The notes under the pieces: generated by a model
What the model saw: the letters and a program-made list of their open reading frames with translations, nothing else
What the model was told of the DNA's origin: nothing
Databases searched by the model: none
DNA from: an uncultured delta proteobacterium
GTDB taxonomy: Bacteria > Myxococcota_A > Polyangia > Polyangiales > Polyangiaceae
Direction: 5' to 3'
Length of the DNA: 50,162 bases
Assembly: GCA_903906315.1 (NCBI GenBank)
Contig: CAIVJW010000333.1
Location: 1-50,162, forward strand
Made by a program: the position numbers and the translations under genes
Shown here: positions 1-50,162 of the stretch, piece by piece
Layout: the number at the start of each line of letters is the position of its first letter
Position numbering within the stretch: the stretch's first letter is position 1

Positions 1-158
1 ACCTCGAGCGTGCGCGGCGACGGGCAGAGCAGCCACAGGTGCCGGACGCCCTCGCGCCGGTAGATGCGCATCTTCTTGCCGCGGTCGGTGGCCTCCGTGC
101 TGGACGAGATCACCTCGAACACTCAGTCGGGCGGAAGCTCGCCGCCCCGCGCGCGTCG
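1..158 (-). pseudogene. Uma2-family endonuclease remnant with internal stop
   Basis: On the minus strand the frame reads GGELPPD, then TGA (123-125), then VFEVISSST, then DRGKK, IYRREGVRHLW and LLCPSPRTLE, leaving the window at base 1. This matches the C-terminal core of Uma2 (DUF820) restriction-endonuclease-like proteins, which usually read PPDWVxEVxSPST...DRxxKxxxYxxxGVxxYW. The expected Trp codon TGG is TGA here. About 110 residues that should precede the core are missing, because the nucleotidyltransferase gene ends at 172. The Glu of EVIS and the Lys of RGKK, the PD-(D/E)xK-type positions, remain. I read it as a truncated gene that also carries a nonsense mutation. Only the right-hand part is visible, so its true extent to the left is unknown. 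Confidence 0.6.
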
Positions 159-171
159 TCCGAGGCGGCTT

Positions 172-768
172 CTACGGTGGCTCCGCAGCGACCGCCTCAC
201 CGACGGCGCGCTCCAGCAAGTCCTCGACCCGCAGCACGGGCGCCCAATGCGCGAGATAAGGCGAGTCGATGATCGGCCCGCTCACGCGCAGGATCTCGAC
301 GACGTCGCGCCATTGCCGCGACGAGACTTCGCCGCCCCTTCGATACCACCAGAGCTTCCGCAGCACGGAGTCTTCCGGAGTCTTCACGAACATCTCGGCG
401 CCATCCGAGCGGACGCGGACCCTCCGACGCCGGCGGAGCTCCTCGACGTCGAACGGAGCGCTGCCGGCGAAGAAGACGTCGATCTTCGTGAACAGCGGCA
501 GATAGAAGACATTGCACGAGCCCCGCCGCCGGCAGGCGTCGACGAGCCCGTCGGTGTCGGCGGAGAACTCCGGCCCGAGGGCGCCAGCGAGGCTCGACAC
601 CTCCGCGGGAGTAGCCTGGACGACGACGTCGATGTCGTTCGTCGCGCGCGGCTCGCCGTGCAGCGAGCTCGCGAGGCTCCCGCCGAGAAAGTACGGGAGG
701 CCGAGCGACTCGATCGCGCGCGCGACGATCAACGCCACGTCGAGCGCCGTCGCGGCCGGCGTGCTCAC
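172..768 (-). CDS. Nucleotidyltransferase (MNT/AbiEii-like)
   Basis: A 198-residue protein of the polymerase-beta nucleotidyltransferase superfamily. The signature GGSLASSLHG lies near residue 30, followed by the Asp pair in TNDIDVVV and a third acidic position in FTKIDVFF. The C-terminal PEDSVLRKLWWYRRG and QWRDVVEIL resemble the helical part of AbiEii/MNT-type enzymes, which transfer nucleotides to protein or tRNA targets. The GTG start (768) overlaps the TGA stop of the upstream 82-residue gene, so the two are translationally coupled. A toxin or antitoxin role is plausible because MNT proteins often work in two-gene modules, but the target is unknown. The fold assignment is firm; the biological role is inference. 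Confidence 0.75.
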   Translation of the reverse strand: MSTPAATALDVALIVARAIESLGLPYFLGGSLASSLHGEPRATNDIDVVVQATPAEVSSLAGALGPEFSADTDGLVDACRRRGSCNVFYLPLFTKIDVFFAGSAPFDVEELRRRRRVRVRSDGAEMFVKTPEDSVLRKLWWYRRGGEVSSRQWRDVVEILRVSGPIIDSPYLAHWAPVLRVEDLLERAVGEAVAAEPP

Positions 769-1013
769 CGCGCGTCCGGGGGCAAGGGTCCGAAGAAACG
801 CTCCGCGATCTCGCGCCCGTAGAGGCGGACGACGAGCCGGGCCTTCACCTCGTCGTCGCTCGCGTCGGGGTGCCGCGCCCGAATTCCCGCCTCCGCGAGC
901 TGGCGCACGCTCGTCGTGAGGCCGTCCGCGATGCGGGCACGCTCGTGCGGGGGCAGGAGCCGCAGATGCGCGTGGTAGCGGTCGATGGCCTCGGGGGACG
1001 TGTCTTGGTGCAC
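765..1013 (-). CDS. Small protein paired with nucleotidyltransferase
   Basis: An 82-residue, charged, helix-prone soluble protein with a GTG start and no clear ribosome binding site. It shows LPPHERARIADGL near the N-terminus and RLVVRLYGREIAERFFG near the C-terminus. No catalytic motif or membrane segment is visible. Its stop codon overlaps the GTG start of the nucleotidyltransferase gene by 4 bases, which indicates one transcript and probably fixed stoichiometry. I do not recognise a named family. From its size and position it may be the partner (antitoxin or adaptor) of the nucleotidyltransferase. The start is uncertain because no Shine-Dalgarno sequence supports it. Confidence 0.6.
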   Translation of the reverse strand: MHQDTSPEAIDRYHAHLRLLPPHERARIADGLTTSVRQLAEAGIRARHPDASDDEVKARLVVRLYGREIAERFFGPLPPDAR

Positions 1014-1029
1014 TGCGGCGATCAGGCTA

Positions 1030-1536
1030 GCTCCGCCCCGCGCGCAATCAAATCAAGCGCGGCGCCCTCGAGCCGGAGGTCTGGTCCCTCGAGCTCGTCG
1101 TCGTCGCCGCCGCCGCGCCCGGCGCGCGAGGGCCCGCGGTCGGCGACGTCCTGCTCGACGTGGACGGAGCTCCAGACGAAGGTGCCGCCTCGCAGCGCCA
1201 CGGCCGCGCCTGCGTCGATGGCCGTCTGCGCCGCCGGATCGGCGCCGCGCTCTCCGGCGTCGCGATCGTCGAGGTGGCCGTGTTTGCGGAGCCAGCGCAG
1301 GGCTCGATCCTCGGTGCGGCGCGCGACGCGATCGATCCGCTGCGGCGTCGGCGGACGTGCGTCGTGGAAGCGCGCGCGGCCATCGGCGATCGAGGCCGCG
1401 ACGCGCTGGCGTCGTCGTCGAAATCCGACTCCTCCTCGACGCGAGCGAGCGATTGGCGCTCGGACGCGCCATCACCCCCCCTTCCAACCTGGCGATCGGT
1501 CGGCCTTGGCGATCGTGGAGCCGACTCCCCCGCCTC
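1030..1536 (+). pseudogene. Coding-like remnant without a start codon
   Basis: From the TAG at 1027-1029 to about 1410 one plus-strand frame has the codon pattern of real genes here: G-rich first positions, mixed second positions and mostly G/C third positions. It reads GALEPEVWSLELVVVAAAAPG, then GDVLLDVDGAPDEG, then GVAIVEVAVFAEPAQG. No ATG, GTG or TTG occurs near its 5' end; the first candidate is an internal GTG at 1160. After about 1408 the better-looking coding continues in another frame (GVVVEIRLLLDASERLALGR). This suggests a 5'-truncated, frameshifted gene pushed against the MaoC gene on the other strand. No family recognised. It could also be an intact short gene with a non-standard start. 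Confidence 0.35.
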
Positions 1537-1953
1537 TCACCCGCGCACGAGCGCGTCGTACTTCACGGTCGCCTCACCCTCGATCGCGACCTCGCCCTTC
1601 GAGTTCACGGCGACCGTCTTCATCGTGAGGATCGGCTTGTCCTCGCGGATCTTCGTCACCTCGACCGAGATCGTGACCTCCTCGCCGACCCTCACCGGCC
1701 GCTTGAACGAGAACGTCTGCCCCAGGTAGATCGTGCCCGGGCCCGGCAGCTCCGCGCCGAGCAGCGCCGAGAAGCCGCTCGCGACCAGCATCCCGTGGCA
1801 GATGCACCCGCCGAACGGCGTGGTCTTCGCGTACGCCTCGTCGAGGTGCACGGGGTTGTCGTCGCCCGAGAGCGTCGCGTACGTCTGAACCTCGGCCGCG
1901 CCGAACGAGCGCGTCTTCGTGGCCTTGTCACCGACCTTGATCGTCCTTGCCAT
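1537..1953 (-). CDS. MaoC-like (R)-specific enoyl-CoA hydratase
   Basis: A 138-residue single hot-dog domain protein. The hydratase-2 signature is visible as SGDDNPVHLDEAYA (residues 29-42) followed by FGGCICHGML, with the catalytic Asp near 31-32 and His36. Such proteins hydrate trans-2-enoyl-CoA to (R)-3-hydroxyacyl-CoA, and PhaJ-type members feed polyhydroxyalkanoate synthesis. The length is typical for a homodimeric PhaJ/MaoC protein. It lies 33 bases downstream of the beta-CASP metallo-hydrolase on the same strand, so the two may be co-transcribed. A PHA synthase gene is also in this window (21281-22411), but not adjacent. The enzyme class is clear; the exact substrate is not. Confidence 0.85.
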   Translation of the reverse strand: MARTIKVGDKATKTRSFGAAEVQTYATLSGDDNPVHLDEAYAKTTPFGGCICHGMLVASGFSALLGAELPGPGTIYLGQTFSFKRPVRVGEEVTISVEVTKIREDKPILTMKTVAVNSKGEVAIEGEATVKYDALVRG

Positions 1954-1986
1954 CTTCCGTCTCCCAGTGTGGGTCCCCCGCAGTCG

Positions 1987-3402
1987 TCACGCCGCGCCGC
2001 GGAGGTCGAGCTTGTCACCCGGCGACGGGATCGTGATTCGATCGAAGCCCTTGGTGGCGAGGATGTCCGCCAGGACCTCCTGCGGCTTCGGGTCGCCGTG
2101 CACCAGCACCACCTGATCGACCCGCCCGCGCTCGCGGCACTTCGTCGCGAACGTCACGAGGTCGCGCTGGTCGGCGTGCGCGCTGAAGCCGTTGAGCACG
2201 ACGACCTCGGCGCGTCGGTCTCGCTCGACGCCGAAGATCTTCACGCGCGCGCGCTGCTCGACGAGCCGCCGGCCGAGCGTGTGCTGCGCCTGATAGCCGA
2301 CGATGAGGATCGTGTTGCGCTCGTCCTCGATGGCGCTCTTCAGGTGGTGCAGGATGCGCCCGGCCTCGCACATGCCGCTGGCCGCGATCACGATGCAGGG
2401 TTGCGGCCGGCTCGTGACGATCTTGCTCCCCTCGACGTCCTCCACGTACGACAGCTCGGCGAAGTCGAACGGGGAGTCGCGCCCCTTCATGAGCGCGCGG
2501 GTCTCGGCGTCGTAGCACTCGGGGTGGAGCTTGAAGACGTCGGTGATCTGCACCGTGAGCGGCGAGTCGACGTACACCGGCATCGAGGGGATCTTGCCGG
2601 CCTTGCGCAGCTTCTTCAGGGCGAAGACGACCTCCTGCGCGCGCTCGAGCGCGAACGAGGGGATGAGCACCTTGCCGCCTCGGTCGTAGGTGCGTCGCAC
2701 GACGGTCGCGAGGTCCTCGTCCATCTTCTCGATGCCGTCGTGCATGCGGTCGCCGTACGTGCTCTCCATCATGAGCACGTCCGCGCCCTCGGGGACCTCG
2801 GGGTCGTTCAGGATCGGGCGGTCGTGACGGCCCAGATCGCCGGTGAAGACGAGGCGCCGCGTCGCGCCGTCCTCTTCGAGGTCGAGCACCACGATGGCCG
2901 ATCCGAGCACGTGGCCGGCGTCGAGGAACGTGAGGCGCACGCCGGGCGCGATCGGCACGCGCTGGTGGTACGGCACCGAGATGAACCGCTCGAGCGTGCG
3001 GATGACGTCGTCCTCGGAGTAGAGCGCGTCGAGGATCTCCTCGTCGAGGCCCTCCCTCTCGTTCTGCTTGTTGAGGAAGCGGACGTCGGACTCCTGGATG
3101 TTCGCCGCGTCGCGCAGCATCACCGTGCAGAGATCGCGCGTCGCGGGCGTGCCGTAGATCGGGCCCTCGTAGCCCTCCTTCACGAGGATCGGCAGCGCGC
3201 CCGAGTGGTCGATGTGCGCGTGCGAGAGCACCACCGCGTCGAGCTTGCTCCCGTCGATCGGGAGGTTCCTGTTGCGGTCGTAGGACTCGCGCCGCTTGCC
3301 CTGGAACATGCCGCAGTCGAGCAGCACCGTCGCGGTCTTCGTGCGCACGAGGTGCATCGATCCGGTGACCGTCCGAGCCGCGCCGACGAATTCGATCTCC
3401 AT
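1987..3402 (-). CDS. MBL-fold beta-CASP metallo-hydrolase (RNA-type)
   Basis: A 471-residue metallo-beta-lactamase-fold protein of the beta-CASP/CPSF group. Metal-binding HAHIDH occupies residues 61-66. A later Asp lies in FTGDLGRHD, and the C-terminal GFSAHADQRDL is the RNA-specificity (RMMBL) motif. The middle beta-CASP region includes SFALERAQE and ASGMCEAGRILHHL. Family members are mainly single-strand RNA endo/exonucleases, so a role in cytoplasmic RNA processing is likely. There is no signal peptide. The ATG at 3402 lies 54 bases downstream of the lipoprotein stop, so the gene may be distal in that operon. The biological RNA substrate cannot be told from sequence. Confidence 0.88.
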   Translation of the reverse strand: MEIEFVGAARTVTGSMHLVRTKTATVLLDCGMFQGKRRESYDRNRNLPIDGSKLDAVVLSHAHIDHSGALPILVKEGYEGPIYGTPATRDLCTVMLRDAANIQESDVRFLNKQNEREGLDEEILDALYSEDDVIRTLERFISVPYHQRVPIAPGVRLTFLDAGHVLGSAIVVLDLEEDGATRRLVFTGDLGRHDRPILNDPEVPEGADVLMMESTYGDRMHDGIEKMDEDLATVVRRTYDRGGKVLIPSFALERAQEVVFALKKLRKAGKIPSMPVYVDSPLTVQITDVFKLHPECYDAETRALMKGRDSPFDFAELSYVEDVEGSKIVTSRPQPCIVIAASGMCEAGRILHHLKSAIEDERNTILIVGYQAQHTLGRRLVEQRARVKIFGVERDRRAEVVVLNGFSAHADQRDLVTFATKCRERGRVDQVVLVHGDPKPQEVLADILATKGFDRITIPSPGDKLDLRGAA

Positions 3403-3456
3403 GGCGCGCGAGGGTACTCCGCTCGCGGTCGGGCAGGGAGGGATCCCGCCGCGGCT

Positions 3457-4992
3457 TCAGCGCCGGCAGGCCGCCGGCATGGCGTGCTTGGCGCAGTAGG
3501 CCGGGTCGATCGGGGCGCCGATGGTCAGCACCGCGGCCTGCGACGGCAGCCGCGCGCGCGTGCCGCAGACGAGGCCGCCGCCGCTCGGCGCCTCGCTCGG
3601 CGCGCACACGCCGGCCTCGTTCGGCGTCGTCCAGGCTTGACCTGTCCCGTACACGAGGTTCATCGCGTAGCGCCCCTCCGGCAGGCACCCGTACGCGACC
3701 TCGACCGTCCGGCCGAACTGCGCGCCGAGCGCCGCGGTCAGGGCCTTCTCGTCGCCGACGACCTTGTTGCCGGCCTTGTCGGTCGCGTGGGTCACGAGCA
3801 ACGTCGCGCGCTTCGTCGCGTCGAGGGGATCGAGGCACAGCACCGAAGGCCGCAGCGCGACCACGATCTCGGCCTTCGTGGCGTGGATCGTCGCCGCCGA
3901 CAGGGCCGTCGAGACGAGCGAATCGGCGATCGTGATCCCTTGCAGCAGCACCACCGGGGCGGCCTGGCTCGCCCCCGATCCCTCGGAGAGGCGCGAGAAG
4001 ATCGAGAGTGGGTACAAGGACGGGATCAGCGCGGAGTCCGGCACATGGTCCTTGCCGTCGAGCGTGCCATTTTCGTCGACGTCCTGCCGTGTGACGAGGA
4101 ACGTGGGGCTCGCCGTCGGGAAGCCGAACGGCGCCGCGGCGGCGACCTCGGCCTCGCCCTTGGGCACGCCGGCGCCGAGCCGGATCCGCAGGAACGACTG
4201 CTCGGTCGCGGCGGCCTTGGCGGAGTCGAAGATCGCGAGCTGGAAGTCGCTCGGCAGCTCGACGTGGCCGGGATCCTGCTTCGCGCCGGCGGGCGCGATC
4301 ACCTCGGCGACGTGGAAGATCGGCCGCTCGGCCTCGAGCGTCAGGCCGAGCGTCACGGCCACGCCCTCGACGCGCGCGCCCGCCTCGGGGATCGCGCGCG
4401 ATCCGTTCTCCTGCAGCTCGCCGAGGCCGATCGCCCGGTAGGCCGGCGGCTTGCCCTGGAGCACGTCGGCGACGTTGTCGATCGCGCCGCCTCCGACGTC
4501 CCCGCGGCTCGGTAGATTGGCAATCACGAAGCCCGGGTCGAAGTCGCCGTCACGGTCGTAGAAGCCGCGGATCTGGTAGGTCCCCGCGGGCAGCGGGGCA
4601 ATCGCCCAGGCGCCGGTCACCGTGGCGGGCGCCGCCTTCGCGTCGGGGCACCAGAGGCCGCCGCTCGGCTCGAAGGTGAGGCGGTCGCGCACGCCGGCGA
4701 AGAGCGCGTCGCCGGTCACGACGGCGAGGCTCGCAGCCGTGGTGCCGATCCCGTCGGGCGGCGGCAGCAGGCGCTCGTCGAACGCGAACAGCACGGCGGC
4801 GCCGACCACGTGGCCGCCCGCGGTGCAGGGCAGCGCGCCCGAGTACGTGAGGGCGCCGTCGATGACGCCCGCGGGGCCGCCTGCCTGCGACGGGGGCAAG
4901 AACGCGTCCGGCTCGGTGCACGCGGCGCCGACGAGGGCCATGCCCACGATGCCGCGGGCGAGGGGCAGGGGCGCAATCCGGCGGCGGACCAT
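3457..4992 (-). CDS. Lipoprotein coupled to TonB-dependent receptor
   Basis: A 511-residue secreted protein. A basic N-terminus, a hydrophobic stretch and a lipobox VGAAC (Cys25) mark a lipoprotein signal. The body has beta-rich stretches such as LPAGTYQIRGFYDRDGDFDP, typical of Ig-like or carboxypeptidase-regulatory-like folds, and a Ca-binding-like DVDENGTLDGKD. No enzyme motif was found. Its ATG shares one base with the TGA of the TonB receptor gene (TGATG at 4990-4994), strong evidence of translational coupling. By analogy with other receptor/lipoprotein pairs it may sit at the outer membrane and help capture the ligand. That role is inference and no named family was recognised. Confidence 0.75.
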   Translation of the reverse strand: MVRRRIAPLPLARGIVGMALVGAACTEPDAFLPPSQAGGPAGVIDGALTYSGALPCTAGGHVVGAAVLFAFDERLLPPPDGIGTTAASLAVVTGDALFAGVRDRLTFEPSGGLWCPDAKAAPATVTGAWAIAPLPAGTYQIRGFYDRDGDFDPGFVIANLPSRGDVGGGAIDNVADVLQGKPPAYRAIGLGELQENGSRAIPEAGARVEGVAVTLGLTLEAERPIFHVAEVIAPAGAKQDPGHVELPSDFQLAIFDSAKAAATEQSFLRIRLGAGVPKGEAEVAAAAPFGFPTASPTFLVTRQDVDENGTLDGKDHVPDSALIPSLYPLSIFSRLSEGSGASQAAPVVLLQGITIADSLVSTALSAATIHATKAEIVVALRPSVLCLDPLDATKRATLLVTHATDKAGNKVVGDEKALTAALGAQFGRTVEVAYGCLPEGRYAMNLVYGTGQAWTTPNEAGVCAPSEAPSGGGLVCGTRARLPSQAAVLTIGAPIDPAYCAKHAMPAACRR

Positions 4993-7577
4993 CACTTCGA
5001 CCCTCCGAGCGAGTAGGAGAAGAACCCCATCACGCGGCGCCCGACGCGGTTGCCGAACGGGTGCTGCTGCGCCGGGTCGCCGAAGACGTCCGCGAGCGCG
5101 TTGAAGACGGTGGCCGAGACCTCGGCGCGCTCCTTGTAGAAGCGGAAGCCGACGCGCCCATTGAGCAGCGTGTAGGCGGGCAGATCGAAGAGGCGGTATT
5201 CGATGCCGGTCGCGGTGGCCACCTGCTCGCGCCACGACTGCGGAGACTGGTAGTGGAACGTGATCTCGCCGTTGAAGCCGATCTTCGTGCGAAACTGGAC
5301 GCCTGCGTTCACCTTGTGGCGGCTCGTGCGCTTGTCGTCGGGCACGTCGCAGCCGGCCGGGCGCTCCTGCACTCCGTAGTTGATGGCGTAGTTCGCGAAG
5401 AGGTCGAGTCCCTCGGTCGGGTAGACCCGCCCGCCGAGCTCGCCGCCGCCGACGTGGTACGTGTCGCAGGCGTTCTGCCAGCCGCCGTTGGCGACCGAGT
5501 AGCGCCCGGTCGCCGGGTCGAGGCCGCCGACGCCGTCCTTGCGGTTCGACAGCGTGTCGACGCGCGCGTCGGCCAGGAGGATGAGCTGACTGACGCGGTT
5601 GTAGTACGCCGTCAGCTCGAACTCGAAGAGGTCGCTCTGCTGGTTCAGGTAGCTCGCCTCGCCCGTGACGATCTGCTCGGGCTGAAGGATGAAGGAGCGG
5701 TCGTCGGCGCGCTTGGTCGCCGAGACCATCTGGACGCCCGGCACCGAGAGCTGGATGGGCAGGCCGAGGTACGCCTCGAGGTAGCTCGGCGTGCGGAACG
5801 CGGTGGATCCCGACACGCGCACGGCCTGCCGATCGGTCGGCTTCAAGATGAGCGAGCCGCGCGGAGAGGGGACGACCTTCTCGAGGTACGGCACGTAGTC
5901 GATGCGCCCCGAGGCGACGAGCTCGGCCCACGAGGTGAAGTGGATCGAGTCCTGGAGGAAGACCGAGGCGTGGTGCTCGACGGGCACCTCCGGCTGGAAG
6001 TACTCCCAGTTGACGTCTTTCATCCGGTAGCCGGCGCCCACGCGGACGTCCTGCCGCACCGATCCCGGCCAGTCGAGCGACCCGGCGTAGACGACCTCGG
6101 CGTCGACCACGTTCTGCGTCGGGTGCGCGTCGAAGAGCGTGTGGCCGCGGTACGCGTAGTCCACCGAGGTGCGCGAGGTGAGCCGCTGGTAGTACGCGCG
6201 CGCCGTCACGTGCTTCGTGCGCAGGGCGGCCGTCACGTCCGCGTTGTCGAAGTGCACGACGTAGTCGTTGAACGGGCCGATGCCGTAGATGTCGAGGTCG
6301 CCGCGCGAGTAGCCGCCGCCGAGGTCCACCTCGACGTCCGATCCGAAGCGCTGCGTCGCGCGCACGTCGAGGCGGACGTTCTGGGCGCCCACGTTCTGGT
6401 CGGCGTCGGAGGTCACGAGGTCCACGCGGCTCGAGGCCACCTCGCGCGTCCACCGCGGGTAGCGCGTGTAGCCCGCCGAGGCGCGGAACGCGAAATCGCC
6501 CTCGCGGCCAGCCGCCCACACCGATCCGTACGCCTGCCCGTGGTCGCCGCCCCCGGCGCGCGCGCCCGGCTTGCCGACGCCCGGCGCGATCGTGATGATG
6601 TTGACGACGCCCGCGAACGCGTCCGCGCCGTAGAGCGCCGATCCCGGGCCGCGCACGACCTCGAGGCGATCGATCTGGTCGACGTCGACGGTGAGCGACT
6701 CCCAGAACGTCGATCCGATGAAGTCGAAGTAGACGCTGCGCCCGTTCACCAGGACGAGCAGCTTGTTGGCGAGGCGGCTGTTCATGCCGCGCATCGAGAC
6801 GTTCGTGTCGCCGCCCGTGATTTGCATCACGTCCATCCCGGCGACCCGGCGGAGCAGCTCGGGGATGCGCGTGATGCCGGACAGCTGGAGGTCCTGGCGC
6901 GTGAGGATCGTCGTCGAGCTCGGCGAGTCGAGCGGGCTCTGCGCGCCCCGCGACGCGGTCACGACCGTCTCCCGATAGACGTCCTCGGTGCGCGCCTTGC
7001 CGTCGGCCTCCGCGGCGGCCGGCGGCGTGGCGGGCGGCGTCGGCGGACCGGGCTTCGCGCTCGGCGCCGGACCGGGCGGCGCCTCGGTCGTGGGCGTTGC
7101 GATCGGCGCGGGAGCCGGCTCGGGCGTCTGCGGCCCGGTCGCGATCGGCGCAGGGGCCGGCGCGGGCCGGTCGTGCTCGGCCTTCTGGAGGGCGCGCTTC
7201 GACTCGAGCTGCTCGACGAGCTTCGCGACCTTCTCGCGATCCGGCGGGCTCGACGCGAGGTAGTCGCGGTACGCCGTGAGCGCCTCGTCGATCCGCCCGA
7301 GCTCCACGAGCGCGCGCGCGACGTTGTAGGACACGTTCGGGTGCGGCAGGATCGCGTTCGCCTGCGTGAGCTCGTCGACCGCGGCCTCGTAGCGGCCCTT
7401 CGCGATGAGATCCATGCCCGCGCGGAAGTGGCGGCGCGCCTCGGTCCGGGCGTCGGCGTGGGCGGCCCCGCTCGCGCACAGCCCGGCGAACGCGATCGCC
7501 ATCGCGCCCAGCGCGCGCGCGCCGCGTCCGGTCGTCTTTCGCCCTGCGCGAGCTCGCTTGTCGTCCGCCACGGCCAC
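4992..7577 (-). CDS. TonB-dependent receptor with N-terminal TPR region
   Basis: Start chosen at GTG 7577 because AGGAGG (7587-7592) lies 9 bases upstream; this gives 861 residues. A signal peptide ends near AHA (residues 39-41). Residues 43-125 form a TPR-like helical region (ALVELGRIDEALTAYRDYL), followed by a proline/alanine-rich linker (138-190). A TonB-box-like ETVVTAS (203-209) then leads into the plug, with the VRGPGSALYGADAF motif near 308-321. The rest is a 22-strand-type barrel. Such receptors import siderophores, cobalamin or glycans using energy from TonB-ExbBD. The TPR and linker before the TonB box are an unusual extra periplasmic module. Substrate unknown. A cobalamin riboswitch lies 4 kb upstream on the same strand, but separate transcription units intervene. 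Confidence 0.88.
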   Translation of the reverse strand: MAVADDKRARAGRKTTGRGARALGAMAIAFAGLCASGAAHADARTEARRHFRAGMDLIAKGRYEAAVDELTQANAILPHPNVSYNVARALVELGRIDEALTAYRDYLASSPPDREKVAKLVEQLESKRALQKAEHDRPAPAPAPIATGPQTPEPAPAPIATPTTEAPPGPAPSAKPGPPTPPATPPAAAEADGKARTEDVYRETVVTASRGAQSPLDSPSSTTILTRQDLQLSGITRIPELLRRVAGMDVMQITGGDTNVSMRGMNSRLANKLLVLVNGRSVYFDFIGSTFWESLTVDVDQIDRLEVVRGPGSALYGADAFAGVVNIITIAPGVGKPGARAGGGDHGQAYGSVWAAGREGDFAFRASAGYTRYPRWTREVASSRVDLVTSDADQNVGAQNVRLDVRATQRFGSDVEVDLGGGYSRGDLDIYGIGPFNDYVVHFDNADVTAALRTKHVTARAYYQRLTSRTSVDYAYRGHTLFDAHPTQNVVDAEVVYAGSLDWPGSVRQDVRVGAGYRMKDVNWEYFQPEVPVEHHASVFLQDSIHFTSWAELVASGRIDYVPYLEKVVPSPRGSLILKPTDRQAVRVSGSTAFRTPSYLEAYLGLPIQLSVPGVQMVSATKRADDRSFILQPEQIVTGEASYLNQQSDLFEFELTAYYNRVSQLILLADARVDTLSNRKDGVGGLDPATGRYSVANGGWQNACDTYHVGGGELGGRVYPTEGLDLFANYAINYGVQERPAGCDVPDDKRTSRHKVNAGVQFRTKIGFNGEITFHYQSPQSWREQVATATGIEYRLFDLPAYTLLNGRVGFRFYKERAEVSATVFNALADVFGDPAQQHPFGNRVGRRVMGFFSYSLGGSK

Positions 7578-7705
7578 CTGTCCGGGCCTCCTCGCGGGGC
7601 CCACGCTTGCGAGGTTCGCGCGGCGGCGCCCCCCTCGGCCCCACGGGCGCCGGCGATGGTGACCCGAAGTCGCCCCGCCGCTCAACCCTGGCGAGGGCGC
7701 GCGCG

Positions 7706-9517
7706 TCAGTAGGGCGAGGGCTTGTAGTCCTTCATCGGCGCCGCGGGGGTCGCGGGGAGCGCCTGGAGCCGCGCCGAGACGCGATCGTCGGTCGGGCCCA
7801 CGCTCACCCGCTGCGGCTTCCAGCCGGCCTTCTCGAGCGAGATCACGTGCGCCGCGGCCGCGTCGGCGAAGCGCGCCTCGCAGGGCGTGGCCGGGCAGAT
7901 CGGCCTGCCCGCCTCGGTCACCACGGCGCCGGCCGGCTCGCTCTCGACGCGGACCACCCGCGGCGCGCGCGCGGGCGGATCGGCGGTCGTGACCGTCGTC
8001 GGGCTGGGCGGCGCGGTCGGCGTCGGCGCGGCGGCGCTGGCCTCCTGGGTCGCGCTCTCGCCTGCGGGGCGCGCGCCGGACGTCGTCACGACGACCGCGG
8101 CCGCGGCGATGGCGATGGCGACGGCGGCGCCGAGGATCGGCCCGAGCCCCCGCCGAGACCGCCCACGAAACGCCGCGATCTCGGCCTCTTCGTCCACCGC
8201 GGTGCGCTGAGCCGCGCCGAGCGAGTCGCCCGACGACGGAGCCGGCGCGGCCGGTCCCGGGGGGGCGGCTCCGGCGCGCCGCGTGTCGGCAGCGGCGTCG
8301 TCCGCCCGCTCGTACGGTGTCGTGGGCACCGCGCTCGGGTCGACCGAGGCGGGCAGCGGCGGCTCGGGCGCGGCCCACGTCTGCGCCTCCGTCGGCGCGG
8401 CAGCGAGCGCCCGCGGCGGAGGGGCGCCGGGCGACGGGCGCGTGGCCGCGACGGCGAACGGATCGGCCGCCGGGGGCGTCAGGATCGGATCGGGCCCCGG
8501 TCGCGTCGACGCCTCGACCGACGCGGGCGGAGCCGCGCGCGGCAGGGCCTCGTGGGTCGAATACGGCGACGACTCGCCGATCGACCGCAGCGCGACCAGC
8601 AGCTCGTCGGTCGAGGCGTAGCGGGCGACCGGATCCTTCGCGAGGCAGCGCTCGACGATCGCCTCCATCTCGGGCGAGATCACGAGGCCCTCGCGCTGCC
8701 CGGCGATCGGCGGGAGCGCCTCGTTCACGTGGGCCAGCAGCGTGTGCATGTTGGTCCCGCGGTCGAACGGGACCTTTCCGCACAGCATCTCGTAGATCAT
8801 CACCCCGAGCGCGTAGAGGTCGGTGCGCGCGGAGACGTCGTGGCCGAGGATCTGCTCCGGCGACATGTACTTGGGCGACCCCAGGAAGAGGCCCTCCTCG
8901 GTGAGGTCGCCGGTCGTCGCGCCGGTCACGACCTTCACGAGGCCGAAATCGAGCACCTTCACGACGTCGTGCTCGTCGCCGTGGTCGCTGAGCAGCACGT
9001 TCCCCGGCTTCAGGTCCCGGTGCACGACGCCGATCTTGTGCGCCTCGCGCACCCCGCGGCAGATCTGCCGCGCGATGTGGGCGGCGCGCGCCTCGGGGAA
9101 CGGGCCGTCCTCGCGGAGCGCGCGGTACAGCGTGCGCCCCTCGATGTACTCCATCGCGATGTAGTAGAGGTCCGCGTCGTCGGCCTTGCCGTAGTCGAAG
9201 ATGGTGACCGTGTTCGGGTGGTTGATCTTCGAGGCCGTCGACGCCTCGAGGAAGAAGCGCCGGTGGAACTCGGGGTCGTGGTCGCCGTCGTACCGAGGCG
9301 AGAGCACCTTGACGGCGCAGACCCGCCCGAGGGGCGCCTGAACGGCCGTGTAGACCTTGCCCATCCCGCCGCGCGCGATGACGCCGGTGATGCGGAAGCG
9401 GGCGTTGATGGTGCGACCGACGAGCGGATCGACGGTCTGGCTTCGCGGGGCGCGCTCCGCCCCGGGCGCCCCCCGCGCCTGCGACTCCGCAGCTGATCCC
9501 GATCGATGCTCGCTCAT
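7706..9517 (-). CDS. Ser/Thr protein kinase with PEGA-like C-terminal domain
   Basis: A 603-residue membrane kinase. The kinase domain spans about residues 40-305: glycine loop ARGGMGKV, ATP-binding Lys70 (CAVK), HRDLKPGN (166-173), DFG (190-192) and the activation segment ending SPKYMSPEQ. All catalytic residues are present, so it should be active. A proline/alanine-rich region leads to one transmembrane helix (about 455-480). The external tail has a PEGA-like module (VRVESEPAGAVVTEAG...) that may bind the envelope. The gene lies between the riboswitch-controlled lipoprotein (410 bases upstream) and the TonB receptor (128 bases downstream), all on one strand. Targets unknown. Confidence 0.9.
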   Translation of the reverse strand: MSEHRSGSAAESQARGAPGAERAPRSQTVDPLVGRTINARFRITGVIARGGMGKVYTAVQAPLGRVCAVKVLSPRYDGDHDPEFHRRFFLEASTASKINHPNTVTIFDYGKADDADLYYIAMEYIEGRTLYRALREDGPFPEARAAHIARQICRGVREAHKIGVVHRDLKPGNVLLSDHGDEHDVVKVLDFGLVKVVTGATTGDLTEEGLFLGSPKYMSPEQILGHDVSARTDLYALGVMIYEMLCGKVPFDRGTNMHTLLAHVNEALPPIAGQREGLVISPEMEAIVERCLAKDPVARYASTDELLVALRSIGESSPYSTHEALPRAAPPASVEASTRPGPDPILTPPAADPFAVAATRPSPGAPPPRALAAAPTEAQTWAAPEPPLPASVDPSAVPTTPYERADDAAADTRRAGAAPPGPAAPAPSSGDSLGAAQRTAVDEEAEIAAFRGRSRRGLGPILGAAVAIAIAAAAVVVTTSGARPAGESATQEASAAAPTPTAPPSPTTVTTADPPARAPRVVRVESEPAGAVVTEAGRPICPATPCEARFADAAAAHVISLEKAGWKPQRVSVGPTDDRVSARLQALPATPAAPMKDYKPSPY

Positions 9518-9927
9518 GCTGGGCCCGGCCGGGCGCCGCGGCCCGGCGACGGGAGCGCGATCACGGCGTGCGAGGGGCGTTGGTCCGGTCCGTGGCCCTC
9601 GCGCTGATCACCCGGCGCGCGGCCACGTCACTCCGAAGGTATCACGGGCGGAGCGGCGAGGGCGCGGTTCGATCGGATTGCGGCCCGAAGCTCATCGAAT
9701 GCCCTCCTCGACGGGGGCGCTGTCGAGCCCCCGCCCGTTGACCTGGCGCGCCGTTTCCGCGTCGAAGCCTGGGCTTTGGCGCGGGGCGTGCCCCCTTCGC
9801 ACGTCGGTTCGGGGGCGCGCCCGTCGTTCGCGTGAGCGCGAGATCGTACGGCGTTCGGGGGCGCGCAGGCCGCGACGACCGCGGGCCGCGCCAGGCGTTG
9901 CGCCTCGCCGGCTCGCGGGCTTTCGAC
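9518..9927. other. 410-base gap between kinase and lipoprotein genes
   Basis: No frame in this gap shows convincing coding character, and no tRNA or small RNA signature was seen. It must hold the 3' end of the riboswitch-controlled lipoprotein transcript and probably a promoter for the kinase gene, but I could not assign good promoter elements. The only clear structure is the hairpin at 9712-9733. Confidence 0.4.
9712..9733 (-). terminator. Hairpin between lipoprotein and kinase genes
   Basis: A perfect 7-base inverted repeat, CGGGGGC (9712-9718) and GCCCCCG (9727-9733), with an 8-base loop. It lies about 200 bases downstream of the lipoprotein stop and upstream of the kinase start. No T-run follows, so intrinsic termination is doubtful; it could be an RNA 3' stabiliser. 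Confidence 0.3.
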
Positions 9928-11244
9928 CTACGGGGTCGTGCTCGCCAGGACGACGAACGTGGTCTTGCCGGTGGCGTCCGGGGCGCCGACCCAGAGCCGC
10001 CCCGCGTCGTCGGTCATCAGCGTGAGCTGCGCGCCCAGGGCTCCGAGCCCGAGGAGCTTCGCCGGCGCGCCCTGCGGTGCCACGTGACCTCCGCTCACCG
10101 TGAAGCGCTGACCGACGACGTCCATCGGCGCGAAGCTCGTCGGATCCGACGGCTGGAACGCGATCCGTCCCTCGCCGTCCGCGCCGGGGGCCATCGCCGC
10201 GAGCGACGATCCGAAGCCGGGCAAGGTGAAGAGGACGTCGCCCTTCGCCGCCGGCGCCCCCCGCGCGATCGCGGACCCCGCCCAGCCGCGCGCCTCCTGA
10301 TCGCCGGAGAAGCTCGTCATCACCGCGAACACGTTGCCCTCGAGGTCCGCGGCGACCGGGCCCGAGGCGTCGCCCCAGGCGTCCACGAGCACCGGCGCGG
10401 CGCACGTCCCGTCGCCCTTGGGCGCCAGCCGGGGGTCGCTCCCCGAAGCGCCGCACGAGTCGGCCGCGTACAGGCCGTTCACGCTGGCCTGGGCGTCGTC
10501 GAGCCTGGACGCCCCGCTGTAGATCACGCGCCCCACGCCGCCCGCGCCGACGGCGGCGAGCGCGTACGGCCCGTTCACCGGGTAGCGCGCGGCGACGGCG
10601 GCGCCCTTCGCGAAGAAGAGCTCGCCCTGCGTGGCCGGGTAGGCGCCCGTCCACGACAGCGCCGTCCACTCGAAGAACGGCAGATCGAGGGCCTGCAGGC
10701 CGAGGAACGCCTTCGGGTCGGCGATCTGCGGCGCGATCTCGGCCTTCGTCGCGCCCATCGTCCCGGTCGCCCCCGCGGGCGGCGCGAACCGGGTGAGCTC
10801 GACCGTGCCGGCCTGCGATCCGGGGCCGGTCGTCAGCGGGCCGCCGTGGCGCCCCCACGAGGGCACGTCCATCCCGAGGACGACGTCGACCTCGTAGCGC
10901 GCGACCGCGCACAAGGTCCCGTCGGCGATCGTGAAGAGCGCCTCGAAGCCCTTTGGATCGAGGCAAACCTGCGCCGCTCCGCCGCCCGCGCCGCCTCCGT
11001 GCGACGAGCCCCCCGCGCTCGAGCCCCCCGCGCCTCCTGCCGCCTGTCCGCCGCCGCCGCCTCCAGCGCCCGTCGTCGTCGTCGTCGGTGTTGCCGTCGC
11101 CGCCGTCGTACCGCCCGACGGGCTCAGGTTCTCCTGATTGTCGCCGCACGCCACGAGCGCCACCACGATCGCGCCGAGCCCCGCCGCGCGCGCGCCTATT
11201 CGGCCGGCCCCGCTGCGCGTGGGCGCCGTATTCTTCTCGTTCAT
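9928..11244 (-). CDS. Cobalamin-riboswitch-controlled lipoprotein
   Basis: A 438-residue lipoprotein: basic N-terminus, hydrophobic segment and lipobox LVAC (Cys33), then a Thr/Gly-rich linker (about 45-92). The mature part has repeated strand-rich segments with short turns, such as GPVAADLEGNVFAVM and DAGRLWVGAPDATGKTTFVVL, which recall beta-propeller blades. Start ATG 11244 is supported by GGAGG five bases upstream. The ATG overlaps the stop of a 33-codon leader ORF (ATGA). A cobalamin riboswitch begins about 310 bases upstream. No BtuB, transporter or cobalamin-enzyme motif is present. I infer a surface or periplasmic corrinoid-related role, perhaps analogous to BtuG lipoproteins. The lipoprotein and riboswitch are seen; the fold and function are inference. 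Confidence 0.75.
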   Translation of the reverse strand: MNEKNTAPTRSGAGRIGARAAGLGAIVVALVACGDNQENLSPSGGTTAATATPTTTTTGAGGGGGGQAAGGAGGSSAGGSSHGGGAGGGAAQVCLDPKGFEALFTIADGTLCAVARYEVDVVLGMDVPSWGRHGGPLTTGPGSQAGTVELTRFAPPAGATGTMGATKAEIAPQIADPKAFLGLQALDLPFFEWTALSWTGAYPATQGELFFAKGAAVAARYPVNGPYALAAVGAGGVGRVIYSGASRLDDAQASVNGLYAADSCGASGSDPRLAPKGDGTCAAPVLVDAWGDASGPVAADLEGNVFAVMTSFSGDQEARGWAGSAIARGAPAAKGDVLFTLPGFGSSLAAMAPGADGEGRIAFQPSDPTSFAPMDVVGQRFTVSGGHVAPQGAPAKLLGLGALGAQLTLMTDDAGRLWVGAPDATGKTTFVVLASTTP

Positions 11245-11342
11245 CTCCGCCTCCGTGCGGGCGCCGTTCCCGCGCCCTCGATCGGGTCCAGGTGGAGCCA
11301 TGGAACGCGGGCACGCGGCGCCATTGCCGGGTGACCGCCCAT
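11241..11342 (-). CDS. Putative 33-residue leader peptide
   Basis: A short ORF starts with ATG (11342-11340) right after GGGGAGGAG (11353-11345), which holds a strong Shine-Dalgarno core. It runs 33 codons and ends with TGA at 11243-11241. That stop overlaps the lipoprotein start codon as ATGA, so ribosomes finishing the leader could reinitiate on the lipoprotein gene. The peptide is MGGHPAMAPRARVPWLHLDP followed by a short Arg-ending tail; it has no recognisable domain. Its ribosome site and start codon lie inside the two competing hairpins downstream of the riboswitch. Translation is not proven, and the overlap could be chance in GC-rich DNA. Confidence 0.4.
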   Translation of the reverse strand: MGGHPAMAPRARVPWLHLDPIEGAGTAPARRRR

Positions 11343-11359
11343 GGCTCCTCCCCGGAGCC
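11294..11359 (-). promoter_or_regulatory. Two mutually exclusive hairpins (riboswitch expression platform)
   Basis: Segment GGAGCC (minus strand, 11348-11343) can pair two ways. In hairpin 1 it pairs with GGCTCC (11359-11354) across a 5-base loop, placing part of GGGGAGGAG in the loop and stem. In hairpin 2 the longer GGAGCCATGG (11348-11339) pairs perfectly over 10 bases with CCATGGCTCC (11303-11294), hiding the leader start codon. Both cannot form at once. No T-run follows, so control of translation is more likely than transcription termination. The pairing is read from sequence; the switching role is inference. Confidence 0.45.
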
Positions 11360-11368
11360 TCGGACGGC

Positions 11369-11558
11369 CTCGACGCAGCAGGTTTCCTGGCTCCCGGATC
11401 GTCCTCCAGCAGGCCCTTCCCAGGTGCGCTCGCGCGCTCCCAGTGGCGTACCTGCCTTCGTCCCCGGATACAGTGGCGGGGGCCGCGCCGGCGTTTCACC
11501 GGCTTCCCTGTTGTCCGGCGCGCGAAGCCGAAAGCTCCTCGCGCGCCCACTGCTCGAG
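11369..11558 (-). promoter_or_regulatory. Cobalamin (AdoCbl-type) riboswitch
   Basis: Read on the minus strand, the conserved cobalamin aptamer elements appear in order. P1 5' arm CTCGAGCAG (11558-11550) pairs with CTGCGTCGAG (11378-11369) with one bulged base. P2 is GGCGCGCGA with TCGCGCGCC. Then come AGGGAAGCCGGTGAAA, the CCCGCCACTGT core, CCACTGGGAGC, CCTGGGAAGG and the B12-box AGCCAGGAAACCTGC. Elements and spacing fit the family closely. Such aptamers bind adenosylcobalamin and usually repress downstream cobalamin synthesis or uptake genes. The first gene downstream is the lipoprotein ending at 9928, about 125 bases from the aptamer. Confidence 0.93.
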
Positions 11559-11588
11559 ATCGGCGGGCCTCGAATCGCCCGCTCGGGC

Positions 11589-11617
11589 CCGATGCCCGAA
11601 GCGCGCGGCGCCGTCAA
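11589..11617 (-). promoter_or_regulatory. Candidate promoter for riboswitch transcript
   Basis: On the minus strand TTGACG (11617-11612) matches the sigma-70 -35 consensus at five of six positions. It is followed after 17 bases by CATCGG, a poor -10. A start near 11582 would place the transcript about 25 bases before the aptamer P1. The weak -10 makes this only a candidate. Confidence 0.28.
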
Positions 11618-11681
11618 GCGCGGGGCGGCGCCGAATCGCTCGCGGCCGATCCCGCACGGACTCGTTGCAGTCTCGGTTCAG

Positions 11682-13397
11682 ATGGACGAACCTTGGCCCC
11701 GGTCGTCGGTCGTGAACAAACCCGCTCCTGCCCCGATCACCTCCGGAACGGTCGTCAACGACCGTTACGACATCCGCCAGAGCCTCGGCAAGGGCGGCAT
11801 GGGTGAGGTGTTCCTCGCGTTCGATCGCTCCACCCAGCAGAGCGTCGCGCTCAAGGTCGTGCGCGAGGAATCGCGCATGCCGGGCGACGACGAGGCGCTG
11901 CGGCAGGAGCTCCTCCTCGCCCGGCAGGTGAGCCACCCGAACGTGTGTCGGGTGCACGACCTCGCGCCGAGCCCGTGGGGCCCCGTCCTCGTGATGGAGG
12001 AGATCCGCGGCCAGACGCTCCACACGCACATCCGCAAGCGCAAGGCCCAGGGCGGCTACACGGCCGACGAGTTCCGGAAGATCGCCACCGAGGTCTGCGC
12101 CGGGCTCGCCGCCATCCACGCGCAGGGCCTCGTGCACGGCGATCTCAAGCCGGGCAACGTCATGGTCACCGAGGGCCGCGCCGTCATCCTGGACTTCGGC
12201 TTCGCTCAGGAGCGCGCGCGCGCCTCCGCCCGCCGGCCCGGGGCGCCGCCCGACGGCGGGACGCCGAACTACATGTCCCCGGAGCGCCTCCGCAGCGGCG
12301 GAGCCAGCGCCGAGGACGACGTCTACGCGATGGCGCTCACGCTCTGGGAGATGTGGACCTGCCGCGTCCCGGAGCCCGGCTACAAGCCGCGCGTCAAGCC
12401 GATGAAGCAGCAGATCATGTTCGACGTGCCGAGCGGCCTGTCGAACGACGAGGTCCGCCAGATCTTCCGCGGCCTGAACGAGGACCCGAACCAGCGGCCG
12501 CAGGCGCGTCACTTCCGCTTCTTCAACCCGTCGCAGCTCACCACCAGCCCCATCCAGCTGCCGCGCGAGCGCCTCGACCCGGGGCCGCCGCTCGGCCGCG
12601 CGCAGACGTCCACGTTCACGCCGGGCGCGCAGGCCCTCCTCTGCACCTACGCGACGAACGCGCCCGAGATGGTCGGCACGCTGATGGTGCTCGACAAGCC
12701 GTCGCTCACGATCGGCCGCCGCAGCGACCAGGACCTCACGGTGCCGGAGGCGACCGTCTCCGGCACGCACGCGATCCTGCGCTGGCAGTCGGGCTCCTGG
12801 CAGATCGAGGACCTCGGCAGCACGAACGGCAGCTACGCGGACCACAACTACGAGCGCAAGAACCAGGTCTCGCTGATGCACGGCGGCGAGGCCCAGGTCG
12901 GCGAGTGCCGGCTCAAGCTCGTCAGCTTCGGCCCCGACTCGGCGGGCCACAAGAAGGCGCGCCAGTACCTGGCGAAGCGCGACGGCCTGACGGGGCTCTA
13001 CGTGCGCGATCAGGTCATGAAGGCCATCGACGAGGACGGCCTCTTCTCGGACTGGGGCGAGGTGCCGATGCAGGTCGCGCGCTACGAGCTCCGCGGGCCG
13101 AACCGGCAGGTGAGCGAGCGGCCGACCATCCTCGAGATGCTCGCCCTGCGCCGCGCCGCGCAGCGCATCGTCGAGCTCACGGAGATGCTCTTGCTCTGCC
13201 TGACGCCCGCCGTCGCAGGGCGCACCGGCCCGCTCTCGTTCGTGGTGTCCATGCTCGGCCCGACGGTCGAAGAGGCCCGCCACGTCGTCGAGCAGGTCGT
13301 CTCGCAGGTGCAAGGGATGCTCCCCGACACGCTCGAGCTCGGGGCCACCATCGTGAAGGGCGAGCCTGGCCGGCCCGCGCGCACGCTCCTCGATTAG
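11682..13397 (+). CDS. Kinase-FHA-GGDEF-like signalling protein
   Basis: A 571-residue soluble protein with three modules. Residues 29-285 are a Hanks-type kinase: GKGGMGEV, Lys58 (VALK), catalytic loop HGDLKPGN (152-159), DFG (171-173), then YMSPER. The usual HRD Arg is Gly, so activation-loop dependence may differ. Residues 335-415 are an FHA domain (TIGRRSDQDL, SGTHA, LGSTNGSY), which binds phosphothreonine. From 424 on, KRDGLTGLYVRDQ resembles the start of a GGDEF domain, but no GG(D/E)EF motif follows, so cyclic-di-GMP synthesis is unlikely. The ATG at 11682 lacks a clear ribosome site; GTG 11712 is an alternative. It heads a likely operon with the next two genes and is divergent from the riboswitch transcript. 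Confidence 0.88.
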   Translation: MDEPWPRSSVVNKPAPAPITSGTVVNDRYDIRQSLGKGGMGEVFLAFDRSTQQSVALKVVREESRMPGDDEALRQELLLARQVSHPNVCRVHDLAPSPWGPVLVMEEIRGQTLHTHIRKRKAQGGYTADEFRKIATEVCAGLAAIHAQGLVHGDLKPGNVMVTEGRAVILDFGFAQERARASARRPGAPPDGGTPNYMSPERLRSGGASAEDDVYAMALTLWEMWTCRVPEPGYKPRVKPMKQQIMFDVPSGLSNDEVRQIFRGLNEDPNQRPQARHFRFFNPSQLTTSPIQLPRERLDPGPPLGRAQTSTFTPGAQALLCTYATNAPEMVGTLMVLDKPSLTIGRRSDQDLTVPEATVSGTHAILRWQSGSWQIEDLGSTNGSYADHNYERKNQVSLMHGGEAQVGECRLKLVSFGPDSAGHKKARQYLAKRDGLTGLYVRDQVMKAIDEDGLFSDWGEVPMQVARYELRGPNRQVSERPTILEMLALRRAAQRIVELTEMLLLCLTPAVAGRTGPLSFVVSMLGPTVEEARHVVEQVVSQVQGMLPDTLELGATIVKGEPGRPARTLLD

Positions 13398-13407
13398 CCG
13401 GTCCTCG

Positions 13408-14082
13408 ATGCCCAGGTCTCCGCTGCACTCGAGCCCGCCGTCACAGCCCTCGCCCTACCGGTACCTCGGCCGGGGCGGCGCTGACCGCCCCGTGCGGCTC
13501 CAGATCGTGATCGCGCTCGTCGCGGGCCTCGTGCTCGTGGCCGTCCCGCTCTACCTCTGGCGCAGGCCGCGGCCGGAGCCGATCCCGAGCGCCGACGCGG
13601 CTCAGCACGACGGCGGTGTGCCGACGCAGCAGACGGCCCTCGCGGCCGACGCGGGCGCGAACGGCGTCGCGGGCGCGGTGATGGCGACGGGGGACGGCGG
13701 CGCGTCGCGGTCGATCTCGCTCTCGCCGTTCACGCCGATCCGCTGCGAGAACCCCGGCCCCGGCAAGACGCCGCCGGAGCGCTGCGACCACGTCACCTTC
13801 TTCGAGGACGCGCTCGCCCGCGCGATCCGCGACAACGCCGCGTGCGCCCCCTCGGCGAAGAGCCCCGTCGACGTGAGCTTCGTGCTCGAGACGGACTTCC
13901 GGCGCAAGAAGCTCAACGTCTTCGTCGGCAAGTCGAGCAGCGTGAAGCGCGACAAGACGAAGGAGCTGCTCCGCTGCATCAAGCGGGCGATGCCGACGCC
14001 GGACTGGGCGACGATCAGCCACCAGTACGTGCGGTACAAGGTCAAGGTGACCGCGACGTACCCGCCGAGCGAGAGCTTCTGA
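13408..14082 (+). CDS. Single-TM protein with AgmX/PglI-like C-terminal domain
   Basis: A 224-residue protein with a proline-rich cytoplasmic N-terminus, one transmembrane helix (QIVIALVAGLVLVAVPLYLW, about residues 31-50), an acidic/alanine-rich spacer and a C-terminal domain of about 110 residues. Four Cys in that domain (near RCENPG, ERCDH, AACAPS and LLRCIKR) could form disulfides outside the cytoplasm. The pattern of a residue-rich helix, a strand pair and a late CIKRAMP segment recalls AgmX/PglI-type C-terminal (TonB-like) domains of myxobacterial gliding proteins; this is a tentative match. It starts 10 bases after the kinase-FHA gene and ends 10 bases before the Omp85 gene, which suggests one operon linking cytoplasm to outer membrane. 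Confidence 0.6.
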   Translation: MPRSPLHSSPPSQPSPYRYLGRGGADRPVRLQIVIALVAGLVLVAVPLYLWRRPRPEPIPSADAAQHDGGVPTQQTALAADAGANGVAGAVMATGDGGASRSISLSPFTPIRCENPGPGKTPPERCDHVTFFEDALARAIRDNAACAPSAKSPVDVSFVLETDFRRKKLNVFVGKSSSVKRDKTKELLRCIKRAMPTPDWATISHQYVRYKVKVTATYPPSESF

Positions 14083-14092
14083 CCGGCGCGTG

Positions 14093-15925
14093 ATGAGGCG
14101 CGTCGGTCCGGCCTTTCTGGCCGCGAGCCTCGCCGTTGCGCTCGTCGCCCCGGGATCGGCGCACGCGGGCGAGGGGCCGCCGGCGCGCGTGGCGGGCGGC
14201 TACTCCCGCTACGAGCTCGACTCGATCCGGACGGCGCTCGCGCGGACGGGCACGTCGGTCGAGGACCAGCCGGAGGGGCAGGTCGTCGAGGCGGTCGACG
14301 TCGTGCCGCTCGAGGTGCTCGAGGACCGCGACGTCCCGCCGCTCAAGTTCGCGTGGGGCTTCCTCAACTGGTTCCACTCGGTCACGCGGCCGAGCATCGT
14401 CCGTCGCGAGGTGCTGATCGAGGTCGGCGCGGCGTGGAGCCAGGCGCTCGTCGACGAGACGGCGCGCAACCTCCGCGCGCTGCCGCAGCTGTCGACCGTG
14501 CTCTGCCTCGCGACGCGCGGCTCGGCCCCGGGGCGCGTCCGCCTGCTCGTGGTCACGAAGGACGTCTGGAGCCTGCGGCTCAACTCGGATTGGCGCTTCT
14601 CCGGCGGTCGCCTCGAGCGGCTCGCCCTGCAGCCGACCGAGGAGAACATCCTCGGCTCGCACCAGCTCGTCGCGGCGCAGCTCCAGCTCGACCTCGCGGC
14701 GTACTCGCTGGGCGCGCGCTACCAGCTGCCGCGCATCGACACGAGCTACGTCGGTCTCGCGACCGAGGCGAACGTGATCGTGAGCCGCACGTCCGGGCAG
14801 CCCGAGGGATCCTTCGGCGGCTTCAGCTACGGCCAACCGCTCTACTCCACGCTCGCCGAGTGGTCGTGGACGGCCTCGATGAGCTGGCGCAATGACGTGA
14901 AGCGGCGCTTCTGCTCTCCGGGCGGCGCCGTGCGGTGCGCGGCGGACGGCCTGGTCGCCGGCTTCGACGCGACCTCGACGCCGGGCCACGACGCCATCCC
15001 GTGGGAGTACCGCCGCGACCTCGTGAGCGGCAGCGAGGCGGTCACGCGGTCGTTCGGGTCGGTCGCGAAGAACGATTTCACGCTCGCGGTCGAGGTCGAT
15101 CGCGCGCGCTACCGCACCTACGACCCCGGGGACGTGGCGCCGGCGGCGGCGCAGGAGTTCGCCCGCAAGGTCGTGCCGGTGAGCGACACGCGCGTCGGTC
15201 CGACGGTCGCGTGGCACGCCTACTCGACGAAGTACTTGCGTGTGAAGGACCTCAACAGCCTCGGGCTGCAGGAGGACTATCGCATCGGCCACGAGCTCCT
15301 GGTGAAGCTCGTGCCGGTCGCGCGCGCGCTCGGATCGTCGCGCGACTACGTCGCGATCCGGACGGCGGCCGCGTACACGATCCCCCTCGGCGACGGCCTC
15401 GCGCGCGCGTGGTTCGAGTCGGACGCGTCGTTCGCGACCGACGGCGGCGTGCCGGATGCGGCGCTCGACGGCGGGCTGCGCATCGCCACGCCGTCGTTTC
15501 TCGTGGGGCGGCTGGTGCTCGACGGGTACGTCCAGAACCGCTTCCGGAACTACCTCAACGCGCAGTCGTCGCTCGGTGGCGAGGGGCGCCTGCGCGGCTA
15601 CCCGACCCAGGCGTTCGTGGGCAAGGACGTCGTCGCGTACAGCGCCGAGCTCCGCAGCAAGCCGCTCGAGTTCTGGTCGGTCGAGCTCGGCGCGGCCGCC
15701 TTCTACGACGCCGGCGACGCGTTCGACGGCTTCTCGGACCTTCACCCGAAGCAGTCCGCGGGAGGCGGGCTGCGGATGCTGTTTCCGCAGCTCGACCGCG
15801 TCGTGATGCGCGTGGACTGGGGTGTCCCGCTCACGCCCGGCTTCTACAAGGGCGGCTTCCCGGGCGACATCGTCGTCACGTTCCGCCAGGCCTTCGCGAT
15901 GCCGACGGTGCCGACGCTGTGGTAG
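14093..15925 (+). CDS. Omp85-family outer-membrane protein
   Basis: About 610 residues with a clear signal peptide ending AHA. One POTRA-like segment follows (VVEAVDVVPLEVLEDRDVPP, then VRREVLIEVGAAWSQALVDE), then a beta-barrel of alternating amphipathic strands. The hallmark loop motif LRGYP occurs near residue 500, matching the (V/L)RG(F/Y) lid-lock motif of the BamA/TamA/FhaC superfamily, and the protein ends with aromatic W. Such proteins insert or secrete outer-membrane substrates. Length and a single POTRA-like unit differ from housekeeping BamA. ATG 14093 is preferred over the adjacent GTG 14090. Downstream it converges with ychF, with only 3 bases between stops. Confidence 0.75.
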   Translation: MRRVGPAFLAASLAVALVAPGSAHAGEGPPARVAGGYSRYELDSIRTALARTGTSVEDQPEGQVVEAVDVVPLEVLEDRDVPPLKFAWGFLNWFHSVTRPSIVRREVLIEVGAAWSQALVDETARNLRALPQLSTVLCLATRGSAPGRVRLLVVTKDVWSLRLNSDWRFSGGRLERLALQPTEENILGSHQLVAAQLQLDLAAYSLGARYQLPRIDTSYVGLATEANVIVSRTSGQPEGSFGGFSYGQPLYSTLAEWSWTASMSWRNDVKRRFCSPGGAVRCAADGLVAGFDATSTPGHDAIPWEYRRDLVSGSEAVTRSFGSVAKNDFTLAVEVDRARYRTYDPGDVAPAAAQEFARKVVPVSDTRVGPTVAWHAYSTKYLRVKDLNSLGLQEDYRIGHELLVKLVPVARALGSSRDYVAIRTAAAYTIPLGDGLARAWFESDASFATDGGVPDAALDGGLRIATPSFLVGRLVLDGYVQNRFRNYLNAQSSLGGEGRLRGYPTQAFVGKDVVAYSAELRSKPLEFWSVELGAAAFYDAGDAFDGFSDLHPKQSAGGGLRMLFPQLDRVVMRVDWGVPLTPGFYKGGFPGDIVVTFRQAFAMPTVPTLW

Positions 15926-15928
15926 CCG

Positions 15929-17044
15929 CTACACGTTGAAGCGGAACTCGACCACGTCGCCGTCGCGCATGACGTAGTCCTTGCCCTCGATGCGGAGCTT
16001 GCCCTTCTCGCGCGCCTTCGCGGAGGAGCCGAGGCCGGTCAGGTCGTCGTAGGCGACGACCTCCGCGGCGATGAAGCCGCGCTCGAAGTCCGTGTGGATC
16101 ACCCCGGCGGCCTGGGGGGCCTTCATGCCCTTGGTGATCGTCCAGGCGCGCGTCTCCTTCTCGCCCGTCGTCAGGTAGGTCTGCAGGCCGAGGAGATCGT
16201 AGACCGCGCGGATCAGGAGCGAGATGCCGCTGTCGGCGACGCCGAGGTCGGCCAGGAACGCGCGCGCGTCCTCGGGCGCGAGGTCGACGAGCTCGCTCTC
16301 GATGTTCGCGCTCACGACGACCGCGGCGGCCGCGTGCGCGGCGGCGGCGTGGAGGCGGACCGAGCCGACGAAGCGGTGCCCGTCCGGATCGGCGGTCGCG
16401 GCCGCGAGCTCCGCTTCGGCCACGTTGCAGGCGTAGATGCAGGGCTTCGACGTGAGCAGGAAGAAGCTCTGCAGGAGGCGCTTTTCCTCGTCGTCGCAGG
16501 GCAGGGTGACCGCGGGGCGGCCGGCGTCGAGGTGCGGCAGGAGGCGGTCGATGAGGGCGTTCTCGGCGCGGGCCTCCTTGTCGCCGCCGCGGATCTTCTT
16601 CTCGTTGCGGTCGCGTCGGCGCGCGAGGCCCTCGAGATCGGCGAGCACGAGCTCGGTGTTGATGACCTCGATGTCGCGCACCGGATCGATCGACCCGTCG
16701 ACGTGGTGGACGTCGTCGTCCTCGAAGCAGCGCACGACGTGGACGATCGCGTCGACCTCGCGGATGTGGGCGAGGAACTGGTTGCCGAGGCCCTCGCCCT
16801 TGCTCGCGCCCTTCACCAGCCCGGCGATGTCGACGAACTCGATCGCCGCGGGGACGAGCTTCTGCGAGCCCGACAGCTTCGACAGCACGGCGAGCCGGTC
16901 GTCGGGGACGACCACCATGCCCTGGTTGGGCTCGATGGTGCAAAATGGGTAGTTTGCCGCCTCCGCGCCCCGCGTCCGCGTGACCGCGTTAAACAGGGTG
17001 GATTTGCCGACGTTGGGGAGCCCGACGATACCTGCGCGCAACAT
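15929..17044 (-). CDS. ychF: Redox-regulated ATPase/GTPase YchF
   Basis: 371 residues, close to the usual 363. The P-loop GLPNVGKST lies at residues 8-16, followed by NYPFCTIEPNQG and the switch-region FVDIAGLVKGASKGEGLGN. The family-typical TKG and FERGFIAAEVVAYDDL precede the C-terminal TGS-like domain ending VEFRFNV. YchF/OLA1 proteins are universally conserved P-loop NTPases that prefer ATP and bind ribosomes. Start ATG 17044 places the P-loop at the normal distance; frames extending upstream are not part of the gene. It is divergent from the CotH lipoprotein gene, with 61 bases between the two starts. Two stretches rich in Ala (AAAAHAAAAVVV) are unusual but in frame. Confidence 0.95.
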   Translation of the reverse strand: MLRAGIVGLPNVGKSTLFNAVTRTRGAEAANYPFCTIEPNQGMVVVPDDRLAVLSKLSGSQKLVPAAIEFVDIAGLVKGASKGEGLGNQFLAHIREVDAIVHVVRCFEDDDVHHVDGSIDPVRDIEVINTELVLADLEGLARRRDRNEKKIRGGDKEARAENALIDRLLPHLDAGRPAVTLPCDDEEKRLLQSFFLLTSKPCIYACNVAEAELAAATADPDGHRFVGSVRLHAAAAHAAAAVVVSANIESELVDLAPEDARAFLADLGVADSGISLLIRAVYDLLGLQTYLTTGEKETRAWTITKGMKAPQAAGVIHTDFERGFIAAEVVAYDDLTGLGSSAKAREKGKLRIEGKDYVMRDGDVVEFRFNV

Positions 17045-17060
17045 GGGGCGCGGAATGTAG

Positions 17061-17090
17061 CCAGCACGATCGAGGTGGCCAGCACAATCG
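17061..17090. promoter_or_regulatory. Direct repeat in the ychF/cotH divergent promoter region
   Basis: CCAGCACGATCG (17061-17072) and CCAGCACAATCG (17079-17090) match at 11 of 12 bases, 18 bases apart, inside the 61-base space between two divergent start codons. The spacing is less than two helical turns. It could be an operator for either gene; no known regulator site was recognised. Confidence 0.35.
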
Positions 17091-17105
17091 TGCGAAGATG
17101 TCGGG

Positions 17106-19016
17106 ATGCGTCCTGCGCGCGCCCTGGGGTCCCCTTCCGTCGGCGGTGTTTTCCTGGCGCTGGCGACCGTCGCGTGCGGTTCCGTCGAGGTCTCGACGTT
17201 CGACGCGGCGACGGGCGGGGGCGGCGCGCCAACCACGTCGTTGCCCGCGGGCGGCGCGGGCGGCGCGATCCCCACGTCGACCGGCGGTGGCGGCCGTGGG
17301 GGCGCGACCACGGGGACGGCGAGCGGCGGCTCGGGCGGGATCGCTTCGGGCGGCGCGGGCGGCGCGGGCGGGGCGGGCGGGGCGGGCGGCGACCCGGCGG
17401 CGGTGCTCTTCGCGGAGGCGGAGTTGCCGACCTTCGATCTCACCCTGTCCGACGCCGCGAAGCAGGCGCTCTCCGTCGCGCCGAAGACCTACGTCCAGGG
17501 CGACCTCGAGGTCACGATCGCGGGGCAGACGATCCTCCTGCCCGACGTCGGCGTGCGGCTGAAGGGCAACTACGGGTCGTTCCGCACACTCGACCAGAAG
17601 GCCGCGTTCCTCGTCGACCTCGACAGGTACCAGAAGCAGCAGAGCCTCTTCGGGCTGACGAAGATCGCGCTCAACAACCAGGTGCAGGACGCGAGCCTCG
17701 TGCACGAGCGGCTCGGCTACGAGCTATTTCGCGCCGGGAACGTGCCCGCGCCCCGCGCCGCGCACGCGCAGGTGGTCGTCAACGGGGAGCTCTACGGCCT
17801 GTACCTGGCGGTCGAGACGACGGACCGCAAGGACTTCCTCGACACGTGGTACGGCGAGCACGGCGGCAACCTCTACGAGGGCGCGTACGGCGTCGATCTC
17901 GTCGCGGGGGACGTCGGCTCCTTCGACCTCGACGCCGGCACGGACGTGGGCTTCGCGGACCTCGACGCGCTCGTGAAGGCGCTCGACGCGATGACGACGC
18001 CGGCGACGTTCCTCGCGGAGGCGTCGAAGGTGATCGACATGGACCGCTACCTCGCGTTCGCCGCGACCGAGATCTACGTCGGCCACTGGGACGGCTACGC
18101 ATGGACGAAGAACAACTACTTCGTCTACCGGAGCGGCGTCGACGGACGCTGGAGCTTCCTGCCGTGGGGCATCGACCAGACCTTCAACGACCACCTCGGG
18201 CTCTTCGGCGGCGATGGGCGCCTCGAGCGCATGTGCGTCGCGTCCGAGCCGTGCCTGATCGCGCTCGCGAAGGCCTTCGAGGGAGTGGCGGCGCGCGCGC
18301 AGGCGCTCGAGCTCGACAAGAAGGCGGCCGCGATGAAGGCGCTCGTCCAGCCGGCCGCGATCGCCGACCCGCGCCGCGAGTACGACGAGGGGACGATGGC
18401 CTGGGCCTACCAGGCGACGCTCGACTTCCTCGCCTCGCGCCCGGGCGACATCGCCGCCGGCGTCGCGTGCACGCAGCAGGGCGAGCTCGACAAGGACGGT
18501 GACGGGTGGAGCTCGTGCGGCGTCGACTGTGACGATGCCAATCCGGACCGCTACCCCGGCGCCCCCGAGATCTGCGGCAATCACGTGGATGAGGACTGCA
18601 ATGGGGTCTGGGACGACGGGCCAAACTGCCCGTCTTGCCTCGCCGCCACGGGCCCCTCGGGCGAGGCGCTCGCGCTGTGCCTCACGCCGCGCAGCTGGCC
18701 CGACGCGGAGGCGGACTGCGTGGCTCAGGGCGGGCACCTCGCGGCCATTCACGACCAGGCGATGCAGGACTACCTCGCGGCGACGACGCTCGCGGCCGCC
18801 CAGGACCTGTGGTGGCTCGGCGCCACGGACACGGCCGTCGAGGGGGCGTTCGTCTGGAGCGACGGCACGCCGGTCGACTTCCAGGCGTGGAATGGCGGCG
18901 AGCCGAACAACTACGGCGGCAGCGAGAACTGCGTGCAGCTCGCGGGGTGGACGGGCGGGCTCTGGAATGACCTGGATTGCGGCGCGGCCGGGCGCTACGT
19001 CTGCCGGCTGAAATAG
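17106..19016 (+). CDS. CotH-kinase / metal-binding / C-type lectin lipoprotein
   Basis: A 636-residue secreted protein in four parts. Residues 1-24 are a lipoprotein signal (lipobox TVAC), followed by a Gly/Ala-rich linker to about 96. Residues 100-430 are a CotH-kinase-like domain, seen in VRLKGNYGSFR, KIALNNQVQDASLVHERLGY and GELYGLYLAVE, then WSFLPWGIDQTF. Residues about 463-507 form a MopE-type putative metal-binding motif (DKDGDGW, VDCDDANP, DEDCNGV). Residues 508-636 are a C-type lectin domain with EPN and WND, the calcium and mannose-type sugar ligands, and paired Cys. CotH phosphorylates spore-coat protein CotG in Bacillus. Here a surface kinase delivered to glycans is a reasonable inference. 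Stop is 7 bases from the convergent kinase gene. Confidence 0.85.
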   Translation: MRPARALGSPSVGGVFLALATVACGSVEVSTFDAATGGGGAPTTSLPAGGAGGAIPTSTGGGGRGGATTGTASGGSGGIASGGAGGAGGAGGAGGDPAAVLFAEAELPTFDLTLSDAAKQALSVAPKTYVQGDLEVTIAGQTILLPDVGVRLKGNYGSFRTLDQKAAFLVDLDRYQKQQSLFGLTKIALNNQVQDASLVHERLGYELFRAGNVPAPRAAHAQVVVNGELYGLYLAVETTDRKDFLDTWYGEHGGNLYEGAYGVDLVAGDVGSFDLDAGTDVGFADLDALVKALDAMTTPATFLAEASKVIDMDRYLAFAATEIYVGHWDGYAWTKNNYFVYRSGVDGRWSFLPWGIDQTFNDHLGLFGGDGRLERMCVASEPCLIALAKAFEGVAARAQALELDKKAAAMKALVQPAAIADPRREYDEGTMAWAYQATLDFLASRPGDIAAGVACTQQGELDKDGDGWSSCGVDCDDANPDRYPGAPEICGNHVDEDCNGVWDDGPNCPSCLAATGPSGEALALCLTPRSWPDAEADCVAQGGHLAAIHDQAMQDYLAATTLAAAQDLWWLGATDTAVEGAFVWSDGTPVDFQAWNGGEPNNYGGSENCVQLAGWTGGLWNDLDCGAAGRYVCRLK

Positions 19017-19023
19017 GGCGAGG

Positions 19024-21231
<2,208 letters not shown>

Positions 21232-21280
21232 ACGAGGGGTTGCCCGGCAGGCGGCCGTGCCTTCGACGAAATCGTGCGGC

Positions 21281-22411
21281 TCAGCGGCTGCGCTCCGCGA
21301 GCCAGCTCGCCATCGGGCGCCACACCTTATCGGGCGCCTTCGACCCCGCGACCACGCCGACGTGGCCGCCGGGGACGGCCACGAGCGTCTTGTCCTCCGA
21401 TCGCACGAGGCCGAGCACGGCCGCCGTCGACCGCGGCGTCGCGATGTTGTCCGCCGTGCCGGCGAACGCGAGCAGCGGGCAGCGCACGGCCTCGAGGTCG
21501 CAGCGGCGATCGCCGAAGACGAGGTCGTTCGCCATGAGCTTGTTGCCGTGGACGACCTCCTTCAGCATCTGCTTGAAGGCCTCCTTGGGGTAGGGGATGA
21601 GGTCGTTCACCCAGGTGTTTACCGCGTCGAAGCCGCGCACGTAGTTCTCGTCGTAGAGGTGCACGAGGAGGTCGGCGTACTTGGTCACCGAGCGGGTGCC
21701 GCTCATGATCTTGAAGCCGAGCGAGCTCACCGCGCCGGGCACGTTGCCGAGGCGGTCGAGCACCGGGTCGACGCCGATCACGCCGAGGCGCGCGGCGACC
21801 GTGATGATGCCCAGCTTGTCGAAGTCCACCGGCGCGCCGATCGTCACCACGTTGCGGACGCGCGGGTCGCGGCAGGTGCCGACGTGGAGCAGCGCGAAGA
21901 TGCCGCCCATGCAGTACCCCGCGAGCGAGAGCGACGGCGCGCCGCTCGCGCCGAGGACGGCGTCGACGCAGGCCGGGACGTAGTCGAGGACGTAGTCGTC
22001 GAGGCGCACGCCCTCGTCGGCCTGGTCCGGTACGCCGAAATCGACGAAGTAGACGTCGAAGCCCTCGTTGCGCAGGTGGCGCAGCATCGAGTGCTCGGGG
22101 CGGAGATCGTAGACGTACGGCCGCACCATGAGCGGCGGGATGACGAGCAGCGGGGTCGCGTGGCGCTTGGCGGCGATCGTGTGGACCTCGCGGCCGAGCT
22201 CGAACTCTTCGTCCTCGCGCGGGCGGACGCGCCAGACCTCGAGCTTGTCGCGCTTGAAGACGAGGTCGCGCGCGACGTTGCCCATCGTGGGCTTGGCTGC
22301 GCCGTCCATCGCGTAGACGAGGCCGTTGACGACCGAGAGCACCGCCCGATCGACCGCATGCTGCGCGCGGCGGCGCGTCTTGCGGAGGGTGCGGGCGGAG
22401 AGGAGGGCCAT
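21281..22411 (-). CDS. phaC: Poly(3-hydroxyalkanoate) synthase, class III PhaC type
   Basis: 376 residues, the length of class III PhaC (about 355-380) rather than class I (about 590). The alpha/beta-hydrolase core has the PHA-synthase lipase-like box GYCMGG with nucleophile Cys167. The Asp lies in FAGTADNIAT and the His in VPGGHVGVV. PPLMVRPYVYDLRPEHSML is typical of the family. Class III enzymes need PhaE; no phaE is visible next to it, so the partner must be elsewhere if this assignment holds. It polymerises (R)-3-hydroxyacyl-CoA into storage granules. ATG 22411 is used. The MaoC-like hydratase at 1537-1953 could supply its substrate. Confidence 0.88.
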   Translation of the reverse strand: MALLSARTLRKTRRRAQHAVDRAVLSVVNGLVYAMDGAAKPTMGNVARDLVFKRDKLEVWRVRPREDEEFELGREVHTIAAKRHATPLLVIPPLMVRPYVYDLRPEHSMLRHLRNEGFDVYFVDFGVPDQADEGVRLDDYVLDYVPACVDAVLGASGAPSLSLAGYCMGGIFALLHVGTCRDPRVRNVVTIGAPVDFDKLGIITVAARLGVIGVDPVLDRLGNVPGAVSSLGFKIMSGTRSVTKYADLLVHLYDENYVRGFDAVNTWVNDLIPYPKEAFKQMLKEVVHGNKLMANDLVFGDRRCDLEAVRCPLLAFAGTADNIATPRSTAAVLGLVRSEDKTLVAVPGGHVGVVAGSKAPDKVWRPMASWLAERSR

Positions 22412-22472
22412 CGTGGACGGCGGAAGATAGCAGATGGGTGCGCGCCTGCCCGGGCGGCGACGGTGCGCGGCG

Positions 22473-23513
22473 TCAGCGATCGCGGGGCGGCGGAGCGGCG
22501 TCGATCGATCGCGCTGCGCGCTCGACGCGGCGGCGCCACGCCTCGAAGGACGCGCGCAGGGCGAGCGGGACGCGCTCGCGGTCCAGCTCGCCGAGCACGG
22601 CGTCGCGCGCGTCGCCCGCGATCGCCCGGTGCCAGGCGCGCTCGATCGCGCGGCGCAATCGGGCGTCGTCGGCAGGCGGCGCCGCCTTCGCGGGCGGCGT
22701 GGCCTTGGGCCTGTCGCCCGCCACGGGCTTCTTCGCGGGTGAATCGGGCTTGTCGGGGTCGGGATCCGCGGGTGGGGCGAGGTCGGCGGCGCGCGCGGCG
22801 TGCCACGCCCGGGCGCCGTCGGCCGCGTGCGAGAAGCCCTGCGGATCGGCGGCCGCGACGTCGACGAGATCGGGCCCGATCGCGTCGCCCGCGGGGACGG
22901 CGACCCGCCCCGTGAGATCGGGCCGCCCGTCGCCGTCCACGTCGACAGCCGAGGTCGGCGTCGCCTCGATCTCGATCCGGTAGCGGTTGGCGCCGAAGAC
23001 GTCGAGGCTCCAGACCTCGATCGCGCCGGCGTCGCTGCGCACGACGACGTCCGGCAGGCCGTCACCGTTCAGGTCGGTGCCCGACCTCCACGCGCCGTGC
23101 TTCGCGTCGCCGTCGCCGGCGGGGGCGAGGGCCGGCACGAGATCGGTCGCCTGGTCACGCGCCAGGTCGCGCGCGTCGAGCGGGCCGAGCGCCAGGATGA
23201 CCCCGCGCGACGACGCCGCCCTCACGGCCGTGACGCGCCGGCCGACGACGTCGACGCCCTCGTACGCGCGCACGACCGCGCCGCCGCGCGCGGCGGGCAG
23301 CTTCGCCTCGACCTCGAGCGTGAGCGTGAGGCCGAGGTGCGCGGCCTCGGCGTCGACCTCCGCGAGCCGCGCGCCGAGGTCCGGGGCGCGCAGCAGCGCG
23401 CCGAGCGGGGGAGGGCGCTCTCCCCACGGGGAGACGCGGTGATCGCTCGTGCAGCCGACGCCGAGAAGGACCCCGAAGAGGGCGAGCTTTTCTGCTACCT
23501 TCGGTCTCCGCAT
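22473..23513 (-). CDS. FG-GAP/VCBS-type lipoprotein
   Basis: 346 residues with a lipoprotein signal ending LGVGC (Cys21). The middle has two calcium-binding FG-GAP/VCBS-like stretches, TDLNGDGLPDVVV and VDVDGDGRPDLTG, both with the DxNxDGxxD spacing. The C-terminal third is Pro/Lys/Ala-rich and then helical and charged (RLRRAIERAWHRAI). The role is unknown; FG-GAP repeats usually build propeller-like adhesion or binding modules. Its ATG (23513-23511) touches the ATG of serA (23514-23516), so the two divergent genes have no intergenic DNA. Each promoter must then lie inside the other coding region, unless one start is further downstream. Confidence 0.72.
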   Translation of the reverse strand: MRRPKVAEKLALFGVLLGVGCTSDHRVSPWGERPPPLGALLRAPDLGARLAEVDAEAAHLGLTLTLEVEAKLPAARGGAVVRAYEGVDVVGRRVTAVRAASSRGVILALGPLDARDLARDQATDLVPALAPAGDGDAKHGAWRSGTDLNGDGLPDVVVRSDAGAIEVWSLDVFGANRYRIEIEATPTSAVDVDGDGRPDLTGRVAVPAGDAIGPDLVDVAAADPQGFSHAADGARAWHAARAADLAPPADPDPDKPDSPAKKPVAGDRPKATPPAKAAPPADDARLRRAIERAWHRAIAGDARDAVLGELDRERVPLALRASFEAWRRRVERAARSIDAAPPPRDR

Positions 23514-24722
23514 ATGCGCCTTCTGCTCGCCGACAAGATGGACACCCAAGCGCTCGAGGACCTCCGCGTCCTCGGCGTCGAGATCGTCTCCCGCCCGGAG
23601 CTTACCAAGGAGACCTTGCCCTCGGCCCTCGACGGCGTCGGCATTCTCGTCGTGCGCTCCACGGAGGTCACGGCGCAGGCCATCGCCGCCGGCCGACAGC
23701 TGAACCTCATCGTGCGCGCCGGCGTCGGCGTGAGCAACATCGACGTCCCTGCGGCGAGCGCGCGCGGCGTCTACGTGTCGAACTGCCCCGGCAAGAACGC
23801 CGCTGCCGTCGCCGAGCTCGCGATGGGCCTCATCCTCGCGCTCGACCGGCGGCTGGTCGACTCGACGAACGATCTGCGCGCCGGGCGCTGGGAGAAGTCC
23901 AAGTACTCGACCGCCCGCGGCCTCTACGGCCGGCGCCTCGGCATCGCCGGCCTCGGCTCGATCGGCCGCGACGTGCTCCTCCGCGCGCGCGCCTTCGGCA
24001 TGGAGCCGCACGTGTTCTCGCGATCGCTCACGCCCTCGCGCGCCGGCAAGCTCGACGTCGCGTACGCCCGCTCGCTCGAGGACCTCGCCGCGATGAGCGA
24101 CGTCCTCACGCTGCACCTGCCGCCGACCGCGGCGACGAAGGGCATCGTGAGCCGCAAGGTCCTCGAGGCGCTCCCCGACGGCGCGATCCTCGTGAACACC
24201 GCGCGCCCCGACCTCCTCGACTACGACGCGCTCGAGGAGCTCATCCCGAAGAAGGGCCTGCGCGTCGGCCTCGACGTGATGCCGGAGGAGAAGACGGGCG
24301 GCGCCGGCGCGCGCGCGGCCGCGCTGTTCGCCAAGGGCATCGTCTACGGCACGCCGCACGTCGCGTCGGCGACCGACCAGTCGCAGCGCGCGATCGCCGT
24401 CGAGACGTCGCGGGTCATCCGCGCGTTCCTGACCGAGGAGCGCGTCCCCAACGTCGTGAACATCTGCGCCACCTCGCCGGCGCGCTTCGCCGTGGTCCTG
24501 CGCATGGCCGACAAGGTCGGCGTGCTAGCGAACACGCTCGCGGTCTTCAAGCGTCACGGCATCAACATCGAGGAGATCTCGAACGAGGTCTTCGACGGCG
24601 CCCTCGCGACGTGCACGAAGCTGCGCGTCACGGCGCGCCCGAGCGAGGCGTGTCTCAAGGAGATCCGCGCGTTCGACGAGGTCCTGCACATCGACATCGT
24701 GCCGATGCCGAACCTGGCGTAG
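23514..24722 (+). CDS. serA: D-3-phosphoglycerate dehydrogenase-like protein
   Basis: 402 residues. The N-terminal substrate domain begins LLLADKMDTQALEDL, with VRAGVGVSNIDV near 68-78. The NAD-binding GLGSIGRDV lies at 146-154. Catalytic Arg is in VNTARPDLLD, Glu in LDVMPEEKT and His in TPHVASATDQSQ. The C-terminal 75 residues are an ACT regulatory domain (DKVGVLANTLAVFKRHGINIEEI), the usual site of serine feedback. Loops differ from the common ARGG and DVFxxEP forms, so other 2-hydroxyacid dehydrogenase activity is possible. The first step of serine biosynthesis is the likely role. The stop TAG abuts the stop of the next kinase gene (TAGCTA, 24720-24725). Confidence 0.85.
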   Translation: MRLLLADKMDTQALEDLRVLGVEIVSRPELTKETLPSALDGVGILVVRSTEVTAQAIAAGRQLNLIVRAGVGVSNIDVPAASARGVYVSNCPGKNAAAVAELAMGLILALDRRLVDSTNDLRAGRWEKSKYSTARGLYGRRLGIAGLGSIGRDVLLRARAFGMEPHVFSRSLTPSRAGKLDVAYARSLEDLAAMSDVLTLHLPPTAATKGIVSRKVLEALPDGAILVNTARPDLLDYDALEELIPKKGLRVGLDVMPEEKTGGAGARAAALFAKGIVYGTPHVASATDQSQRAIAVETSRVIRAFLTEERVPNVVNICATSPARFAVVLRMADKVGVLANTLAVFKRHGINIEEISNEVFDGALATCTKLRVTARPSEACLKEIRAFDEVLHIDIVPMPNLA

Positions 24723-25652
24723 CTACCGCATCGAGCGCGGCGGGAGCGAGCCTCGGTCCACGATCGCCGGCAGCAGCTCCTCGCGCAGCTTGAGGCCGTT
24801 TTTCAGCAGCTTGCGGACCTCCGCGAGCATCGCGCCCGCGGTCGGGTAGCGGTCGGCGACGCCGAGGCGCAGCGCGCCGTGCACGACGGCCGCGACCTCG
24901 GCCGGGGTCGCCGGGGCGAGGTCGCGCACGTCGCACGGCTCCACGGTCGCGACGGCCATGAGAAGCTCGCCGACCGCGCGCAGGTGCTCGTGGGGCGTGC
25001 GGCCGGTCAGCGCCTGGAACGCGATGATGCCCACCGACCAGAGGTCCGCGCGCGCGTCGAGGTCGCGCTTGCCGCGCGCCTGCTCGGGCGACATGTGGAG
25101 CGGCGATGCGGTCAGGCTGCCGGTCTGCGCGAGCGAGACCTGCTCGCCCTCGACCTTCACCTTCGCGAGGCCGAAGTCGAGCAGCTTGACGATGACCTCG
25201 CCGGCGTCGCTGCGCGCGAGGAAGTAGTTCGCCGGCCGGATGTCCCGGTGGACGATGCTCGCGTCGTGCACCCGCGAGAGGCCCATGAGCGCCTGGGCGG
25301 TGAGGCGCAGCGCCGTGTCCGTCGCGAGCGCGCCGGCGCGGCGGAGGAAGGTCTCCAGCGACTCGCCGACGAGGTACTCGCTCACCATGTAGGGGCGGCC
25401 GGAGTCGGGATCGCGCCCGGCGTCGAGCACCTGCGCGACGTACTGCGAGTCGATCGACGCGGCCGCGCGCACCTCGCGCTCGAACCGGGCAACCCGCTCC
25501 GGGCTCCGCGCGAGGTCGTCGGACGCCAGGAGCTTCAGCGCGACGCGGCGGTTGGTGCCGATGTGACGCGCCTCGTAGAGCACTCCGAGGGTCCCGCCGC
25601 CGAGCTGGCGGTGGATCTGGTACTTGCCGTCGATGGTCTGGCCGGGGTGCAT
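24723..25652 (-). CDS. Short cytoplasmic Ser/Thr protein kinase
   Basis: 309 residues, essentially only a kinase domain plus a short tail, with no transmembrane helix. Glycine loop LGGGTLGVLY, Lys40 (VALK), HRDIRPAN (135-142), DFG (159-161), then SPLHMSPEQ. The catalytic-loop Lys of HRDxKPxN is Arg here, a conservative change that may lower but need not abolish activity. ATG 25652 was chosen because HPGQTIDGKYQI fits the usual distance to the glycine loop; frames extending further upstream are low-complexity. It converges with serA with zero bases between stops and is divergent from the cysteine-rich lipoprotein gene at 25856. Confidence 0.87.
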   Translation of the reverse strand: MHPGQTIDGKYQIHRQLGGGTLGVLYEARHIGTNRRVALKLLASDDLARSPERVARFEREVRAAASIDSQYVAQVLDAGRDPDSGRPYMVSEYLVGESLETFLRRAGALATDTALRLTAQALMGLSRVHDASIVHRDIRPANYFLARSDAGEVIVKLLDFGLAKVKVEGEQVSLAQTGSLTASPLHMSPEQARGKRDLDARADLWSVGIIAFQALTGRTPHEHLRAVGELLMAVATVEPCDVRDLAPATPAEVAAVVHGALRLGVADRYPTAGAMLAEVRKLLKNGLKLREELLPAIVDRGSLPPRSMR

Positions 25653-25821
25653 CGCGGTGCCGAGGCGGGAGGCGGAGCGAGGGCGCCCCTCGCCGGGGGC
25701 CCACCGTACCACGGGCGGCGGGGAGGGCCGCCCCCCGATCCGCGCGACGGGGGCCGACCGCCCGGGCCCCGGCGCGGCGGCCCCGGCGTGCGGCGGCGGG
25801 GCTCTCGCGCCCCAAAGCGTG

Positions 25822-25840
25822 TAGAGTGAATGACGCTCTA
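25822..25840 (+). promoter_or_regulatory. Inverted repeat upstream of cysteine-rich lipoprotein
   Basis: TAGAGTG (25822-25828) and CGCTCTA (25834-25840) form a 7-base arm pair (six Watson-Crick, one G-T) around a 5-base spacer. They lie just before GGGGTGAT and the ATG at 25856, in an unusually AT-rich patch. It could be an operator or a 5' UTR hairpin. Confidence 0.3.
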
Positions 25841-25855
25841 TTTCGGGGTGATCCG

Positions 25856-28192
25856 ATGAAGACGACACGGCTTGGTACATGGGCTTCGCGCGCGATCGTC
25901 GCGGGCGTGATGTCGGCGGCGGGCTGGACGGGCTGCTCCCAGGCGGCGCCGATCGACCTCGGCGGCGATGGGAATGGCACGACGGACGCGACGACGGGAA
26001 CGTCGACGACGACGAAGACCGGCGCGGGAGGCGGCGGTCAGACGACGGGAGGAGGCGGCGCCGGCCCGGTCTGTCCCGGGACGATCCTCTGCGTCGACAA
26101 GTGCGTGAACGTGATGGTCGACCCGGAGAACTGCGGGCAGTGCGCCGCGGCGTGCGCCGCCGGCCAGCTCTGCTCCAAGGGGCTCTGCGGCGTCGCGTGC
26201 GCGGGCGGCACGGTCCAGTGCGGCAACACCTGCGTCGACCCGCTTCGCGACCACGAGAACTGCGGCGCGTGCGGGAAGGTCTGCAGCGCGGGCGAGGTCT
26301 GCTCGGCCGGCGCCTGCGCGCTCGAGTGCTTCGGCGGGTCGACCCAGTGCGGGACGTTCTGCGTCGACGTGCAGAACGACCCGCTCAACTGCGGCGCGTG
26401 CGACACGAAGTGCAAGGACGGCGAGGTCTGCGCGGCCGGCACGTGCGGCCTCGCGTGCCTGGGTGGGTCGAGCCAGTGCGGCAAGGCCTGCGTGGACCTG
26501 CAGAACGACCCGGCGAACTGCGGCAAGTGCGGTACGCAATGCCAGGGCGGGCAGGTCTGCTCGACGGGCATCTGCGCGCTGACGTGCGGCCCGGGCACGC
26601 AGAAGTGCCTCGGCAAGTGCACCGCGACCGCGACCGATCCGCTGAACTGCGGCGCGTGCGGCGTCACCTGCCAGCCCGGCGAGGCCTGCTATTCCGGCAA
26701 GTGCGGCCTCTGCGGTCCGGGCAAGACCCAGTGCGGGCAGGCGTGCATCGATCAGCAGAACGACCCGAAGAACTGCGGCGCGTGCGGCAAGGCCTGCGGC
26801 GCGAACGAGGTCTGCTACCTGGGCGGCTGCGCGGCGAGCTGCGGCGGCGGCCTCCTTCAGTGCGGCCAGACTTGCGTCGACTCGCAGGCGGACCCGAAGA
26901 ACTGCGGCGCGTGCGGCAAGGCCTGCGGGCTCGGCGGAAAGTGCGTCGCCGGCGCCTGCCAGGAGTGCGACAGCGCGGTCACCGACTGCGACGCCGACGG
27001 CTGGATGGCCGTGGACGGCGACTGCTGCGACAAGCCGGGCCTCTGCGGCGCGGAGCCGAACCTCGTCAACCCGGGCGCGATCGAGGTCGTCGGCAACGGC
27101 CTCGACGACAACTGCAACGGGCTCGTCGACCTGTTCGACACGCAGGACACGGTCTCTTGCGACAACGGCCTCGCGTCGGACTCGGCCGATCCGAAGGACT
27201 TCGCGCGCGCGATGGGCATCTGTCGCACGACGACGGAGTCTCCGCCGCTGCAGAAGGACAAGACGTGGGGCCTGCTCGACGCGCAGATCCTCCGCGCGGA
27301 CGGCTCGGCGCTGCAGGACTACCAGGCCGTGTCGATCCGCACGTCGTTCGGCAGCATCAACCCGCCGACGACCGAGGGGCAGAGCGTGGTCGTCATCTCG
27401 AGCGGCATCGCGGCGGACGCGACCCAGACGATGCCCGGCCCGAACGGCGGCGCGCCGAACGGGTCGAACGTGTCGACCTCGCACAACCCGTCCAGCTCGG
27501 TCGATCTGTCGTTCGGCGGCCAGCCGAACTCGGTGAAGGACTGGTACGCGACCCCGAACCCGCCGCTGAAGGGCGCCAATCAGCTGCCGGACTCGCCGGG
27601 GTGCAGCGCGTCGGACGCGGCCGAGGCGAACGACTCGGTGATGCTGCGCCTGCGGCTGCGCGCGCCGACGAACGTGAAGGCGTTCTCGTTCAACTCGTAC
27701 TTCATGTCGGCCGAGTACCCGGAGTTCGTCTGCACGACGTTCAACGACCAGTTCATCGCGCTCGTCGACACGCCGAACGGCGTGCCCTCGCCGCTGCCGA
27801 ACCCGGTCGACAAGAACCTGATGACGTACACCCAAGGCCAGCAAAAATGGCCGATCGGCATCAACATCGCGCAGGGCACGTCCCTCTTCGCCGTGTGCAA
27901 CAAGGCCCAGCTGCAGGACCCGTCCTGCCTGAGCGGCGGCTCGCCGAGCCTCTCGTCGTGCTCGCTCGGCGACGCGCAGCTCGCGGGCACGGGCTTCGAG
28001 CCCGGCGCGTTCGACTCGTGCAACATCGGCGGCGGCACGTTCTGGCTGACGACGGCCGGCAACGTGATCCCCGGCGACGTCATCGAGCTGCGCATCGCGG
28101 TGTGGGACGTCGGCGACTCCGCCTACGACTCGCTGGCGGTCATCGACGGCTTCCGCTGGCTGCCGAACGCGACGCTCGCCGGCACGCAGTAG
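25856..28192 (+). CDS. Cysteine-rich repeat lipoprotein with choice-of-anchor L domain
   Basis: 778 residues. The lipoprotein signal ends WTGC (Cys27), followed by a Thr/Gly linker. Residues about 70-370 hold seven repeats of roughly 43 residues built on CxxxCVDxxxDPxNCGACGxxC, each with about eight Cys. A MopE-type DDNCNGLVDLFD motif follows. The rest reads like the 'choice-of-anchor L' family: FNSYFMSAEYPEFVCTTFND, then DQFIALVD and a final VWDVGDSAYDSLAVIDGFRW. Such domains occur on surface proteins attached by different anchors. ATG 25856 follows GGGGTGAT; the in-frame GTG 25826 is less likely. A surface adhesion or matrix role is inferred. Confidence 0.85.
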   Translation: MKTTRLGTWASRAIVAGVMSAAGWTGCSQAAPIDLGGDGNGTTDATTGTSTTTKTGAGGGGQTTGGGGAGPVCPGTILCVDKCVNVMVDPENCGQCAAACAAGQLCSKGLCGVACAGGTVQCGNTCVDPLRDHENCGACGKVCSAGEVCSAGACALECFGGSTQCGTFCVDVQNDPLNCGACDTKCKDGEVCAAGTCGLACLGGSSQCGKACVDLQNDPANCGKCGTQCQGGQVCSTGICALTCGPGTQKCLGKCTATATDPLNCGACGVTCQPGEACYSGKCGLCGPGKTQCGQACIDQQNDPKNCGACGKACGANEVCYLGGCAASCGGGLLQCGQTCVDSQADPKNCGACGKACGLGGKCVAGACQECDSAVTDCDADGWMAVDGDCCDKPGLCGAEPNLVNPGAIEVVGNGLDDNCNGLVDLFDTQDTVSCDNGLASDSADPKDFARAMGICRTTTESPPLQKDKTWGLLDAQILRADGSALQDYQAVSIRTSFGSINPPTTEGQSVVVISSGIAADATQTMPGPNGGAPNGSNVSTSHNPSSSVDLSFGGQPNSVKDWYATPNPPLKGANQLPDSPGCSASDAAEANDSVMLRLRLRAPTNVKAFSFNSYFMSAEYPEFVCTTFNDQFIALVDTPNGVPSPLPNPVDKNLMTYTQGQQKWPIGINIAQGTSLFAVCNKAQLQDPSCLSGGSPSLSSCSLGDAQLAGTGFEPGAFDSCNIGGGTFWLTTAGNVIPGDVIELRIAVWDVGDSAYDSLAVIDGFRWLPNATLAGTQ

Positions 28193-28228
28193 CCCCCGGG
28201 CGGGCGCGCCCGACACCTGGTCACGACG

Positions 28229-28263
28229 CGACGGCGACCGCCTCGAGAGGGGGGTCGCCGTCG
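28229..28263 (+). terminator. Hairpin after cysteine-rich lipoprotein gene
   Basis: CGACGGCGACC (28229-28239) and GGTCGCCGTCG (28253-28263) form a perfect 11-base stem with a 13-base loop, 36 bases after the stop codon. Only a short TTT follows, so it is a terminator candidate without a strong T-run. The rest of the 248-base gap to the next gene holds no coding signal. Confidence 0.5.
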
Positions 28264-28440
28264 GCGTTTGGGGGGCGCTCCTCGGCGTCCCCGACACGCG
28301 CGCCCGGGCTTTGCGCCACCCTGAGCCGCGCGGCGACGCTGCTGCGCGGCCGTCCGCGCGACAGCCCGCGAATCGGGGTGATTCTCGCTGCCCGCTCCGC
28401 GGCACGAGGCATGCTGCGTTCCCGGGTGGAGGCCTCCCCC

Positions 28441-30741
28441 ATGGCTCGATCGCATCGCTCGCAGGTCCTATCCATCCTCGGGCTCCTCGGGATCTCCGTC
28501 GTCGCCGCGTGCGGCCCCACGGTCACCGACGGCTCGCTCCCGCCGGGCGCGACCGTCGGCGCAGGCGGCACCGGCACCGGCACGGTCGATCCGGGCGACC
28601 CCGGCAGCGCGGTCGGCCTTCAGCCGTCCTCGGCTTCGGGCGAGGAGCTCGTCGCGCTGCAGGCCGAGCTCACGCAATGCGACGGGCTCACGCAGGCTGC
28701 GTTCGCCTCGAAGTACGCGGTCCCGTTCGCCGCGGGCCTCGGGTACGACCCGAGCCAGGCCGCGAACCTCGATCTCGTCGACGCCTCGTCGCTCGCCCTC
28801 GGCCCGGCCGAGAAGGCCGCCCTCCAGAAGCACGGGTTCGTGGTCTCGGAGGCGCACCGCTTCCCCACGTTCATGTACGGCTACGCGGCGATCTATGCCC
28901 AGGACCTCCCGGTGTACGTGAGCGCGGACTCGATCGCGTTCGCGGTGCACCGCTCGTACGACAAGATCCTCGCGGCGGTTGAGACCGCGTCGCTCCTGCC
29001 CGACCTGACCGGGCTGCTCGAGTCGATGCGCGCGAGGCTCGGGGCGGGCGGCGCCTCGGAGCTGTCGGCGGAGGCCCGCGCCGACGCCGATCTCCTCGTC
29101 GCGCTCGCGCTCGGGCTCTTGCAGGGCAAGCCCGTCGCGCCCGTCGCCGGCGCGGATCCGAAGCTCCTCCAGGGGCTCTACGACGCCTCGCTGGCGGCCG
29201 ATGGGACCGTGGAGCTGTCGCTCTTCGGCACCGTGCGGACGGTCGATTTCTCGCAGCTGAAGCCGCGCGGCCACTACACGGACTCGCCCGAGCTCGAGCG
29301 GTACTTCCGCAGCATGATGTGGCTCGGCCGCACCGATCTGCGCCTGATCGAGACCCAGGACGACGGCTCGCAGGTGTTCCGCCGCCGGCAGCTCGAGGGC
29401 GCGCTCGCGCTGGGCGAGCTGATCGACGCGGCGGCCGAGGCGCGCTGGTCGCGCGTGCACGGCGCGATTGGCGCCTTCGTGGGCGAGCCCGACTCGATGG
29501 TGCTGCCCGATCTCGCGAAGCTGCTCGCCGACCTGGGCGCTTCGGGGGCCGCCGATCTCGCCAAGCTCCCCGACGCGAAGATCGCCCAGGCGATCCTCGA
29601 CGGCGGCTACGGCGCGCAGCGCATCGCCAGCCAGGTGATGACCAACGGCATGCCCGACGGCGGCACGCTGCCGCTCTCGCGCAGCTTCGCCCTCTTCGGC
29701 CAGCGGTACGTGCTCGACTCGCACGTGTTCTCGAACGTCGTGTACAGCCGCGTGCAGGGCGGCAAGGAAATGCGCATGATGCCGAGCCCGCTCGACGTCG
29801 GCTTCGCCGCGCTCGGCAACGACGAGGCGGGCGCGCTGCTCTCGGGCGAGCTCTCCACCTACCACTACGCGCCCGACCTCTGCTCGATGCGCGTCGTCGC
29901 CGAGGCGCACGGCGAGGCCTACTGGAGCGAGAACCTCTACAACCTCTGGCTCGGTTCGCTCCGCGCGCTCTCGCCGACGGCCGAGGTGAAGGACCCGGCG
30001 GCCGCCGGGCTGCCCGCCGTCGCCGGCACCGAGCCCTGGTCGCGCCGCATCCTGTCGGCGCAGCTCGCCTCGTGGGCCGAGCTCCGCCACGACACGCTGC
30101 TCTACGCGAAGCAGTCGTACTCCGATGGCTCGAGCTGCGAGTTCCCCGACGCATACGTGGACCCGTACCCGGCCTTCTACGAGCGAATCGGCGCCTTCGC
30201 GAGCCAGGGCAAGAAGCTCCTCGCGACCCTGCAGCTCCCGCCCGGTGGGCTCGCCGGATCGATCTCCGCCTACTTCGACGAGCTCGGCGCCGTGGCTGCG
30301 ACGCTGCAGGCGATGGCCAGCTCCGAGCGCGCCGGCACGCCGCTCACTGCCGAGCAGCTCGACTTCATCAACACGGCCGTGAAGATCGAGTCGATGTGCG
30401 GCGGGGACTACGTGACCGACGGCTGGTACAAGCGGCTCTTCTTCGACCAGGCCAAGGCGGTCGAGTGGGACCCGACGATCGCCGACGTGCACACCCAGCC
30501 GACCGACGCGGCCGGCGCTCCGGTCGGGCGCGTCCTGCACGTCGGGACGGGCATGGCACGCGCGATGGTCGTCACGGTCGACACGTGCGCCGGGCCCCGC
30601 GCGTACGTCGGCCTGGCGTCGTCGTACTTCGAGCGCGTGACCGAGAACTTCGAGCGCCTCGACGACAAGACCTGGGCGGCCGAGCTGCTCGCCAAGAGCC
30701 CGCCGGACCCGGTGTGGCTCGATGGGATCGTCGTGCGGTAG
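28441..30741 (+). CDS. DUF3160 lipoprotein
   Basis: 766 residues with lipobox VVAAC (Cys24) and a Gly/Thr linker. The body matches DUF3160 proteins in layout: FPTFMYGYAAIYAQDLPVYV, then SADSIAFAVHRSYDKIL, FRSMMWLGRTDLRL and SFALFGQRYVLDSHVF, ending in a region with MVVTVDTCAGPRAYVGLASSY. These proteins are mostly helical, secreted and of unknown function; they occur widely in myxobacteria and some other soil bacteria. Start ATG 28441 has GGAGG about 8 bases upstream, and the alternative ATG at 28411 lacks this. No operon partner is evident; the TesB gene follows after 88 bases. Confidence 0.78.
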   Translation: MARSHRSQVLSILGLLGISVVAACGPTVTDGSLPPGATVGAGGTGTGTVDPGDPGSAVGLQPSSASGEELVALQAELTQCDGLTQAAFASKYAVPFAAGLGYDPSQAANLDLVDASSLALGPAEKAALQKHGFVVSEAHRFPTFMYGYAAIYAQDLPVYVSADSIAFAVHRSYDKILAAVETASLLPDLTGLLESMRARLGAGGASELSAEARADADLLVALALGLLQGKPVAPVAGADPKLLQGLYDASLAADGTVELSLFGTVRTVDFSQLKPRGHYTDSPELERYFRSMMWLGRTDLRLIETQDDGSQVFRRRQLEGALALGELIDAAAEARWSRVHGAIGAFVGEPDSMVLPDLAKLLADLGASGAADLAKLPDAKIAQAILDGGYGAQRIASQVMTNGMPDGGTLPLSRSFALFGQRYVLDSHVFSNVVYSRVQGGKEMRMMPSPLDVGFAALGNDEAGALLSGELSTYHYAPDLCSMRVVAEAHGEAYWSENLYNLWLGSLRALSPTAEVKDPAAAGLPAVAGTEPWSRRILSAQLASWAELRHDTLLYAKQSYSDGSSCEFPDAYVDPYPAFYERIGAFASQGKKLLATLQLPPGGLAGSISAYFDELGAVAATLQAMASSERAGTPLTAEQLDFINTAVKIESMCGGDYVTDGWYKRLFFDQAKAVEWDPTIADVHTQPTDAAGAPVGRVLHVGTGMARAMVVTVDTCAGPRAYVGLASSYFERVTENFERLDDKTWAAELLAKSPPDPVWLDGIVVR

Positions 30742-30829
30742 GGGCGCCCGGCCTCTCGCCGACCGCGCTCCCCCGCGACGCCGCCCCCCGCGCCTGCTAT
30801 CCCTCCGGCGCGGGGGCCGGAGACACGCC

Positions 30830-31690
30830 ATGCACCGCTTGCTCGCCGATCTGATCGAACTGCTCGCCCTCGAGCGCCTCGACCGCGACCTCTTCCGCGG
30901 CAAGAGCCAGGATCTCGGCTGGGGCGCGATCTTCGGCGGGCAGGTGCTCGGGCAGGCGCTCTCGGCGGGCGCGCAGACGGTGCCCGCGGAGCGGCCGGTG
31001 CACTCGCTGCACGGCTATTTCCTGCGCGCGGGCGATCTCCGGCGGCCCATCGTCTATCAGGTCGACCGCCTGCGCGACGGCAAGAGCTTCTCCACCCGCC
31101 GCGTCGACGCCATCCAGGAGGGGCAGGCGATCTTCAGCCTCCACGCCTCGTTCCAGGTGCACGAGGAGGGCTTCGAGCACCAGGACGCCGCGCCCGACGT
31201 GCCGCCGCCCGAAGCGCTCAAGTCCGAGCGCGACCTCGCGATGGCCGTCGCCGACCACCTGCCCGAGGCGCTGCGTGCGATCGCGACCGCCGAGCGGCCC
31301 ATCGAGATCCGCCCCGTCGAGCCGCGCAATCCGCTCCGTCCGCGCCCCGTCGATCCGCGCCGCCACCTCTGGGTGCGTGCGGTCGACGCGCTGCCCGACG
31401 ACCCGGCGCTGCAGCGGTACCTGCTCGCGTACGCGTCCGACTTCTCCTTCCTCGGCGCAGCGCTCGATCCGCACGGGGTCAGCTGGATAACGCCGGGGAT
31501 GCACGTCGCGTCGCTCGATCACGCGATGTGGTTTCACCGGCCTTTCCGCTTCGACGACTGGCTGCTCTACGCGATCGACAGCCCGACCGCGTCCGGCAGT
31601 CGCGGCCTCGTGCGCGGGCGGTTCTTCGACCGCGCGGGCCGGCTCGTCGCGAGCGCGACGCAGGAAGGGCTCATCCGCAAGGGCGGGTGA
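30830..31690 (+). CDS. tesB: Acyl-CoA thioesterase II (TesB type)
   Basis: 286 residues, the standard double hot-dog TesB length. WGAIFGGQVLGQAL (31-44) and HSLHGYFLRAGDL mark the N-terminal hot-dog. The C-terminal half has SLDHAMWFHRPFRFDDW, TASGSRGLVRGRFFD and ASATQEGLIR, which carry the Asp, Ser/Thr and Gln positions of the TesB catalytic triad. It hydrolyses acyl-CoA to free acid and CoA in the cytoplasm and often has broad chain-length use. ATG 30830 is the first start with the correct N-terminus. The context does not point to a specific pathway. Confidence 0.9.
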   Translation: MHRLLADLIELLALERLDRDLFRGKSQDLGWGAIFGGQVLGQALSAGAQTVPAERPVHSLHGYFLRAGDLRRPIVYQVDRLRDGKSFSTRRVDAIQEGQAIFSLHASFQVHEEGFEHQDAAPDVPPPEALKSERDLAMAVADHLPEALRAIATAERPIEIRPVEPRNPLRPRPVDPRRHLWVRAVDALPDDPALQRYLLAYASDFSFLGAALDPHGVSWITPGMHVASLDHAMWFHRPFRFDDWLLYAIDSPTASGSRGLVRGRFFDRAGRLVASATQEGLIRKGG

Positions 31691-31864
31691 CCGTCGGGCT
31701 GGGAGGCCGCGACCGCGACCGCGACCGGATCGCGGCGAGCTCGGCCGACGCGAGCCGCGGCGTCGTCGCGCGCGGCACCCCGGCGCGGGCTTCGGGGCTT
31801 ATCCCCCGGGGCGTTCCTGTGCGATGATCGCGGTACCGTTCCTTTCGTCCGCAGGAGTCGCTCG

Positions 31865-34800
31865 ATGACGAAGCTCGACACCGCCTCGGCGCGCCGTTTC
31901 GGCGCAGCCCTGTTTCTCGCCGCCGCCAGCCTGTTCGTGGGCTGTGGCCGGTCCGACGTCGACCTGCTCTACGATGGCGCGGGCGGCTCGGGCGCGGGCG
32001 GCAGCGGAGGCGCCGGCCCCGGCGCCTGCCTGAGCAACGCCGACTGCGTATCGACCCCGCTGACGCCGTTCTGCGACGTCCCGGCCGGCAAGTGCGTGGC
32101 GTGTCTCCCGTCGCCCGAGACGTGCCCGGCCGGCCAGCAGTGCGACCCGGCGAGCCACCAGTGCATCCCCGGGCCCGTCGGCTGCCAGAGCGACGCCGAG
32201 TGTGCCGCGCCCACGCCGCATTGCCGCGTCGACGCCCACGTGTGCGTCGAGTGCACCTCCACGAGCCAGTGCGCCGCCGACGAGGTCTGCGCGGGCTTTC
32301 AGTGCGTCGGCTTCTGCGGCGACGGTTCCGCCTGCGGCCCCAGCCTCTCGTGCTGCACCCCGCTCTGCGTGGACGAGGCGACCGACCCGTCGAACTGCGG
32401 CGCCTGCGCGCTCTCCTGCGGTCCGTACGCGCACGCCTCGGCGGGCTGCTCAGGCGCCACCTGCGGCGTCGGCAAGTGCGACCCCGGCCACGCCGACTGC
32501 GACAAGGTCGCGGCCGACGGCTGCGAGATCGACCTGCTGCTCGACGCCGCGAACTGCGGAGCTTGCGGCAAGGCGTGTCCGCCCGGCGAGACGTGCTCGG
32601 GCGGCGTGTGCGTCGGCGGCTGCGGTGGCGGCGCCGTGTGCCCCGCGGGCGAGCTCTGCTGCGGCGCCTCGTGCGCCTTCGTGCAGACCGACCCGAACAA
32701 CTGCGGCGCGTGCGGCAAGGCCTGCAACCCCGTGCCGCAGGCGAGCGTCACCTGCGCCGCGAGCGCGTGCGTGATCGGCGCCTGCGCGAAGGGCTTCGGC
32801 GACTGCAACCAGATCGAGGCCGACGGCTGCGAGGTGAACTTCCAGTTCGACCCGTCGAACTGCGGCGCGTGCGGCAACGCCTGCGCGCTCGGCGAGACCT
32901 GCACGGGCGGCATCTGCGCCGGTGGCTGCGGGCCGAACGGCGCCTGCCAGAACGGCTTCACGTGCTGTGGCGGAGGCCTCTGCGCGAACACGACGAGCGA
33001 CCTCCTCAACTGCGGCGGCTGCGGCATCCTCTGCACCACGCCCCCGCACGCCACCGCGGCCTGCGGCGGCGGGCAGTGCGGCGTCGGGTCGTGCGACGCC
33101 GGCTTCGGCGATTGCAACAAGCTCCCGGGCGACGGTTGCGAGGCCGACATCCAGGGTGACGCGAAGAACTGCGGCGGCTGCGGCAAGGCGTGCGGCGTCG
33201 GCCAGGCCTGCCAGGGCGGCGTCTGCAAGGGCGCCGAGACCTGCAACGGCGGTCCGGCGTGCACCGGCGGCAAGGCCTGCTGCGCGAGCGGCTGCATCGA
33301 CCTCGCGATCGACGCGCAAAACTGCGGCGGCTGCGGCGTGCCCTGCGCTCCGGGCCAGACGTGCAAGGCCGGCCTCTGCCAGGGCGGCGGCTGCAACGGC
33401 GGCGGGACCTGCGCGGTCGGCCAGGTGTGCTGCGCGACCGGCTGCGCGGACGTGAAGAACGATCCGAGCAACTGCGGCGGCTGCGGGTCGATCTGTGGGC
33501 CCGGCGCGAAGTGCCTCGGCGGCATGTGCCAGAGCAACGGCTGCAACGGCGGCCCGGCGTGCGCGCCCGGCCTGCTCTGCTGCGCCTTTGGCTGCACGGA
33601 CGTGAGCTTCGACCCGCAGAACTGCGGCGCCTGCAACGCGCTCTGTCCCGCCGGCGCGAGCTGCGCCTTCGGCCAGTGCCAGTTCGGCTGCAACGGCGGT
33701 CCGGAGTGCGGCATGGGCCTCTCGTGCTGCCCGAGCGGCTGCGCCGACACGCTCTCGGACTCGCAGAACTGCGGCGGTTGCGCCGTCGCCTGCAAGCCCG
33801 GGTCGTCCTGCTCGAACGGCGCGTGCAGCGCGACGTGCAACGGCGGTCCGGCGTGCGTCCCCGGTCAGAGCTGCTGCGCGAACGGCTGCGCCGACACGCT
33901 GTCGGACTCGCAGAACTGCGGCGGCTGCGGGCTCGCTTGCAAGCCCGGGTCGTCGTGCTCGAACGGCGTGTGCAGCGCGACGTGCAACGGCGGCCCGGCG
34001 TGCGTCCCCGGTCAGAGCTGCTGCGCGAGCGGCTGCGCCCTCACCGACAGCGACCCGCAGAACTGCGGCGGCTGCGGCGTCGCTTGCGCGCCCGGCGCGG
34101 GGTGCGTCGGCGGCGCGTGCACCCCGACGTGCAACGGCGGCCCGGCGTGCAACGCGGCCCAGGCCTGCTGCCTCACCGGCTGCGCCGACACCCAGACCGA
34201 CGCGAAGAACTGCGGCGGCTGCGGCGTCGTGTGCGCGGCCGGCCAGGCTTGCGTCGCGGGCTCCTGCAAGGCTCAGGGCGACTGCAACGGCGGTGCGGCC
34301 TGCGCGGCCGGGCAGACCTGCTGCCAGGCCGGCTGCGCGGACCTGACGAAGGACCCGAACAACTGCGGCAAGTGCAACGGCACCTGCGGCGTCGGCGCGG
34401 TGTGCGTCAGCGGCCAGTGCGCCGTCGACGAGGGCGCCTTCAACCCGATCGTGAACCCGTCCTACCTCACGCCCGGCATCCACGAGTTCACGACGATCAA
34501 CATCCCGGCCGGGGTCTGGGTCTACGTGGGCGGCTTCGGCCCGCAGTCGGGCACGCTCGATCTGAAGGCCACGGGCGACATCACGATCGACGGCACGATC
34601 GACCTCTCCGGCGGTCCCGGATCGCAGAACACGATCACGTCGAAGGACACGAACCAGGGCCGAGCGGGCAGCGGCGGCTACACCGGCCAGCCGTACTCGA
34701 CGGCGGTCATGTCGTCGGCGTGCCAGTTCATCGCCGGCAACCCGGGGCTGCTCGGCAGTGGCGTGAAGGGCACGCCCGGCACGTGCCCCGTGCTCTCGAC

Positions 34801-35677
34801 CTCGGTCTGCGTGCCGCAGAACGACCCGACCGCGCTCATCTTCACCGCGCCCGTCGCGGCGTACGGCGGCGGCGCGGGCGTCTTCACCGGCTACCGCGCG
34901 TACGGCAGCGGCGGCGGCGGGCTCGCGGGCGGCGCGCCCGGCGTGCTCGGCGCGGCGTACCCCGGTGAGCAGGACTGCTCGGGCGTCACCGCCGCGGGCG
35001 GCGCGGTCAACGGCAAGGGCGGATCGGCCGGATCGGCGTCGTACGACGGCAAGCCCGGCGAGGCCGGCCAGACGCAGTGCCCCGGCCTCTTCCAGGGCGT
35101 CCCGCCGGCCTACGTCGGCGGCGGCGGCGGCGGCAGCATCGGCACGGCGGCGGCGAAGGACCTCGCGGTCGCGAACACGTTCTACGTCGGGTCGGGCGGC
35201 GGCGGCGGCAGCTGCGACTACCTGAACCGGCCCGTGTTCGGTGGCACCTCCGGCGGCGGCGGCGGCGGCGGCGCGCTCCGCCTCAGCACGCCGGCCAAGA
35301 TCGTCATCAACGGCCATGTGCTCGTGGAAGGCGGCCCGGGCGGCGAGGCGTTCATCGGCAACGGCTCCAACGCGAACTGCGACCCGCAGCCCGGGGCGGC
35401 GGGCGGCGGCGGATCCGGCGGCGTGGTCTTCCTCGCTTCCCCCTCGCTCACGGTCGGCGCCAACGCCGTCATCTCGGCCGCGGGCGGCCTCGGCGGCGCG
35501 GGCTCGAAGTTCGCTACCGGCGGCGGTGGCGGCAACGGCGGCCTCGGCCGCATCCGCATCTCCGTCGACCCGAACACCTGCACGCTCGGCGGCTCCTTCA
35601 ACCCGCCGCTCCAGTCGAAGTGCTCGCCCGTGCCCGCGAAGGCCGGCTTCGCGTACGTCGGCACCTACCCCGGGTGA
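31865..35677 (+). CDS. Giant cysteine-rich repeat lipoprotein with Gly-rich C-terminal domain
   Basis: 1270 residues. Lipobox FVGC (Cys27), then a Gly/Ser linker. Residues about 151-455 contain three long repeats of about 97 residues. Residues 460-855 contain eight shorter repeats of about 49 residues built on CNGGPACxxGxxCCxxGCxDxxxDxxNCGGCGxxCxxGxxC. Around 100 Cys suggest a rigid, disulfide-bonded rod outside the cell. The last 400 residues form a beta-rich region (LTPGIHEFTTINIPAGVWVY) with long glycine runs, possibly a parallel-beta or filament-like domain. AGGAG lies 8 bases before ATG 31865. No enzyme motif. A surface fibre or spore/matrix role is inference. Confidence 0.82.
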   Translation: MTKLDTASARRFGAALFLAAASLFVGCGRSDVDLLYDGAGGSGAGGSGGAGPGACLSNADCVSTPLTPFCDVPAGKCVACLPSPETCPAGQQCDPASHQCIPGPVGCQSDAECAAPTPHCRVDAHVCVECTSTSQCAADEVCAGFQCVGFCGDGSACGPSLSCCTPLCVDEATDPSNCGACALSCGPYAHASAGCSGATCGVGKCDPGHADCDKVAADGCEIDLLLDAANCGACGKACPPGETCSGGVCVGGCGGGAVCPAGELCCGASCAFVQTDPNNCGACGKACNPVPQASVTCAASACVIGACAKGFGDCNQIEADGCEVNFQFDPSNCGACGNACALGETCTGGICAGGCGPNGACQNGFTCCGGGLCANTTSDLLNCGGCGILCTTPPHATAACGGGQCGVGSCDAGFGDCNKLPGDGCEADIQGDAKNCGGCGKACGVGQACQGGVCKGAETCNGGPACTGGKACCASGCIDLAIDAQNCGGCGVPCAPGQTCKAGLCQGGGCNGGGTCAVGQVCCATGCADVKNDPSNCGGCGSICGPGAKCLGGMCQSNGCNGGPACAPGLLCCAFGCTDVSFDPQNCGACNALCPAGASCAFGQCQFGCNGGPECGMGLSCCPSGCADTLSDSQNCGGCAVACKPGSSCSNGACSATCNGGPACVPGQSCCANGCADTLSDSQNCGGCGLACKPGSSCSNGVCSATCNGGPACVPGQSCCASGCALTDSDPQNCGGCGVACAPGAGCVGGACTPTCNGGPACNAAQACCLTGCADTQTDAKNCGGCGVVCAAGQACVAGSCKAQGDCNGGAACAAGQTCCQAGCADLTKDPNNCGKCNGTCGVGAVCVSGQCAVDEGAFNPIVNPSYLTPGIHEFTTINIPAGVWVYVGGFGPQSGTLDLKATGDITIDGTIDLSGGPGSQNTITSKDTNQGRAGSGGYTGQPYSTAVMSSACQFIAGNPGLLGSGVKGTPGTCPVLSTSVCVPQNDPTALIFTAPVAAYGGGAGVFTGYRAYGSGGGGLAGGAPGVLGAAYPGEQDCSGVTAAGGAVNGKGGSAGSASYDGKPGEAGQTQCPGLFQGVPPAYVGGGGGGSIGTAAAKDLAVANTFYVGSGGGGGSCDYLNRPVFGGTSGGGGGGGALRLSTPAKIVINGHVLVEGGPGGEAFIGNGSNANCDPQPGAAGGGGSGGVVFLASPSLTVGANAVISAAGGLGGAGSKFATGGGGGNGGLGRIRISVDPNTCTLGGSFNPPLQSKCSPVPAKAGFAYVGTYPG
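33722..34015 (+). repeat. Recent tandem duplication of a 147-base unit
   Basis: Two 147-base units (33722-33868 and 33869-34015) encode nearly identical 49-residue repeats, SCC.(S/N)GCADTLSDSQNCGG...GPACVPGQ. They are much closer to each other than to neighbouring repeats. The unit length is a multiple of three, so repeat number can change without frameshift. Confidence 0.75.
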
Positions 35678-35682
35678 GGCCC

Positions 35683-36471
35683 ATGCGCGCGCAACTCCTA
35701 CGGGTCTCGGTCCTCCTCGCGGCCCTCGCCACGCCCGTCACCGGCCTGGCGGACGGGCCTCACGCGGTCCCCGCGGGGCCGCAGGGCAAGCTCGAGGTCA
35801 CCATCGACCGCGCGAAGGTGGACCTCGAGGGCCACCGGCTCGAGGTGAAGATGAACCGCGCGGCCGAGAAGGTGCGCTTGAAGGTCATCGGCGAGTCGGG
35901 CGAGGTCCTCGCCGAGATCGAGCAGGCGTTCGGGGGCGCCGCCGCGGACACGGCGCTCGTCGTCGCGTGGGAGCCCAAGTCGGCTGCCGCCGTCGCGCGC
36001 ATCGAGGTCTGGGGCCACGACACGGGGGGCTTCTATGCGGGCGTCGCGATCGTGCCGTGGTCGGTGCAGGTGCCGCACGAGGAGGTCACCTTCGAGAACG
36101 ACTCGGACGCGATCCGCCCGAGCGAGGTGCCCAAGCTCGAGGCCAGCCTGACGGCGATCCTCGCCAGCGCGACCCGCCACAGGGAGCTCGGCGCCATCGG
36201 GCTCTACGTCGCCGGTCACACCGACAGCATGGGCGGCGCCGACCACAACCTCGGCCTGTCGCGCCGGCGCGCCAAGGCGATCGCGGGCTGGTTCCGCGCG
36301 CACGGGCTGCGGATCCCGATCGCGTTCGAGGGCTTCGGCGAGCACTCGCCGCTCGTGAAGACGGCCGACCAGGTCGCCGAGCCCAAGAACCGCCGCGTCG
36401 ACTACATCCTCTCGCTCGAGCCACCCCGTCTTCCGACGGGGCCCGCGTCGTTTGCGTGGCGTAGCCCGTAG
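35683..36471 (+). CDS. OmpA-family peptidoglycan-associated protein
   Basis: 262 residues with a Sec signal peptide ending near GLADG. An N-terminal beta-rich region (LEVTIDRAKVDLEGHRLEVK) replaces the usual barrel. Residues about 140-245 form an OmpA_C-like domain: VTFENDSDAIRPSEVPKLE, AGHTDSMGGADHNLGLSRRR and NRRVDYILSL. The Asp and Arg that hold diaminopimelate in OmpA_C domains are in GHTD and LSRRRAKAI. It probably anchors to peptidoglycan in the periplasm. It starts 6 bases after the cysteine-rich lipoprotein stop, so co-transcription is likely, and it precedes the MYXO-CTERM pair by 53 bases. Confidence 0.85.
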   Translation: MRAQLLRVSVLLAALATPVTGLADGPHAVPAGPQGKLEVTIDRAKVDLEGHRLEVKMNRAAEKVRLKVIGESGEVLAEIEQAFGGAAADTALVVAWEPKSAAAVARIEVWGHDTGGFYAGVAIVPWSVQVPHEEVTFENDSDAIRPSEVPKLEASLTAILASATRHRELGAIGLYVAGHTDSMGGADHNLGLSRRRAKAIAGWFRAHGLRIPIAFEGFGEHSPLVKTADQVAEPKNRRVDYILSLEPPRLPTGPASFAWRSP

Positions 36472-36524
36472 CTAGCCGCGCGCGGGGGAGAGTGGCGGGG
36501 GCGGGCTACCTGGGAGGGGGGCGC

Positions 36525-38090
36525 GTGTCGAGGCAATCACATCATCGCGTCGCGTCGAGCGCTGCGCTCGCCGCGGGGTTGGCCGTGCTCGTGTCGACGG
36601 CCCGCGGCGAGGCGGGCGTGCGCGTGAGCTGGGAGCGCGTCGGCGAGGACGCGAAGCTCGAGGCGCTCGAGTCGCCGGCGCTCGCGGCGCCCGCGGGCAA
36701 GGCGCGCCTGGTCGGGCTCGACTGGGATTCGAAGGCGGGGCACAACGTCACGCGCACCTACGACCGCTTCGGCGTCGAGTGGGCGCCGGTCGGGACGAGC
36801 GCGGCGCCGACGCCCGGGGTAGACGGCGCGACCCTCGTCGAGGGCCCCGGCGACACGATCGTGGCGGTCGTGCCGCACGATGTGATGGTCGGCGCGCCGG
36901 CCGCGACCTGGGTGCTCGCGAAGACGGCCTGGACGAAGCATGCGTCGGGGTCGACCGAGGAGGACCGCTACTACGCAGCCGCGGCGTTCGACCGCGCGCG
37001 CGGGGTGACGGTCGTGTTCGGCGGTTACGGCAGCTGCCCGACGGACGACTGTCGCAGCACGATCGAGTGGGATGGGGCGTCGTGGCACGTGGTCGCGACG
37101 AACGGTCCGAGCGCGCGCGTGAACGCTGCGATGAGCTACGCCGAGGGGCGCGGCGTCGTTCTGTTCGGAGGCACCGACCGGAGCGACGCCATCCTCGACG
37201 ACACGTGGGTCTGGGACGGCAAGGCGTGGTCCGAGGTCGGTCTGGCGAAGCGCCCGCCCGCGCGCGCGTCCGGCGCGATGGCCTGGGATCCGACGACCGG
37301 GCTCGTCGCGCTCTTCGGCGGCGTCGACGTGACCGTGGCGGACACGTGGGTCCTCGGTCCGAGCGGCTGGGAGCTGGCGACGGCCGACGGCCCGACGCCG
37401 ACCGACAAGGTGTTCGGTGGCGAGTTCCCCGGCGTCGCCGGGGCTGCGTTCCGCGCGGACCCCGCTGGCGGGCTGCTGCTCGCGTCGTCGGCGGCCGGCG
37501 AGGTCGGCACCTGGCGAGCCCGGCTGGCGCGCGTCGCGAGCTCCGGTTGCGCGGCCGGCGACGAGTGCGCGGCGGGGTTCTGCGTCGACGGCGTCTGCTG
37601 CGACCGCGCGTGCGACGGCGCGTGCGACGCCTGCGCGGTCGCGGCCGGGGCGAAGGCCGACGGCGTGTGCTCGGCGCGCGCGCGCGGCACCGACGGGGCG
37701 CCGTCGTGCGGCGCGACCCGCTGCGACGGCGAGGGGGACGCGTGCCCGAGCACGTGCACCGCCGACGACGTCTGCGCGCCCGGCGCTCGATGCCTCGGCG
37801 GGGCCTGCACCGAGTCGAGCTGCTCCGAGGACGGGCTCTCCCTGCGCACGAGCGGCGCGACGCGCTCGTGCGAGCCCTACCGGTGCACGACGGGCGCCTG
37901 CCTCGAGCGCTGCAGCAGCGGCGCCGACTGCGCGCCCGGGTCCGTGTGCGGCACCGATGCGCGCTGCGGTCCGGCGGCGGCGCCCGCGGCGAGCGAGGGC
38001 TCGGGGTGCGCCACCCGCGGGGAGGGCGACCGGGCGGGCGGCGCGCTGCTGCTGCTCGCCGCGTGCGCGCTGCTCCGGAGGCGGCGGTGA
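36525..38090 (+). CDS. Kelch-like/Cys-rich protein with MYXO-CTERM, copy 1
   Basis: 521 residues from GTG 36525, which has GGGAGGGGGG five bases upstream; a start at 36492 would break the signal peptide. The signal peptide covers about residues 1-31. Residues about 140-310 hold Kelch-like repeats with VVFGG, VVLFGG and VALFGG strands and TWVWDG turns, likely a partial propeller. A Cys-rich region follows (CVDGVCCDRACDGACDACA...). The C-terminus GSGCATRGEGDRAGG plus a hydrophobic stretch and RRRR is a MYXO-CTERM sorting signal with its invariant Cys, cut by myxosortase. The protein should end on the cell surface. Its paralogue begins inside its stop codon. Confidence 0.85.
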   Translation: MSRQSHHRVASSAALAAGLAVLVSTARGEAGVRVSWERVGEDAKLEALESPALAAPAGKARLVGLDWDSKAGHNVTRTYDRFGVEWAPVGTSAAPTPGVDGATLVEGPGDTIVAVVPHDVMVGAPAATWVLAKTAWTKHASGSTEEDRYYAAAAFDRARGVTVVFGGYGSCPTDDCRSTIEWDGASWHVVATNGPSARVNAAMSYAEGRGVVLFGGTDRSDAILDDTWVWDGKAWSEVGLAKRPPARASGAMAWDPTTGLVALFGGVDVTVADTWVLGPSGWELATADGPTPTDKVFGGEFPGVAGAAFRADPAGGLLLASSAAGEVGTWRARLARVASSGCAAGDECAAGFCVDGVCCDRACDGACDACAVAAGAKADGVCSARARGTDGAPSCGATRCDGEGDACPSTCTADDVCAPGARCLGGACTESSCSEDGLSLRTSGATRSCEPYRCTTGACLERCSSGADCAPGSVCGTDARCGPAAAPAASEGSGCATRGEGDRAGGALLLLAACALLRRRR

Positions 38091-39577
38091 GGCTCGCTGC
38101 GGCGGCGGCGGCGCTTTCGGTCGGGCTCGCCTTTGCGCCGGCGGCGCGCGCGGCCGACCCCGCCTGGACGCCGGAGGAGACGGGCCTCGTCGCGTCCTGG
38201 TACGGGCATTTCGCCTGGGATTCGGCCGCGAAAGGTGCTCGCTTCGTGGGCTGCGCCTCGATCGAGCCCGAGTGCGCCGCGTTCGATCGGGGCGCGCAAG
38301 GCTGGACGATGCGTGGCGCGGCAGGGCCGAGCCGGCGCACGCTGTTCGGCGCGGCCTTCGACGACGCGCGCGGCGCGTGGGTCGTGTTCGGCGGGTCGAC
38401 GGGGAGCTACTCCGGCGAGACGTGGGAGCTCCACGGGCCGACGTGGTCGAAGGGGCCGGCCGGCCCGACGCCGCGGATGGCCCCCAGCATGGCGTACGAC
38501 GCGGCCCGGGCGAAGGTGGTGCTCTTCGGAGGAGAGGGGGCGTACGACGATTGCTCCTGGTGCGGCGACACCTGGGAGTACGACGGCGCCTGGCACGCGA
38601 AGTCCCCGGCCAAGGCGCCGTCGGCGCGCTACGGCGCCGCGCTGGTCGCGAGCCCCGACCTCGGAGGCGTGCTGCTCGTCGGCGGGCACGACCGCGAAGG
38701 CTGCACGAACGACGCGTGGGTCTGGGATGGCACGAGCTGGAGCGCGCTCGAGACGCCGCACCATCCGCCGGCCGGCCTGCGCCCGGCGGCGGCGTGGGAC
38801 GAGGGCCGGCGCCGGGTCGTCCTCGTCGTCGCCGATACCGAGTGCGTGTACGGGACGTCCGACGAGACCTGGGAGCTGCACGACGGCGACTGGCACCGCG
38901 TGACGACGAACACGCCGGTCTTCGTGTCCGATCCGAGCTTCGCCTACGACCCGCAGCGCGGACAGGTCTTCGGCGGCGACGCGCTCGAGGAGACGACCTG
39001 GGCCTACGCGGGGCAGGTCGCGGACGGCGCGGCGTGTGGCCTCGGCGTTGGCTGCACGTCGGGTCACTGCAGCCGCGGCCTCTGCTGCGATGCTGCGTGC
39101 GAGGGGTCGTGCGCCGCGTGCGCCGCCGTCGACGGTGCGAGCGCGGACGGCGTGTGCGGCGTGCGCGCTCGCGGCACCGACGGCGCGCCGAGCTGCACGC
39201 CCTATCTCTGCGACGGGGCGGTCGCGGCGTGCCCTGCCGGCTGCGCGGCCGACGAGGACTGCGACGCCTCGTCGCGCTGCGACGGCGTTCGCTGCGTGCC
39301 GCGGACGAGCTGCAGCGCCGATGGCACGTCGATCGAGGCCGGCGATCAGCGGTCCTGCGCGCCCTACCTTTGCCGGGATGGCGCGTGCCTGCGTCGCTGC
39401 GGCTCCGGCACGGACTGCGCGGAGGGCCGCGTGTGCGGCACCGACGGCGCGTGCACCGCGTCGCCCGCCACGGAGGGCGGAGGCGGGGGTTGCGCGCTCG
39501 CGCCGCGCGATCGCTCGTGGGCCGGGCTGGCCGCGATCGCGATCGCGGCCGCCCTGTTCGCGAGGCGCAGGCGTTGA
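38087..39577 (+). CDS. Kelch-like/Cys-rich protein with MYXO-CTERM, copy 2
   Basis: 496 residues from GTG 38087, whose bases overlap the previous stop (GTGA). The signal peptide ends near ARAADP. Kelch-like strands VVFGGSTG, VVLFGGEGA and VLLVGGHD are followed by DTWEYDG and DAWVWDG turns, then the same Cys-rich block as copy 1 (GLCCDAACEGSCAACA, RARGTDGAPSC). The C-terminal GGGCALAPRDRSWAG, a hydrophobic stretch and ARRRR form a second MYXO-CTERM. The shared domain order and near-identical Cys-rich segments show an old tandem duplication. Its stop overlaps the TTG start of the kinase gene, so all three genes are coupled. Confidence 0.85.
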   Translation: MRLAAAAAALSVGLAFAPAARAADPAWTPEETGLVASWYGHFAWDSAAKGARFVGCASIEPECAAFDRGAQGWTMRGAAGPSRRTLFGAAFDDARGAWVVFGGSTGSYSGETWELHGPTWSKGPAGPTPRMAPSMAYDAARAKVVLFGGEGAYDDCSWCGDTWEYDGAWHAKSPAKAPSARYGAALVASPDLGGVLLVGGHDREGCTNDAWVWDGTSWSALETPHHPPAGLRPAAAWDEGRRRVVLVVADTECVYGTSDETWELHDGDWHRVTTNTPVFVSDPSFAYDPQRGQVFGGDALEETTWAYAGQVADGAACGLGVGCTSGHCSRGLCCDAACEGSCAACAAVDGASADGVCGVRARGTDGAPSCTPYLCDGAVAACPAGCAADEDCDASSRCDGVRCVPRTSCSADGTSIEAGDQRSCAPYLCRDGACLRRCGSGTDCAEGRVCGTDGACTASPATEGGGGGCALAPRDRSWAGLAAIAIAAALFARRRR

Positions 39578-41043
39578 AGGCGGGCGACGTCTTCGCCGGC
39601 CGCTACCGCGTCGAGGGCGTCCTCGGCGCGGGAGGCATGGGCGCCGTCTACTCCGCGACGCACCTCGCGACGAAGCGCCTCGTCGCGCTGAAGGTGATCC
39701 TCGGCGACGTCCGCGAGGGCGACGTCGTCGCCCGCTTCGCGCGCGAGGCGGAGCTCGCGGGTCAGCTCGACACGCGCCACGCGGTGCAGATCCTCGACGC
39801 CGGCGTGTCGGACGGCGCGCCCTTCCTGGTGATGGAGCTCCTGCGCGGCGAGGACGTCTCCAAGCTCGTCTGCCGCCTCGGTCCGCTGGCGCCGTCGCTC
39901 GCGCTCCGCATCGCGAGCCAGGCCGCCGCTGGCCTCGCCCGCGCCCACGAGCGCGGCATCGTCCACCGCGACATCAAGAACGCGAACGTCTTCCTCGCCC
40001 GCGCCGACGACGGCGAGATCGTCGTCAAGCTCGTCGACTTCGGCATCGCGAAGCTCCGCGTGATGCCGCACGGCGCGGCCGAGCACGCGCTGACGCGCAC
40101 CGGCGCGCTCCTCGGCTCGCCCCTTTACATGTCCCCGGAGCAGGCGCTCGGCGAGCGTGAGCTGGACCATCGCGCGGATCTCTGGTCGCTCGGCGTCGCG
40201 CTCTACGAGATGCTCGCCGGTCGGGCGCCCTTTCAGCACCACCACGCCTTCGCGCGCCTCCTGGTCGCGATCCTGCACGACGACGCGGCTCCGGTCACCG
40301 ACCACGCCCCCTGGGTCGACCCCCGCGTTGGGGCCGTCGTGATGCAGCTCCTCCGTCGGGATCCGGCCGCGCGAATTCAGAGCGCCGACGCGCTCCGTGC
40401 CGTCCTGCTGCCGCTCTGTGGCGGATCGGACCGGATCGAGGCGGCGGATCTCGAGCCCGACCGCGGATCCTCCCATGGCAGAGCGCTGGTTACGTCCTCC
40501 GAGATCGCGCCTTCGGATCGACGCAGCGGCACCGACGCGACCGTCCTCTCGGATGTCGACCTCGCGGCGCCGTCGGGGTCGTCGGTCGGCGGGCTCGCGG
40601 CTGCCGCGTCGCGCGCGACGTCGACCCCAGGCGGCCGCCCCACCTCGCTGCGGACGTGGGGTTGGGTCGGGGCGAGCGTGGCGGTGGTCGGCCTCGTGGC
40701 GCTCGGCGTCGGCGCCCGCCTCCGGGCCGCGCCGGCGGTGGAGACCGCCGCCCCGGCGCGGCCGACCGCGTCGGCAGCATCGACCTTCGGGGCCCTCGAC
40801 CCCGACGCCGCCTCGCCGTCGGCGCCGGGTTCGGGCGAGGTGACCGCCGCGGTCGCGGGCAGCGCGGCGCCGGGTGGCTCCGGCGGGCGCGGCCCGGCCC
40901 CGGCGCGTCGTCCGGCCGCGCCGTCCGCCACCTCCCCGGCGACGAGGTCTGCGGCGGTCGTCGCCCCGGCTCCGCCGAGCCCGCCGCCGCCGGCGCCGTC
41001 CCCTCCAGCCGCCGGCCTCACGGGCACGCCGGTGTTCAACTAG
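39574..41043 (+). CDS. Ser/Thr protein kinase with TM and Pro-rich outer tail
   Basis: 489 residues from TTG 39574, which overlaps the previous stop as TTGA and has GAGG eight bases upstream. The kinase domain has GAGGMGAVY, Lys40 (VALK), HRDIKNAN (131-138), DFG (155-157) and SPLYMSPEQ. The Pro of HRDxKPxN is Asn, a minor change. After the kinase comes a Ser/Thr-rich juxtamembrane region with GTDATVLSD, then one transmembrane helix (about 361-383) and a Pro/Ala-rich external tail with no recognisable domain. Translational coupling to two MYXO-CTERM surface proteins suggests that it senses or controls their presence; this is inference. Confidence 0.85.
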   Translation: MKAGDVFAGRYRVEGVLGAGGMGAVYSATHLATKRLVALKVILGDVREGDVVARFAREAELAGQLDTRHAVQILDAGVSDGAPFLVMELLRGEDVSKLVCRLGPLAPSLALRIASQAAAGLARAHERGIVHRDIKNANVFLARADDGEIVVKLVDFGIAKLRVMPHGAAEHALTRTGALLGSPLYMSPEQALGERELDHRADLWSLGVALYEMLAGRAPFQHHHAFARLLVAILHDDAAPVTDHAPWVDPRVGAVVMQLLRRDPAARIQSADALRAVLLPLCGGSDRIEAADLEPDRGSSHGRALVTSSEIAPSDRRSGTDATVLSDVDLAAPSGSSVGGLAAAASRATSTPGGRPTSLRTWGWVGASVAVVGLVALGVGARLRAAPAVETAAPARPTASAASTFGALDPDAASPSAPGSGEVTAAVAGSAAPGGSGGRGPAPARRPAAPSATSPATRSAAVVAPAPPSPPPPAPSPPAAGLTGTPVFN

Positions 41044-41108
41044 TCCGCGCCCCAACCGACGTCTGCGTCGCCTCCCGGCCGCCGCACCGCCACGCACCGG
41101 AGCCCACG

Positions 41109-42920
41109 ATGCCTCACGAGCTCTTCTGCTCCACGACGCCGACACGCTTCTCGCACCGACCGCGCCCCCTCGCGCCGGTCGCGGGGCTGCTGGCGCTCTT
41201 GACCGGCGCTGCCCCGGTGGTCGCGCACGCACAGCCTGGCGCGGCCACGGTCGCTTCCCCGTCACCCATGGCGTCGGCCGCGGCGCAGCCCGGCGCCGCG
41301 GACTCGGCCCGTCAGGAAGCGGCCCGCGCCGCGTTCGAGCGCGGCTACGCGCTGATGCAGCAGGGCGCGCTCGACGCCGCCCTGGCCGACTTCGAGCGCT
41401 CGCGCGCGCTGTTCGCCACGAAGGGCAACACCCGCAACGCCGCCGTGTGCCTCGATCGGCTCGGCCGTCCCGACGAGGCGCTCGAGCGGCTCGAGCAGCT
41501 CCAGCGCGACTTCCCCACCATCGGCGCCGAGGACCGCGACTCGATAGCACGCGAGATCGCCCGGCTTCGCGGCTTGCTCGGCGTCCTCGACGTGCGCTCC
41601 GACGAGGCGGGCGCGACCGTCGTCGTCGACGGCCGCGTGCGCGGCACGACCCCGCTCGCCGCCCCGATCCGCGTCAACGCCGGCACCCACGCCGTCCGGC
41701 TCGTCCTCGCCGGGCACGCCCCGTTCGAGGACCGCGCGATCGTCGCGCGCGGCCAGATGGTGGCCCTCGACGCGCGCCTGCCGCGGCTCCTCCGTTCCGG
41801 GCGCGTGCTCGTGCGCAGCGCGTCGGACGTCGCCGCGACCGTCCTCGTCGACGGGGTCTCTGTCGGCCCGTCGCCCTGGGAGGGGGCGCTCCCGCCCGGC
41901 CGGCACGCCGTCGCCCTGGTCGGTGCTCCGCCGCTCGGCAGCGAGCCGGCGACGGTCGAGGCGCGCGAGGACCAGCCCGCCACGATCACGCTCGAGCTCA
42001 CCCCGCTGCGCGGCGTGCTCCGGATCGAGCCCACGCCGCGCACGGCCGCCGTCGCCCTCGACGGCGTGACCCTGGGCCTCGGCACCTGGGACGGCCGCGT
42101 GCGCCCGGGCCCGCACGAGGTCGAGGCGACGAGCGAGGGCTTCCTCCCCGACCGGCGGCGCGTGTCGGTGCCCGAGGACGGCAACCTCCGCGTCGAGCTC
42201 GCGCTCGCGCGCGACCCCCTCTCGCCGATGTGGGGTCGCAAGGCGAGGCCTCGCTTCGCCCTCGAGCTATCCGGCGCGTTCGCGGGCGCAGCGACCGGCC
42301 TCGGCGGCGACCTGTCCGCGTGCAGCGCGTGCTCCGCCAGCCCCGGGGTCGGCGGCCGCGTGCTCCTCGGCGGCGCCTACGTGGCCCCGAGCGGTCTGCG
42401 GCTCGGCGTCGAGGTCGGCGGCATGCTGCTCTCGCGCCACCTCGACGGCCGCGCGGCCGAGCTCGCGGTCGGGCCCGCGAAGGCCCCGATCACGGCGCCC
42501 ACCGACGATCGCCTCCGCCTCCAGGGCGTCGTAGCCGGTCTCTTCGCGGGCTTCGCGCGCGAAGGCTGGCCCGTCGAGCTCCGGCTCGGCGCCGGCGTCC
42601 TGCTGGGCAGCGTCGACGACGCCCGCGCCACCCGCGTCGACTCCGCGGGCACATTGTCGCTTCGTCAGACGCCCGCCGCGCGCTACGTGCGCCTCGCCCC
42701 GGAGCTCCGCCTCCGCCACACGTTCGCCGACCACGTGACGCTGCACGTCGGCGTCGCCGTCAGCGGCCTGCTCGCGATCACCGCGCCTCGCTGGAGCCCC
42801 GTCGACGGCCAGGTCACCGTCAAGAGCGTCGGGTCGGTCGCCGTGTTCGGCGACGAGCGCCTCACCGACGGCTTCGTCCTCTCGATCGAGCCCGGGGCGG
42901 GCGCAGCCTACACGTTCTGA
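41109..42920 (+). CDS. TPR-PEGA protein with C-terminal barrel-like domain
   Basis: 603 residues. The signal peptide ends AHAQP. A TPR-like segment (RAAFERGYALMQQGALDAALADFERS) is followed by three PEGA-type modules: VLDVRSDEAGATVVVDGRVRG, VLVRSASDVAATVLVDG and VLRIEPTPRTAAVALDG. The C-terminal 190 residues have alternating strands and end in ...AAYTF, the aromatic terminus of many outer-membrane barrels. The small Cys-rich stretch CSACSAS lies in a putative loop. ATG 41109 follows the kinase stop by 65 bases. The protein probably spans periplasm and outer membrane; a link to kinase signalling is inferred from position. Confidence 0.72.
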   Translation: MPHELFCSTTPTRFSHRPRPLAPVAGLLALLTGAAPVVAHAQPGAATVASPSPMASAAAQPGAADSARQEAARAAFERGYALMQQGALDAALADFERSRALFATKGNTRNAAVCLDRLGRPDEALERLEQLQRDFPTIGAEDRDSIAREIARLRGLLGVLDVRSDEAGATVVVDGRVRGTTPLAAPIRVNAGTHAVRLVLAGHAPFEDRAIVARGQMVALDARLPRLLRSGRVLVRSASDVAATVLVDGVSVGPSPWEGALPPGRHAVALVGAPPLGSEPATVEAREDQPATITLELTPLRGVLRIEPTPRTAAVALDGVTLGLGTWDGRVRPGPHEVEATSEGFLPDRRRVSVPEDGNLRVELALARDPLSPMWGRKARPRFALELSGAFAGAATGLGGDLSACSACSASPGVGGRVLLGGAYVAPSGLRLGVEVGGMLLSRHLDGRAAELAVGPAKAPITAPTDDRLRLQGVVAGLFAGFAREGWPVELRLGAGVLLGSVDDARATRVDSAGTLSLRQTPAARYVRLAPELRLRHTFADHVTLHVGVAVSGLLAITAPRWSPVDGQVTVKSVGSVAVFGDERLTDGFVLSIEPGAGAAYTF

Positions 42921-43006
42921 GGCCGGCTCCGGGCCGCGGACCCGCCGTGCCACGACGCGCTCGCGAGCGGCGACCTCGGCGGCGCGTGTTCGGTAGCATC
43001 GACCCC

Positions 43007-43561
43007 ATGCGACTGGCCGCGCGCGTCCTGACCGTCGCGATCGGGTGCGCGTGCACCGGTTGCCTCGGCTACCGGCACGCGGGCGCCGGCGCCGTGACGG
43101 GCATCGGATCGCGCGCGCGCAGCGGGCCCGACGTCGCCTTCGGCCTGGAGCAGGGCCTCACGCTGCCCGGGCCGCACTTGCAGCGCAGCCCCGTCGGGTT
43201 CTCGCTCGGCCTCGATGGCCGCGCGGGACCGGGCTTCTTTCAGGCGTCGCCGACCGTGATGGCGCGCCTCGTGCCGGCCTTCGATCGCGTCGTGCCCATC
43301 GTCGGCGCCGGCGTGAAGGTCTTCAGCGTCGAGTACGGCGCCACGACCGTGAGCGCGGGCTTGCTGTCCCCGATCCTCGACGCCGGCGCGTTCTTCGTGA
43401 TCGGCGGCGGCGAGGTCTCTGCAGCGGGGCACCGCGCGATGGCGGGCTGGGCGCTCCTCGTCCGCGGGTTCGGCGGCTACGACATCAAGCTCAGCAGCAA
43501 GCCGAACGAGGTCATCGCGGGCGCCCTCCTCGGCCTGGGCTACGTCTTCACCGCGGAGTGA
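43007..43561 (+). CDS. Small lipoprotein or outer-membrane protein
   Basis: 184 residues with a signal peptide and three Cys (14, 16, 19) near its end; Cys14 or Cys19 could be lipidated, so the lipobox is ambiguous. The remainder is glycine-rich with alternating hydrophobic strands (VVPIVGAGVKVFSVEYGA, VIAGALLGLGYVFTAE), consistent with a small barrel or membrane-bound beta protein. No named family recognised. It follows the PEGA/barrel gene by 86 bases on the same strand and may be the last gene of that cluster. Confidence 0.6.
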   Translation: MRLAARVLTVAIGCACTGCLGYRHAGAGAVTGIGSRARSGPDVAFGLEQGLTLPGPHLQRSPVGFSLGLDGRAGPGFFQASPTVMARLVPAFDRVVPIVGAGVKVFSVEYGATTVSAGLLSPILDAGAFFVIGGGEVSAAGHRAMAGWALLVRGFGGYDIKLSSKPNEVIAGALLGLGYVFTAE

Positions 43562-43647
43562 CCGACCACGCCCGCGTGCGGGGATCGCGGACGACCCTTG
43601 TGGTCGAGGCGCGCGCGTCTCTACTGTCGCCTCCGGAGACCCGACCC

Positions 43648-44958
43648 GTGGGGACATCGATCGACACGCGCGAGACCTTCGCTGCCCGCTCCCCGCCGGA
43701 GGCTCGGACGCGCCCACCGCGCGCGGTCGCCGCACGTCCGTGGGCGCGCTTCGGGCTCGCGGCGGCGGCGCTGGTGACCGTCGGCGTCGCGGGCTGCGCG
43801 ACGGTGCTCGGGGTCGACGTCGACGGCTACGACGTGCGCGCTTCCGGCGGTGCGGGCGCGGTCGGCGTCGGCGCCACGGGCCAGGGCGGGGCCGGTCGTG
43901 GAGGAGGTGGCTCGACCACCTCGCACGGAGGCAGCGCGCAGGGCGGAGCCGCGGGTCACGGCGGGAGCGTCGGCGGTCACGGCGGCGCGGTCACCGGGAG
44001 CGGCGGCGCGACCGGCGGCGCCGGTGGAGGCGTCGGTGGCAGCGGCGGGTCGGGCGGCGCCGCACCGCTCGCGCACCCGTCGTGCGCCGGCGGCCTCGAC
44101 TGCGGCGGGGTCTCCTGCTGCGATGCGGCGCCCGTCCCGGGGGGCACGTTCCCCATGGGACGCGGCACGTCCACCGACGCCTGCCCCGCGGGGCTCACCT
44201 GCCTCTCGAGCGAGCTGCCCGAGCACGTCGCCACGGTCGCGGCCTTCGCCCTCGACACGTTCGAGATCACCGTCGGCCGTTTCCGGCGCTTCGTCGAGCA
44301 GTACGACGGCACGCCCCCGGTCGCCGGCTCCGGCGCCCACCCGCAGATCGCGAACAGCGGGTGGAAGGCGTTCTGGGACGCGTCGCTCCCGATCGACAAG
44401 GGTGCCCTGATCAAGGCGCTGAAGTGCAGTGGGCTGCGCCAGACGTGGACCGACGGCGACGCCGACGGGCACGAGAGCTACCCCTTGAATTGCCTCGGCT
44501 GGTTCGAGGCCTTCGCGTTCTGCGCCTGGGACGGCGGGCGACTGCCCACCGAGGCCGAGTGGGAGTACGCCGCGGCCGGCGGGTCCGCGGACCGCCTCTA
44601 CCCGTGGGGGGCGACCGACCCTTCGGTGAAGAAGTCGCTCGCGAACGACGCCTACGACGGGAGCAGCCCGTTCCTCGCGGTCGGCGCGCACCCGGCCGGC
44701 GATGGCGTCTGGGGTCACCGGGACCTCGCCGGCGGCGTGCGCGAGTGGAACCTCGACGGCTACGACGACGCCTGGTACGCGGGCGCAGGCTCGCCCTGCG
44801 ACGCCTGCGCGAACCTCGCGCAGGAGTCCATCCGGACCATCCGCGGGGGCTACTGGTTCAGCGGCGCCGTGCAGCTTCGGTCCGTCGCTCGAGGCGGCTT
44901 CGCCCCCGGCAGCCGCAGCGACGGGATCGGCGCGCGCTGCGCGAGGAGCGCGCCGTAG
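43648..44958 (+). CDS. FGE/SUMF1-domain lipoprotein
   Basis: 436 residues from GTG 43648, which has GGAG about 10 bases upstream. The N-terminal region is long before the lipobox VAGC (Cys50), then a Gly-rich low-complexity linker (about 65-145). Residues about 155-436 are a formylglycine-generating-enzyme (FGE-sulfatase) fold domain: VPGGTFPMGRG, TFEITVGRFRRFV, RLPTEAEWEYAAAGG, LAGGVREWNLDGY and RGGYWFSG. Most bacterial proteins with this domain are not sulfatase activators, so catalysis is not implied. Surface location and the linker suggest a binding or structural role. Confidence 0.85.
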   Translation: MGTSIDTRETFAARSPPEARTRPPRAVAARPWARFGLAAAALVTVGVAGCATVLGVDVDGYDVRASGGAGAVGVGATGQGGAGRGGGGSTTSHGGSAQGGAAGHGGSVGGHGGAVTGSGGATGGAGGGVGGSGGSGGAAPLAHPSCAGGLDCGGVSCCDAAPVPGGTFPMGRGTSTDACPAGLTCLSSELPEHVATVAAFALDTFEITVGRFRRFVEQYDGTPPVAGSGAHPQIANSGWKAFWDASLPIDKGALIKALKCSGLRQTWTDGDADGHESYPLNCLGWFEAFAFCAWDGGRLPTEAEWEYAAAGGSADRLYPWGATDPSVKKSLANDAYDGSSPFLAVGAHPAGDGVWGHRDLAGGVREWNLDGYDDAWYAGAGSPCDACANLAQESIRTIRGGYWFSGAVQLRSVARGGFAPGSRSDGIGARCARSAP

Positions 44959-45106
44959 GCGGCGCTGCGCGATCGCCTCGCCGCGAGGACGGCGGCGCCG
45001 CACGCGCGCGGCTGCGAGCGCACCATTCCCCGGCGACGCGCGCCTCGCTACACTCCTCGCGCTCGCGCGACGCACGTCGCTCGTCGCGGGCGTGACGGAG
45101 GGTCCG

Positions 45107-46117
45107 GTGGGCGTGCGCGTGCGGGGTTCGGTCGCGTGGGCCATCGGCGTGGTGGCCGCGCTCGTCGCCCGCGCGCCTGCCGTCGAGGCCGCCCCGCCGA
45201 TGACCGAGGCCGCCTGGCAGATGCTCTACGACAGCGCGATCGCCCTGCTCGACAGCGGCGAGCCCGCGCCGGCCTGCCCGATGCTCGAGGACGCCGCGCG
45301 GTTCCGAGCGGGCGCGGGCGTGCTCCTCGCGCTCGGGCGCTGCTACGCGGCCGCGGGCAAGCCCAGCCTCGCGCTCGACCGCTACCAGCAGGCGCTCGCG
45401 GCGGCGCCTCAGGCCAGGCAGGATCCCGCCGGCAAAGAGCGGCTCGCGCGCGAGGGCATCGCCGCGATGGACACGAGGGTCGCGCGCATCGCCGTGACGC
45501 TGCCGGCCGCCGCGCCCGCGGGCACGACCGTCACGAAGGACGGGCAGCGGATCGCACTGGGCACCGTGATGGTCGTCGACCCGGGCACCTATGACCTCGA
45601 GGTCTCCGTGCCCGGCCGCGAGCCCGCCCGCGTCCGCGTGGTCGTGGCCCCGGGCGAGCGCGCGGCGCCCAGGTTCTTGCCGGGCGACGCGGGTCCGCCG
45701 AGCGCCCCGGAGGCGGGTCCCGCCGCGCCGGCGCCCGTGGCGGTCGCACTGCCCCTCGCGCTCGCGCCCGCCGCGCCCCCGCGCTCGCTCGTGCTTCCCG
45801 GCCTCGCGCTCGGCACGGGCGTCGTCGGGCTCACGATGATGGGGGTCGGAGGCGGCCTTCTCCTCTCCAAGAGGAGCGTCATCGAGGCCGAGTGCGACGC
45901 GCAGAAGCACTGCTCGCAGGTGGGCTACGACGCCGCGAGCTCGGGCCGGACGCTGAGCGCGGTCGGCACGGTCGGCGCGGTCGTCGGCGTTGCGGGCCTC
46001 GCGGGGCTCGTGACGTGGCTCGTCTGGCCGAGGCGCGACGCGGCTCCTGCTGCCGCGCGCGCGACCCCGATGCTCGCGCCGGGGTATCGTGGTGTCGCGT
46101 TCGGCGCCACCTTCTGA
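45107..46117 (+). CDS. TPR/PEGA-like protein with two TM segments
   Basis: 336 residues from GTG 45107 with GGAGGG (45097-45102) just upstream; GTG 45113 is equally possible. A signal peptide ends AVEAAPP. Residues about 30-120 are TPR-like (LLALGRCYAAAGKPSLALDRY). A strand-rich segment follows (TYDLEVSVPGREPARVRVVV), like a short PEGA module. The C-terminal region has two hydrophobic helices (LVLPGLALGTGVVGLTMMGV and VGTVGAVVGVAGLAGLVTWL) separated by a loop with two Cys (AECDAQKHCSQ). This architecture is common in myxobacterial kinase neighbourhoods. Function unknown. Confidence 0.68.
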   Translation: MGVRVRGSVAWAIGVVAALVARAPAVEAAPPMTEAAWQMLYDSAIALLDSGEPAPACPMLEDAARFRAGAGVLLALGRCYAAAGKPSLALDRYQQALAAAPQARQDPAGKERLAREGIAAMDTRVARIAVTLPAAAPAGTTVTKDGQRIALGTVMVVDPGTYDLEVSVPGREPARVRVVVAPGERAAPRFLPGDAGPPSAPEAGPAAPAPVAVALPLALAPAAPPRSLVLPGLALGTGVVGLTMMGVGGGLLLSKRSVIEAECDAQKHCSQVGYDAASSGRTLSAVGTVGAVVGVAGLAGLVTWLVWPRRDAAPAAARATPMLAPGYRGVAFGATF

Positions 46118-46299
46118 CTCGAGCGCCGCCCTGCTCGGTCAGCTCCCCGCAGGCGTTCGTGATCGCGAGCCTCTCCACGCGGCGAAGCAAGCCGCCGGAT
46201 CAGGGGTCGCGGTGAACGCACCGGGGGCGCGGAGCGCTGCCGCGTCGCCGGGAGGCGTTCCTCGCTCTCGATGCCCTCCCGGCGCGCCCGCCCGATCCC

Positions 46300-48090
46300 T
46301 CAGTTCGAGCTCGCCGCCGCCTTGACGGTGCCGGATGCGTCGACCCGTAGCGCGCGCACGCCGCTCGTCGTGCCGAGCAGCACGATCGCGTACTTTGCCG
46401 CAGGCAGGATGCGCACCTCGGTGATCGTCGACAGCCCGCGCGCGCCGCGCCCGTCGGTGAGGAGCACGTCCTCGGCCTCCTTGAAGCGCTCGGGCGCCGC
46501 GAGGCGCATCCGAAGCCCGCCGGCGTAGCCGCCGTTCCACACCACGAGGAGCTTGCCGCCGAGGTCCGCCGCCGCCACCGCGCTCTGGTCGGCCGGCACG
46601 ATCTCGGAGATGCCCGCGAAGGCCTCGCGCAGGTTCACCTTCGTCGTCGTGCAGCCCGAGCTCGTGCACTTGCTCTGCGTGATGACCGCGTAGTCTTTGT
46701 TCTGCTCGACAGCGTGCGCGATCTGCGTCGTGACCGCGTCCGCGCCGTGGCACGTCAGCGCGCCCGCGCGCGTGCCGGCACGCGCCGGCGAGGCCCAGCG
46801 GCCCGCCGCGTACATCGCGATCCAGTCCGAACGCAGCCCGCGCAACCGCACCGCGGTCGCCTCGTCCGAGCGGCAGCCCGTCACGAGCGCGTCCTTCTCC
46901 ACGCGGTCCTGGGGCGCGTCGTCGATCTCGCCGACGTCGACCGCCGCGCTCGCCCCGATACCCTCCGCCGCGAGCTTCTTCGCGAACAGGTGGCCCGGCT
47001 TGCCCGGCCCCTTGTAGACGAGCCAGTCCCAGAGCAGCGCGGCGCCGGTGCTGCTCTCGAAGTCGCCCGACGCGAGGCCGGGCACGTCCATCGGCGCGCC
47101 GGTCGGCTTGGCGACGACGAGCTTGATGTCCTTGCCCTCGCCCTTCGCGAGCAGGAAGAGCGCCCCGTCGCTGCGCGCCGACGCGCCGTAGGCGACGACG
47201 CTCGCGACCGCGTCCTTGCCGCCCTGCGAGTAGATGCCGGCCTGGCCGCGATCGCCCGTGAAGTAGAACGGCTGCGCCTTCTCCTCGGTCGTGCCCCAGA
47301 GGCGCAGGCCCGGGCTCGCCTTCGCGGCCGCGGGCGGCACCTTCACGCAGCGGAGCGTTTCGGATCCGTCGGCGCTGCAGAACGCGGGGCCCTCGAGCGC
47401 CTCCTTCTGGTCGACCAGGAAGTAGAGCTTGTCCGCGCCGTTCGAAGCGGCCTCCTGCACGGCCGACAGCGAGAAATTGCCCGAAAGGAAGCGCGGCAGC
47501 GCCGTCATCTGCTCGCCCGTGAACAGGGCGGTCGCGGGCTTCGGCGCGACCGGCGCGCCCTGCGCGGGCGCGGCGCCGGCCTTGAGCTTGGCCGCGGCGG
47601 CGTCCGCCCACAGCTTGTCGACGAGCGCCCCTAGGTCGCTCGTCGCCGTGCTGTCGGCCTTCGCGGCCTTGGCGAGCGCGCTCGCCGACTCGCCGAGCTC
47701 CGCGCCCTTCTCCTGCGCCGACGGCGCGTGCTCCGCGAGCGTGAACGCGGCGGGCGCGCAGGCGGCCGGCCACGAGAGCTCACCGGCCTTCGCGCGCTTG
47801 TCCTTCGGCGTGCCGACGACCGCGAGCTGCACGTTCTTCACGCGCGACGAAGGCGTCTCGCCGGCCGCGAGCGGCGCGCCGACGAGGCACGCGTTCAGGT
47901 CGGTCCACGCGCCCTCGAGCGCGGCGGCTTCGCGCGTGTCGGCGGCCCGGATGACCGCGATCGACGCGCCTCCCAGGACGACGCCGGCGACGGCGCCGAA
48001 GCCTACGATGCGCTTCCAGCGCTTGTTGCTGCCCATCTCGACGAGGAGCAAGCGGGTGGGGAGGTTCAGGAGCTCGGTCTTTTTTCCCAT
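46300..48090 (-). CDS. Membrane-anchored protein of unknown function
   Basis: 596 residues from ATG 48090, or 578 from the ATG at 48036 (MGSNKRWKR), which sits right before the membrane helix IVGFGAVAGVVLGGASIAVI and is an attractive alternative start. No good ribosome site precedes either. The outer part is Ala/Lys-rich and then strand-rich, with repeated turns such as DKLYFLVDQKE, GALFLLAKGEGKDIKLVV and KLLVVWNGGYAGGLRMRL, which may form a propeller. Six or more scattered Cys could form disulfides. No family recognised. It is divergent from the kinase gene at 48159 (68 bases), so the two may share control. Confidence 0.6.
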   Translation of the reverse strand: MGKKTELLNLPTRLLLVEMGSNKRWKRIVGFGAVAGVVLGGASIAVIRAADTREAAALEGAWTDLNACLVGAPLAAGETPSSRVKNVQLAVVGTPKDKRAKAGELSWPAACAPAAFTLAEHAPSAQEKGAELGESASALAKAAKADSTATSDLGALVDKLWADAAAAKLKAGAAPAQGAPVAPKPATALFTGEQMTALPRFLSGNFSLSAVQEAASNGADKLYFLVDQKEALEGPAFCSADGSETLRCVKVPPAAAKASPGLRLWGTTEEKAQPFYFTGDRGQAGIYSQGGKDAVASVVAYGASARSDGALFLLAKGEGKDIKLVVAKPTGAPMDVPGLASGDFESSTGAALLWDWLVYKGPGKPGHLFAKKLAAEGIGASAAVDVGEIDDAPQDRVEKDALVTGCRSDEATAVRLRGLRSDWIAMYAAGRWASPARAGTRAGALTCHGADAVTTQIAHAVEQNKDYAVITQSKCTSSGCTTTKVNLREAFAGISEIVPADQSAVAAADLGGKLLVVWNGGYAGGLRMRLAAPERFKEAEDVLLTDGRGARGLSTITEVRILPAAKYAIVLLGTTSGVRALRVDASGTVKAAASSN

Positions 48091-48158
48091 CGGCGGTTCG
48101 ACTATCGAGTATCCCTTGAACCTCGAGCCCGCGGCAACAGAACGAGCCCGGCATCGTC

Positions 48159-49430
48159 ATGCCCCCCTCTATTGACCACGGAGCCGCCCCGCTCTCCAGG
48201 CCCCGCCTCGCGGCGTCTGGCGACCTCGTCGCCGGCTACGTGCTCGAGGGGCGCTACGAGCTTCTGCGCCCCGTCGCCCGCGGAGGGATGGCGATCGTCT
48301 GGCTCGCGCGGGTGAAGGGCAAGCTCGGGTTCGAGAAGCTCGTCGCGGTCAAGACCATCCTCCCGCACCTCGCGAAGGATGAGAGCTTCCGCACCATGTT
48401 CCTCGACGAGGCGCGCATCGCCTCGCGCATCCGCCACCCGCACGTGGCGTCGATGGAGGACCTCGGCGAGGACGACGGCACCCTCTACATGGTCCTCGAG
48501 TGGATCCACGGCGACTCGCTCGCGCGCCTCTTCGACGCCGCCAGCAAGAGCGGCCGCCCCGTGCCGCTCGACGTCTTGCTCCGCATCCTCGCCGACGCCT
48601 GCGCCGGCTTGCACTCGGCCCACGAGCTCCGCGGCGAGGACGGCCGCTCGCTCGACGTCGTGCACCGCGACGTCTCCCCGCAGAACCTGCTCGTCACCAG
48701 CGCGGGCGTCACCAAGGTCATCGACTTCGGCATCGCCAAGGCCCTCGACCGCGTCGCGGAGCAGACGCGCGTCGGCCTCCTCAAGGGCAAGGTCGAGTAC
48801 AGCGCGCCCGAGGCCGTGCGCATGAAGCCCTGCGACCGACGCGTCGACGTCTGGGCGCTCGGCGTCATCCTCTACCAGTTTCTCGCGGGCCGGCTCCCGT
48901 TCGAGGGCCGCGACGACTACGCCCTCCTTCAGGCCATCGCCAGCGGCACGCCCCCGCCGCCGCTGCCGCCGAGCGTGCCCGAGGCCGTCGCGCTGGTCGC
49001 GCTCACCGCGCTCAGGCCGCGCCGGGACGATCGCTACGCGACCGCGCTCGACATGCAGCGCGCGCTCGAGGCGTGCATCTCGAAGGCGATCACGGCCTCG
49101 GACGTCGCGGCGTGCCTGCAGGACAACCTCGGCGCTCGCTTCGAGGCCCGCCGCATCGAGATCGCCGACGCGCTCGCCGACGCCGACCGCCGCGCCGGGG
49201 CCCCGCCTCGCCCTCGCCTCGGCTCGCTTCCCGAGCTCTCGCCGCTCGGCGACGGCCCCGCCGCCCTGGCGCCGCCCGATCCGCTCACCGATCTCTCCCG
49301 CTCGCTGCCCGGCGCCGAGCCACCGCTCCGCCCGTTCCACCTCTTCGCCATGGCCTTCGCGGTCGTGATCACGATCGCCGTATGGGGCGCGATCTTCCTC
49401 GTCTTGCTCGGGCCTCCTCCGCACCGCTAG
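48159..49430 (+). CDS. Ser/Thr protein kinase with C-terminal TM helix
   Basis: 423 residues. Kinase domain about 28-300: ARGGMAIVW, Lys65 (VAVK), HRDVSPQN (169-176), DFG (189-191), KGKVEYSAPE. The catalytic-loop Lys is Ser and the Pro-Gln pair differs from KPxN. This HRDVSPQN form occurs in many myxobacterial kinases and is likely active. After a charged region (about 320-390) one transmembrane helix (FHLFAMAFAVVITIAVWGAIFLVLL) ends the protein, leaving only a few residues outside. ATG 48159 is used. It lies upstream of a proline-rich protein on the same strand. Confidence 0.87.
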   Translation: MPPSIDHGAAPLSRPRLAASGDLVAGYVLEGRYELLRPVARGGMAIVWLARVKGKLGFEKLVAVKTILPHLAKDESFRTMFLDEARIASRIRHPHVASMEDLGEDDGTLYMVLEWIHGDSLARLFDAASKSGRPVPLDVLLRILADACAGLHSAHELRGEDGRSLDVVHRDVSPQNLLVTSAGVTKVIDFGIAKALDRVAEQTRVGLLKGKVEYSAPEAVRMKPCDRRVDVWALGVILYQFLAGRLPFEGRDDYALLQAIASGTPPPPLPPSVPEAVALVALTALRPRRDDRYATALDMQRALEACISKAITASDVAACLQDNLGARFEARRIEIADALADADRRAGAPPRPRLGSLPELSPLGDGPAALAPPDPLTDLSRSLPGAEPPLRPFHLFAMAFAVVITIAVWGAIFLVLLGPPPHR

Positions 49431-49539
49431 TCGCGCGTCGCCAGGGGCGCCGGCCCGATGCGTCGTCCGCGACGACGGCGCATCCCCACCATCACGCCGC
49501 GCCGCGCTCGCGTGGGCGCTCGCGTCGAGGAGTGATAGG

Positions 49540-50162
49540 GTGCCGGCCGGGATGCCGCGCGACGAAGACACGAACACCGCGACCGTGCCCGGCGCCGTTC
49601 ACGGGCGCCGCGTCGCCGACGAGGAAGCAACGACCTTCTTCCAGCGCGGCGGCCAGCCGGAGGACGACGATGCCCCCGACGAGGCCACGCGCGTCGCCGG
49701 CGTGCAGGACCTCGTGCCCGAGGAGCTGCGCTCGCACGACGTGCTGCTCGAGCCCTCGGTGGTCGAGGAGGACGATGCCACGGTGGTGGCCGCCCACCCG
49801 TCGCGCGGTGTGCCGCCGCGACGCCCCGGGCCCGCGGCCGGCTCCGCGCCGCCACGACGGCCGCACCCGCCCGTCGCCGAGGTCGTCGCCGGTCGCGTCC
49901 CCGCCGCGCGGCCCGCGTCCGAGCCGACCGTGCCGATCGGAGCCAGCTACTCCGCGCACTACGCGCCCGCGCCCGCAGCTCCGCGCGCCGCGGCTCCGAT
50001 CCCGCAGCCGTCGCACGCGCAGTCGTCGCAGCTCGCGCAGCACCTCGCCGCGTACCCGTCGCCCGCGCCGCCGGCGCCTGCGGCCCCAGCCTACGCGCCT
50101 GCCCCGATGCCCGCCGCGGTCGCGCCGCCTGCCGCAGCCGCCCGTGCGCCCGGCTCCGGCCC
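49540..50162 (+). CDS. Proline-rich protein, 3' end outside window
   Basis: The frame is open to the end of the window (about 207 residues seen). GTG 49540 is favoured over ATG 49552 because GAGGAG (49527-49532) lies seven bases upstream. The N-terminus is acidic and holds several (D/E)AT motifs (DEEATTFF, DEATRVAG, EDDATVVA), which resemble the Thr sites that Ser/Thr kinases phosphorylate for FHA binding. The rest is Pro/Ala-rich low complexity. It lies 109 bases after the kinase gene and may encode its substrate; this is inference. Any C-terminal domain is not visible. Confidence 0.55.
   Translation, partial: MPAGMPRDEDTNTATVPGAVHGRRVADEEATTFFQRGGQPEDDDAPDEATRVAGVQDLVPEELRSHDVLLEPSVVEEDDATVVAAHPSRGVPPRRPGPAAGSAPPRRPHPPVAEVVAGRVPAARPASEPTVPIGASYSAHYAPAPAAPRAAAPIPQPSHAQSSQLAQHLAAYPSPAPPAPAAPAYAPAPMPAAVAPPAAAARAPGSG

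Follow-up and report, generated by a model that had tools for sequence, protein, structure and literature searches.

What would a lipoprotein of no named family do behind a cobalamin riboswitch, and how would the riboswitch act on it? This question is raised by the window studied here, a stretch of 50,162 nucleotides that makes up contig C333, which belongs to an 8.79-Mb genome that is 98.6% complete. Relatives of this genome are Byssovorax, Minicystis and Sorangium, which places it in the order Polyangiales of the Myxococcota. The features with which the question begins are as follows.

11377..11536, minus strand: cobalamin riboswitch aptamer (RF00174; 81 bits, E 1.8e-18)
11370..11558, minus strand: aptamer with its likely P1 stem (11558-11554 CTCGA with 11374-11370 TCGAG), read from the sequence beyond the Rfam-aligned part
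11477..11481, minus strand: L5 loop segment CCCCG, putative half of a kissing loop (read from the sequence; L5 consensus in PMC10653944)
9928..11244, minus strand: family A lipoprotein of 438 aa with lipobox LVAC, a predicted six-bladed beta-propeller (alignment, AlphaFold model and structure match)

A conserved riboswitch and lipoprotein pair

The original prediction had recognized a cobalamin riboswitch in this leader, and a search with the Rfam covariance model agrees: the match covers model positions 19-172, its score lies far above the gathering score of 31.5, and it is the sole RF00174 match in the genome. The span first proposed for the aptamer, 11369-11558, is sound for the core, and the 5-bp P1 stem that extends it, read by eye, is plausible. 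The riboswitch of the window is an ordinary member of RF00174.

We searched for homologues of the lipoprotein, which we call family A, in 97 genomes of the order Polyangiales, its own genome included. Proteins 27-48% identical over the full length were found in about 20 relatives, and a profile search detected the family in 24 of the 97 genomes. RF00174 lies directly upstream and on the same strand in 26 of 33 homologous loci (19 in relatives, 6 further loci from GTDB, and the window), so the expected order of riboswitch and lipoprotein is conserved; one more locus, L015, whose contig starts inside the aptamer with the B12 box visible, was left out of this count. The seven loci that lack the riboswitch comprise four from Sorangium (L008/L054, L052, L056, and L057), two second copies (L025/L066 and L058) whose other copy in the same genome has it, and the divergent L026/L073. 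At the Sorangium locus L052 (L052:4440-5010) no riboswitch remnant was found up to an E value of 1. The one checkable genome with a riboswitch-less Sorangium homologue, G057, encodes CobS and a partial CbiC, and the same holds for G019 of the same genus; B12 makers may have dropped riboswitch control of family A in Sorangium.

A new family of predicted propeller lipoproteins

The description of the protein as a lipoprotein of an unnamed family with propeller-like repeats proved accurate. Residues that are invariant among the 20 aligned homologues include the lipobox cysteine C33 as well as W130, G131, H133, G135, P136, R152, D187, G295, P296, D300, and W418, and the family shares the conserved motif (T/S)WGxHGGP. 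The linker is a flexible, low-complexity region rich in Gly, Ser, and Thr. In an AlphaFold model built from this alignment, every residue from 91 to 438 has a pLDDT above 80, and most of these exceed 90. Its best structural matches are six-bladed propellers, namely PQQ sugar dehydrogenase (Z 19.5), Pizza6, NHL domains, and phytase, and among the structures listed both these matches and the predicted strands point to six blades. The best Foldseek matches are sialidases and lectins with low TM-scores. BtuG is absent among the 50 structures listed for the model, a result with which a distant relation is compatible.

No match to Pfam or NCBIfam above the cut-off was found for the protein. With a profile of the 20 homologues, the search of PDB sequences returned no meaningful relative and no BtuG chain up to an E value of 1. 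Judged by its sequence, family A is a new lipoprotein family that is not BtuG, and its propeller fold is a common one that does not identify the ligand.

Other targets of cobalamin riboswitches in Polyangiales

At least one RF00174 match is present in 90 of the 97 genomes, and the genes that come first after about 100 of the matches were clustered. They encode family A, TonB receptors (with the Pfam Plug domain in the two that were tested), and other lipoprotein families; further genes, recognized from their sequences without a family search, we take to encode an ATP-cone ribonucleotide reductase, MetE, CbiM, and CbiX. The arrangement of a riboswitch ahead of an ATP-cone ribonucleotide reductase gene recurs at L078, L081, L089, L131, and 17 other loci. 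Two smaller lipoprotein families are also found behind the riboswitch. One has a conserved VFEN motif and about 215-230 aa in its complete members (L177:2064-2747, L159:2122-2766, L109, L127, L148, L157, L162, and L183), and the other is short and repeated with a motif near GCGGFAWS (L120:1691-2641, L144:2192-2650, L100, L153, and L161).

The largest of the other riboswitch-controlled lipoprotein families, here family B, has 22 members in the sample. Its profile gives weak matches to PDB chains of BtuG (E about 4e-4), and BtuG structures hold Foldseek ranks 1-14 for its AlphaFold model, the best in the whole PDB, with Z 28.6 over 296 residues compared with 26.3 for the best non-B12 chain. The family B loci (L164, L076, L080, L151, L136, L186-L190, and others) may, on the evidence of these models, represent BtuG outside the Bacteroidota. 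Family B genes lie near riboswitch-controlled TonB receptors at L076/L143 (G077) and L102/L151 (G020).

Families A and B are seldom found together. Family A occurs in 24 and family B in 34 of the 97 genomes, and they share two genomes where 8.4 would be expected (Fisher p 0.0012), or two genera where 6.8 would be expected (p 0.011); family B was scored as present above 140 bits, a cut-off set after the scores were seen, and the test treats genomes and genera without phylogenetic correction, so the exclusion may partly reflect phylogeny. Because the two families rarely occur in one genome, their distribution suggests that they do the same job.

The host genome has 13 matches to B12-binding domains over the cut-off, in at least 13 proteins, and neither CobS nor CbiC was found in it. 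From this combination the host probably needs an external corrinoid and cannot make B12. CobS is present in 20 of the 97 genomes overall and in 5 of the 24 with family A, and we rejected the idea that B12 auxotrophy is specific to family A genomes, as these counts show no association. The absence of CobS from 77 of the 97 genomes supports uptake as a theme of the whole order, with no special tie to family A.

Does family A capture corrinoids?

Our best inference is a BtuG-like role for family A, as the original prediction had proposed. We think it probable that the protein, from a presumed location on the cell surface, captures corrinoids at the outer membrane under an OFF riboswitch and replaces a BtuG-like protein there. 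In favor of this are the conserved link to the sole cobalamin riboswitch of the genome, the propeller model, the enriched L13-like hairpins, the other first genes behind the riboswitch in the order, the match of family B to BtuG, the distribution of families A and B, and the B12-binding domains of a genome in which CobS and CbiC were not found. Several results count against a role in B12 capture: the fold of family A is common, BtuG has seven blades, and no similarity in sequence connects family A with either BtuG or family B, a profile comparison of the two families giving a probability of 15%. Also against it are the four Sorangium loci and two second copies without the riboswitch, the failure to find a close relative of the riboswitch-controlled TonB receptors in the host genome, and the weak similarity of the window's own receptor to them.

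In another reading, family A would serve B12 homeostasis without binding a corrinoid, through vesicle release like that of BtuL, by binding another nutrient (such as cobalt, a siderophore, or a glycan), or by assisting some B12-dependent process. No binding of B12 was seen for BtuL, which is a lipoprotein encoded in the riboswitch-controlled operons of Bacteroides (PMC12751083), and the sialidases and lectins found by Foldseek would also fit such a protein. We nevertheless regard this reading as unlikely, given that family A and the BtuG-like lipoproteins controlled by the same riboswitch seldom share a genome and that nothing but family A is under the riboswitch in a genome where CobS and CbiC were not found.

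The expression platform and the leader ORF

The leader between the aptamer and the lipoprotein gene contains the following features.

11343..11359, minus strand: hairpin A (GGCTCC-GGGGA-GGAGCC), directly 3' of the aptamer; its loop is L13-like, as in 17 of 20 homologous leaders
11294..11303, minus strand: CCATGGCTCC, alternative partner of 11348-11339 and part of the second hairpin proposed earlier; not conserved in homologues
11259..11277, minus strand: hairpin B (GGGCGC-GGGAACG-GCGCCC), whose loop CGGGA is an L13 sequence; found in 13 of 20 leaders, with compensatory changes
11250..11254, minus strand: GGAGG, the Shine-Dalgarno sequence of the lipoprotein gene, 5 nt ahead of the ATG
11241..11342, minus strand: 33-codon leader ORF proposed earlier, probably not a functional gene (no coding bias, not conserved)

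The expression platform of cobalamin riboswitches carries a loop, L13, with which loop L5 (consensus UCCCG) forms a kissing interaction (PMC10653944). Two hairpins in the window could offer such a loop. The arms of hairpin A pair 11359-11354 with 11348-11343, and its loop CGGGG complements L5. Hairpin B, which the original prediction did not include, is conserved directly ahead of the lipoprotein gene and ends 4 nt from its Shine-Dalgarno sequence. Compared with shuffled sequences, L13-like hairpins are enriched at both positions, with 6.0 leaders expected just after the aptamer and 3.8 before the Shine-Dalgarno sequence. Changes on both sides of hairpin B keep the pairing at three of its four core pairs, and such changes are few. 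Hairpins like B were also seen by eye ahead of many family B (BtuG-like) lipoprotein genes. The L5 segment CCCCG may therefore kiss an L13-like loop, for which the match of the loops is evidence and not proof, and the working L13 may be hairpin A, hairpin B, or both.

Two mutually exclusive hairpins had been proposed earlier for this leader. Both can be drawn in the window, where they share positions 11343-11348, but only hairpin A is conserved. The competing 10-bp pairing of 11348-11339 with 11303-11294 (GGAGCCATGG/CCATGGCTCC) is strong and suggestive in the window alone (z -2.1), whereas pairing of hairpin A with the middle of the leader has a mean z of -0.3 over 15 leaders, with a combined p of 0.15 against dinucleotide shuffles. 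Pairing to the Shine-Dalgarno sequence over the same number of leaders was no better than in dinucleotide shuffles (combined p 0.81). Folding does not support masking of the Shine-Dalgarno sequence by hairpin B, and this counts against a translational-masking model.

It had also been proposed that control passes through translation of the leader ORF, and the elements of that proposal are all in place: a 33-codon ATG ORF at 11342-11241, a GGAG ribosome site, and an ATGA overlap with the start of the lipoprotein gene. With a codon model in which coding windows of the lipoprotein average +0.41 per codon (sd 0.20), the ORF scores -0.37 per codon and the other two frames score -0.35 and -0.31. In homologues, the ORF that begins at the corresponding start codon (ATG or GTG) runs for 1 (L003, where the start reads ATG-TGA), 52 (L007), 181 (L005), 333 (L006), or 362 (L004) codons. 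The leaders of L004 and L007 are more alike than those of any other pair, and even between these a 1-nt indel shifts the frame within the ORF. We therefore rejected the ORF as a conserved gene, as it has no coding bias and its length and stop vary among homologues. The ATGA overlap is automatic for an ORF in frame +2 that is still open where a gene starts with ATGA.

In its full form the proposal holds that the riboswitch controls translation of the 33 codons and that the lipoprotein is made by termination and reinitiation at the overlap. Besides the elements already named, the strength of the competing pairing in the window itself speaks for this, and so does the ppe2 gene of M. tuberculosis, where a uORF that overlaps the gene as AUGA relays the action of a B12 riboswitch in this way (PMC11260477). 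We consider it improbable as the main route, since the ORF is neither conserved nor coding-like, the overlap is automatic, and the lipoprotein gene has its own Shine-Dalgarno sequence. This sequence, with an L13-like hairpin just ahead of it, also leads us to favor direct translational control of the lipoprotein as the simplest model.

Genes downstream of the lipoprotein

Further downstream on the same strand are two genes of interest.

7706..9517, minus strand: Ser/Thr protein kinase, probably a separate unit; a neighbor in the Sorangium/Byssovorax/Minicystis group only
4992..7577, minus strand: TonB-dependent receptor that has TPR repeats at its N terminus, a candidate transport partner

A second lipoprotein (3457-4992) joins the kinase and the receptor in a cluster. 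All three genes keep their place in the Sorangium/Byssovorax/Minicystis group only, and outside this group the downstream neighbors are mixed, including glutamate synthase, 5'-nucleotidase, DsbA, and AAA genes. A conserved operon with a B12 transporter was therefore rejected, as neighbors vary beyond the close group. The receptor, two genes downstream of the lipoprotein in this one group, is weakly similar to the riboswitch-controlled TonB receptors of the order, and a search of the host genome for relatives of those receptors found none that are close (best 28% identity).

It is very improbable that the riboswitch mainly serves the kinase and receptor cluster, with the lipoprotein merely the first gene of an operon: the genes share a strand, the order of kinase and receptor is kept within the group, and no terminator was found, but a gap of 410 nt intervenes, most riboswitch-bearing homologues lack the kinase and receptor at this place while riboswitch and lipoprotein are still paired, and Sorangium keeps the cluster without the riboswitch. 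Because this pair stays together while the downstream neighbors change, the riboswitch and the lipoprotein are the unit under selection.

A model for corrinoid capture and its significance

We propose the following model for the locus. The aptamer would bind corrinoid when its level in the cell is high, and we infer that the riboswitch is of the OFF type and controls translation. L5 would then kiss the L13 loop of hairpin A after the aptamer, of hairpin B before the Shine-Dalgarno sequence, or of both, so that the ribosome site of the lipoprotein gene would be masked. When corrinoid is scarce, the Shine-Dalgarno sequence would be open and the lipoprotein would be made. The mature six-bladed propeller, tethered by its lipid and flexible linker and presumably exposed at the surface, would capture corrinoids and may hand them to an outer-membrane receptor. 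Family A would in this way hold the place that BtuG-like propellers have in related genomes.

A broader claim is that Polyangiales gave rise to a new class of corrinoid-binding outer-membrane lipoproteins, six-bladed and without sequence relation to BtuG, and that this class took over from BtuG-like lipoproteins under control of the same riboswitch; we hold it to be evenly balanced. If it is true, propeller lipoproteins under riboswitch control came to capture B12 on more than one occasion in evolution, and also outside the Bacteroidota. Across this order of Myxococcota, cobalamin riboswitches precede lipoprotein propellers of which family B is near BtuG in predicted structure and family A is new; should family A bind corrinoids, lipoprotein-assisted B12 capture would extend to myxobacteria, few of which have a complete B12 synthesis, and a conserved protein family with no assigned function would be given one. 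In the literature searched, we found no papers on riboswitch-controlled propeller lipoproteins in Myxococcota.

Comparison with known systems

The closest functional comparison is BtuG of Bacteroides (BtuG2, PDB 8BMX; 3DSM), which has been reported from BlastP searches to be confined to Bacteroidetes (PMC6143338). Like family A, BtuG is a beta-propeller lipoprotein under cobalamin riboswitch control in a host that depends on external B12, a dependence that is probable for the host of the window. The two differ in that family A is predicted to have six blades rather than seven, has no detectable sequence similarity to BtuG, belongs to another phylum, and is not encoded next to a recognized btuB, and its corrinoid binding is putative. 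Family B shares with family A the order, the riboswitch, and the lipoprotein architecture in a near-exclusive distribution, but it is a YVTN/YncE-type propeller close to BtuG. BtuK1, BtuH, and BtuJ (DUF4465) resemble family A as accessory B12-regulated lipoproteins; they are known to bind B12 and belong to other sequence families, whereas family A matches no Pfam family.

With regard to regulation, the leader shares with the L5-L13 kissing-loop class of RF00174 the aptamer core, the B12 box, the L5 segment, and L13-like loops near the ribosome site, but it carries an L13-like hairpin twice, first behind the aptamer and again ahead of the Shine-Dalgarno sequence, and it governs a stand-alone lipoprotein. 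The ppe2 leader of M. tuberculosis likewise has a short ORF between aptamer and gene with an AUGA overlap, but PPE2 has no Shine-Dalgarno sequence of its own and depends on the uORF, whereas the lipoprotein gene of the window has a good one, and the ORF there is not conserved.
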